Shown here one piece after another: positions 1-64,000 of a DNA stretch of 64,000 nt. The number at the start of each line of letters is the position of its first letter. The first letter of the stretch is position 1. The notes under the pieces are model-generated. The model saw nothing but the letters and a program-made list of their open reading frames with translations, ran no database searches and was not told the DNA's origin. The position numbers and the translations under genes were made by a program. The stretch comes from Schistocephalus solidus (Eukaryota > Platyhelminthes > Cestoda > Diphyllobothriidea > Diphyllobothriidae): contig WEDG01001283.1 of NCBI GenBank assembly GCA_017591395.1, forward strand, positions 53,384-117,383, in the 5' to 3' direction.

Positions 1-159
1 GAAATTACAAAACCCTGAAATATTAATATGCTAAATTCTGTTGAGATTGTATTGAGAGTTATGTTAAGAGATCAGCTCTGTGACCCTGTCATCGGACACG
101 GAAGAGGAAGTCTTCGTTATACAGGTTGTTTTGCGCTTCATTCCAGAGCTTTTGGGTTA

Positions 160-345
160 GATTCAAGGCCAGGTTAATGGCTAAGTTTTTTTTGGGTTAG
201 AACGCTAAAATAGTTACCTTTCTCAAAATTTAGCGCAAGATCACCTGTTTCCATTTGCGCGCGTATTCTAGGTAGATTAGGTGTCAAATTAAAGTTTGAA
301 GTTAATGTTATGGTTAAGAGGGTTAAGGGTTTGTGTTGGAGTTCA
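160..345. repeat. Degenerate GGTTAA/GGTTAG-rich repeat
   Basis: The stretch carries irregularly spaced words such as gggttag, ggttaatgg, ggttaagag and gggttaaggg. It looks like a decayed GTTAGGG-type minisatellite. Similar stretches occur near 14560-14605 (reverse complement) and 53330-53570. No coding signal was seen from base 1 to about 1480. Confidence 0.4.
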
Positions 346-1488
346 AAACCAGAAAAATCTATCACATCAAATGCAGTGCAGTACGAAGGGATGCCACTTG
401 TCCGACCATAAATAGTAGTAAAACCATTGTGATGAGATTACTTTCTAGAGCAGGCTCTATATGGGATTGAGGATATATTCACCGTGTGCCTTCAGTGTGG
501 ACATTTCTTTCCTGGCATGGTTTAAAGCTTCTACAAACTTTTAGGTGTGATCCATAGCAGTATATTCATGCAATTTAACTTCCGAGATCTCACGGTTGAT
601 TGAAAGCCTTTGAAATTTGTATAACCTTAACGGTTATAACAAGATTAAATAATAGATTTGATCCTAGTTGCAGGCTTTTTAGGAGCAATGGCAATTGCAT
701 AGCGTATACGGAGACCACGAGGCTTCAATGAGAAGAACAACAGAATGTACCCAATGACTTGGCAAAATATTGGTCCGATAAACAGGTAAGGGTATCACAA
801 TCTCGGCAACTGACAGTTGTCTTATTATCCTTCAGGCACTGAACAATCGCTCAGCAGATAACCCCATTAATTAAATAAATATCCTGCGCTATCCCTGCAA
901 ACGAGTTCAGATCAAATCGTTTGTGTCTGATGAAACCTGCTGGAACAGGGATTTAATGTTATAAATGAGGCAAAGGGAATTTGCCCGCCTTTAAATATTG
1001 CTAAAGGCATGAAGCTGAAAGTCTGGTCTGCCAATCGTAACCCATTTGTTATATGGACAAGAATGTTTTCAGCTTCAAAAAGGAAAGAATGCAAAGACTT
1101 TTGAAAGGCAAAAATGTGGGTTGGTATCTCGTCAAAAATAAATTGTTGAATTTATTAGGTCAGTCTTTATGAAGATTTACAGTAGTAGACTGAAAGCTGA
1201 AGGTTAGAATATATCCTGAATTCAGATTATTTGCACATCAAAATAGATGCAGTTTTATATCAGAAAGTATTTTTTCCGAAAAAAAAAACATAACTTATCT
1301 CTTAATGCATATAATGAAAACTTTAATGTCAACTCAGAACACTGTTGTGTACATCAATAAGATTTTTTTGCGTAATTAGGTGTTGTGAGACATGTACTCA
1401 TAGAAAACATTTATTAACGAAAACGGATAGCTATAAAGGGTTTATAAACGTAATACGCAACACCCTAACGAAAGTTTATCCAACGAAC

Positions 1489-1597
1489 AGCCAATCACGG
1501 GCAGACATGGAAAAAGGCATTAAGTGATTGGTCCGGCGTTTCCGCTATACTGTATATAAAACTCATCAAAGGTCAAAGCAACCAAAACGTTTGCAAA
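1489..1597 (+). promoter_or_regulatory. Core promoter of the 1.6-6.3 kb gene
   Basis: A TATA box (TATATAAA, 1553-1560) lies 38 bases upstream of the proposed ATG at 1598. A CCAAT word occurs at 1491-1495 and an inverted one (ATTGG) at 1527-1531. The spacing implies a very short 5' UTR. The ATG follows gcaaa, a good purine-rich start context. Confidence 0.55.
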
Positions 1598-4500
1598 ATG
1601 ACCAACTTCAGACTGGCACTGCTACTGTCGCTTGCTATCGGTAAGTTTGTCATCTAGACAATCAAATATGCGTCTCATGTATGCTGATGACAAGGTTATG
1701 AAACCTCTGGTACTGATTTGCCTTTCAGTAGTTGGGGTGTTTCTGAAAACAAACTGTCAAAAACGGCTGAAAAATAGAATAACTAAATTTATGTTATGAC
1801 TTACCTTAAACAATGAGTAATAGCTTAACTTGCTGGACTTAATGTATAAAATTTCTAAATATCACATAAAGCCGACTTGCATCCTTGGCGTTTTAAAACA
1901 CATTTTAACTAAAAGTAGATGCTATCACTTTAATTAAGAAAAATCGTGTTGTCAGTAACCAAAGCTTTAGTCAAGCAACCACATCTCTTGAACAGTGGTT
2001 TCATAGCGAATGAGCCAAGATAACACTTGGAGTTTAAGGAACTTTTAAGGATTTGCCCGAGACATATATGAGCAATTCATAGATCTGATAATGTTATATT
2101 TTTCTTAAAATGCAGTTTCCAATATTCCCACAGATACGATGCAATAGTAAATCGCATTAAATAGCGTGCGATATTTTCTGAGATATATAGATCACATAAA
2201 AATATGCAAAGCAATTTGCTTTTTTATAAATTAACCAAAATGTTGGTATTTGACATGTCAACAACCTTCCGGAAAAGATCCTGAGATAACCAAATCCTTC
2301 AGATTTTATGAAAGTGTGCATCTTATAAAAATAATCGGACTTTGCAATACCCGTCCTGACGAAGAATGTAATGTCCAACGAACTGGTGTGTTCGGAATCC
2401 TGCCTTTTGGAAAAACTCCCGATTAAGCCAAAAACCAACGTATTTATAGTAATTGAAGGAGAAAAACATTACAATTGCCCAGTTGAAAGATTTAATAAAG
2501 GCTATTTTAAACCTTCAGTGAACTTAGCACCACCTTTAAGTAACCTACATGACACTGTGAAGCGACTTAAACCGTAACCCCCTATGGTTTTGTTTGTCTG
2601 TTTCAGCCGCGACATACATTAAAGCCGAGGGTTATGAACTGACAAAGGAGGACACCAGAATTATCAATGCTGAAACTGGTTGTGCGGAGTTGAAACACGG
2701 TCGTTCCGTCAGATTTCACGCTATGTCTGCAGACACTCAACCTAGATTTGGAAACGTATTTGTTTTGCTTAGCAGAGCAAGAGCTATTCAGGATTCTTCA
2801 GAAAGTACAATAACAGGACTGTTGACTGATTTTGCATTATGAAGATCAGGAAATTTGCGTTCGTCAGTAGGTTTTTGCAAATTGATTTCGATTATGATTT
2901 TAAGTTATAAAAAGCGCACTCATGGGAATGGCTTTTCTCAAATAATGCTTTTAGTATGAAACCGATGTTACCATAGTCTGCAAATCACACGGCAATATCA
3001 TGCACTTTAAACGCAAAAGGTTAACTAAGGTTGCATTTTATTGTCACAGAGTAGGTTAATAGTACAAAGTTTTTGCTTCCCGGGATGACCGAGGAGAACT
3101 TTGAACTTTGCCGTTTAAGAAAATAAACCGTCATTTTGGCAAATTAGTAGAAAAACACGGATAATTGTTTCATCTTTAAGTTAAATCCAACAGTTAAGGT
3201 TTGTTTATCTCCGTTGCATATATAATGGAGTGAGCATTTGTTTCTATTCTATGGCCATTACAGTCTCCCTTGACTTTCACGGCAATATTAATCTTCCTGT
3301 TCTACTTCTAGCCACCCTGTGGCTGTTAGCGGGGCTCAAAAAGAAATAAGTTCCGTTAGAGGTCAGTGAGTGTTCATCAAGGGGTGCACGTCAATGTTCC
3401 CCGTCTTAAATGGCAAGACAATGAGCCCTTGCATCAATGGTTAGAGCGTTGGATTTCTGATCAACGGGTCGAGGGGTTGTTCCTTAAGTATTGCACAACA
3501 TGGGGTTAAAAAAGACTGACTGACGACGGCCAATAAGATAGAAATGGCCATTCCAATCTCCTTAGACTTTGATGGCAATATTCATCTGCCTATTCTGGTA
3601 CTAGCCGCTATGCAGCTGCTGGCGGGGCGCCAGGGCAGAGTGAAATGAGTGTGTACCGTTGGCGATCGGTAAGCCTTCATCGAGGCACGCAAGGAGTCTA
3701 TACTGTTTCAAAGCATCTATCATGGGATGATTAAAACGCGTCATGATATTATTTTTATCAAATTGGCTCATAACCGCAAACACAAACATCTGCGTAAATT
3801 AATTATTCCTTAAATATACCACTGCAGTTCCGAACAGCCAGGCACTGACCTCATGTTAATGCTTCGAAATAGGTTCTTCATTTATAGGCAAATACGCGCT
3901 TCGGCTTTTATCATAATTCCAACCTTATTGCACTATCTTAAAGCTCGATTTCCAAGTTCAGGCAAGCAGTTTTAGTACGCATTGCGTACCTTTATTGAAG
4001 CTTCTTTCAAAGCCAAAAACTGATGATGGAAATTTTGGGAGAGAGAGAGAGAGCCTGGCTATAAAGCAGCTTACTTTCATGCAAAACACCTAATATTTCA
4101 TTAGCTTAACATACAAAAAACATTTGCGCTTATGGATCAAAAACAACTGGTAGGCAAAATATTAAATGACATATTAGCAGACATGCTTAAAAGTAATTTA
4201 ATCAGTGAAGACACGTTTGTTAGAGCTGCATTATTGATCATCAAAGAAACGAATTAAAAGACAAACTTACAAAATATTGCTACAAATTTTAACTTATTTT
4301 TACACAGTTGTTTTCTGATTGCTTAAATATAAAAAACCAACCGTTTAGTTAGAAAGCGTTACGTTAACCTCATATATTATCTGTGTTTTTTGAAGATAAG
4401 GTATGCATCAAGGTTTCAAACAAATAAAATTCATCTTGCAATTTTTAACAGTTTTTTAAATTCACGTGTCATTTTTAACTCAATCTTCCTTTTTACATAA

Positions 4501-6262
4501 GGGTTGATTTGCCAAAATATGAGCTGAAATAATTCCACTTAAAAAGACATATCTGTGTCTTATAAGCCTTTTAGATGCATATAAACCACATTCTGTATTA
4601 CTTAAAGGCCCTTGAAACCCGACAACGGTGATGCTACTAACATTTTACGAAGGAAAAATTTCTGACGAAGTTAGTTTTTCCAGGGTGTAGATATAGTTAT
4701 TAAATAACAGAGATTTGGCCTTCATAACGCGCACTAATTAATAACTACAGGATGCATAGGCTGTTTGATGCAAAAGCTGTTTGATGCAAATTATTTTTAA
4801 AAAAATCAAACACATTAACATAGCGATGGTCTGGTGGATCAAACAGGGTTATGAAAAGAAATAGATTCCTATTTCATGCAGCTTTACGGTATTAGTTCTA
4901 ATAATGGGCTTTTATGTTACATTTTGATATAAAAGAGAGAATATCTGCTTTTTATCCCAAATGGAGCACCCTTATGTCTATTCTCGAATTAAGAAGGACT
5001 AAATAAAAGGGAACATTCAAGTTTCCCTCACCGACCATTAACTGAATTCCAATTGTAAGACATGTTACTTCAGGTGAAAAATCGAACCATTTTGTGGGAT
5101 CAGATGAAAAAAAATGACAAAATAAGATGGGCAGATATAACAACCCGAACAAATGATCGGGAATTCAGGCTCAAGCGTAATATTACTGATGTATTAATGG
5201 GTAGTGAGGATTTTGAAATTGTTACACCGCAAATTTGGAAATGTTTCCTGAAAATATAAATGTCCTCCGTTGTTTTCACCTCAGACTCTCCGACTGGACG
5301 CGACAAACTACGAATGCACCGAAACTGAGTGCGAAAACGTCAATAATGGTCCTGGGCCGCTCACGCTTAAGATAACAAAAGGTATATTCCATGCACAGTG
5401 AGCAAAAAGCTGCAGCCGTAGAAATCTTGATGAATTCGAGAATGCTACAGTGTGTTTCCTGTGTTTTTTTCCTGCCAATTAGCGCTTTTTCTATAAGTTT
5501 AATAAAAGGAAATATAATGATGGAACAACTTTTAAATGAGAAATATTTACGGTATATACATTAGGTCTTTGGTATTCCAAAACACCACTTGCCGTGTGTT
5601 ACTAGGCTGACTTTGTTTTGCTAAAGGACATTTGTTTAGCTGAAGTTCGTATAACGTATAGTGACTTTTGCAAAGAGTTCAGTAGGATATATAGAGAACC
5701 TGATGGTTCAGTTTGGTGGTCTGTTTGCAGCACACAAAGCCGATTACTCAACATGTCAAATTCTTCCGATTTATTTATTATTTTGTCTAGATGTGAACCC
5801 AATCGATCAAACAGGGAAGGCTTGCATTCTGCAAACAAAATAACAACCGCAATTTAATCAATAAATTGCATTTCAACTGTAACATGTGCCTTATCAATGA
5901 TGCATTTTCAGCCATCTCAGGAGTAAATATGAAAATTCACTTATCACTTATTAAATTTCAAGGAAATGAGCAGTTTCTACCGCTCATGCTGGTGGTAGTT
6001 TGTCTTGTCTTCATTTGCGGAAGAATCAACGTGGGATTTGAAAGAAATTCCTTTTGGGAAATTCGGATATCAATACGAAATCTGCATATGCGGGCTATCA
6101 GCTGGTATCGAGAAACCGAGTAGAGTACAACAGGGAAACGATGAATGTTATTTTGCTTGCAATAAAAGAAGAAGCTTGCCAAAAGTGTTAAGAAAATGGG
6201 TTTTTGTAAACGGGTCAGAAGAAGAAGATGCGATCGTCAGAACAAGAAGTATATTAATCTAA
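1598..6262 (+). CDS. Four-exon gene model: small secreted cysteine-containing protein, unknown family
   Basis: Proposed exons are 1598-1640, 2607-2755, 5285-5381 and 6024-6262, giving about 175 residues. Exon 1 starts at the first ATG after a TATA box and encodes a hydrophobic signal peptide (MTNFRLALLLSLAI). It ends with phase 1 at gtaagt. Exon 2 starts after tttcag and leaves in phase 0 at a weaker donor (gtattt). If that donor is not used, exon 2 runs to a stop at 2842. Exon 3 begins after a strong polypyrimidine tract and cctcag, is open only in phase 0 (contains ECTETEC), and ends in phase 1 at ggtata. Exon 4 fits that phase after gcggaag and runs to TAA, with CICG and ECYFAC cysteine pairs. 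Phases agree throughout, but exon 4 is the least certain. The mature protein would have seven cysteines and be secreted. I do not recognise the family and assign no function. Two SINE copies sit in intron 2. Confidence 0.5.
3245..3395 (+). repeat. SINE tail fragment
   Basis: The segment starts at atggccattacagtctccc and continues through ctagccaccctgtggctg to a gttccgttagaggtcagtgag block. The same body recurs at 3540-3690 and in part at 49105-49250, so this is a headless copy of the SINE family described at 3420. Confidence 0.6.
3420..3695 (+). mobile_element. tRNA-derived SINE
   Basis: The 5' part is tRNA-like: an RNA polymerase III A-box-like TGGTTAGAGCG (3438-3448) and a decayed B box (gggtcgagggg) follow at tRNA spacing. 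The body contains ctgacgacggccaataag, then tggccattccaatctcc and a Gly/Ala-codon-like GC-rich tail. The same head/body order occurs at 6740 and, reversed, at 33340. It lies inside intron 2 of the first gene model. Confidence 0.65.
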
Positions 6263-6739
6263 CGTTTCAGACTCTCATTCTAACTAAACATCAGAGGCAG
6301 ACACAAATATAGCTAGTTGAGGCCCATTCATTTCAGTAATAATAGAATGCATTTACTATGCATGCACAGGTGTGATCATATCTGGCGGTCGTAATTAATT
6401 CGATTTTCGCTTGCCAGTGTCGCTCCTTCACACTGCTACGGCACGGTCGGCCATTTTTCACCGAAATAATCTCACAGTTTCTCCATACGTTTTCTTCTTT
6501 GTTCGCAACTGCACCACTACCGGTTAACAAGAGCTATGACATTTTTTGGATGAAAAAGAGCTACTGTCATTCACAATGTCATTCATGCCTTGGTTGCTTT
6601 CGATTTGGCGACTAGTAACCTGCCAGAAAGGGCTGTAGATTGAGTCCCAAGGCACAGCATGAGAATCATTTTGCTTGACTTGATCGTAGAGCGCCACTTC
6701 TGTGCTAATATTCCCGATCACATCCGACTAGACAACGAG

Positions 6740-6895
6740 CCCGTGGTTCATTTTTATAGCGTTTGACTCAGTGCCCGAAGCGTGTTGGTTCGAATCCCAG
6801 GTATTTCACCCTTTAGGTTTGGTATGACTGGCAGATGATGGCTATTAAGGCAAAAACGGTCCTTCCGATCTCCCTTGTATTTGTTAGCACTTCGT
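6740..6895 (+). mobile_element. tRNA-derived SINE
   Basis: A tRNA-like head (gagcccgtggttca...tagcgtttgactc) is followed by a perfect B box GGTTCGAATCC at 6787-6797. The body has gcagatgatggctattaagg and gatctcccttgtatttgt, matching the other SINE copies. It is 3'-shortened relative to the 3420 copy. Confidence 0.65.
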
Positions 6896-6899
6896 CAGA

Positions 6900-9800
6900 A
6901 GGAAACAACATGGTCCACATCTAGTGCAAACTTTTATGAACCCTTCATGACGTGTTCTCAATAACAAGTATAAATCTGTGAATTTTATACCAAGGAAAAT
7001 ATATTACCTGTACTTTTTGTGAAATAGTTGGTATGGTTCAAATTTATATAAGAACTTAAGACGTTCTGATAACTGAAATTTCCATTTTTTACGTATGACA
7101 TTTGAAGATGAAGTAATTTGATATTAAATTCGTATATTAAGAAATATTTTTATCCATTTTGTTTTCTACATAATATATTTAACTTCACCGCAACATCGAA
7201 CAAATGCATACTTAATAATTAGTCGTTCTAACAGAGTTCAGTATTTGAATGCAACCGGAACGAAGCGAAAGTACATTTCAGAATTTCGGTTAACATTGCA
7301 TGGTATGCCATTTGTCAAGAAATGAAGTTGACCTCGTGCAACCAGACAAAAATGCCATAAATTAACCAGATCCCCGTTTGTAACTATCTCAACAGTAGCA
7401 AAACTCACTTCGAGGTGCCTGTCTCATAAGTGTCCTGTTATAATCAGTCACATTGGATTGGTTTTATAGTGCCTGAACGTCAATTACATGTCAGAGACGA
7501 CCGAGCGGATTGCTGCGGTGTCGGGATTATGCACCAGCCCAAGGTGAGCATGCACAGCCATGAAAAGAAAATTAAGGGCTGATTAAATCCGAGTGAGCAG
7601 TCAGATGTACTGTATCGTATTCCCAGCCTGGACTGGTTTTATAACTTCAGAGGACAGCTTGGACGCATGCTGGATTCACCCATACACGAGCATACGCTGG
7701 CTGTGAGATGGGGTGAGAGATTATTATAATTTAATGCGCACACCTACAAAATGGGTCGTGAGTTTAACTTAGCGGCAACGGAGATAATCAACCCACGCAA
7801 GGCAGCCTGGGAATTATTTGACACCTGAGCCTCTGATGAGAACGCAGACAATTGATTTATCGATTTGGCGCCGACATGCAGAGTCCTGTGCACTCACCTC
7901 CGGACTGGCGTCACTGGTGTTTGATTGGCCCTCGCGCATATAAAATTTACTAGATTTGTTGCCAATTTTATCAATGAAGCTGGACTCCAGTAAGAGTGCA
8001 AAAGATCACATGAATTAAGCCATGATGCCGGCGAGCGAAAGCCTTCTCTACCTTTACTAAGACGCACACCTAGAATACGAGCATGAAGCTCAGCTCCTGT
8101 GCTGCAGGAGGGCAGTTGCAAAATTATAAACATCAGCAGTCAGGACGTTTGCTTACACATGCTCTGTACGCTTAATTATTTACTTTTTTTCGTTCTTTTA
8201 GTGTTGCAGTTAAGCCTGTCACGAAATGTCCCAGTAAATATATCCTTGAATAGAAAATGTTTTGGCTTAATCACACCTCTGCGCCAGTTAAGGTCAGAAT
8301 TAATCTACTTCGATTTTAGAGTGCATGTAGCCGCAGTTGGGCTCCCGTCTCAATATGCTCAATAGAGAATCGCGACTTACCTGCGCCGTTAAGAAAGAAT
8401 GTGCGGATTCTCCGGTGAGTCAACAGACTTATTGTTTCTTGTGAATCTGAAACTCCGGTCTTTAAAACCATTTCACCATTTTGTTTGCATAAGGGTTTTC
8501 AATCAAATCCCTTATTTCAGATGGGATTTTAAGGGTCTTATTGAATTATAGTTAGCAAGATCAGGTATGCAAACCATTGATTGCCTTCATGATGCGCTGT
8601 GTGATGGGTAATTCACAGTTTGGTCTGAATGCACTAGGTAATTTAGCGGTTGAGGCTGTAGAATTCATTGATAGGATCCAGGATTATAAGTTGTAAGTAG
8701 ATGTTTAAATTGATATCTAAAACTATTGTTTTCAATATAATTTAAACTTAAAGCAAAATAACGCTTTACTGGCAAACCTTTCTTCCCAAAAGCAAAGAAG
8801 TATATTGCAATTAATCAATTTTTTCATACATCGGTGTACCAATGATCCCATGAAACCGTTAAACTCTATAAGGCAGCTATTAGAAGCGCTTATTACATAA
8901 AAGATTCATAGACGGAATTCTTTTAGTATTATAATGGAAAGGATGATCAGTGAGCAAGTCTTAACATTCTTATTTTGTTCGTAATACAATGGGCAAGTTG
9001 AGAGAGATTATGAAAAGAAATGACGCATTTACGATTACATAAGTCACTTTTAAGCTCGTGGATTTTTGCAAGTTTTTCTACTGGTAACCAGATGTCCTGC
9101 GCATGGCCTGAATAGACCAAAAAAACGAAAAAACTAGCTCTATCACGTAAATACTACAAGGGAAATAAGTCGGCACTTTAACGGTAAGATTCTCTGTTTC
9201 GACATGACAATTCTTTTTTTAGACATTTTACCACCATTTCGTTGATTTTTTTTACTTGGGACATTTGAAGGGAACCGCCACCTTCAGTTATGGGCTGGTT
9301 TATTTTTCAAACCCATTGAAAATACACCATATTCGATAGTTTATTTTGCGGACCTCAAATAAATCACTTACTTCAGGAGGCTATCCTTGTCTGTGATAAA
9401 ATATATACCAAAACAATGCCCCGTGGATCGCATCCTCGCCAGTGTTTCTTGTTTGCACTCAAACTGCTATTTTAATTTTCCAAATCCCTTAAAAGGATCA
9501 AGAACCTCTTAACTGTAAACAGAGATCTTAACTGAAACAGATCACATCAGTAGGCGCAAAGCGCAGTTCAAAATTGACAAGGTCCTATTAAAACTGTTTA
9601 TCTCTTTTATACAGGTGCCGCCGATGTTTTACGTTATTCATTACATGTGCACACTGGGTGCGCGAAATGATTTTTGAATTGAAAATTCCTAACTGCAAGA
9701 TTCTGCATCTTAGAACTCAGAGTCAATATTCGTAGAGCATACAGAAAAAAGGCTGTCAACTTCCTACTATCAATTTTCATACGGGAAACGGCTATCAAGG

Positions 9801-10300
9801 AGATACACGTTAAATTATGGTTGCAGTTAAGGTAAAGAAAAAAACAATTTTAAGATGTTATGTCTTTTTAAAGTGAGGCATAGCTGCACTGGACCATAGA
9901 AAAGAGATAAAGAACCTTAACCTGTAGGTCAGTAGGTGAGATAAATGTCAGTAATCTGCTAATAATATCGAAGACTGCGAAAGCGGTTTTATAGCAGTTT
10001 TGGGCACAAAGCGTCTCGCCAATAACACCGCTTAGATCATCATAAATACAATCATTTTTTTGGATTAAAAGGCTTGGAAATATGTGAACGAGGCTTAGCC
10101 ATTTCGAGTGATATAAAGTTTCATACACCACTAGATTTAAATAAGATCATGTTATTTCTGTTCTTTTCATGGCGACAATCAAACGTTGAGAAGTACTATA
10201 TTTGATGCTTGATTTCGTTGTGTGATTGGTCGTTGGAAGCTTAAATGGAAATTATATATGGATGTTGATTCCTGCTGATGTTGAAAAACGTTTTCGTACA
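6900..10300. other. AT-rich interval without a recognised gene
   Basis: Only short open frames are present. A possible exon-like block with two cysteines (TCAVKKEC) lies just before a strong donor (ccg/gtgagt) near 8413, but no acceptor in a usable phase convinced me. No transposon protein remains were seen. Confidence 0.4.
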
Positions 10301-10306
10301 TTATAG

Positions 10307-10369
10307 CTTACCATATACCACGCAAATGGAGAATCATGCCGCAACTATGACCCTGTGACCTGTGGTACG
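10307..10369 (+). other. Isolated candidate exon resembling exon 3 of the upstream gene
   Basis: A 63-base block sits between an acceptor (tacattatag) and a donor (acg/gtaatc). It is phase 0 at both ends and open throughout, encoding LTIYHANGESCRNYDPVTCG plus T. The L-x-I/L...A-N/T...C...C pattern resembles exon 3 of the 1.6-6.3 kb model (TLRLDATNYECTETEC). It could be a further exon or part of a tandem paralogue. No first exon was located nearby. Confidence 0.25.
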
Positions 10370-11971
10370 GTAATCGGTTTTAACTTTTAATTATTTTGAT
10401 AGTTATTGGCGCATATGCCAGTATCTGCGTTAGATCCCTCCTAAAAATGTTGCCTTCTCAGTGGTTTTCAATTTGAATATTTAAAGCACAGGATAGCATG
10501 ATATTGATTTTATTAGATACTGCTTATTGCGCACGTCGATCCCCATCTAATTAACAACAATTAAATTAAAACTTGATGGTCAAACGCAGGTGGGAGACAT
10601 TTAAGCATTTTCTATGAAAAGCTTATGATTTGTATGCTATGGAACCCCACGTGGACTTTCATGTGGGACTTAATATATAAATGCGGCTCTGCTAGCATTG
10701 AAATGAGTTCAAAACGAATGCATCTGCATCAACGACTTCAAAGTATAGGCATACCACATGTACCGTATTCAAAATATCTGCGATAAAGCTCCTTTAGATA
10801 TGAGGGACTTCCCTTCTGCGGTTGACTTTATCTTGCGGAACAAAAAACAGCAAGGTTATTTTTCAGCAATCATATACTAACCAGGTACAATACATGCTTA
10901 AGGTTAAACTTTAAATACTTACGAACGTTACTCCACACTTCGTGACTTGGTCAATCCGACCACGGTTAACACCCTACGCAAAGTAGTGTCATTCAATGAT
11001 AAGCTTCAAGAGGATAATGGTTTTTGTTCGTTGCATTAAAAAATAATAGTACCATTGCAGAATAGATATGAACTTTGAAGTAACTAGTTTGGCAAATACA
11101 AATAGCACCTTTTCTTATAATTCTTTTTTTAAAATAGGATAGTTTTTTATTAAATTTAATCAGCAGACGTAGTAATTACTACAAGAAAAACCCATTAGTA
11201 GCATACAAAATGTTAAATGCTACAAAGACATACTTTCAAAATATTTCCAGATTTTCCACATTTGGTTATTATTCTCACCGTGTGGTAACCTTTACTCACC
11301 GTCCAATCCCGACGAAGTATAGGTTAAGCTGATCTTTGGTATACAACGCGTCACTGAGAGTACAAATTCCGTTCAGGGACTAAAAGGAGCATAAGATACT
11401 ACTCATATGTTGCTTCTATTCGTCTTGATTGAACCAGAGTTTTATAGTTTTGGTTAGTAAATAACGATAAACGCAATGTTTAGAGAGTTTATAAATTCTA
11501 GTTCATTTGATTTGTACAACTGTGACCGTAAGTATGACTAGCATTTGCACAGTTGCTTATTATTCTTTTTGTGTTGCCGTCAATTTTAAGTGTCTATGTT
11601 TTCCCTTTAATGCTCTGTAATTAGTAAACCACATGATTAATATGATTTTAGAACGCAGAGACATTGATGAAAACACCGTCTGATTCTCTGCTGGAAAGGG
11701 CGGAACTACTGGCGATCGCTACAGTTTCTCCTTTTGTAAGGTTTTAGGTGAATTTGTCGAATTAATTGCTGACTTGGACAGCCGTAGGTGATGACTGTGG
11801 TTCAATGTTTGTTTATATTTTACTGGACAGCTCTATTGACGCAGACAGTTATATGGAATTGAAGTCTGCAGTAGAATTTGTGTACTGGATGGTATATTTT
11901 GGTACCATAGACGTATTTGCCGTTAATATGTTCTTTGCTCAACAGATTTAGGAGATGGTATTAATAATGTA

Positions 11972-12310
11972 GCTCAGCATTCCAGATATCGTGCCTGGCT
12001 CTCAGCTTATCCTGTTTGTCCTGTTTGCAGTGATGGGGTATGTTTATTAAGTCGAACAGAAGCGGAATCATTCATGTGTACATTGACATCCAAATATCGT
12101 GACCGGTTCTAAGCTTATTCAAGCCTGACATAGGCCATGGAGTTGCTATCCCGTATTTCCTTGTGGCAGCGATGGAGTGTGTTCAGTAAGTTGAAGACAA
12201 GTGCAATTTTTCATGTATAACTGAACGTTCCAAATATCGTGACTGGTTCCAAGCTTATCCGATATTTCATCGTTGCAGTGATGGATTATGTTCAGTGAGC
12301 CTAACACAAA
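11972..12310 (+). repeat. Three diverged tandem units, roughly 120-140 bp
   Basis: Each unit carries atcgtg(c/a)(c/t)(t/c)gg, then aagcttat(c/t)c, then gcagtgatgg, then gttcagt(a/g)ag. The units begin near 11972, 12090 and 12229. They differ by several indels, so the array is old. A poly-A run (12348-12360) follows closely. Confidence 0.6.
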
Positions 12311-15080
12311 CGCGTGTCAGGTGTATCTGAAGGTCTCACGCCCCCTTTAAAAAAAAAAAATGTATGGCTATGCATCTCAGCCAGTATCCTTTTTTTGAAC
12401 ACGGTTGTCTGCATAAGTCCCTTGTGAAGTGAAGATGCAAATGCATTTCAATGTTATTGTCCCAATTTTAGTCGCTAATTCTACCTGATGCGCATAGTTC
12501 CCCTTATAGTCAGATAGTTTCCCTTTTTATTCATTTATTTTGTAATTCCATTTGAGCCTCATATCTGACAAAGGCAAATGCCTCAGAAGGAACTTTAAGA
12601 AAATGCTGACAACGACTTTTAGTGTAGGACATAGTTTATATCAGCATGGAGTCTCCTGTACATCATTTTCCAAAATCTAAGCGGAGCAGTCAATCTACGT
12701 GTTTAACGTGGATGCTTTATTTTAGACAACACCGACTGCCCATGATGGTCCAACGGTAAATTAAACATCACTTTATTATCGAAGCCAATTGTGCAATTTA
12801 ATTTAATATTTACCTAAACTGCATGGGGAACTTTTTCATATTTTACTGTTATTTCCTTTAAATTACCTTACTGCTAATTAATCAATAGTAACTGTTTATT
12901 TGGAATCTTTATGCGATGTAGTGTGGTAACGCATTTCGTCATTTTATTTTAGGTTACTTTTCAGCCCAAGAAGTTGGAACACAAAATGAAGCTTCAACAT
13001 GCAGATTAATTAAATATTGAATATATTTCTGACAATAAATGATAGCTTAGCAATGCTAGGTTTTATATGCATATTTCCTCGGAAGTTTTGTAAGTTTAAT
13101 GCACCTTGCTATATTTTGCTTCGGTTGATGGAACAAAAACGTTTGAAGCAGTGATGCTTTAAGGGTAGCGTGCCAGTTTCTCAGCGGAACAGATATCAGC
13201 GAAAATAAGGATAACAGTTGCCGGGCTGCCAAGCATCGAGGTCCCTACGGTTGTGGTTGTTTGTAGTTTGCATACTTTTTTGTGTTAGGGAAATTACGAA
13301 TGGCATGCAGACACTTCGTCCTTTGAAGCAAACCTTGAGCCCCACTTAACTAGGTGGCAATGTAGCTGTCTATAAAGAAACAAATTTGACTTCAGTGGTG
13401 TAGATGAAGCTCGTGGGCAAAGGTTTCTTCACAGGCGTCAGAGCAATCCCCTTACCAAAAAATCTACTTTCCAGAGAACCTCGGATGATCCGATCGACCA
13501 TAAATGCCGCCATCGTACGTACTGAATCTCATTAACAGTAAACATGGATGGCATGGTCGGTAAATCACTGCGAGGCGACTATAATTTGCTCGGACCTAAT
13601 GATTTGCTTTAGAATTCCAACGACAATACAACCACATACGAAGGTAGTGAACACAAAATGCGTGCCATATTCGTAGCGCACAATGGTTATTAAACCATAT
13701 GCCACCATGAGTGCTCAATCGCGTTCATGTTGGAGGTTAACGGTTATGACTGGAGCACTCGTTTTGGTTACGTGTGTGATTATCACTCAGTGGTGTATAA
13801 AATCGGTAACGCTAATACAGACATTGCTCACAAATAGGCACCGGGCGTGATTTAACATGTTATTCAAAGCAAATCCTTATCATTGAAATACTCGAGGTGG
13901 GAAATTCTGCTTTCTTACTGACCGTCTACCTGAAAGCATAAATTAATCGGCTAGAGACGAACGTGATTTTGACTTCTATCTTGAGAATTCTGGCCTCACG
14001 ATCGTAAAGTTGGAGCCGAGTTTTGCTTAGTGAAACGCAGTTTTGTAGTTTGTTCAAATTCGACCAATGAAGCAAGGCTTATACGGTGCGGGAAGTGTAA
14101 CAGAAAGTGAGGTAGATGCATCAAAATTCCAGTGCAATTCAATGCTTTTGCACCATCCTGCTGTGCAGCCCCCGGTGGACATAATTAAACTCGAAGTCTG
14201 AACTGCCATTCTGCGGAATATACAGTATATAAGCTATTTTTCGGTTCATTTCTATAAATGATGTATCAAAAGCCGGAAAAACATCAGATGCTAATGACAA
14301 GCTTGGCTTAAGTAGATAAACGTGTCTGAGCAATAAAATGGTGGACGACAAGGGACCGTTCTTATTTTTAAGGGTTATGCTCACAGTAATTATTTGCAAA
14401 GCATAGGAGTGTTTTCGTTTTACTTACCAACTGAATTTTAACAGAAATTCAACGCACAAAAAGTTTTCAAAGTGAACCACGGAGTAAGGAATCCCCAGCC
14501 GTAACAGAGGGTACCTTGTGCTAAATGCAAGGATAAGTACAGAATCTTCAATCCCTAACAAACCGCAAACCTAAATCAAAACTCAACCATAACCCTAAAT
14601 ATAGACAACACCACAACATATACCCCAAATCTTGTCTTCCTGAAATTTAACGTGAGACCAATTGCGTTTCTGGGACGTTTCTATTTTATTGTGTGTCCTT
14701 CGTTACTATGTAAGTAGCTTGTTGATAGGCGGTTAACAGTTGTGCCCGTCGGAATTATTACAATATACCTCTAACTACTTAAAATAAACGAGTAGGCATT
14801 CTATTAGAATACAGTGAACGAGGTATCGGAATCCCGCTTCACCCATTTGACAAAAGATAACTTCCTTATTTTTGGAGCTTCCTCTGTTTCCGTGCATGTA
14901 ACGGGCACTCCTTGAAAATTAACTTAACAACCGTCCCTTGCAACCGTGAATAAATCCCGCTGAGGGTAATTGTAAGGTACCCTGATGAGGAGAAATGCAA
15001 ACTGTCTTGACAGACGTAGGATGCAGCAATAAGCGAAAATTTAAGTAAGCCACCTTAAGTAGCCAAATATTTAATTATGC
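12310..15080. other. Interval without a recognised gene
   Basis: Nothing with coding character was found on either strand. A short CCTAA-rich stretch (aaccctaaatatag and cctaaatcaaaactcaacc, about 14560-14610) looks like the reverse complement of the degenerate GTTAGGG-type repeat near base 160. Confidence 0.4.
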
Positions 15081-15089
15081 GAATCTAAG

Positions 15090-15940
15090 TCTGACTAACA
15101 CCATTTGCATGTTGAACCTAAGAAACACCTGCTAAGGGAAACCGTAAAGTCCACCGCCCTGGATTTCCTCGGCCATGAACTTTTACAGTTCCAGGACGTG
15201 TTTGCTGAAGACGCCACAGTCACCGGAAATTTCCTTGTCAAAAAGAACCAGCTACATGAAGCCAATGCTAAATGTTCTACCGATGCAAACAAGGCAGCCT
15301 TCTACCGAAGTCCCCGCCTAGTGAAGCATTGACTACGGGAAAAAACAGGACTAATGGATGGCTCGCAAATCTGCAGAGATAAAAGTGCAAGCGGACCGCA
15401 AATAATGGAAGAACTACTTCGCTGCAATCGAATCTGTCTACGGTTTCCCCGTCAAAGGAACTGCTCCTCTTCTCAGTGCTGACGGAACGACCCAACTCAC
15501 TGAGAAGACGCGCATCCTGAAGCGCTGGGCAGAGCACTTCAGGGACGTTCTCAACCGGCCATTCACCATTTCCGACGCCGCCATCGACCCACTGCCTCCA
15601 CTGGAGATTAACGCCGAACTCGATCTCCCGCCCTCCCTCAAATAAACCTTTAGGGACGTACGGCAACTCTCCAGTGGGAACGCACCCTGAGCAGACGCTT
15701 TCTTTGCTGAGATTAACAAGCTGGTGGCCTTCTTTAATGAATCTATTCACTGCGCTCTTCTAGGAGATGTGGTACCAAAGACAGGTCTTTCCGAAGCTCA
15801 AGCCCGCCACAATCGTCCATTTCAAAAAAAGAAGGGGAACCGCCAGCTCTATGATAACCACCGAGGAATTTCACTTCTTAACGTCGCTGGGAAAATCTTC
15901 GCCCGTGTTATCCACAATCGTTTTAGCCGTCCTTGAGGTT
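15090..15940 (+). mobile_element. RTE-type LINE fragment (endonuclease-RT linker and start of RT), inactive
   Basis: Translation in shifting frames gives AAFYRSPRLVKH, then a block with GTAPLLSADGTTQLTEKTR, WAEHFRDVLNRPFTISDAA, DLPPSL and QLSSGNAP, then KKGNRQLYDNHRGISLLN and GKIFARV. These match the linker and first RT motifs (DNHRGISLL) of RTE-like LINEs widespread in flatworms. Stops occur at LVKH*, WK*, and SLK*TF, and there are at least two frameshifts. Both ends are missing: no endonuclease upstream and no catalytic YADD-type motif downstream. It is a dead internal fragment. Confidence 0.85.
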
Positions 15941-15944
15941 TCCG

Positions 15945-16740
15945 TCGCCATCACAGCTGACAAGTGAATTGGAAGTCAGACAGTGACGACTACTTCTTAC
16001 CCTCTGGTTATGGTAATACTTATGTTAGTGTCAGAGGGCCAGGTCGTGCCATGGTGCACGAAGATGGCTTCACCCGCCCTGCTAGCCGCCTCTTCCATCC
16101 CCGTATCAGACAACTGACCGGCTCGGAGTGTGGCCTGATCCTTGGGGTAGGGGAGAGAGTGAGGACGGCGGCTAAGCGAATTTTCCTCACTATGAATAAC
16201 CTAACGTGCTGTATGCCACCACGATGCAGTTAAACGCCGTGGATTGGAATGTTGCCAAATGAAGGGATAACTTGGACCAGGTGTGAGTGTTTGCGGAGTG
16301 GCTGCTGGCTGCTGGAATGAGAGTCAGACTGCAATGCCTCCTTCTTGATGTGGCCTTTATGGCACTCCCAGGCAGTTGGTTTCCAAGCCACCACCACCCT
16401 TCTGTGTCTTAGTGTTCTGTTTTGTGATGGAACACATTGCGTGGTCCTATGCCCTCTCCTAACTGCGGTTTTCTTGATTCTGCCTCGACAACGGACACAG
16501 GTGAAGACGTGGAACAGAGAGTGAGGAAGATGCAACGCAATTCTACTGTCAATTACGTCCAGCGCAAGTCACAGTCCCTTGCTCTAACCTGCTCTGATGC
16601 ACACGGTTTACGTCGTGGAAATGACGCTCGAAAGGCCTTAATGTGTAACCGGCATGAACGGATTTTACATTTCTGGGAAGGAGCTCAACACTGTCATTGT
16701 AGATATGTTATTTTATCGCCACTGCTGTGATCTTCAATGT
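15945..16740. repeat. GC-richer repeat-like DNA flanking the RTE fragment
   Basis: Base composition is clearly richer in GC than the neighbouring sequence. Overlapping open frames exist on both strands (for example 16230-16535 minus and 16437-16730 plus), with no recognisable domain. The composition and the position beside the RTE fragment suggest another transposon-derived block, possibly an untranslated or non-autonomous part. No function is assigned. Confidence 0.4.
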
Positions 16741-17049
16741 GCACTTCTCCCGCAGAAGTAACACCGCTTGGTGCGCACATATTCGATTACCCACAGCATG
16801 TTTGAATTGACCCGAAACATCAAAAACGTAAGGTAATTATTAATTCTCCACAAAAATGTGTGCAAATGGATGGTGATTTTTCTCACAAGCGTAGACAGAC
16901 AGTCATGCGTGTCGAAGTTATGATAGACTGCTTAAATGTAGGATCTTTTAGTTTTTTACAGTAAGATACAACTCAAACACACTGGTTCTGTTAGGATCTC
17001 ACTCGATTCTTTTCTGTTCGACCGCTAGCGAACAGAATGAGATGAGAAT

Positions 17050-17215
17050 GAATGAGTGAGTGAGATTTTGACCACGCAATTGAGTTTGAAGCGTTAACTC
17101 GGCTTCTTTATATACCTCACTGCCTAAGGCACATGGCGTACTGTTGATCAGTAACAACTGTGAAACAGCTGTATGTTTCATACTTCTTGCACCCTTAGCA
17201 GCAAAAATCGAATGC
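17050..17215 (+). repeat. Dispersed, diverged single copy of the 232-bp hammerhead repeat
   Basis: The segment aligns along most of its length with the array units at 20.6-21.5 kb: tacctcactgc, aaggca, gtactg, tgaaacagctgt and ttgca are shared in order. The hammerhead region (17139-17173) reads CUGUUGA, stem II CAGU-AACA-ACUG, GAAA, CAGCUG and UA. Compared with the array, stem II has changed from CGGU/ACCG by a compensated pair, the cleavage triplet is GUA, and core A6 is U, which should disable it. Confidence 0.75.
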
Positions 17216-17615
17216 ATTTGTTCAATTATGCGTTGATATAAACGCTTTTTGTGCGCAAATACTCATTGGCAGCATGCTCCACAAATGAGCAGACTTACAG
17301 GCAGAAGAATACTGTTTTGCTGCTTAGCTTTCAGTGGATTGCTTACTGCCTCGTCATCTAATATGCGAATGGATTATCAGGGGCTTATTCAAATAAAACA
17401 ATTATAAAACCATACTGAACGAGAGGAAAGGCGTATGTGTCAAGCCAACATGTCTTGGATGTTCGCTGAAAAACGGACGCTGTTCCAACGCATCCCAAAG
17501 AGGAGCAGACGGGCGCTTATTACAAGATCACGTCCTTTTATTCTACGATCTCACTGCCATCATCCTGTAATGCTCACTCCTGTCACTCTTCCCTTTAGGG
17601 CCATTAACCTGATCT

Positions 17616-18212
17616 TCACCTTCTGCTGTCTGTGCCAGGGGTGTGTGCTGACGCGTTTTTTTGACAGCAAGAACACTGGCCATCTCGAATGCAGACAACA
17701 ACCGCCGCGATCATTAGAGGCAGAGGAGTGAATAGGGCGACAACCATGTGGCATCACAGCGCCGATGTCGCCGTCTGGTTGAGGCATCGGAGAGATCAGC
17801 ACGAGGATGGCTATCCCGACATTTTGGAAACCCGTCTCTATTGCGATGGTGAGGATTTCAGCGTGAGACCTACGAACAAGGCAGGCCACAAGATCGGCGG
17901 TCAGAAAGCTAAGTCAGGGCTGGGCAGCGGCTGTGGGTAGTAGCAGGGGGAACGGGCCAATCAGCGCGTAGATGGGCAGGTTCACATAGGTACCGAAGCC
18001 CAGGATGACAGCGAGGAAAAGGAAGGACAGAGGTTGTAGACCTCGACGAATTTGAATAGCGGGTTTTGGGAGATAACGTGTTATAAGCATGCCAGCGATG
18101 ATGGGTATAACAACATACAGCAGTTGGCCAACAATCCGAAGGTACGGAATCTTGATTTGCTGCATGTCAAGGAAGAAACGGCCGTAAATAAATAAAGTCA
18201 GTGGGGTCATAC
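17616..18212 (-). pseudogene. Broken SLC10-type (sodium/bile acid cotransporter) exon
   Basis: Members of the SLC10/SBF family are multi-pass membrane symporters that use sodium to import bile acids, steroid sulfates or similar organic anions. The exon starts after a good acceptor (catcccttag, ending at 18213). It encodes MTPLTLFIYGRF, several hydrophobic helices including LQPLSFLFLAVILGFGTYV, then the family hallmark AIETGFQNVGIAI (conserved E-T-G-x-Q-N). Two breaks are visible. A TGA at about 17912 stands in the same frame where the family usually has a Trp, and reading resumes in that frame (LSFLTADLVACLVRR). A one-base insertion near 17738 shifts MVVALFTPLPLMIAAVV out of frame. The shifted frame then reaches a stop at 17616-17618. 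No upstream exons were found. It is a pseudogene unless these are assembly errors. Confidence 0.75.
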
Positions 18213-18579
18213 CTAAGGGATGAAAAATTGAGTAAGATTCAACAAAATTTAACAAACGGAGGAATTGAGAGCGCTATTTGCTCTTAAGTAAGCAATAGTC
18301 AGGTATTTTGAAGACTGAAATCGGTTGATTTAGTTCCCCATCTTACCTGCGAGGCGTCATCTACAGAGCACATCAAGAATTTGTGTTTCTAGAATTGAAA
18401 GACCCGATATTCCAGTCCTTGCAAGACCACTTCCGGCAGCTTCCCGGAATGCATTGATCAGATTTGGGCTGCCTAGATTTGCTTATTAATACGGTCGTTA
18501 AACATGGAGTAAGCGCACAGGCAGTAGTTAAATAACTAAATCGCATTCTTCATTTTACAATGATTTTTCTCTTCCTCAT

Positions 18580-19300
18580 AGTTTCTGTCCACAAGTTCAT
18601 CGACGTCTCACATGGCGTGTTCCAAAAGCGACCAATACGGAGAAAATACTTTGCTAACATTGCAGCCCCATGTTTCATAAACGCAGTTTCGTCCGGTCAC
18701 TTTATCGTCGCATCCAGACATACTGCAGCACAGAGGTCGACAAGCTGCGAGAACGTAAAACCCTCTGGCGTCAATCCCTCGACAATGGATTTACACGTAG
18801 GTTCATGAACAAATGCTTATACGCAAGGTACACGAAGACCGACTGTGAGCATAAACAAAGACCTGAAAACGTCCGTGTCAAGGCGTACGCGAGGAACGTG
18901 TCTAAGGCCATCGAGCGCGTGTTAAGACCGCTAAGCATGGGCGTTGGACACCGGCCGCAGTCCACTATCAGCCGATAACTAATGCAATTAAAGGGTCGAC
19001 TACGGTCTGCGGACAAGTCAGGCGTTTAAACCGCGTCAAATTTACAGACTGGTTGGCCAACTGCTGCGGCTGTACAGACAAACGACTGAGTACGTGCATT
19101 CGTGAGGATGCTTTAGTCGCAAAACGAAAGGATGTATAGAAGCACGTTGCCATACACAGTCTAGAAAACAATCACAGGCGCCAGTTTAACGAGGCCCAAG
19201 TGCTCGATCGAGCCGATAACAAACTGGCAAGAGAAATCAGACTCGCAATCAGACACTTACACCGTCAAACCCATAATAGAACAACCAGCGCAAACTGAGT
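18580..19300 (+). mobile_element. Penelope-like element fragment: RT C-terminus and GIY-YIG region, inactive
   Basis: Frame-shifted translation gives SVHKF, KATNTEKILC, HKRSFVRSLYRRIQTYCS, then VSKAIERVLRPLSMGVGHRP and the start of the endonuclease module (RLRSADKSGV). These are typical of the region C-terminal to the RT palm in PLEs. The downstream GIY-YIG part is recognisable only as pieces (for example DNKLAREI) with several stops and indels. Short flanking sequence shows no intact 5' RT. It is an inactive fragment. Confidence 0.8.
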
Positions 19301-19329
19301 TCACCAGGCATCACATATGTACGGTAGGG

Positions 19330-20120
19330 TGCTCGGTAAGAAGAGATAGCATTAGTCTTTCTGTATTCAGCATGAAAGACTTACATAAACTATGTATTGT
19401 CCCCCTTATGTGTTTCTCCTATGAGGCGCTTGAGTGTGAAAGGTCAACCCAGAAAAACCTTTATAAAATCTTCCGTAAACGCATGAAAATATCACATCAT
19501 TTATCCGGCGAAGAACGGGGACAATGAAACAGCTATATTAAGAGTGCGATGATAAAGCGGACGAAAGCTAAATATTTAGATATTCCTTGCAGAGTCAACT
19601 CTAAGAACGCACAGGCATCTTTCCAAAATGATCCGCAGCTATGCGTTTATAATTTCTCATAATTGACGCTTGACAAATAATTGAAAGAACTATGACCACT
19701 GGGCCAAACATTTTGTTTTCCTTATCAACGACCAAGCAGATGATTGAACGAAGTGCATTTTGAAATCCTGTCGAGCCAGGTGTCTGACCTAGTAAAATCA
19801 AAGCCAGAGGATGCGGAGTACGTCAAAACTTGTGACAAAATGTTTGAACAAGAACCACCAGGTACTGGGCATATCCCATGGAAACACCTGAAAGATACTC
19901 AAAAAATATCGGTGAAACAAGGAAATATTCTTCATCATACCGGACAATGGTTCTGACCTCTTAATAATAAATAAAGTGTTTACGTTAAAAAAGGTAATTG
20001 ATTGTGGCTGATTACACTAAGTTCGAAAGAGGGATAGAAAAATAATGACCAATCTCAGAGTAAAGAAATCTAACACACCTAGCTACTGCTTGAGGTTTAG
20101 CCACTGCGATGTGTAGATTA
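19330..20120. other. Interval between PLE fragments without a recognised gene
   Basis: Only short open frames occur, such as 19744-19956, which shows no recognisable domain. The sequence is AT-rich. It may be untranslated PLE sequence because PLE protein remains lie on both sides. Confidence 0.3.
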
Positions 20121-20129
20121 TAATTTTTC

Positions 20130-20430
20130 AATAAGATAAGAAAATTGAATTTGAACACCCTAATAGATAAACTGAATCCGGCTCATCCAGCGTTAATCTT
20201 CGCTTTTGAAAAAAAGGAAAGATGGTGTCTGTTAAAAGAACGCTCGTTGGTGTTTGCCAAAAAATGATGGGCCACGAATTCCTGGAGGCAATGAACTCAG
20301 AAGAGGCAGACATTAATAGGCATAAATATTTAGATGACACGAAGAAATACCATACGATGAGGTGGAAGCAAAAAACATCAGCAATTACCACTATCAGTAC
20401 TGATAATGATATTAATAATCCCTATCGATA
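20130..20430 (+). mobile_element. PLE endonuclease C-terminal fragment
   Basis: The plus strand encodes EFLEAMNSEEADINRHKYL, which matches the motif at the end of PLE GIY-YIG endonucleases (EFLEAWHS...INRH). A related motif REFLEALHSDEACINRHI is on the minus strand at about 25050-25125, and a weak relative lies at 56200-56345. It is a short fragment with no intact upstream domain. Confidence 0.65.
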
Positions 20431-20725
20431 GGATAATTGAATTCAGCGGAAGAATATTGGTTTACATTCAGACTAATCGCAAAATGTTGCATAAGCACTG
20501 TTTTTGATACATATAACTTATGTCTGACGACTAACAATTGTGCCAGATCGAACATTTCGAACAATAAGTTTAGTTTGAGTCTGAGAAACTTCAGTTATTC
20601 TAATATATAATATAGCACAAATATGTCGCCAGTAGGTAACTGGCGGGCGGACAAATGGGATCAAGTGAGATCCTTACTACATTAGTGAGTGTTACGCACT
20701 TGTTTGGCTTGTTTATGCACCTCAC

Positions 20726-20795
20726 TGCACAAGGCATATGATGAACTGATGATCGGTAATGACCGTGAATAGCTGTCTGCGTCTTGCCTGTTGCA
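20726..20795 (+). ncRNA. Hammerhead ribozyme, 232-bp array unit 1 (core damaged)
   Basis: CUGAUGA and the CGGU/ACCG stem II are present. The second core strand reads GAAUAGCUGUC instead of GAAACAGCUGUC, so the conserved A at 15.1 and the stem III symmetry are lost. It is probably inactive. Confidence 0.55.
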
Positions 20796-20956
20796 CTCTT
20801 AGCAACATATTTGTGCTATATATATGGTATGTGTCCTATGACACAACGTTCGATTATCGCCAGTAGGTAACTGGCGGGCGGACAAATGGGATCGAGTGAG
20901 ATCTTTACCACATTAGTGAGTGTTACGCACTTGTTTGGCTTGTTTATGTACCTCAC

Positions 20957-21027
20957 TGCACAAGGCATATGATGTACTGATGATCGGTAATGACCGTGAA
21001 ATAGCTGTCTGCGTCTTGCCTGTTGCA
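20957..21027 (+). ncRNA. Hammerhead ribozyme, 232-bp array unit 2
   Basis: Core CUGAUGA (20977-20983), stem II CGGU-AAUG-ACCG, GAAA (20998-21001), then a six-base near-palindrome UAGCUG ending in cleavage triplet GUC. Stem I is GUA/UGC plus GGCA/UGCC, with outer UGCA/UGCA pairing. Position 10.1/11.1 is U-U rather than the usual G-C. Stem III is minimal, as in PLE and retrozyme hammerheads. Confidence 0.75.
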
Positions 21028-21188
21028 CTCGTAGCAACATATTTGTGCTATATATATGGTATGTGTCCTATGACACAACGTTCGTTTATCGCCAGTAGGT
21101 AACTGGCGGGCGAACAAATGGGATCGAGTGAGATCCTTACCACATTAGTGAGTGTTACGCACTTGTTTGGCTTGTTTATGTACCTCAC

Positions 21189-21260
21189 TGCAAAAAGGCA
21201 TATGATGAACTGATGATCGGTAATGACCGTGAAACAGCTGTCTGCGTCTTGCCTGTTGCA
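21189..21260 (+). ncRNA. Hammerhead ribozyme, 232-bp array unit 3
   Basis: Core CUGAUGA, CGGU/ACCG stem II, GAAA, palindromic CAGCUG stem III and GUC are intact. The stem I base next to the core differs (GAA in place of GUA), giving one mismatch in the inner stem. Confidence 0.72.
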
Positions 21261-21421
21261 CTCTTAGCAACATATTTGTGCTATACATATGGTATGTGTC
21301 CTATGACACAACGTTCGTTTATCGCCAGTAGGTATCTGGCGGGCGGACAAATGGGATCGAGTGAGATCCTTACCACATTAGTGAGTGTTACGCACTTGTT
21401 TGGCTTGTTTATGTACCTCAC

Positions 21422-21492
21422 TGCACAAGGCATATGATGTACTGATGATCGGTAATGACCGTGAAACAGCTGTCTGCGTCTTGCCTGTTGCA
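21422..21492 (+). ncRNA. Hammerhead ribozyme, 232-bp array unit 4
   Basis: This is the best unit: GUA-CUGAUGA, CGGU-AAUG-ACCG, GAAA, CAGCUG and GUC-UGC are all present. Outer stem I pairs UGCACAAGGCA with UGCCUGUUGCA apart from a small internal loop. The stem III palindrome has no loop, so pairing between two copies (a dimer) is the likely active form. Confidence 0.78.
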
Positions 21493-21513
21493 CTCTTAGC
21501 AACATATTTGTGC

Positions 21514-21534
21514 TATATATATATATATATATAT
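21514..21534. repeat. (TA)n microsatellite between the two arrays
   Basis: About ten TA dinucleotides directly join the last 232-bp unit to the first 355-bp unit. A second TA tract closes the 355-bp array on its other side. Confidence 0.95.
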
Positions 21535-21579
21535 GGCAAAGACGTTATACCGTACTTCCGACATAGATACTAGCTAAAA

Positions 21580-21654
21580 GCCCAGACACGTGTTTCGCCG
21601 ATGTTTCTGCTGCTGTATGACACAGCAACGAGGGGTTCGGCTCCTCAGTGGGTC
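21580..21654 (-). ncRNA. Hammerhead ribozyme, 355-bp array unit 1
   Basis: Read on the minus strand: stem I CCCA, core CUGAGGA (21648-21642), stem II GCCG (21641-21638) with CGGC (21600-21597), GAAA (21596-21593), palindromic stem III CACGUG (21592-21587), UC, then stem I UGGG. Stem I extends past a bulged A by GGGG/UUUU-type wobbles. Stem II is capped by a long branch with its own hairpin (GUUGCUG/CAGCAGC). All invariant core bases are present. Confidence 0.82.
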
Positions 21655-21933
21655 CCCTAACGTTCTCTATGCGGTTTCTGGGATATGGACTCCAGAGAAT
21701 AATCAGGTAAATAATTTCTGAAATTATTAAGTGCAGGACATGGAGTCAGGTGATTCGGACATGACATTTTAGGGTCAGACCCGAAATTTCAATGAACATT
21801 TGGGTCGAAGACAATCAACCACTGTGGAATAACCACGTAATGCCCATTCTACAAACAAGTAGTACTACAAGTAGTATGAATCTTATATGGCAAAGACGTT
21901 ATACCGTACTTCCGACATAGATACTAGCTAAAA

Positions 21934-22008
21934 GCCCAGACACGTGTTTCGCCGATGTTTCTGATGCTGTATGATACAGCAACGAGGGGTTCGGCTCCTC
22001 AGTGGGTC
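21934..22008 (-). ncRNA. Hammerhead ribozyme, 355-bp array unit 2
   Basis: The core, stems I-III and GUC are identical to unit 1. The stem II branch hairpin has changes (gatgctgtatgatacagc) that keep an AU-extended pairing. Confidence 0.82.
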
Positions 22009-22288
22009 CCCCAGCGTTCTCTATGCGGTTTCTGGTATATGGACTCCAGAGAATAATCAGGTAAATAATTTCTGAAATTAGTAAGTGCAGGACGTGGAGT
22101 CAGGTGATTCGGACATGACTTTTTTAGGGTCAGACCCGAAATTTCAATGAACATTTGGGTCGAAGACAATCAACCACTGTGGAATAACCACGTAATGCCC
22201 ATTCTACAAACAAGTAGTACTACAAGTAGTATGAATCTTATATGGCAAAGACGTTATACCGTACTTCCGACATAGATACTAGCTAAAA

Positions 22289-22363
22289 GCCCAGACACGT
22301 GTTTCGCCGATGTTTCTGATGCTGTATGATACAGCAACGAGGGGTTCGGCTCCTCAGTGGGTC
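22289..22363 (-). ncRNA. Hammerhead ribozyme, 355-bp array unit 3
   Basis: Same as unit 2 across the ribozyme: all core bases, GCCG/CGGC stem II, CACGUG stem III and CCCA/UGGG stem I are intact. Confidence 0.82.
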
Positions 22364-22643
22364 CCCCAGCGTTCTCTATGCGGTTTCTGGTATATGGACT
22401 CCAGAGAATAATCAGGTAAATAATTTCTGAAATTAGTAAGTGCAGGACGTGGAGTCAGGTGATTCGGACATGACTTTTTTAGGGTCAGACCCGAAATTTC
22501 AATGAACATTTGGGTCGAAGACAATCAACCACTGTGGAATAACCACGTAATGCCCATTCTACAAACAAGTAGTACTACAAGTAGTATGCATCTTATATGG
22601 CAAAGACGTTATACCGTACTTCCGACATAGATACTAGCTAAAA

Positions 22644-22718
22644 GCCCAGACACGTGTTTCACCGATGTTTCTGCTGCTGTATGACACAGCAACGAGGGGT
22701 TCGGCTCCTCAGTAGGTC
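22644..22718 (-). ncRNA. Hammerhead ribozyme, 355-bp array unit 4 (variant)
   Basis: Two changes relative to unit 1: base 11.1 is U (G-U wobble at the stem II base next to the core), and stem I reads CCUA in place of CCCA, leaving a G-U pair. Core strands CUGAGGA and GAAA are intact. Activity is likely to be weaker. Confidence 0.72.
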
Positions 22719-22997
22719 CCCCAGCGTTCTCTATGCGGTTTCTGGTATATGGACTCCAGAGAATAATCAGGTAAATAATTTCTGAAATTATTAAGTGCAG
22801 GACATGGAGTCAGGTGATTCGGACATGACATTTTAGGGTCAGACCCGAAATTTCAATGAACATTTGGGTCGAAGACAATTAACCACTGTGGAATAACCAC
22901 GTAATGCCCATTCTACAAACAAGTAGTACTACAAGTAGTATGCATCTTATATGGCAAAGACGTTATACCGTACTTCCGACATAGATACTAGCTAAAA

Positions 22998-23072
22998 GCC
23001 CAGACACGTGTTTCGCCAATGTTTCTGCTGCTGTATGACACAGCAACGAGGGGTTCGGCTCCTCAGTGGGTC
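22998..23072 (-). ncRNA. Hammerhead ribozyme, 355-bp array unit 5
   Basis: The core is intact. Stem II reads UGGC in place of CGGC, which turns the innermost G-C pair into G-U. Confidence 0.78.
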
Positions 23073-23352
23073 CCCCAGCGTTCTCTATGCGGTTTCTGGT
23101 ATATGGACTCCAGAGAATAATCGGGTTAATAATTTCTGTAATTATTAAGTGCAGGACATGGAGTCAGGTGATTCGGACATGACTTTGTTAGGGTCAGACC
23201 CGAAATTTCAATGAAAATTTGGGTCGAAGACAATCAACCACTGTGGAATAACCACGTAATGCCCATTCTACAAACAAGTAGTACTACAAGTAGTATGAAT
23301 CTTATATGGCAAAGACGTTATACCGTACTTCCGACATCGATACTAGCTTAAA

Positions 23353-23427
23353 GCCCAGACACGTGTTTCGCCGATGTTTCTGCTGCTGTATGATACAGCA
23401 ACGAGAGGTTCGGCTCCTCAGTGGGTC
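23353..23427 (-). ncRNA. Hammerhead ribozyme, 355-bp array unit 6
   Basis: The core and all three stems are intact. One substitution lies in the stem II branch (gagagg in place of gagggg). Confidence 0.8.
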
Positions 23428-23705
23428 CCCCAGCGTTCTCTATGCGGTTTCTGGTATATGGACGCCAGAGAATAATCGGGTAAATAATTTCTGAAATTAT
23501 TAAGTGCAGGACATGGAGTCAGGTGACTCGGACATGACTTTTTTAGGGTCAGAACCCGAAATTTCAATGAACATTTGGGTCGAAGACAATCAACCACTGT
23601 GAATATCACGTAATGCCCATTCTACAAACAAGTAGTACTACAAGTATATGAATCTTATATGGCAAAGACGTTATACCGTACTTCCGACATAGATACTAGC
23701 TAAAA

Positions 23706-23780
23706 GCCCAGACACGTGTTTCGCCGATGTTTCTGCTGCTGTGTGACACAGCAACGAGGGGTTCGGCCCCTCAGTGGGTC
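23706..23780 (-). ncRNA. Hammerhead ribozyme, 355-bp array unit 7 (core mutant)
   Basis: The first core strand reads CUGAGGG: conserved A9 is replaced by G. The rest matches unit 1. It is probably inactive. Confidence 0.65.
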
Positions 23781-24058
23781 CCCCAGCGTTCTCTATGCGG
23801 TTTCTGGTATATGGACTCCAGAGAATAATCCGGTTAATAATTTCTGAAATTATTAAGTGCAGGACATGGAGTCAGGTGATTCGGACATGACTTTTTAGGG
23901 TCAGACCCGAAATTTCACTGAACATTTGGGTCGAAGACAATCAACCACTGTGGAATAACCACGTAATGCCCATTCTACAAACAATTAGTACTACAAGTAG
24001 TATGAATCTTATATGGCAAAGACGTTATACCGTACTTCCGAATAGATACTAGCTAAAA

Positions 24059-24133
24059 GCCCAGACACGTGTTTCGCCGATGTTTCTGCTGCTGTATGAC
24101 ACAGCAACGAGGGGTTCGGCTCCTCAGTGGGTC
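24059..24133 (-). ncRNA. Hammerhead ribozyme, 355-bp array unit 8
   Basis: The ribozyme is intact and identical in core and stems to unit 1, although the unit has a two-base deletion 3' of it on the minus strand and is truncated by the TA tract. Confidence 0.8.
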
Positions 24134-24275
24134 CCCCAGCGTTCTCTATGCGGTTTCTGGTATATGGACTCCAGAGAATAATCAGGTAAATAATTTCTGA
24201 AATTATTAAGTGCAGGACATGGAGTCAGGTGATTCGGACATGACTTTTTAGGGTCAGACCCGAAATTTCATTGAA

Positions 24276-24277
<2 letters not shown>

Positions 24278-24333
<56 letters not shown>
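24278..24333. repeat. (TA)n microsatellite
   Basis: A 56-base run of TA truncates the last 355-bp unit and is followed directly by PLE reverse-transcriptase sequence. A shorter interrupted TA tract lies at 24718-24742 on the other side of that fragment. Confidence 0.95.
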
Positions 24334-24334
<1 letters not shown>

Positions 24335-24344
24335 GAGACTGACC

Positions 24345-24720
24345 AAAAACCCAAACGAACGCATATCATCTTACTCCTAGAACTGTGTCTCAAGACGTTC
24401 TTTACATTCAACGGTCAAGTCTACGATCATAAGAAGGGGACGTCAATTAGCTCACATATGTCTGGACTAATTGCCAAAGCAATTCTGCAGAGGCTTGAGC
24501 AGCTGATCATCAGTTCGTACCCCCCGAAGTTCTGAGCCAGATACGTCGATGACACGTTCGTCATAATCAAGAAGAGTCACTTGCAGGCTTTCAGGGCATT
24601 GTTGAATTTAATCTTTCCCGACATACAGTTTATCATGGAGGAAGAGGTCATCAAGCAGTTACCCTTTCTTGATGTCCATGTTACAAAGCTGGCAGACGGG
24701 AAGATAAAAACAATGGTCTA
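24345..24720 (+). mobile_element. PLE reverse-transcriptase fragment, inactive
   Basis: The plus strand encodes LKTFFTFNGQVYDHKKGTS, ISSHMSGLIAKAILQRLE, then RYVDDTFVII (the RT catalytic YVDD box) and QLPFLDVHVTKLADGK. This is the palm region of a Penelope-like RT. A TGA replaces the Trp expected just before ARYVDD, so the copy is dead although both catalytic Asp residues remain. TA tracts bound it on both sides. Its strand is opposite to the hammerheads of the adjacent 355-bp array. Confidence 0.85.
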
Positions 24721-24942
24721 TATATATATATAAATATATATTGAATTACGGGCATCTTAAGATATTCAATCGAAAATACGAAATTCTTTAAGAAATAATG
24801 CCAACTTAAACTCGTTAATTTTCAACACTGGTTCCCCAGCTACGTCGTCAAACTGCGAGCAGTGTACAGGAACACTTAATTAATTAATCGTGTTTAACAA
24901 AGGCTTCTGAGGTTAAGTGAAATCCGAACAAATACTCGTTGA

Positions 24943-25005
24943 GTGCATTTTGTCATCCCACTGTGCATTTTGTCATCTTACTGTGCATTTTGTCATCCCA
25001 CTGTG
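24943..25005 (+). repeat. Short minisatellite, three units of 22 bp
   Basis: The unit tgcattttgtcat(c/t)(c/t)(c/t)actg is repeated three times with two substitutions. Confidence 0.85.
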
Positions 25006-25009
25006 ATTG

Positions 25010-25140
25010 GTTCTGCGCGTTTGGATTATTATTTAACGATTTTGTATATGGCATTTAAATCGATATGCCGGTTGATACATGCCTCATCTGAGTGCAATGC
25101 TTCCAGGAATTCACGGCTTTTCTGATTGGGCAGATGACAA
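25010..25140 (-). mobile_element. PLE endonuclease C-terminal fragment
   Basis: The minus strand encodes REFLEALHSDEACINRHIDL followed by NAIYKIVK and a stop. It matches the C-terminal end of PLE GIY-YIG endonucleases and the 20.3 kb fragment, in opposite orientation. Confidence 0.7.
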
Positions 25141-25530
25141 CAATCCGTATTTTCACCCATGCAAATTTATGTTCTGATTCCAGTGTATGCATAGCCACTT
25201 GGAATAAATGATCTTGCTAACCGCTAACTTTTGTTCGTGTAGGCAGGTTGAGACAGATTTCCCAGTTTGGCCAAAATAATCGGAATTACAACTTCAACAT
25301 TAAATTTAGTAAAATACACCTTTTTATCTAGTTAGCTAACCATGTCCTAAGGGTGAACAAGCTGTGAGCGTAAAGTAGATGAAGGGCGATTTGTTAATTG
25401 TATCTGTGGTTTTCTAAGCTGTCTTTCAACAAGCTCTGATCCATGTTTAATGTATGGGAGAGTTTGCCAGGTCATTGGTTAGGGTGCCTGGTTGGCGTGT
25501 TGTTTGTTGTATTTTAAACAACACGGAAGA

Positions 25531-26920
25531 GAGGAGGGATGAAAGAAAATATGGATAGATTGATACAGTATGTTTTGAGCTTATTATGCCTACATTCAGC
25601 AATTGATAACCCTGAATACGGAGCAGACAGTCGACACACTGGGTCTAGCAGATGTGTCATAAGCTTTTAATTGAAACAGAGTTCATCAGCACCTCAACCT
25701 CTGTCATGCTCTGTCGCTACATATTGGGTATTTACTCAAAAAGTAATAGATGCACACCGATCTATTGGCCTTTAAAGCAAACAAGCTGCGTATGGGGGGA
25801 AAAGTTCACGAACATGTAACCAATTACCAAGCTGATGTACACCCAAAATATAATTGCAGAGAGGAGAGTAGACAAGAAATATGGGCAGATTTATAGAGTC
25901 TGTTTTGGGCTTATTTTGCCTACAGTCAGCGAATCATAAGCCTGACTACCAGCTTGGACTGAAAACATAAACATGCGCTTGAGTAAGGCGCAGAAAGTCA
26001 ACACACTGGGTCTAGCAGATTGGTCATAAGCCCTCCATCGAACTGACGTTTATCAATGCCTTGTCATCTATCATCATCTGTTGGGGCAGATGGCGCATTT
26101 CTTTAACAGGACTAGGCGAACATCGATCTATTGGCTTCCTGAAGCAAACACGCTGTTTATATGTTGGAAAGGTCACAACAAGCAAACAATTACCAGGATG
26201 ACGTAGAACAAAATATAATTGCACAGATGAGATATGACAAACAATATTGGCAGATTGCTAAAGTCTGAGTTGGGCTTATTGTGCCTTCATTCAGCCAATC
26301 ATACCCGTGTATACCAGCTGGGACTGGCAACACAAACATGCGCTCGAGTACAGCCCAGACTGTCCACACAATGGGTCTTGCAGATGGGTCATAAGCAATT
26401 CATCGAAAAGAAGTTCATCAGTTCCTCACCATTGGTCGTTCTCTGTCGATGCAGATATTCAAACAGGAAAAGGCGCACACATATATATTGGCTTCCCTAA
26501 GCAAGCAAGCTCCTTGTGATTGGCTAAGGTCACGAGCGGGCAACCAACTACCAGGCTGTAGCCTGCCAATTTATAATTGCAGAGAGGAGAGATGCTTAAA
26601 AATATGGGTGGATTGATACAGCCTTTCTCGGGCTTATTTTGCCGTCATTCAGCCAATCATAACCCTGACTACCAGATGTTTCTCAAAACAGAATCATTTG
26701 CTCGACTACGGCGCAGACATTCCAAATACTGCGTCACGCAGCTGGCTCAGAAGCACTTTATCGAAACCAAGTTCATCAGTGCCTCACAATCTGTCATTCT
26801 CTGTCTCTGGAGACCTGTAATTTATTCAAAAATTAATATGCGCACACCGATCTTTTGGCTTCCCGAAGCAAACAAACTCCGCATGCGTGGCAAAGGCCAC
26901 AAACAGGCAACCAATTAACA
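25531..26920 (+). repeat. Old tandem array, four diverged units of about 330-365 bp
   Basis: Units begin with gagaggag(a/g)g...a(a/t)atatgg(g/c) near 25531, 25858, 26223 and 26581. They share tt(g/t)gccttcattcagc(c)aatcat, cacactgggtctagcag, catcagtgcctca and gcacaccgatctattggc. Divergence is high and indels are frequent. Short open frames cross the units but do not stay in register, so this is satellite-like rather than coding. Confidence 0.85.
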
Positions 26921-27114
26921 TCGATAGCATAACCTGGGAATAGGTTTCCCCAAGCGGATATTGCGCCATATGATATGCCTCAGGATCGTATGCTAAGTTA
27001 CCATTTGTCCACAACAGAAAATTTTGAATCGAAAGTTGAAAATTTGGAACTCCTACCCAGTGGAACTAAGCTTGAATGCCAACCACCGCCACGTATGGGA
27101 ATTCATGGAATCTA

Positions 27115-28270
27115 GCTTAAAGTCCTCATAAACTGTTGGCCAGTTCATGCCCCTAGAGTGTTTGCTGGTTGAGTGATGTACCCCTGTACTGGCTGTCGCA
27201 GTCAAAAACTTATCTCAGCTTTTCCGGTCTCATCCAATTTACTACCAGTGGCGTGGTGGATACAAAATGGTAAAGTTCCCAATGGAGATGTATGTGCAGC
27301 TGTTTCTGCGAAACGCTTATTGATATATTCGGAGATCGCTGATTTGTATCGCTCCTTATACTTGCGGGTTTTCAGCATTCTGTTCTTCAATTCAAATAAA
27401 CGCATACGGGCAACAGGCTTGTTTTCGGGCAAACAGGGAGGACCTAACTTCCAGGGAGAGGTATTTCACAGTGCCCTCGAGTCAGATTCGTATGGGATTC
27501 GAACAACTGAAACAGTTTTTTGTCGTCTGCAGAATGGGCTTGGGGTCACTGAACTCGAAGTTCTAAATGTTCAGTGACTAGGTCTTTCTTGCGCAAAAAG
27601 TCAACGTTTGCTCCTCGAAGATCTTGTTCAGCTTCTGGCTCCATGAGAACCCAACCGAGAGGGATCCGAACACCATAGGGAGCCTTCTGTACCGGTGTTC
27701 GAGTACCCAGTGAGTGACAGGCCTATTCTTCCCGATTTGTATCGATATATTTAACCTGTGGACAAATGGGAGTTCAATGTCACTTATATGTTCCCATTGC
27801 GCTGTCTGGTTTCTACTTAAGGCAACATGTTTTAAATTGGGGAGATGGCTGACGGACCATGCCTTTTTTAATCCCAGTCTGTCTTGCCCTTCTATCGCAC
27901 TTATTTTAACACCCAATATTTTGGATCTTACTTCTGCTGTTTGAACAAGGGTTGATTCTGACAACACTGCTTGTCGGCCATTGAGGCCAAATCGTTTTTA
28001 CAAGTTTTTATAGATTAGCGTAATGTGTGAGCCACTATCTAGGAAGGCAATCTTAGGAACTGACCTTAGAAGACCCAACACTTTAACAGGTATCACTCCT
28101 AGAGAAAAAAATTGCCCAGTGCTGCATGTTATGAGACAGTTGGATGTTTCGATACTCTACTATGTGTGCTCTTTAGTCGGAAACGCATGAGCCCTGTCTT
28201 CTTCTCGGTGCTTCACCGGGTGATGGCGCATGGAGCACCGGGTGACGCCGAATGTCTTACATAATCTACC
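27115..28270 (-). mobile_element. Pao/BEL-type LTR retrotransposon fragment (zinc-knuckle end, protease, start of RT), inactive
   Basis: In minus-strand reading order: a partial zinc-knuckle-like end near 28250 (TRCSMRHH), an aspartic-protease motif IAFLDSGSHITLI near 28050, EAWSV-type text (KKAWSVSHLPNLKHVA), then WEHISDIELPFV and PVTHWVLEHRYR. A frameshift leads to APYGVRIPLGWVLMEPEAE, then DKKLFQLFES, LPENKPVARMRLFELKNRM, and FDCDSQYRGTSLN near 27170. This order and these words are typical of Pao/BEL pol. Several stops and frameshifts are present, and no LTRs or integrase were found. It is an internal fragment. Confidence 0.85.
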
Positions 28271-28829
28271 GTTCATAGCATCGTGATTGGGTTTTAGATG
28301 AAAATTACACTATCTATTAAGTTCTACGAAAGGTAGTCTTTGTGGCAGGTTGAGAGTGATATAAATGCATTATTGGTCGGTGTTATGAGCTGCTACACGT
28401 TGCGGACAACGTCGACGCAAAAGCAAGGAGCTAGGTACTGTGGCAGTTAGTTCAGTATATGCTGGGTATATGCCTTGTGCATCGGTCCTCGATCCCACAG
28501 GGGACGATTGGGCGCAGAAATGGAACCTGAGGAGTAGGATTGATTTTCCAATAATAAATTGGCTTTCTCGTCCACAAATTATGTAAGCTCAGAGAACGCA
28601 GCTTCTCTACCAAGACATAATATTGACGAAGCAGTGTCTGACCATTTGAACTGAAGTGGTTGATAAAGTCACTTGACGATTGCAGCCGGTGTCGTAGATG
28701 AATTTAAATCAGCTCTGCACTCTAACGGCTGTAAAGAGTTCATGCATCTCCTCATTGCCACAGCCAGCTTTATCAGGGTGGTAGGATACATAGATTGTAT
28801 AACTCCACCGTCAACTATATATTTATATA

Positions 28830-29340
28830 GGATTCACTGCAATTTCTGCATAGTTAACTACATTGAAGAGACCAGGAAACGGGTTCAAACTCGAGTCGGA
28901 AAACACATGAGGGCAGTTAGAAAAATGGACAAATTGTCTTTGGTGGTAGAACACTGCGCAGACTCTGGACACACTTTCGCCATCCAGACTGCAGAAAATC
29001 TGGGTCAGGAAAGTGATCGCGTGGCAAGGGGAAAAAAGGCCGGGCACACGGGAACAACTTCCGTCTATCATTTTGCGACGCTATCTACGGCCTACCAAGC
29101 CCTCCGGACGCAGCTCAATGAACAAAAGAGCCAAAGTGAACATGGACCTTATGTACATCCGAACATCGGTGATTACATGGCGTACATGCACGAAAACGCA
29201 ACGCAACCGAGACCCAAAGAAGGAAAAGTTATCACCTCGGCCAGGTCAACCACTTATCCGGTAGGTGCGAAAACACACGATGGTGCAATCGCTACCAAGA
29301 TAAACTGCCTGAGATGGCAGCTTTGGTCAATGGAATACTG
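28830..29340 (+). mobile_element. PLE GIY-YIG endonuclease C-terminal fragment
   Basis: An open frame ending at 29341 encodes CNFCIVNYIEETRKRVQTRV, GKHMRAVRKMDKLSLVVEHC, ADSGHTFAIQTAENLG, then TGTTSVYHF and AYQALRTQLNEQK. These are the ordered motifs of the PLE endonuclease (C-x2-C, Y-I-G-E-T with the Gly changed to Glu here, SGHTF, AYQALR). The RT part is absent, so the element is 5'-truncated. The copy is unusually open (no stop for about 170 codons), suggesting a fairly young insertion. Confidence 0.85.
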
Positions 29341-29679
29341 AAGACTGACGCCAACATGCGAAAGCCGCCATTCCCCACCCTCCCCCCATCAACCACTGGT
29401 CCGGTGTATAGGCAAAGGATGTTCAATAAGGGTAAAACAATGCCCCCCACCATCCAGCAGTATGTTGACTGAGGATCACATCCCCCAACCCAGTCCCCTC
29501 CTCAACGCAAATTTTAAAGCCTTAATTATCCCGTTTTAACCTTAATGTTTCCACCTATAAATAATGTGAGGCACGGAACAATACTTACCTCTGACGATGA
29601 AATCTTGTTTGGTTTTGAAACCTCAATACCAAAAACTAAGCCACAAACCAAAACCTTACCGAAAACCGCCTTTAACCTT

Positions 29680-30120
29680 AAAAATGAGTGTTCTTTTACT
29701 TTTTATCGCGTTCAATGTTGTTGATAAATGTAGGCCTGCCAGAAAAAAACTTGGCAAACATTTATTTTTAGGCTTTCTTCTGCACATGTTGCTGCTAATC
29801 TGTGGTTAGGCCCCACCCGTAAAGCCTCCATTAACACGATCCTGGAGTTAGAAGTGGCTAGGGCAGTGAGCATAACCTATCGATGGCGAGATCTCAGTTA
29901 ACTTTAAACTCAAAATTACTGTGAAATAGACTGCCATTGTGCCTAGTCTGGCGAGGTCAGAGCTACATTCGGTGACACTGTGTTACATGAAGAACAATTA
30001 AAAATCAACGTTTGAAGGAATCCTGTATTTATCTTCCTTCCCCCCGTGGCCCACCCTCCCAAACCCGGCTCCGTTGTATCAAAATATTTTGTGTTGCCGT
30101 AGACGGAATCATTAGATATG
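29680..30120 (+). repeat. Dispersed repeat family R2, copy a
   Basis: Shared blocks in order: atttatttttaggctttctt, atctgtggttaggc, gatcctggagtta, gatggcgagatc, aactcaaaat, tgtgcct(a/c)gtctggcgaggtc, gaacaattaaaaatc. The same order occurs at 30240-30990, 36960-37570 and, inverted, at 54010-54810. No coding domain. Adjacent copies a and b form an imperfect direct repeat. Confidence 0.75.
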
Positions 30121-30239
30121 CCTTAGAGTACTCTTTAATGATATGTTTTTTAAGTCCCTTTGAATTTAAAATACACAAATTCCTATAAGATGTGTGTTTA
30201 AGAATGCTTTCTTTGCTTTAAAATTTAATAGTTACGGGA

Positions 30240-30990
30240 AGTAAACCTCTTTGAATATTAACTACTCCATACAGATACAGGAAAACAGTTTTAAATAGCG
30301 GATTTGTTATTCAAAATCATCTTTTATTTATTCAGCGTTTCTGATTTTTGGTTAACTTATTATCACGTGGAATTTTGTTGTTATATGAAGGTCTAGCAAA
30401 ATCAAATAAGCGAAAATTTATTTGTTTCTCTTTCTTCTACACATTTTGCTGCTTATCTGAGCTACGTCTGCACCCGTTAAACCTCTACTAGCAACAATCC
30501 CGTTTGCACGATCATAAGTTAGAATTGGCTAGGGAAGTGAGCATCACCTACTGATGGCGAAAACTCAGTTAACGTTAAACTCAAAATGATTGTCGAATAA
30601 ACTGCTATTGTGCCTCGTCTGGCGAGGAGGTCAGAGATACACTCGCTGGCACTGTGATAAACGAAGAACGATCAAACCCCCACGTTTGGAGGACCCCTGT
30701 CCTTCCTTTCCTCCCCCCACTGCCCTCCCTTCCAACCCCGGCTCCGAGGTATCAGAGTATTTGAATGATGGATGGAATCATGCACTTTATTTGTTAATGT
30801 TTATCTCAATTCTTTTTGATGTGACTAAACCCGGGGTGTGCACCACAATTCGTTTAGTCTCACTGGCACATAAAACTGCAAATTTTCTGCATCTTGCCTG
30901 CAAGGAAATTAAAAATTATGGTTTGCATGGGATAGCTGATGATGTCTTTGAAGAACTGTTTGAGCTGGAACTTCAGGCGGACGGAAATTA
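30240..30990 (+). repeat. Dispersed repeat family R2, copy b
   Basis: The copy contains the same block order as copy a plus downstream text with gaccaaacccggggtgtgcacc-like sequence shared with 37800-37900. An open frame of 133 codons (30590-30991) lies inside but has no counterpart in the other copies, so it is not taken as a gene. Confidence 0.75.
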
Positions 30991-31064
30991 AAATATTCCT
31001 TTGACACTTAGCACATAAATGTGATCAAGAGAAGTTCGTGGAAGATTTCACTAAAGTTCTATGA

Positions 31065-31560
31065 CCGAACAAAATTATCCTTAAAGAGGGCCGCACAGTC
31101 TGCGTGGGGTAACACATAGTTGCTTTTCGGGTAATTTTCGATTTCTGCCAGCATCCGCATGGCGACTAGTAGTAGTAAAGGTCGATTGACGAGGCCGACA
31201 AAGAAAAATGCAACTTGATTGGCTATTTCAGTCTCATTAGCAGTTATCAGCCAGTCATAACAAACCCTTGGCTTGTCCTTACCCCTCGATGACCTTACAC
31301 AACTATCCTTACAGACGTCCACACAGTCTGTGTGGTGTAACACATTGTTCTTACTTTGTGTAATGGCCTGCCTAGAGGAAAACCATACCCTTTTTGCAGA
31401 ATATAGCGGGCTGGCACGTAAAAAAGGTTCGCGACGTTCAAATTTCCTACTCGAAATTTGGCGATTGCAATCATCCATTAACAGTTTTTTCGTAGGAAGT
31501 AAGCAATGCCTTGTAGACAGAGGCTTAAAGTAATTAAGATTTAGTAGGATTCATTGTTAG
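31065..31560. repeat. Imperfect internal direct repeat
   Basis: Two blocks (about 31075-31125 and 31300-31350) share acaaaattatccttaaag-like and cacagtctg(c/t)gtgg(g/t)gtaacacat text. A third weaker relative lies near 32350-32425. The minus-strand open frame 31059-31478 carries the two blocks as similar peptides, but no domain is recognisable. Confidence 0.4.
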
Positions 31561-32759
31561 CTCCGATGACAAGGCAATTTCACCAACACCGGCAATGTGC
31601 AGGCACACAGCAGCCGGCAAAGTTTACTTTCCATTCAGCACTGGACCAAAAACAACTTCCTCTGTCTTTGTTGTTATAAAGATGGCTGTGATTTCGAATG
31701 GCGAGTGAGATTTAAAGGAAACTTGATAGGGGTGCTGCGAAAGTCCAGTTAGTCATTAATGATAACACCTTATACTAAATTAATATTTGTGTTTCTTATA
31801 ACGTTTCAAACCAGCAACAAAAGGTAGCAATCATAGTAAAGGACAGAAGGAAAAATGTTGGTCTCCGAAAAAGGAAGTTCGTTTGCTTTTAGTTTTGAAT
31901 TCTCACAGAATTCTCATCAGAAAGTGGAGAATTTTACGGAAGCCCTTGGTCGCCTATCTACTCAACCTAGACCTGGTGTTGCACACAGCCCACCATCAGG
32001 GTGACGAAAAAAATATTCTGTAGTCGTTAACTGGATCTGGTGCATTTATGGACAAAGCAACTATCTTGGAGAAACCGGGAGATTTATCTGGAGACGAATG
32101 CTCGAGCACGCAGCAGGGGTAAGAAGGAAAGACGTTTGCTTTCAGTCCGCAGTCCAATCAACGGGATCTGAAAAAATACTGGAGGAATTCCTGCATTCAA
32201 ACGATGAATCATACCTAAATGACATTGCAAACGTTTCCGTACGCTTCAACGTCAGTCGTTATTAAGTGGTGGATTAATAGTCCCTGTTCATAAACTATAA
32301 ACAGCATTGCATAAAAGATAAAGCATGTGGGTAGCATTTTATAACTTAATATACAGTTAACCGTATTGTGGGGTAGTTCTCGTCGATGTAAACTTTCGAT
32401 TTCTGCAACGATTTCCATAAAAACCTGGAAACATGTGCAAGCTCGCTTGAACAGTCCGAGGGGTACCCTCCGGGGTACGGTGGGGGAGACTGGGAAAGGA
32501 GTTGTTGTTGATATTTTTAGAGTTTTCTGACCGCATGTAATTATAATCTGCTAGCCACATTCTGCCGCAACTTGCATGAGACCCTGCATTTGTTTAAGGT
32601 ACCCTTTCCAGCCCCATTTTAGCGAGATGGTAAGCACGGATGTCCCTAAATAGGGCTGCTCAGTCATCCCAGGTGGCTACCAAACAAAAATATGGCTCAC
32701 GATTTGGGTTATTGAGAGAAAAACCTATTCACCTGGGCCGCCTTCGTGATTGCAAGTTG

Positions 32760-32990
32760 CCCTCGCCGTAGGACCTTTTCGAGCGTGGGGCAGGAGGGGA
32801 GGGTGAGGAGAGAGGGAGAATGGAAGAAGTAAGAGTCAAAAAGATGAACGAGAGAGAGGAGGAAAGATGGGTGAGATTAGGGGGAGGATTAGAAGCTGGA
32901 GGAGAGAGGGTGGACAGGGAGGACGGGAGAAAGACAATAGCAGGGGGAAGGGAGCAGACGTTCCGGGTGTGGAGACACACAACACTGGAG
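32760..32990 (+). repeat. Polypurine (G/A) tract
   Basis: About 230 bases are almost all purine on the plus strand, with runs of G separated by short A-containing spacers. The strand asymmetry is strong enough to form triplex or G-quadruplex structures in principle. The open frames on both strands here are low-complexity artefacts of the tract. Confidence 0.8.
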
Positions 32991-33154
32991 ACCCTCACTT
33001 GGTTTAACCCGCCCTCGTGTGCGTTGCCTGGGGTGTGGCCGCTGGGAAAAAGAAGCTTCGAGGAGCCACTGGTGAAAGTTTGGTAATAGCTAGAGGCAGC
33101 CAAAGGAGCATTTACCACCAATATGAGGCAGATGAAGCGACCAAATACTAACTG

Positions 33155-33330
33155 CGTGTAACTAGTACTAGTAGTACTAACTAGTAGAATAGGCATTTCG
33201 TGGTTATTCCACAGAGGCCTAATGTTTATTGAAATTTCGGATTAGACCCTAACAAGTCATACAGATACATAGGTGAAAAACCTGTCTGGGCTTTAAGCTT
33301 ATACCTTTTCTGTCGAACCGTATATCATAT
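33155..33330 (+). repeat. Diverged, internally deleted copy of the 355-bp hammerhead repeat
   Basis: Shared blocks with the minus strand of the array, in order: agtactactag-like, gaat(a/g)ggcatt, cgtggttattccacag, gaaatttcgg, gaccctaa, aagtcat, then ggtgaaa and ctgtctgggct. About 140 bp containing the CUGAGGA half of the ribozyme is missing, so only the GAAA/cleavage-site half remains. Its sense strand is plus, opposite to the array. Confidence 0.75.
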
Positions 33331-33339
33331 AGACCATTT

Positions 33340-33545
33340 ATTTATATATGCAGAATAACGTGACCGACAAAGTCAAGGGAGACTCTAATAACCATTTCTG
33401 GCTTATTGGCCCTCATCAGGCAGCCTTTTCAACCCCAGATTATGCGTTGCTCGAGGCTCTGCCTCGCGTCAGGTTGTTTAGAATTCAAACGCTCTACTCA
33501 CTGAATAAGTACCCAATCGGAAGTGGCAGGCAGGTGGCGATACCC
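33340..33545 (-). mobile_element. tRNA-derived SINE
   Basis: On the minus strand the head has an A-box-like gtgagtagagcgtttga, and the body reads gatgagggccaataagccag then ttagagtctcccttgactt. Both body words are shared with the SINEs at 3420 and 6740. The B box is not clear. Confidence 0.6.
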
Positions 33546-34142
33546 CGATGATCTTTTGTTCGGTGACGTGCTTATGACCCTTCTGTTTTACCCTAGTGGT
33601 GGACCATCTGTGCCTGTTGTGAGCGTGCATTTTTGACTTCTCGGTTCCAGCTGTTGGTCTAGGTTATGCTTGTCTGAATGAAGTTAAGTAAACCCATAAT
33701 ATGTCTTCATAAACTAACGCCTTTTCTCTGTCTTCCGCCACTGCTTTAGACATATCCAAGTCAAGATTGGATTGTCCAGTTTCTAAATTTGGGAGATATT
33801 TAATTGGACTTAACGATTATGCGGCTATCCAATTATTCCTTCACTGAGGATTATTCCACGTCCAGGACATTATCCCTACAAGAAATACAAGCGGCAACGT
33901 CCACATGCTTCCATAATTAATGCCAGATGTGTGCTGCTCTAATGTTCTTTCAATCAGGGTAGGAGAAGTCCAAAAAAAAATGCTGAGTCGTTGCATGCTT
34001 ATTAGAAGTCTGAATGCTGAATACTTTTGCATTCAAGCCCAGTTATTTAAGAAGATTTATAAATTAAATGCATTCGAATACAATCCTAAGAGGTATGGAA
34101 AACGCAGACGCTCAGGATTCATCTGCGCGGAGGAAATAAGAT

Positions 34143-34215
34143 CGCGGTGCTGGCGGGTCTGGAACCCAGGTCGCAGGTTCATGAAGCGAGGAACCTAACA
34201 ACTGCGCCACATTCT
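34143..34215 (-). mobile_element. tRNA-like segment with A and B boxes (SINE head or tRNA pseudogene)
   Basis: On the minus strand: TGGCGCAGTTG (A box) and GGGTTCCAGACCC (B box; plus-strand 34155-34167) at tRNA spacing. A CAT triplet falls where an anticodon would be. The acceptor stem does not close, so a functional tRNA is unlikely. Confidence 0.5.
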
Positions 34216-34249
34216 CACGACAAAATTGAACAACGAAATTGTAGCAAAA

Positions 34250-36540
34250 AAGTAAAGATGACTACTTCACCTCCTGCAAAGCGGGAAAAAAGCCTGATAA
34301 CGCCAATGAATGTCACCTACGAGGACGAAAAATGCATGGTGTGTTTACATTTTTTTGCAGAAATTCCTATTGATGGAGAACGAGATAAGTAACTTGAAAG
34401 GAGAAATATTGCATCTAAAGGAGAAGGTTCATGGTTAACCAGAAAAAAACACCCTTTACAGCGAAATTTCTTACCAACGAAAATACGCATGTAAATATAG
34501 CTTCGTGAAGAAAGCCAAATGTTGAGCTTAAAGACACTGTGTCTTCAGAGCTCCGTAAATCAGTAGACATTACCTTCCTTCGAAAAGGAGATCAAACCAG
34601 ATCATGCACCTTACCACTGTCATCCAGCTCAGACAGAAACAGTAATGTTCTGGATGCACAAATATATGCGGCACCATTGCTGGATGATACAAAAAAAGCG
34701 AAGTTGAAGAGCACGTCGAATTTGAATGACCGAAGACGAAGAATTTGAAGTCATAAAGGGCCAAAAATCTTTCTCAAAAAATGGGTTTGAACTCTAAAAA
34801 AGGCTCGTTCTTACCGATTGATGGTCATACGAATCCTATGTTGGTCATACAGGAGCAAGTGCAGGAAAAATTGGCAGAGTTCCCAAAAAAGGTTTGCAAT
34901 TAATTTTAAAAATCGTTGCTCGTATTGAAGAGAGTCACATCGTCGTAGAATTCTTCCTGAAACTGATGTTTTATCATCAAATTAGAACTCAAAGTAACCA
35001 AACAGACATTTTGACAGAAAACGCAATCTCCTTATTAAAGGGGTTCCAGATTTCACTTCTCTGATTGCAAAGGAAAGGGTAAAACATGACCTCAGTCTTG
35101 TCCAAGTATACTCATATTAAATTATTCAAGATGTCGACAGCGTTACAGTGCACAAAGCATTCCGTTTAAGGAAAGCGGGTATTTCCCATTAACTATTATC
35201 ACCGAGGCCTCTAAAAATCATTAATGAAAATGATGTTTAGGCTTCACACTTCCTGGAACGGAGAATGGCTCTCTGTACTCACACAGTGCTGTGTTTATTC
35301 AGTCGGATTATGAACCCACGAAAAGGCACAAAATGAGGATGCTGAGATGCTGAAGATGAGAACCGAACGGGGGGGGAAACGGCTCCAAAAAAAAGGACGG
35401 GAAAAAAGGTGATTAAGAGGTTTTTCTTGGCGCAGACCCCAAAGAAAATCAAGGCGGGTCTTCGCCGAGACAGAGGACACCTAATACCATGAACCCAACT
35501 GTACATAGCTCGAATAACAACAGGAAGGAGCTCCAGAACTCGATGGACGACCACTCATCAAAACCTCTGCGTGGGTGGGATGGACAGACTCGAGTATTCA
35601 ATTGCATGAAATGCGCAGAAGTCTATATGGAATAGTTATCCAGTCTAAATTGAGATATTTATATACCAATGCTCAGAGTCCCCTATCTAAAGTAGACGAA
35701 TTCAAAGCACTATTTTCAGACTGAACCCAAGATGTCGTTGCCATTACAGAAAAGTGGCTAAAAGCCGAAATCCGTTCGATCGATGGATACCACCTCTTCT
35801 GAAGAGACCGAGAAAAAATAACTGGAGGTGGAGAGGCCGAATATTCAATGACAGGAATCTCGGCAGTCGAACGATTATTATGATTTTCTCTGGATAAAGA
35901 TTCAAAAGGATTGTTCACATAACCTTCAATTCTTGACAATCTACAGACCGCTTATATTCCAGTGCAGCTGATGAGTCCCTCCTCCATTTGCTCAAGGAAG
36001 TAGCAAGTCACCAGGAGGTGCTTATTGCTGGAGATTTCAATGCACCTATAGTTGACTGGGTTAATCTGACAGTTGATGGTTCACCAACTTCCTTCGGCCA
36101 CAAGCTAATGGATCTCACTCTCGACCAACCTCTGGTACAGAAGGTTAACGTACCAACGAGCTTTAGAAAGAACCAGAGAGCAAATTGCCTGGACCTTGTA
36201 TTTACGAAGGACTTCTCTAGCATTGATGAAATGTATTCTATTGCACCCCTCGGTAAGAGTGACCATAGTACGCTGATGTGGGATTACTCACTTTATTCTC
36301 AGCGCCAGAATGGAACGGAATGCAAGCAAAATATATGGAAGGCTGATTTTAACGCGATGAGGAAAGAACTGATGTCTATGAGATGGGATTGTTTGCTTAA
36401 TGGGAATCAAGTGGAAGACTGGCGATCATTTTAGACCGTTTTACTCGATCTGATAGACCACTTTTGTCCAGTGAAAGTGCAAAAAAAGACTAGTCGCCTG
36501 GTCATAATACAGCGGAAGAATGATTCCTTTAGCTCTCAAA
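34250..36540 (+). mobile_element. CR1-like LINE 'A': ORF1 remains and endonuclease, RT missing, inactive
   Basis: From about 35640 the frame gives LRYLYTNAQSPLSKVDEF, VVAITEKWL and, after a frameshift, EVLIAGDFNAPIVDW, CLDLVFTKDFSSIDEM and LGKSDHSTLMWDYSL. These are the ordered motifs of an apurinic-type endonuclease of CR1-like LINEs, including the intact GDFN and SDH motifs. 34250-35600 is frameshifted low-recognition sequence at the ORF1 position, assigned by context only. Homology stops soon after 36500 with no RT. Stops include SD*TQD and F*RDRE. Confidence 0.8.
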
Positions 36541-36959
36541 TTTGTAAGCCAATTGTATTAAACTACTTGCAATCTCGTAACATAAATACTCTTTCCGTTC
36601 TGAGAGTAATACTATCAAATAAAGACGCCGATTTGCTAAAGTAAACACCGTTTTTCAATTTCGATCTGCGTTTCTTATGGAATTAGTGAATTCAAAATGT
36701 CCCGTAAGCAGCTAGATGCTATAGTTTCTCCAATTGGATTCGGCCTTGCTGACAGTCACTTTGCAATCGCCTAATATAGATATTTGTAGCTGACTCCAAC
36801 CTAGAAAATTATGTTGCAGTAAACGCTCTTTTATTTACGTCCTTGAAAAGCTAAGAGCTGAGGGGACATAGCACATGTCACTTTATATACAAAATGTTTA
36901 TGAGTAAGTTATTTTGGACTATTTAAGCAAGCACTTCCTTTGTAATTATTTTAAATATC

Positions 36960-37570
36960 ACAATTTGACATGCATCAGAGGTCTCTGTAATTATACAATA
37001 TGTATGCCCCTTTTCGTTGAAAATAAATAAATGCCTATAATAGGTGCATTAACGAAGGCTTGCTTTGGTTTTCTATTTCATATTATGACAGCTCCTCTAT
37101 ACAGGTACAGGTAAACAGAACTTTATGGTGGATTTTTTATTCAATGTCCTTTTATTTATTGAGATTTTCTTTTTTCATTTCCTTATCATCACAATCAATG
37201 TTGTTGAAAGGTGTAGGCATAGCAAAATAAACTTGCAAAACATTTATTTGTAGGCTTTCTTCTACAGATGTTGCTGCTTATCTGTGGTTAGGCTCTTCCC
37301 TTAAAGCCTACACGATGTGCATTAACATGATCCTGGAGTTAAAAGTGGCAAAGGCAGCAAGCCTCACCTACCGATGGCGAGATCGCAGTTTATTTTAAAC
37401 TCATAATGATTGTCAAATAGACTATCATTGTGCCTCGTCTGGCGAGGTCAGAGCTACACTCGGTGGCACTGTGTTAAGTGAAGGACAATTAAAAATCCAC
37501 GTTTGAAGGACCTATGTATTTTTATTCTCCGCCGCCCACAGTCCTAACCCCGGCTCCGTGGTATCTGATA
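36960..37570 (+). repeat. Dispersed repeat family R2, copy c
   Basis: This copy extends furthest: the upstream block gaaggcttgctttggttt pairs with the inverted copy at 54700, and the later blocks repeat those listed for copy a. Further related text continues to about 38160 and has a weak relative at 58740-59060 (cctggtgcatgca shared). Confidence 0.75.
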
Positions 37571-38199
37571 TTTGCGTCACTGAGGATGCACTGAGGATGC
37601 ATCACTGAGCATGCAACTTATTTGTTAATGTCCACCCCAACGTATGTTAATGTGATAGAACGAGGCACGTGCACTGGAATTCGTTTAGTATTACCGGAGT
37701 AAACCGAGGAGCTGTTGAAGAACCCTACCTCCCTTACCTCCAACCCCGCATCCTGCTCCGCTGCATTAGGGTAGTTTGGTGAGGCTCCGATGAAGAAAAC
37801 AATTTCGGATGGAATCAGGCACTTTATGTGTCAATGCTTATCCCAATTATTGTTAATTTGACTGAACCGGGGCGTGCACCACAATTCGTTTGCTCTCACC
37901 ACCACATAAAACTTCCAATTTTGACATGATTCTTTCTAAGTGCGGTGAATAGCCATCAAGGCCAATGCACGAACCTACAGGAGGCATTTGCCCACTTCAA
38001 TGTAGCGGCTTTGATGTCGGTCAAAACAGGAACTCATGCTAGCACAGAGCAGCGCGGACATCTAAGTAAAACGGAAAATGTTGATCTAATACCTGGTGCA
38101 TGCACACATGAAATTTGCCTTGCCTTTAGTCATATCTTTCTCAGTTCAACATAAGGATAATCAAATTTTTCTGTTCAGGATAATTTGTATGTCTAGAAC

Positions 38200-39180
38200 T
38201 ATAACATTTCTTTCGTGGCATATTTGCTAACATTGCTCAACAGCTTGGAGTACTCAACCAGTTATGGTAGGTCAGAAGCAAGCCAGGGAATGTTACATAT
38301 AAAAAATCTTAACAAATAAAGTAGAGGCAAAACTGTCCGATTATCAACGAATCATCCGCGTATGCGGTTTTATGGCACTCATGTCGGCACTCATGTTCCC
38401 CTACTTTAACTTCGCTGTACATACATCAGGGCATTTTTCGAGTCCCTTGGAAATGCGAATAATGACCTACCTCACTTTAGCGAAATAAAAGTGGAGCATT
38501 TCAAGCCCCTACAGCCTCACTATCACCCAATAGCAATCGAGCTTCGTTTAAATTTATGGGTGGCCTCAACCTAAATTGCATGATATTATTCCCACTAGAT
38601 AAGTCATCGCCTTCTTTAAAAGTCAGGACCATCGATGCAGCCAAAATTATTTGTTAATCCCTATCTGCCAAAAGGCAGTTAATATGATTTCGAACGAGCG
38701 CTCTCAGGGAGATAATGCGAAGATGTACATTCAATATAAAGCTCCTTTTTACAAATACTATAAAGATGAATAAATGGCATTGCACTTGGCAGGCCTGTTG
38801 GACACCTGTGAGTCGCGTTCTTAACGGGCAAGCTGGATGAAACACGAATAAGTGAAAAGATAGGTATGGTAAGGCACTTAGTTTGCTACGTTTACAATAT
38901 ATTTGCAGTCGTCACTATTTAAACTGATAGCGCCCCTGCAAAGGCAGTAAATCTGGCAAATCCATCATCCATATTAAGGTTTAACTTGAAGTGGTATGTG
39001 ATTTTTCATCCTCCTTTATAACCGCAGACCTGACAGTAGCGTTTAAATTAACGTTTGTCGGTTCACATCCTTTTCATGACAACATAAGACTCTACTGCAT
39101 CGTTCAGCAAATGGGGCTGGATAAATGGTTTTGGGGAACAACAAATGGCATCGTAAACTTGTATAGGATATTTTCTCTGT
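38200..39180 (-). repeat. Dispersed repeat family R1, copy a (inverted)
   Basis: The reverse complement aligns over almost its full length with 50400-51290: shared words include gacgactgcaaata, tatcttttcacttatt, aggcctgccaa, ttgaatgtacat, tttaggtt(g/a)a and gttgataatcggacag. The next block outward (39590-39740) matches 48860-49010 in the same inverted sense. No protein domain is visible. It is probably a non-autonomous transposon of 1 kb or more. Confidence 0.8.
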
Positions 39181-39589
39181 AAATGACAGTTTTACTATTC
39201 CTTTTGTCTAGTTGACCATTACGCAACAGTCAGTACGAACGCGTGTTTAGTAGATTCAACAAGTAAAATGTAATATCACCTCCGTGTTAAGATTTAACTT
39301 TTAACAGTTAAAGACAAATGATAATTTTGTGAGTCATTTAAAAGTAGATGAGAATCATTCTAGAGCTATATATGTAAATTATGACACTTGGTTATCAGTC
39401 TTAAAAAAAGTGGGTATTGAAATGGAAAATATGAAAAATATTTGTAACTGGTTCACAAGTGTATAGAATTTTCTGAAGTTTGGAGATTCTACGTGGTATC
39501 CGTATCAGAATTATCACAACAGCAGACTTGGACGCCAGTTTTGTCTCAAACTGCAATTTCTGATCAAATAAGCAGAATCGTGGGTCAGC

Positions 39590-39740
39590 CTTCGTCAATC
39601 TGAAATACGACTTTTTGTTATTATTAACTTGGAGAATTTGAAAAATCTAACACGGGTGACCATACGTTTCCGGACAGTGCTCCTCGGGCTTTGCAAATGA
39701 AGAAAAATAATTGCCACTTGACATTTCTAGAAGCAAGAAG
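39590..39740 (-). repeat. Dispersed repeat, inverted partner of 48860-49010
   Basis: The plus strand reads gtcagccttcgtcaatctgaaatacg and ggacagtgctc(c/g)tcgggctttgcaaatga; the reverse complement of both is found in order at 48870-49010. It is likely the outer part of family R1. Confidence 0.75.
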
Positions 39741-39854
39741 ACCGATTGTAATCGAGTCTTTGCACTGAAACAAACAGTCCACATACATTAATTTGTTTAA
39801 ATTATTGAATCAATTAATTAAATGTTCCGTCCAGTTGCCTTCCATACCCTCACA

Positions 39855-40055
39855 GTTTGACCAGGAGAGTTCTCCAAATTGAGCTCTGTCCGAAATCTTG
39901 GCCTACACAACCTTCTAGTCCAATCAATTCTCTAACGGATCTCCTGTGTTTCTGATGACTTTTATTGACTAGGACAGCTCTCCAAATAGAGCGACCTGCC
40001 GGAAACCTTGGCTTGGCCCTCACAACCTACCAGTCCATTACAGGCTCTAACTGCT
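39855..40055 (+). repeat. Imperfect tandem duplication, two units of about 110 bp
   Basis: The first unit (agttctccaaattgagc...cacaaccttctagtcc) and the second (agctctccaaatagagc...cacaacctaccagtcc) align with a few indels. Confidence 0.8.
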
Positions 40056-40334
40056 CGTCAGGCTTTCTGAGGAGTATCTTCAAAACAGGCTGAGTCGTTT
40101 TTTATCCATATTCTGTCCAACGGATTGTGAAATTTATATCGAGTAACTCATTATAACAAATACTTTTAACAACTTCCACTAGCAGGCGTAGTTAAGAACG
40201 TTCGGGGGATTTCATTAATTTGCAAAAAAGGCGAAGTACATAATTTATATACTGCTTGTGTAAAACCGCTGGTAGTGTAAACCTACACCTAGCCACTCGT
40301 TAAATCTTAAGTCACCACACAAGAATTCAAAAAG

Positions 40335-40425
40335 TCATGCCGCAAGCCGGGATTGAACCCGCGACCACCAACGCGATGGGGACGCTCGCTAACCACTCGA
40401 CCACCTCATCACGGCGGCGAGCGCT
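40335..40425 (-). mobile_element. tRNA-like SINE head beside LINE B
   Basis: The minus strand reads TGGTCGAGTGGTTAGCG (A-box region) and GCGGGTTCAATCCCGGC (B box; plus 40349-40359). The fold resembles a Ser/Leu-type tRNA D and T arm, but the acceptor ends do not pair. It abuts the 5' end of the LINE, so it may be a SINE or the promoter-like head of a non-autonomous relative. Confidence 0.55.
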
Positions 40426-40429
40426 CTCT

Positions 40430-43400
40430 CAAATTAATATGCACGCTATTGACAACACTGCCATTTGTGGAGGCTGTCGAAAACTGTCCATGAAGCTAAA
40501 TCAGCTCGAGGATGAGATAAGGTCAATGGAATCTGTGCTAAAAGGCACCTCTAAAGCAGAAGATGCCACTCAGAAGTTTACTGAGCGACTTAACAGGAGT
40601 AAAACCATTGATATGTGTTCAAAGGGTATACCAACGAAAAACTCGACAGTTTCTACGGCTACCGAACAACAAGAACCAATGGGGCAGGAAAAAAACAGTC
40701 CGCCTAAAACAAAAAAAGCCGTCCAAAACGCAAAACCGACACCAAGAAGGAAAAAGCCAATGGACAACCGACTTCGAGAGATTCGTCAAAAAATGTACAC
40801 ACGGGGCTTTGACGTTTGCCTTGTCCTTCATAGCAAATACTGAGATTCTCACACCAAGCACAATCAGTGGAATTGATTCCAAAACCGAAACTGCCACCTG
40901 CGATTAAAAATTGTCGAACCCATGGAATTCGTCGAAACCCAAAAACCGGATCAAAACCAACACATAGCCAATCAGCATCCGCTCCATCGTCACCAGTGCG
41001 CAATGTGAAACCTTCCCACCTGGTAGTGGAAGACAGCGTCGTAGGTACAAATAATGCCACGGACAGAAAAATAGTTTCAAGAAGAAGAAGAAGAAGAAGA
41101 AGAAGAAGAAGAAGAAGAAGAAGAAGAAGAAGAGGGTTGTTCGTTCGTCGGAATCATGACTTTATTCGTCTGAGCTTTCGGACTATTACTGGAGCCCATC
41201 GTCAGAGATAAAAACGGCTTTCCTAGTCACTTTGTAACCAATAGGGAGTTCAAAGGCGTTTGCCTATCTTTCCCTTAGTAAAACTGAACTAATAATACAC
41301 GGACTACCTGAATCAACATCAACCACTCCCATAGACCGATATTCTGAAGACATGAACCGCTTTAATGTACTCCTGAACAATGTGCTGGAACCTAATACGT
41401 CGATTGAACTGTAAAAGGCTGCCACCTTGAAAAACGGATCGAAAGCCAATCTGAATAAACACGCCCTCTTGACCAGTAGCCAGGAAGCCAGTCACATTCT
41501 GTCTAGACGCTTTAAGTTAAAAAACTCAAACCCTGGTGTTTTTTCAACAGGACCTCTCACCTGCGGAGCAAAACAAATGCCATCAACTTGTCATCGAACT
41601 AAGTAGGCGGCTCAGCGAGGGGGAAACAAATTCAGTTATTTACAACAACCAAGTGATCCATCTTCCATTGTTCTCCCCATGGAGAGGCTCATTCTGGATT
41701 ACCATGAAGTTGGCCCAGTAAACAGGGGCTCGCGCCCGACTGTTAGCACTTTCCGAGCAAACCGCAAACTAACATTCCGGTACACCAATGCACAGAGTAT
41801 ATTATTGAAGCTCGACGAGCTTAAGATTAATGTCTGCGATCCATCTCCAGATATAATTTCCGTAACAGAAACTTTGTTGTCCCAACACGTTGATGACCGA
41901 GAGGTAACTATGGCTGGCTCCCAACTTTTAAGAAAAGCCTTAAAAGAGCGTCAAGGAGGCGGCGTACTCACATACGTGAAAGGCGAACTAACAGTTTTAG
42001 ACAAAATTAATTAATACGCGTCTACTTCCGAGGCGATATGGCTATCCGTAAAAGTGTCAGGTACATCAAGTCTAGATGTCCTAACAGTCTACCGCCTACC
42101 GAGAAGAGACCCCGTAGCCGATGCTTACTAGCTAGAGGAGCTTGAAATGATTGCTACACGGTTGGATATCCTAATCATGGGTGACATCAATGCCCCTCAC
42201 ATCGACTGGAGCTCAACCTGTGCACATAGTTATGTCCTAGCCTTTGACGGTTGTCTTCTGAGCACGAAGCTAAGGCTACTTCTGACACAGCACGTCACTT
42301 TTCCAACCAGGGTGTGCGAAGGACTACAGGCCAATATCATGGACCTAGTTCTCACGAAGTCGCACAACAGCATCGACGAAGTTTCATGACTACCGCCGCT
42401 AGGCAAAAGTGGCCACGTGGTACTGCGATGGAAGTACTCACTATGTTCTATACCAGCAAGACCTACAATCAGAAGGAATATATGGCAAGGTGATTTCGGT
42501 GGAATGAGGGCCGAACTCATGCACACTCAGTGGGAACCTTTATTCTTTTGAAACATAACCTAGGACTGCGAAACGTTCCGGGCCATACTGCACTGGCTCA
42601 TCAAAAATCACTGTCCAATTTTAAGGAAAAAAGGTCCCGCGATGGCTTACGCATGCCTTAAAACTGGAAGTTAACAAAAAGTGGAGATTGTGGAAATAAT
42701 CGCTTACGAACGGAACTCCTGCATCTCTAAAAGGGTACGAAATGCAGAAACATCGGGTCAAGGGCCTTATCTTTAGGATAAGACAGGCTTTCGAAGTTGA
42801 CCTGATGAAACGGGCCACCGTGAACCCGAAACTGTTTTATGGTTACCTCAGGCAGAATACACGGAACAAGGATCCGATTACCCTTCTGAGGACCGTCGAG
42901 GGCATAGACCTTACGTAAGACGGTGCAAATGCTGATTATTTTTCAGAATTTTTTGAGTCTGTTATCACAAAGGAAACGAGATACGATTACTCTACCAATG
43001 GCTTCGAAGTGGATACAATAGTCGAGACTGTTTATTCAACCGAGACACTGTCCTCGAGGAACTTTTGGGGTAAATGGAATCCAAGTCTGCGTGTCCCGAT
43101 GTAGTACCTACCAGGCTGTTGAAAGAGTTAGCAAGAGAGTTGGCAAAACCACTCTTTACGCTTTTTTAATCATCCTTCCAGACCGGAAGTCTACCAGCCG
43201 ACTGGAAATCCGCATGGATAACGCAACTTTATAAGGTTGAAAGCCGGGTCTCTGCAAACAAGTATCAACCGGACAGCCTAACTTAAGTTTGCTGCTACAA
43301 CTAACGCATTTCCTTGAACATACCAATCTGCTATCCGTAGTCACAAATTTGTTCTACTGTTTAGAACGTTGGACTGAAGTGGTCGATAGAGGTAAAACGG

Positions 43401-43915
43401 TGCAGGCAGTTTATATCGACTTCAAAAAGGCTTTTGATAGTGTGCCGCACCACCGCCTTCTTTATAAACGCAACCAAATAGGCGTAAGAGGTAGAATTCT
43501 GACATGGATAGAAAACTTCTTAACTGGTCGCTCACAAATGTGCATATCAGCGACAAACAGTCCACTAAAGTTGAGGTTGAGAGTGGTGTTCCCCAAGGCT
43601 CTGTTCTCGGCCCTATTTTGTTCATTGTCTACATCAACGATTGTGCCAACGAACTGGACTGCAATATTGCCATGTTTGCCGATAATATCACACTTTGGCG
43701 CGTCATTCAAACTGCGGCTGACGAGGAGAACTTGCAGGCGAACTTACATCGACTCCAGAAATGTTCAAATGACTGGCTCTCGCCGTTTAATGATAGCAAG
43801 TGCTACATCATACAATTCGGGAAAAGCAATCCTTCGAACCGTACGGTGTACAGTCTGAATGGCATTCCATTGCAAGAAGTGGATGTCTAAAAGGACCTTG
43901 AGTCGATCCGTTTCG
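40430..43915 (+). mobile_element. CR1-like LINE 'B', nearly full length, inactive
   Basis: ORF1 region (40430-41690): CGGC-type cysteines with a coiled-coil-like segment (LSMKLNQLEDEIRSMES), a basic stretch, then IIHGLPEST, SRRFKLKNSNPGVFF and ELSRRLSEGE. ORF2 (41750-43915): endonuclease words TNAQSILLKLDEL, VTETLL, IMGDINAPHIDW and LGKSGHVVLRW, where the usual catalytic SDH reads SGH. The RT has VYIDFKKAFDSVPHH, ESGVPQGSVLGPILF and MFADNITLW, where the usual FADD reads FADN. Several frameshifts and stops break the frames. Element order and length fit a complete CR1-like LINE of about 3.5 kb. It ends just before a TA microsatellite. Confidence 0.88.
41080..41134 (+). repeat. (AAG)n microsatellite within LINE B ORF1
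   Basis: About 18 AAG units encode a poly-Arg/Lys/Glu run depending on frame. It is followed by about 80 bases (41137-41215) that do not fit ORF1, which resumes near 41290. Microsatellite and following block look like an insertion. Confidence 0.9.
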
Positions 43916-43919
43916 TTTT

Positions 43920-43936
43920 TATATATATCTACATAT

Positions 43937-43974
<38 letters not shown>

Positions 43975-43977
43975 ACG

Positions 43978-44048
<71 letters not shown>
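43920..44048. repeat. (TA)n microsatellites
   Basis: Two long TA runs (about 43944-43968 and 43980-44048) are separated by aaaaaagacg. They follow the 3' end of LINE B. Confidence 0.95.
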
Positions 44049-44049
<1 letters not shown>

Positions 44050-44051
<2 letters not shown>

Positions 44052-45140
44052 GTAGGTTGCAGGCCGGCTATGTTGCCACCTTCGTTATTTGTCGCAGCCG
44101 GACCGGCATATGAAAATGGTGTGCCCATCCTTAAGAGTCTTTACATGAAAACCGCAATTGAATTTAATTTGGTGTCGATTTGTATCTTGAATTAGTTGCC
44201 CAACCGTGCAAATTTTGTCAGAATGACGGGCCTCCTCCATCGAGGGAGCTTTTTACTCGAACAGACACTGTTTTCTATATGATCAGTCCCTTCTTCCCCT
44301 GTTCTTTCAATTTATCCGATTCCGCTCTTACCACCGTCCATTTAATTATCGCTTGAACATAATTATCCGGTTGAAAAAATATCTTTGTGACTCAGGACTC
44401 CCTCTGCATTTTCCTCGAGTTGAATGTCTCTCTGAAGTTTGATTTACAATCACATCATAAGCATGAAGTTGAAGCTAAGCATTCAAAGGTATTCCACGGT
44501 ATTTTTTTGCGCAATTTTTGAACTGTGAAACAGCATCATAAAACCTGAACGTTCGACTAGCAGACCAGAAAATATTAAGCCTCTTGAGCCAAGAAAGCCT
44601 CACGTGTGGAGATTTAAAAAAATAATATTTGCAGAATGAAATCTCCCACTTCCAACTTCCCACTCCGACAAGCTATTGTTTTAAAAAGTGGTCAAACACT
44701 CGTAGAGCAATCACATATTCGTCAGCATTTGAAGGCCGACTAGCAAAGGTCGCAAATGTTAACTATATGCATACTTTTTCTTTTGAATTGTAACTCTGCC
44801 ATTAACTTTGATTTATCATACATCTTATATGATTTAAGAAGGAGTTTAGTTTTGGCACATGGTCGCTATTTAGCTCAAGAAGGTTATTTATAGGAATACT
44901 TTTAATGCTAGTGTAAAGATTATGATTATTGAAGGAGTAAATGGCGACAGAGGGTTAAGATTCTGCATGCTCTCTTAGCCAATCCCGTTCTCTTTATCAA
45001 TAATCTTGGATAACCTTTGCCATCTTAGTTGTTTTTTATATAAGAGAAACAGAAGTCACTTTTATATTCTAATTATAATTATTTTCGCTTACATAAGGCT
45101 TCTAAGGAATTAGTCTTTTTTAACGAAGTCAGCAGCAGGT
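44050..45140. other. Interval without a recognised gene
   Basis: AT-rich, short open frames only. It lies downstream of the 45-46 kb gene (minus strand) and may hold its 3' UTR. The minus strand has an AATATAAAAG word at about 45062-45071 that could act as a variant polyadenylation signal. Confidence 0.35.
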
Positions 45141-45145
45141 CTCGT

Positions 45146-46503
45146 CTATTTTCTTTTGCATTGGCATCCTTCCGGCCAGTCGAAAGCATGCACAATAGTA
45201 GTCGGCATGTTTGTTTCTTCGCTTGGCATAAGAACGTATTCTGCATCACCTCTAGGACCACCTGTCATGGTGAAAGACTGACGAGTTGTCTCCATTCTTC
45301 CAGTGACTCGTATGAGCATACGCTGGTGCTCATTGTTTTGGTCTACAAAGTTAAAGTCAGAGAAAATTTTAATCTCCATCATTCTCTTTATATCAGTAAT
45401 TTGTAAATTAAATGTTGACTAACCGTAAGGCCTCAGCACTTGCAGGACTCTTTCTGGTTGATGATCAGAAAAATGTTTTATATTTCCGTGTAAAATGATT
45501 TCCTAAAATGAGTAAGCTGCGAACTTAAGGAGGTGGCATCAGGCAAATATTCACAATTGAATACGCAAAAATTGTAAAGATTAATGCATCAAATTCTTAA
45601 AGATACATTCAGAAAACATGTTTGCATATTTTCTACCAGGCTACCTTGATATCTGTGTTAAATAGTAAAATCCGTGTTCCTGAGAAATCAGGCGTAACAT
45701 CAATTTTTCTTATAAATTGGACACCGGGTAGTTCTGTAAATAAAAAAAACCATGGCATTATGCGAATTCACAATTTATTGCACCAGAGGATAACATGTAA
45801 TGCCCTAGGGTATTTAAGAAGAGTTGAGTACCTGGGAACCATTCGTCACCTTTCATCATAACCACCGCAATTGTAGGCAAGGTTGGTTTTTCAGGAATAA
45901 GAGTGATAGCTGCGTATCCGTTTTCCAAATTTCCAGATATCTGAAGACTGCGTTTTGCTGTTATTGTAAAAGAGAGCTATAGATTCCAACATCTTTATGT
46001 TATTGCAAGGATCAGAAAATTGAAAAAAAATTGTTTGCCAGCTTGATTAAACAACGTTCTATAACATTGATACAACTATTTTCCTAGAATAATAATGGGA
46101 TTTATTTAATTATTGGTTTCAATAAGCAGCCTATTAATTTAACAGAAATATGAAAATTAATTTTTGCCAATGAAAACTCACGTGGATAAAACTGAATACA
46201 TGACTCGGGAGCAACACAGGGAAAAACCGACGTTGCGATAGACCACATTGGGTTTTCTGAAACCTATTTGATACAGAAATGTGAGAATTTGGAAATTTTA
46301 TCAGTTATATTAATCAGAGCAAACATTTAGTTTTGCATACTTTACTCGACGCAGGCACAACACTGCCGAATACGAAATCTGTTGCAAGCTTCAAATTCAC
46401 TCGAATTATCTCTAGGCAAATGGTTTGCATTAATGATGACTGGTAACATACCCGGTTCAGCAGACGCGAAGGCAACATAAATGAGCCAGATTACAAACAG
46501 CAT
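45146..46503 (-). CDS. Five-exon gene: secreted protein of about 193 residues, unknown family
   Basis: Exons on the minus strand: 46503-46452, 46256-46182, 45957-45832, 45733-45645 and 45385-45146. All introns are GT-AG (donors gtatgt, gtgagt, gtactc, gtagcc; acceptors tttcag, aacag, ttacag, ataaag), and the phases 1, 1, 1, 0 match at every junction. Exon 1 encodes a clear signal peptide (MLFVIWLIYVAFASAEP). The mature protein begins with NPMWSIATSVFPCVAPESCI, contains LQISGNLENGYAAITLIP and FSGTRILLFNTDIK, and ends FDWPEGCQCKRK followed by TAG. Two cysteine pairs (CVAPESC and CQC) suggest disulfides. There is no membrane anchor, so it should be secreted. A partly decayed paralogue at 61.35-62.2 kb conserves exons 1, 3 and 4. 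I do not recognise the family. Confidence 0.75.
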
Positions 46504-46629
46504 TGACCATTGACTTGCCTAATTTGATAATGAAATAATTCAGCCTGTACCATCTTTGGAATAGTTTACTTTGAACTGTAATGTATCAGTGGACTGAATC
46601 TGAGGATAATCCGTTGATAAAAATTGCAG

Positions 46630-46655
46630 CTCATTGAAAACCTTTATAAGTATAT
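46630..46655 (-). promoter_or_regulatory. TATA-like element of the five-exon gene
   Basis: The minus strand reads acttataaaggtttt about 140 bases upstream of the ATG. The paralogous locus has acttataagggttt at the same relative place (62328-62342), so the element is conserved between duplicates. Confidence 0.45.
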
Positions 46656-46959
46656 TTATAACGAACCTTCATCCAATAGTAATCACAGTGCAAAACCGCT
46701 ATTAAATAGATTGGTTGAGAGATATCTACTGCGAAATCAGGGTCTAAAGAAAGAAATTTTGTTTCTTTGTAGTGCGTGGCCCAATTCGTACGGTGAGTTA
46801 AAGACCGAGAAGATTTATTATGGGTACTTGTGCCTGTCGGATGTTTCTGTACTTGCATGGTGCTTATGACAATACTGCAAAATGTGATGCAGACTGAAAT
46901 GGCACAGTTAAAAACCCTTGATTTCTGTAGTTTGGCTCTTTTTAAACTCAAATGCACAG

Positions 46960-48850
46960 AATCAGTGGCGAGAGGAAGTCAAAAAACCTCTTACAATTAA
47001 ATTGACGTTTTGCCCTTTCTCAAGGAAGGCTTTTTTGATTTAAATGACAGTGCACCTTGTTACTTTGGGATTAACTTGTGACATACAAATGGGAACCTCA
47101 GGAATATTGTAAAGTTTACCAATGAAATAATTACATTGTAAACATGTGCTTTGTTCGGTAAACGGGCTTGCTTTACAGTTGCATGTCTTTCAGTTTACCG
47201 CATGACCAGCAGTGTACATCAATGATTGCCTTCTGAATGTACTAACACCATCAGCTGTCGTGTGGAATAAAATTGTATGATGTCACACGCAGCTAAAAAT
47301 GCATTCTCCAGCCAAAATTGAATTTTCTGTAATTACATATTAATTTTAATCATTGCGAAACAATATACTTGCCTTTTTACAAAACGGGATTTTCGTGACA
47401 ATTCTAAGTGACAAGAATTAAACGTCGCTTGATAAATTTGCGCTTCTATCTTAACTTGGTTTAATCAGTGTTCCGGCATTTTAATGTCTAATTCGTTGTC
47501 CTGGTGTTTCTTATATAATCCGTTAACGGAAATCCTCCTATATTATATACATTCCCGGATACCTCAGTGTTCAGTGCACCTAATAGCAGCTCCGTTACAG
47601 CACCTACACCGTCGTATTGAATTTGGTTTCTGACATCGTCCTACGTGCACAATCGGAGGTAGATATCAGGATGGGTAATAAGGCTTCTTCGTCAAAATTG
47701 AACTATAGTCTTTATTAATATAGTAAGCTTACATACTGACAACCGATAAGCAATAATCCCGACTAAGATGAGCGAGTTGAGTTGTAAACATGATAAAGTC
47801 CTACAGAATAAGTCGAATAAGCTGATGAATATCGACGACAATTGATTAGTCTTGTTGAAACCATGATCAAAATTGAACCAGACTAAAATCGATAGAGATT
47901 CTTGCCAATGGCAATCTTCCGAAGGCATAGGCTACATATCCGCATGCCCCGGCGTTTAAAATATATAACCTCATAACTTCATACAACGCGGAGGCAGCTG
48001 AGTACTTAAGCTCCTCGTTCGCGCTAGGTTTTTTCGCTTTCCTTTAACTGAACCACGTTAAATAGGGCACATTAAAGAGAGTTTCCCTAAGAAGCTTAAA
48101 AACTGTCTTTTGTCATGTAAAGGTTAATACCTTCTTCTTCATTCTTCTATTTTAAATGAACGTCTTTATGATTCGACAATCGAAGCCAACTTGGCTGATT
48201 TCAGCTCAAAAGCGTTAAAAGAACATCGAAATTCAGGCGACCAAATTTAGCTTTCTTAACGTTTTCCGAAAACGGTTCACTTCCATTTTTTTAGAATAAC
48301 AAAATATTTGAAAATCCAATCTTTCTCAACACGCGAAAATTGCAGAATCTCCAAACGTCGAAGTGGCCAGGTGAAAAACGTAAGCAGCCTGTACGCAAAA
48401 TAGCACTTTAAGGTATGTGAGCTACTTTTAATTTAAATTGTTTTCAAAGAATTACAAATGGCGAATACGAAGAAAATTCGATATTCAGCGCCATTTTGGC
48501 GCCCAATGATAACATCGGCGAAATCGTAGACCTCAATCGTAACTCAGGAGTTTTCTGTTTAGTGTCATGGGTGCTTTCATCTACAGCGGTGATTCCTATC
48601 AACGGTTACAAGCCTTCTATCATGCTCGTAGGAAGCCCTGGTTTAAGGCCATACACTTCGTTATGTTTAATGAAGCACCGCATCATCGTGGCCCAATCTG
48701 GACACGGTTTGTTACATCGTAAATGGAATAGAAGCAGTGCTTACTCACACATTACCTATTTCTTTCTCCTACATTTCCACGCGCCTTACTCACAAAAACT
48801 GCAAATATCTCTCAAAGGCGTATACTTACAAGCTATAGAGTCTCGCCTTA
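46960..48850. other. Interval without a recognised gene
   Basis: No splice-consistent exon chain or transposon domain found. The 165-codon open frame at 48496-48993 has no recognisable motif and overlaps a dispersed repeat, so it is not called. Confidence 0.4.
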
Positions 48851-48859
48851 ATTGGCTGA

Positions 48860-49010
48860 ATGTAAGTATAGTGGCAATTATTTGTCTTCATTTGCAAAGC
48901 CCGACGAGCACTGTCCGGAAACCTATGGTCACCCGTGTTGGATTTTCCACATTTTGCATGGTAAATATAACAAAAATTCGTATTTCAGATTGACGAAGGC
49001 TGACCAATGG
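48860..49010 (+). repeat. Dispersed repeat, partner of 39590-39740
   Basis: Contains the reverse complements, in order, of the words in the 39.6 kb copy: ttgcaaagcccgacgagcactgtcc, gtcacccgtgtt and tttcagattgacgaaggctgacc-like text. Confidence 0.75.
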
Positions 49011-49084
49011 TACTGCAAGCTGTACATACCTTTTATTGCGTTTGGAAAGTTTTAATTTAGGAACTGCCACCAACATGCGCTATC

Positions 49085-49250
49085 GTTTACGCTGATGATG
49101 GCTTATGAGACATGAATGGCCATCCCACCCACATTTATCTTTTTTGGTATATTTTATCTGCCTCTTATAATATAAGCGCGATGCGGCTGCTGGTGGGACT
49201 CGAGAACGGGACGATTGAGTTCCGTTTACAATTTGAGAACGTTTATCAGC
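49085..49250 (+). repeat. SINE tail fragment
   Basis: The segment gctgatgatggc, atgaatggccatcccaccc and gcgatgcggctgctggtggg matches the body of the 3.4 kb SINE. It interrupts the R1-type homology between 49010 and 50400. No tRNA head is present. Confidence 0.6.
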
Positions 49251-50399
49251 GAATCACCATCAAACTGGTGTGCGGATGTCCAAAAACTGCTCTTGATTGC
49301 GCGTGTACTTCGCGCCAATGCACATTTTGCATTTTTATCCGTCAAATTGCTGGTTTGCTGCTGACTGTTATGTTCTCACTCTCATAACTGCATCTGCATC
49401 GTAGCAATGGACATAATTGCGTTCGTAAAAGCAGCTGATGGGCCAGATGCCCTACTGTCTACTGAGTATTGCTGATGCGTTTATGCATGGTCACTTTTAT
49501 GGGCACCCGCTAAGATGTCCTATAAAGTAATGTCACTGATTATGAAAATAATTATTTTCTTCTAAATCACCTGTGATTATATGCAGCGGCAAATCTGTAG
49601 ATATATTGAAGAATTGCTTTAGAACTGAGAATCACTTATGAGGGTGTACTGGTCATATAAAAATGCATGAGGTTGCGAACCACGTGGGCTAAAGCCGAAG
49701 CCATTGCTAATTTGATCAGAAAATACAGTTTGAGACGACGCAGGCGTCATAGTCTGCTGTTGTGACAATTCTAATGAGAAAACCGCATACAATCTCCGCA
49801 CTTCAGAACATTCTCTACACTTGTGAAGCAGTTAGAGGCATTTCACATATATTCAATCACAATACCCACTATTTCCTGCACTATTAACGAAGGTTCAACG
49901 TTTACATATATTCAAAAGACAATTTGGCGAGCATACGTTAGCTTTCGATAAATTCTCATCAGGCCTTTACATTTATATCAATGTGTAGCTAAGTCAAATA
50001 TGCGGGTAATTAAAACAAATTGTACGGTTGTCAGGGTGGGGGGAGGGGTAAAAAACAAAATTGCGGTCCGTTTTCTGATCGTGGTCAGAGGAATGGTGGC
50101 CGCCGGGACAGGTTATTTACATATTATGGCACTAAATGACGTTCAGCTACTTTTAAAGACTGATGAATGCCTCATTTGCCTTCACCAGATATAATAAGAA
50201 GCTGAAAATGGATGTGACATTTACTCTACTTGTTAAATCTACCGAATACGCGTTATTTCTGCCTGACACAAAGTTATCAAATATAAAACATGAATATTGA
50301 AACACAGCTTCACGGAATAAAGCATAAAGAAACTTAAGATGTCGCCTGCTTTGTATTCTCCGGCCCCTCTCGCCGAACGGTGGGCTAGAAAGTGGATTC

Positions 50400-51290
50400 G
50401 TTAGAGTCTTATGGTGTCATGACTTGGATGTGAAGTGACAAACGTTCATTTGAACGCTACTGTCAGGTCTGCGGCTTAAAAGGAGGACGTGAAATCACAT
50501 GCCACTTCAAGTTAAATCTTGCTATGAATTGACGAATGTGCCAGAATAACTGCGTTTACAGGGTCGCGATAAGTTTTAACAGTGACGACTGCAAATACAT
50601 CATAAACGTAGCAAAATAACTGCCTTATCACATCTATCTTTTCACTTATTTATGTTTCTTCCAGCTTGCCCTTGAAGAACGTGACTCCAAGAGGTCCAAG
50701 AGGCCTGCCAACATGAATGCTGTTTATTTCTCTTTATAGTTTTTTGTTAACAGGATCTTCATATTGAATGTACATGTAAGCATTATAACCTGGAAATCCT
50801 TTTTACTGCCAACTAGCAGATATGGATCAGCAAATCTAATTAGCTGCATCGATTGGCCTACATTTTGAAGAAGGTCATGAATCATTAAGCCGAAAAAAAA
50901 TCATGCTATTTAGGTTAAGGCCACCTATAAATTTGAACAAATCTCGATAGCTATTAGGTGACACTGAGGATGTAGGGGCGTAAAAGTCTTCGCTACCACT
51001 TCACCGAAATGAGGTACTGAACGATTCGCATGTCCAAGGGACCGGCATAAAGCCTTGATGTATGAACGGCTAATGAAAAGTCGGCGAACATGTGTGCTGA
51101 CGGGTCGCTGGTTTCAAGGTTCATGAAGCCGCCTGTACAAAGCATTTGTTGATAATCGGACAGCCATGCCTCTCCTTTACTTCTGTAGATATTTTATGTG
51201 CTACAATCCCTAACTGGTTTCCGACTGGACAGAACTAACTGAGTACTCCTAGCTGTTCAGCAATGTAAGCAAATACGCCGCGGATCACAT
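50400..51290 (+). repeat. Dispersed repeat family R1, copy b
   Basis: Aligns with the reverse complement of 38200-39180, and its part 50521-51003 aligns with 52427-52915 as a direct repeat about 1.9 kb apart. Words such as aatgctgtttatttctcttta and ttgaagaaggt(c/g)at are shared by the copies. No domain is visible. Confidence 0.85.
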
Positions 51291-51769
51291 ATTATCGGCC
51301 AAATAACAGGAGTCTGAAATTAGACAGTATACTCGATTGCATGTGGAAAATGCAATAAGAAATCCTGAAACATTTTACTGAGTACATTAAATTTAAACTT
51401 CAATGTTCATATTGTTGTCGTTTAGTTAAATGTGATAAAGAATTAAGCGAATTTCCTTTGGGAATGAATTATAACATTATAATCATTCGTGTTTTATTTG
51501 TAATTACCATTTAATAAGGAATGATTCATACGAATAGTCATACATAAGTAACCGCATATGTGCTTGTTGAATTTTTTACCAACGGCAAATGGATGTCAAG
51601 CTGCTTTCTTAATTTTTCTGACACTGATATCATTAACATATATTTAAATGTAAACTGGAAAGCTACTTGTCAGTACATACCACTTATGGGCTTGAAGCTT
51701 TCTGCTAACCACTTGGTGATTACATGGAAGGGAGAGATTTGCATGTTAACAACGAAATAAATTATGATA

Positions 51770-52010
51770 AATGAATTTACAGATAACCGCACCGTTCAAG
51801 TATATGTGTGCCGACCAGAAAAAGGGGATCGTGATCACTGTTGCTGTGAGGGTCCTTTATGGATAATCGGACAATTGTGTCTTTACTATAACCATCCAGT
51901 GCTTTTTATTTCATCATTCCTTAATTTCTTCTGTTCTTACGATATAGGAGATAGGGGAGAGCACATGCCGCTTCAATTTGGATTACTAAAGGAAGATTTT
52001 TACCCATAGT
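51770..52010 (+). repeat. R1-associated block, first copy
   Basis: The sequence tgtgagggtcctttatggataatcgg...ctataaccatccagtgctttttatttc is repeated at 52950-53045 with moderate divergence. In the second copy it directly follows the R1 unit. Confidence 0.65.
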
Positions 52011-52079
52011 TAAGAAATGCGGTTCTATTATACCCAAGTATTTAAGAAATAAATTTGGCAAACGTGTATTTTTGATTAT

Positions 52080-52440
52080 TCTTCGTCAGGCATGTACAAT
52101 AATATAAAGGAGGGCAGAGTAGCAAGAATTGGAACAGTGAGTGTGGGGGTGAGGGTTAAGGGCATTAAGACGTCTCGTACTCTCGAAGGTTCAGGCGTGG
52201 AGAGGGGGATTGAATTGGCACCAAATTGATCGGCAAATATACAAGAACAAGTGAAGGCGTAGATGCCAATTGAGGAGGTCTAAGAGAGGATTTTATCCAT
52301 ACGTTCAAGGTGAAGAATGGAAGTACTTAAGAAACCAAGTCATGTCTTAGTGAATACGTGCGGGCAACAGCCACGCTAAGAGAAGATGCACAATTGAGCT
52401 TGTCATATTCCCTGAAAATGGTGGTGTATGAATTGACGGA
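52080..52440 (-). repeat. Dispersed repeat family R4, inverted copy
   Basis: The reverse complement (tcagggaatatgacaagctcaattg, cttggtttct(t/c)aag, agacctcctcaatt) aligns with 56555-56990 on the plus strand. It sits directly upstream of R1 copy c. Confidence 0.75.
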
Positions 52441-53045
52441 TGTGCCATAGTAACTGCGTTTTCCAGGGGAGCTATCGGTTTCTATAGTGACGGTTGCGAA
52501 TGTATCGTAAAGGTAGCAAAATAACTGCGTTACCATATCTATCTTATCACTTATTTCTATGTGTCCTGAAGAAGACGACTCCTAGAGATCCAAGAGGCGT
52601 GCCACGATGAATGCCGTTTATTTCTCTTTAAAGTTGATTGTAAACAGGATTTTCATATTAAATGTACATCTTAGCATTTTTGTCTTGAAAACGATCGTTT
52701 AAAATCCTATTAACTGCTTACTGGCAGATAGGGATTAGCAAATATAATTAACTAAATCAATAGTCCTGACATTTGAAGAAGGCGATCATTCATTTAGCCG
52801 GAAGAAAATCATGCCATTTAGGTTGCGGCCACCTCTAAAGTTGAGCGTGGCTCGATAGCTATTGGGTAATAGTGAGACTTTAGGTGCTCGAAATTCTCCA
52901 CTACCACTTGGCAGGTAGCGGTAGCAGGTGGATGTGTTCACGGTTCTTGTGAGGGTCCTCCATTAATAATCGAACAATTTTGTTTCTACTATAACCCTGC
53001 ACTGCTTTATTTCAAATTTCCTTAATTTATTCATTTCTTCTGATA
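52427..53045 (+). repeat. Dispersed repeat family R1, copy c
   Basis: Direct repeat of 50521-51003 followed by the block shared with 51770-51960. Divergence from copy b is moderate, with small indels throughout. Confidence 0.85.
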
Positions 53046-53329
53046 TAGTCTGTGCCTTCCTGGGGTGATATTATCTGTTTATGGACTTTCTTCCAAAAAG
53101 CATCTGACAAAATAAAATAGGACAAATAATAAAGCGACCTCGAATCGGTCGATGTAGTCTTATCTTTGAGTATTTATCCGTGGCTGCTCCACCAATCCTG
53201 CCAGTTTTAAAGGTGAATGAAAATCCCAGGTAAATTCACGAATTTTATTTACTTAATTCGGAAAAGATACGTTTTTAGGCCTCGTAAATGGATACGGGAA
53301 GGAGGGACCACCCACAATACAAGTGTTTA

Positions 53330-53580
53330 CGAAAAACAGTTTGCAGTAATGAAGTTCGGACTAAGGTGAAGTTTAGGGCTTATTTTATGGCTAGTTTTAA
53401 GAGTATGGTTAAGGTTAGAGTTGAAGTCAGGGGCCACATTTGCTCATGGACCATGGATTAGGTTCGCGGTAACTTCAGGGATTCCGGTAAGGGAATGGCT
53501 CTCTTAGATTATAATTAAAATTCAGTTTTATGGTACGATTTGTGTTAGGTTAAGACACGGAATTGTTTGCCCTTCCTGAA
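53330..53580 (+). repeat. Degenerate GGTTA-rich repeat
   Basis: Contains aaggtgaagtttagggctta, atggttaaggttagagttg, ttaggttcgcggtaac and gtgttaggttaag. It is the same class as the stretch near base 160. Confidence 0.45.
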
Positions 53581-54009
53581 AGTTATCGTAATTATAAATG
53601 GTAAGCGTTCTTACTCCCGTGTTCCGGCCATACAATTGATCATGAACAGTTAAGCTTTGAAGTTAATGTTTGCTAGAATGAAGTTGATGCGGCAAAAAGC
53701 AAGGACTTTCTCATTAATGCATACACCAGGGTTTTTGATCAAACTTTTAATTTTACTGAGATAACCGGGCTGATTTGCAGTAGAATGTGTTCATTATTTG
53801 ACCACAATCAAAACGATTGCATTAAGGTGGACCATTGCCTCTATAGGTCTGTGCATTGGCTTTGATAGCTTTTCACCGCACTTCAAAAGAATCAAGTCTA
53901 CATTGGTAGTTAGATGTGCCGTTGAGAGTAAACGAATCATGGTGCACGACCTGGTTCAGTAACATATACAAGCATTGGGATAAACATTAACAAATGAAGT
54001 GCATGATTC

Positions 54010-54810
54010 CATCCTAAAGTGTTGACTTCATCGGAGGCTCATCAAACATTTCTGATGCAGCGGAACAGGAAGCGGTGTATGCCGGTGAGACTAAATGAAT
54101 GGTAGTGCACGCCCATCGTTCGATCACATTAACAAACGTAGGGATAAACAGGTACAAATCAGGAACATGATTATGTCCACGGCGACACAGAAATATATGA
54201 AACCATGGAGCCGGGGTTAAGATTGTGAGTGGTGAGGAAGAAAAATACATAGGTCCTCCAAACGTGGGTGTTTAATTGTTCTTCGTTTATTACAGTGCCA
54301 CTGAGTGGTGCTCTTACCTCCACGCCAGTTTAACGTTAACTGAGATCTTACCATCGGTAGGGTATGTCAATGCTTAGCCAATTCTAACTTCTTGATCGTG
54401 CAAATGGGATTGTTGTTGGTAAAGGTTTTACGGGTGTAAACGTAGCTCAGATAAGCAGGAAAATGTGTAGAAGAAAGAGAAACAAATAAATATTTCCATA
54501 TTTTATTCTGCTAGACCAACATCTAACAACAACATTGAACGTGATAGTAAGTAAACTAACAATCAGAAATGCTGTATAAATAAAAAGGAGTTTTCATTAC
54601 AAATCTGCCATTAAAAACGGTATATCTGTACATTTGCACCTGAAAATGTATGTTGTTATTAAAAAATGTAGTTACTTTCCTAACAATGAACGAGTTCACC
54701 AAAGCAAGCCTTCATAATTGCACATATTTGAGGCATCTGTATATTTTAACCTCAACGGGGCGTACATAACATATCATTACAGAGACTTCTGATGTATTAT
54801 TAATGGTTTA
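54010..54810 (-). repeat. Dispersed repeat family R2, copy d (inverted)
   Basis: The reverse complement follows the block order of R2 copies b and c: caaagcaagccttcataa (54698) down to aggtcctccaaacgtggg (54252) and ggagccggggtt (54209). It confirms an element of at least 0.8 kb. Confidence 0.8.
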
Positions 54811-54814
54811 ACGT

Positions 54815-56200
54815 TAAATAAATACAACGAAAGTGAGGCACTCATGGATCTGGTTACCACCATGCTCAATCTAACCCCCTCGGGGGCAGTCATATAAAGG
54901 CAAGCGGTTTAATTTTGTTAGGTGTTACCGACGGAGACAAGATTTAATCTAAATCAACAGGACAGTTGGTTTCGTAATCCAAGATAACTTTCACTGCAAT
55001 AACATTCGACTATGCAATTACGTATTATAAGTCCGTCATCTCTTTGCTCTAAGAGGACGCCAAGAAACTGGCGTTGGCTGTCAAAATCATTTTCAAGGTT
55101 GAATGTGGTTTTGGGCAGCCTTTCCAGTTGAGCGCTCATACAGTAGAAAAATTAACTTCAATATAACATAACCGATATTATGAGTATTATTGAAGGTAGG
55201 ATCGTAGCCTCTTATCTATGCATCCTTACCTAAGCCTGGAAGTCAGAGCTGCATAACGCAGGATTCTTGCGATGATGAAAAGTGTGTTCCCAGATATTGA
55301 TCAAAGGGTGCAGGCAAGCCGGATGCAGGAATACTAATGGTAAAAGACATAATGACTTCTTCTCTCTAACTATTTCTTCTCTGTTGGGACATTATTAACC
55401 CAATGGTATCAACGAGAAGAGGAAGCGAACCTTGAAATTTAACAAGCAAATTGAAATCTTGCTCCTTAGTCAAGATGATCGGATATGAGCGATAGCAAAA
55501 GGGCGTTATATAATTTTGAGCTGGTCTTTTATACAGCCACTTGGGATTCCAATTATTTAATCGATACACGATTTGCAAGAAAAAACAGGATCAAACAATA
55601 CTTACAAATATCACATCGAAAATCATCGCGCTATATAGTGCATAATAATTTAACCAAAGATTTAAAAACTAGACCTTCAAATGCGACTTAAGTTATACTT
55701 GCGTAATTAGCAATATTACGCAATTGCAATGTGACTGTCAGAAAGGCTGAAATCAATTTGACATAAAATCTTATTTCACTGCCTACGAGGCACGTTTTAA
55801 ATGCATGGATTCCGTAAGAAACACGAATCGCTACGGTAGAATGGTGTTCGTTTAGAAGTGGTGTCTTTATTCACAAATATTACATTCTAAACGGAAAGAA
55901 TATTTATGTGACGATATTGTGCGGGATTGTTCAGCAATTGTCTAACACATCGGAGACCAAAATGAATCGTTCTTCCACAGTACGTGAAATGTTCAATTCG
56001 AAGTCAATGGTAAATTTTCCCTTCAGATCGAAATTAAAGCGATGTGATCACCAATTGGAACACTGCTATTTGATGTATTCCTCGAAAAACAAGGGAATTA
56101 TCAAATCTGTCTATATATGAAGGAAATTTTTTTTTCCTTTGGTAAATAAGTAGATGATATTTTTGCACTTATATATGAAATTGTAATATGTACACCCTCC
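54815..56200. other. Interval without a recognised gene
   Basis: Short open frames only, with no domain and no convincing exon chain. Confidence 0.35.
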
Positions 56201-56345
56201 TGGATAAACGGAATCAGGATAATCCAGCGTAGATCTTAAATTATGAAAAAGAGGACAGATGGTGCCTCTTAATTAAACGCTCAATAGCACTTTTATTAGA
56301 AAGCCATTTCTTAAGAATAGTTGGACAGGGCGATATAAAACGTTT
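56200..56345 (+). repeat. Possible PLE-derived fragment related to 20160-20290
   Basis: Shares aaac(t/g)gaatc, atccagcgt, and agatggtg(t/c)ctgtt-like words in order with the PLE fragment at 20.2 kb. No protein motif survives. Confidence 0.4.
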
Positions 56346-56554
56346 TTAAGCTTCGTCACGCTACGTAAGAAACGAGGCTTTGTCGAATTCCTCAGCAATG
56401 ATGTTAAGATAATATGCGCTTAAAATACATTGCAGGACGATGTCGCTCGTATACAAAACAGTCGGCGAGAAAAACGCTCTCCCGGGAAGTTTATCAGTAA
56501 ATATGTTGATGAACGCCTTATAAAATCGGACTTTCCGAGGGCTGATAAATGGGA

Positions 56555-56990
56555 ATTATTTATCACACCACCCTTTTAAGGGAATATGGTAAGCTCAATT
56601 GTTTATCGTCTAGTGAACGCGGCTGTTGGCCGCACGTACCCAGCCACTTAAACAGACTTGGTTTCTCAAGCACTTCCTTTCTTTGCCTTGAACGTAAGGA
56701 TGGACTGCTCTTCAGACCTCCTCAATGGGCACCTAGGCCTTCACTTACTCTTACATATTTGTCGAACAACTAGACGCCATTACAATGCCTCACTCCCGTG
56801 TTAACGCCTGACAGTACCAGACGACTGAACGCCCTGAACCCTCACCCCAGTCTAACTGTTTAATCGAATGTTGAAATTTTCGCTGCACTCCCCTCCCTTA
56901 TACTATTGAACAGGCTTGATTAAAAAAATGAAAAATACACATTTGTCAAATTTGATTTCTAGAATACCTGGAGTTTATGGAACTACAATA
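56555..56990 (+). repeat. Dispersed repeat family R4, copy in plus orientation
   Basis: Aligns with the reverse complement of 52080-52440: agggaatatggtaagctcaatt, cgcacgtacccag, cttggtttctcaagcacttcc, agacctcctcaatgggcacc. An open frame (56549-56773) lies within it and is not called. Confidence 0.75.
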
Positions 56991-56999
56991 CTTATAGTC

Positions 57000-59900
57000 G
57001 GTTTAAAATCTTCGTTTGTCATCTTGATGAATGTAAGCATATTAAGACACCTTAAATAAGACCAGAGATTTAGATAGCATACGATTCAAGCTAAATTATC
57101 TTTTCATTATTATATTTTAATCTGCCCGTTAACTGGGAATGACTAAATGATAGCACTGTTTACGCAAACCAACGATTATTGCCTCAAGATTCTTCAAGAC
57201 ATCACTTTATATTTATAATAATAATATTGACATAGGAAAGTCAACCGAAAATATAAGGTTGCCACTCTATCAAAGCTAAGTAGCCATTTGGCATGCCATA
57301 CAAACCAGAAGCCCACAACAGTTATATGAACCAACTGCTCCCTAACTGATCTTTTTATTCGATTCTATGAAGCCATTTCCTTGTTGATAGTTGAGCTGCT
57401 CAATCACGTGAAATATCTCCAAGGTCAGTGCAGTTTCCCCCTCTTCAACTTCTGCTTAATTATTCATTCATTTTTTTATTACAAGATAAGAGTGGCAGCC
57501 AATCGCACTGCATTGATGTAATGCAGTCTCAAATTTAAAAATCACTCACTCGCTTTGATTAAATGTGATATTTTTACGCGCAAAATAACTTTGAATTAGT
57601 GAATTACTACTGTCTTCGTATCATAGCCACCCAAAAGGCCTTATTGTGTACGGAATTAGAGTTCGAAAGGCCAGAATGTCTGCAAGTTACGCTTAAACTC
57701 TATTTTATTCTAAAGTAAAGCTGGATAGAAAATCACTTCATTTACAACTGAGACAATGATTGCCGATTAGCAAATAAGGAATGTGAGTTAAGTGCGTGAA
57801 AAACGTGATCTTAATGTCAAATTATACATGATTCTGGAAAAAAACTATGTCTTTTACCTAAAATCACATTTTTTTATTTATGTACGATCGGATTTTCCGG
57901 TTCAAAGAGGAAAATGCAAATCGTAATTTTAGATCCGTCATATTTAATTGCGTAGGAACATATTGAGATATTCGGAAGCGTCTGATCTTGCCTAACATCT
58001 TACCAGTTTTCTTTCAATAAAACAAGGTTGAAGTGACTTCTTCTGTAGAACATGCGTTCCAATCCTCCGATTAATTGAAAATATTAACAAATAAGAGCAA
58101 ACTTTTTTGCGTGAAATGATAACCACTAAATCAACTTTGACGCCCTCATGTAAAGCAGTAATGCATATGTTCATTGTGGACGACAGTTTCGAGAGGGAGG
58201 ATCGCCAACGATAAAATTCATACTGAAAATTTCTCTAGGGCGTAATTTTTGTCACGTAATTTTCATCAAGCAGACTGTACTTTGACCTCGGCTGAATGTG
58301 TTAGTCAAGCTTACAGGCCTAAATATATTTTTCTGTCATCATCCTACCTCAATTAGCTTAGGAAACATGTTAATGGTCTTTTCGGTGCCACGTCTGTCTT
58401 CTTGTTCGTATTTAACCTTTAAAGTGAGATAAAAACAGCATTTATTACGCTGGTCTTATTTTTTAAAAACCATAAATTATCTTCAAAATGCAAACACATT
58501 TTATTGCTCCTTTCTTGTCTTGATGCTACCCATTCTACTGACTAGATTGATCAGAGTATTCGTTCATGGTCTAAAAATTTAAAAGGAAAGCATGATTCAA
58601 TTCGATGTTTTATAGCCTACTTATATAAGTATTTTGCTATCATGCATGCACTGTGGATAAGCCGGCCGCTATTCCTTATTTGATGACGGAGTGTTAAATA
58701 TATTCAGATGTTTGAATCACATGAGGATCACCAACTGTTAAGCGACCCTTACCCGTTGATTGGACTCTCCTCCTCAGCTTCCTCATAGCTTTCCATACAG
58801 GTATAAATGAAACCAACAGAAATGTGCTTTTAATTGCTGCATGTTTCGTCCTCAGTGCTTGCTAGCGCCACAGACTCAGGCACATTCACCACAATGAATT
58901 TAGGTTCAGCACCTTTAGATACCACCAAGAGGCGTCAACAGACATTCGTGCAGCCATTTTTATGTCAGTAAAAACTGGAAGGCATGTTTATAGATCCCTG
59001 GTGCATGCAGAAATGATTTTCCTCGTGAACTTGTCCGAGTCTTCTTCAATGTGTTACTTCGTAATACAAAGCCTTAATAAAATATAACAAGTGAATTCAT
59101 CTTCAAGTTTTCTATTCGGATTTTCAGCTCTCATTAGCAAGGAAAGAGAAACAGAGACTTTTACCGACATACCTCAGACTGCTCTTAGTTAGCCGAATTC
59201 GTTTTGGTTAATCCCTTTTGAAGATCATATCACAACAAAGAAAATACTACGTAATTTGTCAAGAATAAATTTAAAAGGGAGGCATAGAGAAAATTGCGTG
59301 GATAAAATCACTGCAAAAGATTACCCAATGTACGATGTCAGCATACAGAGCACAAAGAAAAATACTGCCAGGATTATGTAACAGATAACATGGTAAGCTG
59401 AGCAAGTAAAGCCCATGCAACGCCAGATAACAGTGAGTTGACATTGATGTGCTTATAAATTTGATAAAAATATCTCTAATTGACCCGAATCCAAATGGCT
59501 TGCGGTTGTTCTTGCTGAAACCGTCAGCACATTTTAATTTGGTTGTTGTCAGCAAGACAATAAAATTTCATTGCAATTTCTTAAAGGCTTACCACCAGAA
59601 ACAGGTAATAACGAAGAACCCAGTTAAGATTGGATGCGGAAATAAAAATCAATAAGCATTATTTTTTAATAAGAGTATATATTTATGATAAACACAGCCT
59701 TAATGATGATTTATGACGAAAAAGAAACATATATACTGAAAACCGTAAATATTCCGACTGATTTGCATTAAATCTCTCCGGATCTCCTTTTCGATGTATA
59801 AAATATGATTCACTTTAAGTTTATATTAATATATTGAATAGTTCTCACTGTTTTTACGGTGGACCATCATCGCGGAAATTAAAGCCACTGATATTTTCTC

Positions 59901-60900
59901 AATTAAAAAGCGTCAAATACATCAAAAAGTAAAGGTTTTATTGTCTGTTTAAAAATGCATTCATTACATAATCAATATTTATATATCCGAAATTAAACCA
60001 AACATTAACACACGTTCCGTGACCAGGTTTTGAAACTGGTAGGTACTCAATATTTTCTTGCTATTCCATTTTATTAAAATGGAGTACATGATAATTCACC
60101 TTTTTAAAGAATCTGCGATTTTGCTCATCTCCTTAAAGGTATCGCTTATTCATTCACTGTCAACTTATGTGGCAGTTGACATCAAATCAACTTCTTCTTA
60201 TCGCCTTGGAATAGAGATATTTCAGAAACTTCAAAAGGCAATTATGCATTCACCTATCTAAAGGTTTTCCCATACAATCGGTCAAGGATAAACACAAAAA
60301 TGCTGGAATCAATAAACTATGAGCTCGTGCAAATAGGTCTGAACAATCTTTATGAGGACATTCCAAACTCCTCAGTTGTCTCTAGCGCAAGCCCTGTTGT
60401 CTGACGCACCTAAACATGCACATAGGTAATCGAAAATTGCTTACAAGGGAAACGCCTAACGGCCAACTTTCAAAAAACTCAATTTGACTCAAATAATTAT
60501 TTTACAATTTCTGGGTACTAGTTCCTACCCGATCGAGTCAACTAACTACATTATGTTATATTATAGTTTAAGTTGCCATCATATTCATCATCAACTCGCG
60601 AAAATGTTAACGAAACGAGCCAATGGCCAAAACATTTATTTGCTTAACCTAATTTTAACGTCATTTACCAATAAGTCAAGTTATTCAAAACACCGGTCGC
60701 ACTTGTCTTTTTATAAAAGCAAACAGAAGTCAATTATTCATTCTATAAATTCTATATTAAAGCTTCCATGGAACTTCTAGCAAATAAGCAATTTCGAAGT
60801 TAAGCGGACGCGCAGTGCGTAGCAGGCGTCTCCACATTTTCATTCTTTGTCACATACCCTCGGCCATTTTTTAAAACTGAGCAGAATTTCTTGAATGTAT
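57000..60900. other. AT-rich interval without a recognised gene
   Basis: No coherent exon chains, transposon domains or tandem repeats seen, apart from a weak R2-related stretch at 58740-59060. Open frames are short and AT-driven. Confidence 0.35.
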
Positions 60901-61350
60901 CCGTGGGTCACTTTGGTATAAATGCGGATTGTTGTTTCACCTCGAACGTCGTCATGTAACGACCTTTGACAGTTTGGCTCGGTGCAGCATTCTGGTCCGG
61001 TTACTTCGCATTAGTTTGCGGTCCAATTTGTTGACTATCTAAAATAAATTTGACGTTTACGGTGGTTATTATGGTAGCGTTTGTCAGTTTCCATTTATCG
61101 TCATCTAAAATGAATTTTGACTCAACCATATGCACTCTCCAGGAGCATATAGTTATTGCGCAACTACTGGCGAGTGGTTATTCCTCGAACGAATTCATAA
61201 TCCTTTACATGCCAAGCTTGCTCCGGATTACCGAAATCCTTTCTAGCTCGGTGAGAAAATGCATATTTACTAAAACGTCAAACGCTACGAAAAGATGCAG
61301 ATGTTACAGAGCAAATCGATAGGGCCATGCGTTATTTCATACCGGGTTAC

Positions 61351-62213
61351 CTCGATATCCTCGTCAAATGAAAATATTCTGGACTCGGATATATCATCCG
61401 AAGTTAATGATGATACATTGCGCACCGGGCACGGCTATTAACGAACAAAGTCATGCCACTAAGTCAAAGCAAACAATTTTCTGCTAATGAGGAATGACAT
61501 GGAGAACGCCTTCTTACGTTTATATCGCCCCTCGAAACCATTATCGTCCCTCTGCTTACGTAAGCCAGCAATTGTAGTGTAAGTTTGGCATGTTGAGGAG
61601 TTAAAATAAGCGCTGCATGCGTAATGGTTAGTCCAATTATCTCGAAACTGGCTCTCATCTGTTCGCCGTCAAATACCCGCCGATTTCGTACTTTCGCCAG
61701 CGGCATTTACTGCAAAACACTATGCGCCATATACGCCTGAGCATCCTGAAAGAGCGAAGTCAACCGTTAACGAATGTCGTTCACTCGGAAATCTTTGCCG
61801 AATACGTTATTCCGTTCGTCCGTCCGAAAAACCGCATATCACGGTCAGGTGCCCGTTCTCCAACAATTCGCGCTGTCGGTGCCAAATTGCCGCGTTTCTC
61901 CCACGCGATGAAAACCAACACGAATTGGCATGAAATGTTACCAACAAGTGACGTTCCTGATCCCTCAGCTCCGAAACCCGTTTCAACGCTACCAAATGAA
62001 ATGCGCCCATTTGTAAAACCAGCAAACACTGCCGCATCGTTCGAACCTTAAAACTTTCTCTAATGCCGCAATCGAAGTTCGATCAATCAATGTCCTGACG
62101 TAAGCAACAAGCTCCTGGTAGATTTAGGTATTTATTAAGTGACGACTGGTAAACAAACCCCATTCAGCAGACGCAAAGGTAACAAAAAGAGCCAGATAGT
62201 TGTTTACTGACAT
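61351..62213 (-). pseudogene. Decayed paralogue of the five-exon secreted-protein gene
   Basis: Exon 1 (62213-62159) encodes MSVNNYLALFVTFASAEW, ending in the same FASAE before a donor aligned with that of the 46.5 kb gene. An exon-3-like block (about 61660-61560) reads FEIIGLTITHAALILTP, parallel to LQISGNLENGYAAITLIP. An exon-4-like block (61434-61351), between an acceptor (gttaatag) and a donor (gtaacc), reads DDISESRIFSFDEDIE, parallel to DFSGTRILLFNTDIK, but is five bases shorter, which breaks the frame. Exon-5-like nucleotide similarity continues to about 61000 with stops. The exon 2 position holds GC-richer unrelated sequence with open frames on both strands. Upstream DNA to about 62640 also aligns with 46500-46960, so a whole locus was duplicated. 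Confidence 0.6.
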
Positions 62214-62639
62214 TGGCTCTTCGGTTGTCAATATGATTAATTTCGCGTACCATTTCTGAATATTTAGCATTGGCTCGGTCAGCGCGGGTAAGAGCCGCTG
62301 ATTAAACGTTTGTTACTACTGAAACCCTTATAAGTAAATTCATGTTTCAAATCCTAACCAGTAGTCAATGTGCAAAACCAGTTAATTGATGGATTGTCAT
62401 AGTAATTATCTTGCGCAAAACGGGTCCAAAAATTAAAGCTTTACCAGGCGTGTGGGCCCAGGTGACGATGCGCGCAAAACTGGAAGATTGATTAAGGGTA
62501 TTTTTGCCTGTTCTGCATAATCTACGATACGCCGGCAACGTTAGTCAGACTCGACATAGCATTGTTTAAAAAACCTTTGAAGTGTCTAAAATGGCTCATT
62601 TCAAACGTAAACGCGCATAGTGTCCACAGCTGAAAAGCT

Positions 62640-64000
62640 AACGGCATCATATGGGCGTCACATTTTATTTAGTTTAAGCATTGCAAATTGAAAAAATAAT
62701 AGGGCAGCTTAAGAAATTAAGCACAGTACACTAATAATGAACGTACGAAATATATCAACGGCATAAAAAGGTCAATATAAATTATGGTATATAACAAGTA
62801 TATTTAAAGTAATAAACGAAGACTCATTTTCATTTTATGTATTGTATAAATGCATCGTCATGGAGTCCCACGCTGCCAACAAATGACCGTCAGGCAAAGA
62901 TTGATTCTTAAACAAATGCGATCGAATTTTCTTGAAAAATACAAATTCCACAAACACGTGAGAACAACTATACGTATTGTTTGACAAAAATTCTTTTTTC
63001 AGATAATATCAAGAAAGCAACATCCAATACATAAGCTTAAATTCGCTATGAAACCTCAACGGATTTATACCCGTTATTTTGTTTTTCTTTCAACCAAAGC
63101 GCGTTAAATCAAACACATAAACGAGAGCAAATCAAAGGAGTTCAAAGATTAAATCATATAAATTTAAATGAATACACTCAAAGTAACTTGGTCTCAGGAT
63201 CATAAATAAAATTTTTAAAGTGTTAAAAAATCGAAGCCGTCTAACAAATATTCAAAGCCGATGCTTGGCAAGTGTTTAATTTAGCAAGTAGATGCTAGAG
63301 GCAGTGGAAATACTTCCTACTCGCAACGTTTTGCACTACAAATAACCCTCTATTAAATTGTTCACATATTTTCTGTTAAGCATAGCAGAATATAAAAGGT
63401 TAAATCGATAGAAGTCGGAAATATCATTTTGAAAATAAAAGATAGATTTTTCTGTGTTAAAAAAGATTCCATTAATGGAATACCTTCGGTCTTCTGAGAT
63501 TTATGTCTTCCTGATGTTTTGTATGTTAAAGGTTTCTTTTGGTAGTATGTGGATTTGTTTTAATAAAAAGTTAATTTGAAGCTTATTTAAAATCTGGAAT
63601 TCAACGTAGGTGTTTGGCTTAGCACATGTTTCCTCTAGATAAGATAAACAATTTCTTTAAAAAAACCAAAGCCCTGAAAGAATAGCCGCAAATTTTCTCT
63701 AGAAAATCAGCAATCGCTGCATTTACAATTTCCAAGTAGATATTTATACTGATTTATACCGAATGTTCGAGAATATGCCAGGCCCAGTTAATTGTATAGA
63801 AGAAGACGGGAAGGTGTTCTCTAGGACCAGATATGTATTTATCCGACGATTTGAACTCTCACGCGAGCCATCGGCAAGGAATAAAAGACGTTACAGATCA
63901 CAACTTCTACTGCTTTTTGCAAGCTGTCATTTACTTCTGATTTATGTTTATGCAAGCTATGACAGCAATACGTACTGGAACGAAGCAATACCGAAAAGAA
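62640..64000. other. AT-rich interval without a recognised gene
   Basis: Nothing recognisable on either strand; a partial gene running off the window edge cannot be excluded. Confidence 0.35.

Follow-up and report, generated by a model that had tools for sequence, protein, structure and literature searches.

Predicted hammerhead retrozymes of Schistocephalus solidus have insertion ends like those of sampled Penelope-like elements of the same genome

Introduction

The Sm-alpha repeat of Schistosoma is a flatworm tandem hammerhead repeat. Metazoan non-LTR retrozymes have been described as dispersed arrays of 150-450 bp units, each with a type I hammerhead, a GC content below 50% and no long reading frame, in genomes that also contain Penelope-like elements (PLEs) (Cervera and de la Pena 2020, PMC7229834). 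According to that paper, most invertebrate retrozyme hammerheads self-cleave efficiently, an axolotl hammerhead with a stem III of two base pairs and a tetraloop is similar to the invertebrate ones, and PLEs were proposed as the movers of animal retrozymes from their co-occurrence. A 2020 review stated that no motif in the repeats had revealed the helper element (PMC7761336). For PLEs themselves, an Anolis enzyme has been reported, in vitro, to cut both strands of AT-rich DNA and to begin reverse transcription from two sites within the RNA, and its start site is said to be non-homologous to the cleaved DNA (PMC11167929).

Here we analysed a window of 64,000 nucleotides of S. solidus DNA, meaning the whole stretch at its full length, together with related copies elsewhere in the genome. 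The retrozyme kind is already known, and the new part is the location of the copy ends. A literature search by titles, abstracts and cited papers, within the text of these that was available, found no published report of this insertion-end signature.

Results and Discussion

Two adjoining hammerhead arrays on opposite strands

The initial annotation described a 355-bp tandem array on the minus strand, every unit of which carries a type I hammerhead, and this was borne out. Tandem Repeats Finder gave 21530-24279 with a period of 355, 7.8 copies and 97% matches, and cutting the array at the predicted cleavage site yielded eight hammerhead copies at a spacing of 353-355 bp. A second hammerhead array (232 bp, opposite strand), absent from that annotation, adjoins the first; the evidence on integration lies outside positions 21535..24277, which the annotation covered. 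The features of the window are as follows, with unit positions (+n) counted after the hammerhead cleavage site.

20626..21522, plus strand: second putative retrozyme array, 232-bp unit, 3.9 copies; 3' end at unit +48, in a TA tract
20971..21015, plus strand: predicted type I hammerhead (232-bp family), stem II with U-U at its base; predicted cleavage after 21009
21436..21480, plus strand: predicted type I hammerhead of the 232-bp family; predicted cleavage after 21474
21514..21533, unstranded: TA tract where the 355-bp and 232-bp arrays meet tail-to-tail by their 3' ends
21530..24279, minus strand: putative 355-bp retrozyme array, 7.8 units; sense 3' end (unit +55) at the low-coordinate end, in a TA tract; 5' end against (TA)27
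21581..21652, minus strand: predicted type I hammerhead, unit u7; descriptor and relaxed RF00163 search
21935..22006, minus strand: the same, unit u6; descriptor and relaxed RF00163 search
22290..22361, minus strand: the same, unit u5; descriptor and relaxed RF00163 search
22645..22716, minus strand: the same, unit u4; pair-preserving wobbles in stems I and II; not among the listed RF00163 matches
22999..23070, minus strand: the same, unit u3; one wobble, in stem II
23354..23425, minus strand: the same, unit u2; descriptor and relaxed RF00163 search
23707..23778, minus strand: hammerhead of unit u1; core mutated, A9 to G
24060..24131, minus strand: predicted type I hammerhead, unit u0; descriptor; predicted cleavage between 24064 and 24063; RF00163 22.8 bits, cut-off 34
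24279..24332, unstranded: (TA)27 separating the 355-bp array, at its 5' end, from one end of the PLE fragment
24335..24718, plus strand: decayed fragment of a PLE reverse transcriptase with the motif YVDDTFVI, flanked on either side by a TA tract
24719..24732, unstranded: TA tract at the far end of the PLE fragment
35937-36434: endonuclease-reverse transcriptase (RT) sequence
43241-43858: RVT_1 sequence

A descriptor requiring the core strands CUGANGA and GAAA, three stems and an NUH triplet was passed by seven of the eight 355-bp units, all with an invariant core and closed stems. It gave nine hits in the window, all inside the two arrays, against a chance expectation of 0.00875 hits per 64 kb on both strands (800 first-order Markov sequences). 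The annotation had counted six unchanged units, one with a wobble and one with a core mutation; the single core mutation stood, and wobbles were found in two copies, 22645-22716 having two and 22999-23070 one. In the 232-bp array, two of four units passed the full descriptor. Some units of the two arrays carried damaged hammerheads.

Judged by Rfam's cut-off, the condition that the annotation had named as refuting, the lack of a covariance-model hit above threshold, applies, as no match anywhere in the window reached an Rfam gathering score. In a relaxed search of 4.2 kb, RF00163 (Hammerhead_1) matched six of the eight 355-bp units at 22.3-22.8 bits (E 0.036-0.054) compared with the cut-off of 34, and no unit of the 232-bp array even at E up to 10. 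The gathering cut-off belongs to the library and is not a mechanistic criterion, and the 355-bp hammerhead may plausibly score low on account of a 37-nt insertion in stem II. We hold that the sequence evidence for a probable hammerhead outweighs the sub-cut-off score. Stem III (ACACGUGU) had been taken as loopless, so that activity would need a dimer. However, a second reading is possible, with two base pairs and the palindrome ACGU as a closing tetraloop, and dimer-only activity is thus not forced.

Judged from their sequences, both arrays consist of non-autonomous metazoan (non-LTR) retrozymes, the 355-bp units forming one family and the 232-bp units another. Both have a hammerhead unit within 150-450 bp, GC below 50% (43.4% and 44.0%, respectively) and dispersed, non-coding copies in a genome with PLEs, and the kinship of the 355-bp array with retrozymes and PLE hammerheads that had been suggested is supported. 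The likeness to the retrozymes of PMC7229834 is one of design, and the available text of that paper mentions neither fixed internal 3' ends in (TA)n nor head-to-head pairs. The two families themselves share nothing beyond a 9-nt word. Axolotl HHR_Amex2 (PMC7229834) shares with the 232 family a basal U-U mismatch in stem II, and a stem III of two base pairs with a tetraloop is possible in both families; it differs in coming from a vertebrate and in its 353-bp unit. The units are not PLEs, because the longest stop-free runs of 66 aa (355-bp unit) and 83 aa (232-bp unit) leave no room for an RT and a GIY-YIG endonuclease.

Most retrozyme 3' ends lie at two fixed internal sites in TA tracts

Among loci that are mostly the best matches to the window units and not a random sample, full-length 355-family matches outside the window array were 95-98% identical and lay on 25 further contigs (26 listed contigs in all), and the 232 family was present on at least 36 contigs among the matches listed. 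In 179 full 355-family units, taken from 26 of 27 merged segments, the 13 core positions varied in 0.26% of cells compared with 1.02% outside the hammerhead, and 161 units kept the intact core and stem III pattern.

The 3' ends of the 355 family were concentrated at unit positions 54/55 (15 of 28 visible ends) and 237/238 (8 of 28), and all 23 of these fixed-site ends (+55, +238) ran into (TA)n; the other five lay elsewhere. The 232 family behaved alike, with ten of 18 visible 3' ends at +48 and five at +173, all 15 against TA, and three elsewhere. For the 355 family, 26 5' ends were visible, and these were scattered over unit positions 4-336; 23 abutted TA or an inverted copy and three neither, and nine of the 12 outside head-to-head joints lay against TA. 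TA on both sides of the retrozyme copies would hide any target-site duplication. Neither 3' site of the 355 family coincides with the cleavage site, which implies that the RNA template would run across it. At the 3' sites of the retrozymes there is a short A/T identity with the TA target, whereas the Anolis start site is described in PMC11167929 as non-homologous to the cleaved DNA. Since the ATATA at 254-258 of the 355-bp unit was used by none of the 28 3' ends, the choice of site does not depend on TA microhomology alone, and pure microhomology as the cause of the fixed ends is disfavoured.

Inverted copies were joined head-to-head in both families. Four pairs of the 232 family joined a +48 arm to a +173 arm. 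This one-site-per-arm pairing was seen in only one of seven 355-family pairs (C211); C4163 and C852 had the same site on both arms, C852 with TA between them, and the remaining four had at least one arm that was irregular or cut off. The longest 355-family array with both ends visible comprised 25.7 units, and another had at least 28. Fifteen of the 20 arrays of this family with at least three units were more homogeneous inside than the between-array mean of 1.06%, the lowest variation being 0.09% in 28 units and 0.14% in 25 units. The other five had internal variation (1.6-2.8%) above this between-array mean, and the within-array means averaged 0.91%, only slightly below it.

Sampled Penelope-like elements of the same genome end in the same way

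We take the YVDDTFVI motif to mark the fragment at 24335..24718 as a PLE. A second basis for this assignment is its 51-57% identity to a frame beside another array (L024); two pieces of the fragment gave no Pfam match. A PLE endonuclease in the genome is up to 96% identical to an S. solidus protein, in support of the annotation's description of the repeat as cestode-like. From 20 PLE copies sampled by endonuclease match, and not by TA, 16 showed a terminus, at +42 (ten copies) or +80 to +82 (six copies) after their own hammerhead, and all 16 termini ran into (TA)n. Two further copies continue into shared sequence that we take for the next tandem unit, and in two the region is missing in the expected orientation. 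Where PLE copies among the 150 scored lay close together on opposite strands, a hand count gave nine of nine pairs as head-to-head; in C2028, the only pair with its outer ends read, one arm ends at +42, the other falls short of the second site by about 5 nt, and both ends lie in TA.

Work on Anolis Poseidon PAc (PMC11167929) and Adineta Penelope (PMC3846280) likewise describes two internal RT starts downstream of the hammerhead, an AT-rich target with both strands cut, and tandem and head-to-head copies; internal fixed 3' sites, AT-rich surroundings and head-to-head copies are the PLE-like insertion features of the retrozymes. In contrast to the retrozyme units, these hammerhead PLEs encode RT and endonuclease, and their optional tail is 30-40 nt compared with sites 125-183 nt apart in the retrozymes. 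The two S. solidus PLE sites are about 40 nt apart, compared with 183 nt in the 355 family and 125 nt in the 232 family. No shared enzyme-binding element was found, because the tails of the 355-bp, 232-bp and PLE sequences have only short words in common. An origin of the retrozymes as internally deleted PLEs is disfavoured, as the units have no similarity to the 136-nt PLE tail, the one PLE part that was compared.

A model for insertion, and its alternatives

Taken as a whole, the explanation we favour, and regard as probable, is that the retrozymes spread via hammerhead-made circles that are copied by a PLE RT-endonuclease through internal target-primed reverse transcription in (TA)n. An array would be transcribed, its hammerheads would cut the transcript into unit-length RNAs, and these would be ligated into circles. 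The PLE enzyme would nick a (TA)n tract and start copying at one of two fixed internal A/U-rich RNA sites. By running round the circle it would leave a tandem array whose 3' end is fixed and whose 5' end is arbitrary, and where both strands of the self-complementary TA target primed, a head-to-head inverted pair. A more specific version, in which the retrozymes are parasites of the Penelope machinery whose circular RNA is often copied bidirectionally into (TA)n from two initiation sites per RNA, one per nicked strand in the 232 family and perhaps freely in the 355 family, we regard as evenly balanced. In that version the hammerhead would serve to supply an endless template, which would explain why the 3' end, and not the 5' end, is fixed in arrays of up to 25.7 units with both ends visible; if true, it suggests why a self-cutting ribozyme pays for a small retroelement. 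The insertion ends supply a helper signature that is alike in two unrelated retrozyme families and in the PLEs sampled from the same genome. Ends in TA-repeat DNA like those of the sampled PLEs point to the enzyme that probably moves the retrozymes, and the exact predicted initiation sites are +55/+238 (355 family) and +48/+173 (232 family).

Tandem structure and some homogenisation would also be expected of an ordinary satellite, in which unequal crossing-over had multiplied an old hammerhead repeat locally and the TA ends were incidental. Local amplification also gives within-array homogeneity, and later expansion could account in part for the arrays of 25.7 and at least 28 units. However, crossing-over alone would not be expected to produce dispersal over 26 contigs, 3' ends at two positions (23 of 28), scattered 5' ends and head-to-head pairs, and we find this account scarcely credible. 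Capture at the DNA level, with repeat DNA or cDNA circles end-joined into breakage-prone TA tracts, would fit the short A/T identity at the junctions, and TA repeats are fragile sites. The unused ATATA and the combination of fixed 3' with scattered 5' ends argue instead for strand-specific initiation, which makes such capture very improbable.

The TA tracts might not be targets, and might be tails made by the polymerase or grown after insertion, since (TA)n can expand by slippage and TA adjoins 23 of 28 3' ends compared with only nine of 26 5' ends outside head-to-head joints. Against this, nine of the 12 5' ends that are not head-to-head lie against TA, and the two arrays and the PLE fragment in the window are joined through TA tracts; we give this reading a small chance. 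It would alter the account of the target and not that of the fixed sites. Another TA-preferring non-LTR retrotransposon might have mobilised the repeats in place of PLEs, and one of the two other RT-related sequences in the window (35937-36434 and 43241-43858) breaks off at a TA tract. The sampled PLEs, however, have all three features, namely two internal 3' sites after the hammerhead, terminal TA and head-to-head pairs, and a different helper therefore appears improbable to us. Copying by the PLE enzyme, with the TA tracts as its likely targets, is the reading that we prefer.

Other matches and a third family

A bare-core scan of the genome with one fixed spacing, which cannot match either family, gave 72 hits compared with 80 in the reversed control. 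Rfam matches other than hammerhead and tRNA (snoRNA, miRNA and viral UTR models) fell below their own cut-offs and were read as TA or inverted-repeat matches. A third family, tRNA-like and of 305 bp, had 34 visible 3' ends, with seven at unit position 153, eight within +28 to +42 and 19 elsewhere, many of them in old copies. Among known repeats, this family may most resemble the Schistosoma Sm-alpha hammerhead satellite.

Two adjoining hammerhead arrays in the window

The tandem array of a 355-bp unit that the initial annotation placed on the minus strand is present, and it adjoins a second hammerhead-bearing array with a 232-bp unit.

20626-21522, plus strand: 232-bp array with the second hammerhead
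21514-21533: shared TA tract in which the two arrays join tail-to-tail
21530-24279, minus strand: 355-bp tandem array

At its other end the 355-bp array lies against (TA)27, followed by a decayed reverse-transcriptase fragment of a Penelope-like element (PLE) and then a TA tract. By eye, each array has short inverted repeats at its 5' end (20600-20626 and 24260-24285), possibly reflecting snap-back synthesis.

Using the predicted cleavage site as the cutting point gave eight hammerhead copies spaced 353-355 bp apart, and seven of the eight units matched a strict descriptor of the core and all three stems, which has a chance rate of 0.00875 hits per 64 kb (800 Markov sequences). A hammerhead had been claimed for every unit; eight copies were indeed found, although one carries an A9 to G change. 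The original tally of six unchanged cores, one wobble and one core mutation is thus close: seven units pass the descriptor, and two of these have stem changes that retain pairing through G-U. In the covariance-model search proposed as a check, six of the eight units reached 22.3-22.8 bits, all below the cut-off of 34 for the Rfam type I hammerhead model. When folded as a single strand, the 355-bp ribozyme formed the expected stems I and II; z-scores were modest, at -1.68 for the ribozyme and -1.36 for the unit.

The 232-bp hammerhead comprises CUGAUGA, a stem II with a basal U-U, GAAA, a stretch that reads CAGCUG or UAGCUG, and a cleavage site at UC. Two of the four copies in the array matched the descriptor; copy 1 is missing one A of GAAA, and stem I of copy 3 contains an A-G mismatch. 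Folding z-scores of two ribozyme variants were -1.46 and -0.49.

Type I hammerhead non-LTR retrozymes occur in many animals, including platyhelminths (PMC7229834), and the 355-bp array is of this same known kind, in line with the kinship to retrozymes suggested at the outset.

Genome copies of the two families

We searched 603.7 Mb in 8019 contigs. The 355-bp unit gave 1057 first-look candidates, the best 40 of which yielded 141 matches on 26 contigs; full-length matches among these were 95-100% identical (95-98% beyond the array of the window). For the 232-bp unit, the best 40 of 758 candidates yielded 327 matches, those listed lying on at least 36 contigs at 98-100% identity. Copy numbers of both families are lower bounds skewed to the best matches. 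The families are neighbours not only in the window but in contigs C606, C2114, C3404 and C3476 as well.

Across 179 full 355-bp units, the 13 core positions were off the majority in 0.26% of cells, compared with 1.02% outside the hammerhead, and in 161 units the core and the stem III pattern were both intact. This may reflect constraint on the hammerhead, a reading that is suggestive only because of shared descent. Stem I positions 282 and 286 were off the majority in 22-24% of units, far more than the rest of the hammerhead.

Retrozyme copies end at two preferred sites against TA

Fetched stretches were merged into 27 segments from 26 contigs, holding 37 stretches of 355-bp array. Counted from the predicted cleavage site, 15 of the 28 visible 3' ends fell at 54/55 (site A) and eight at 237/238 (site B), with five elsewhere (168, 318, 226, 197 and 9). 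Since position 1 is the first base past the cleavage site, neither site is the ribozyme cut. TA lay directly beyond all 23 regular ends, against a background of TA-like 20-mers of 86/59,600 positions in the remainder of the window and 1/24,016 in eight fetched loci (L001-L008). A further ATATA, at 254-258 of the unit, was used by none of the 28 visible 3' ends.

The 26 visible 5' ends were scattered over positions 4 to 336: 14 formed head-to-head joints (seven pairs), nine lay against TA and three did neither. No single rule governed the sites of the paired arms. Pair C211 had one arm at each site, C4163 both arms at site B, and C852 both at site A, separated by TA; C1526, C3352, C3404 and C553 each had an arm that was irregular or cut off.

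The 232-bp family likewise had two main 3' ends, at +48 (10 of 18 stretches) and +173 (five), with three elsewhere (160, 182 and 83), and TA adjoined all 15 ends at +48 or +173. Of the head-to-head pairs, four combined an arm ending at +48 with one ending at +173, and two more were +48/+160 and +48/+182.

At 43943-44048 of the window, beside a truncated RVT_1 element, TA tracts flank the 10-base AAAAAGACGT, which resembles a remnant of a 355-bp site-A tail.

Sampled Penelope-like elements share the insertion signature

PLEs have been suggested as retrozyme helpers (PMC7229834), and a review states that no conserved motif had indicated a helper (PMC7761336). A PLE endonuclease of the genome reaches 96% identity to a Schistocephalus solidus protein, which makes that tapeworm or a close relative the probable source, judged on a mobile element and not on a host gene. 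With the Schistocephalus endonuclease as query there were 23,498 first-look candidates, of which the best 150 were scored. We read 651 bases downstream of 20 of them, almost all top-ranked. A terminus was visible in 16, at +42 after GAAACGUC in 10 and at +80 to +82 in six, and TA stood at all 16, the tract in L100 being short and interrupted. One of the 16, L098, has a mutated hammerhead motif, and its site was read off the tail sequence. L089 and L097 had no terminus and continue into common sequence, taken for the next tandem unit; in L096 and L099 no such region was present in the orientation expected. The copy in L025, of another PLE type, terminates some 77 nt past its own GAAACGUC, likewise in TA; having been picked up next to a retrozyme, it does not count as an independent sample.

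All nine close opposite-strand PLE pairs counted by hand among the 150 were head-to-head. In C2028, the sole pair with its outer ends read, one arm stopped at +42 and the other roughly 5 nt before the second site, and both termini lay in TA. In a rotifer, Penelope copies have been reported with inverted flanks and, optionally, a tail (PMC3846280). An Anolis PLE enzyme has two internal RNA start sites and cuts both DNA strands with a preference for AT-rich DNA (PMC11167929).

This signature common to the retrozymes and PLEs of the genome, computed on a modest, partly biased sample of these elements only, is the valuable part of the analysis, and it reduces the helper question to a single bench assay.

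A decayed PLE GIY-YIG endonuclease piece also lies in the window (28811-29329, plus strand), with a hammerhead-like motif with a CUGACGA core downstream, near 29588-29625.

The RNA template and the proposed role of the ribozyme

Because synthesis begins beyond the cleavage site and the array crosses that site, the RNA template is not a simple cut monomer. Variation within 355-bp arrays of at least three units was below the between-array mean of 1.06% in 15 of 20; it fell as low as 0.09% in an array of 28 units and 0.14% in one of 25, and averaging the within-array means gave 0.91%. The other five (C1071, C723, C852, C191 and C3352) varied internally by 1.6-2.8%. Repeated copying of one circular RNA would give homogeneous arrays, and circle formation is the proposed use of the retrozyme hammerhead. 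A multimer transcribed from an already homogeneous array would too, as would later local amplification, so we infer a circular template with moderate strength.

In the 17 PLE copies of L082-L101 with GAAACGUC, the core reads CCGACGA in 16 and ACGACGA in one in place of CUGACGA, so this ribozyme may be weak or protein-assisted. The Anolis study reports hammerhead cleavage only with protein present, and in vitro insertion that did not require this cleavage (PMC11167929); the latter weakens any claim that PLEs need the ribozyme.

A third hammerhead family and other observations

A third family of hammerhead tandem repeats, about 305 bp in unit length and including a tRNA-like segment, occurs in L013, L036, L038, L060, L099 and other loci, and old fragments of it lie at 3414-3571 and 6708-6884 of the window. 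The segment scored 31.0 bits with the Rfam tRNA model in L060 (cut-off 29), and ARAGORN called no tRNA in it. Seven of 34 visible 3' ends fell at unit position 153 and eight in +28 to +42, mostly against TA. On the minus strand of the window, 17914-18273 matches a sodium/bile acid symporter in an exon-like manner (Pfam SBF, E 1.5e-10).
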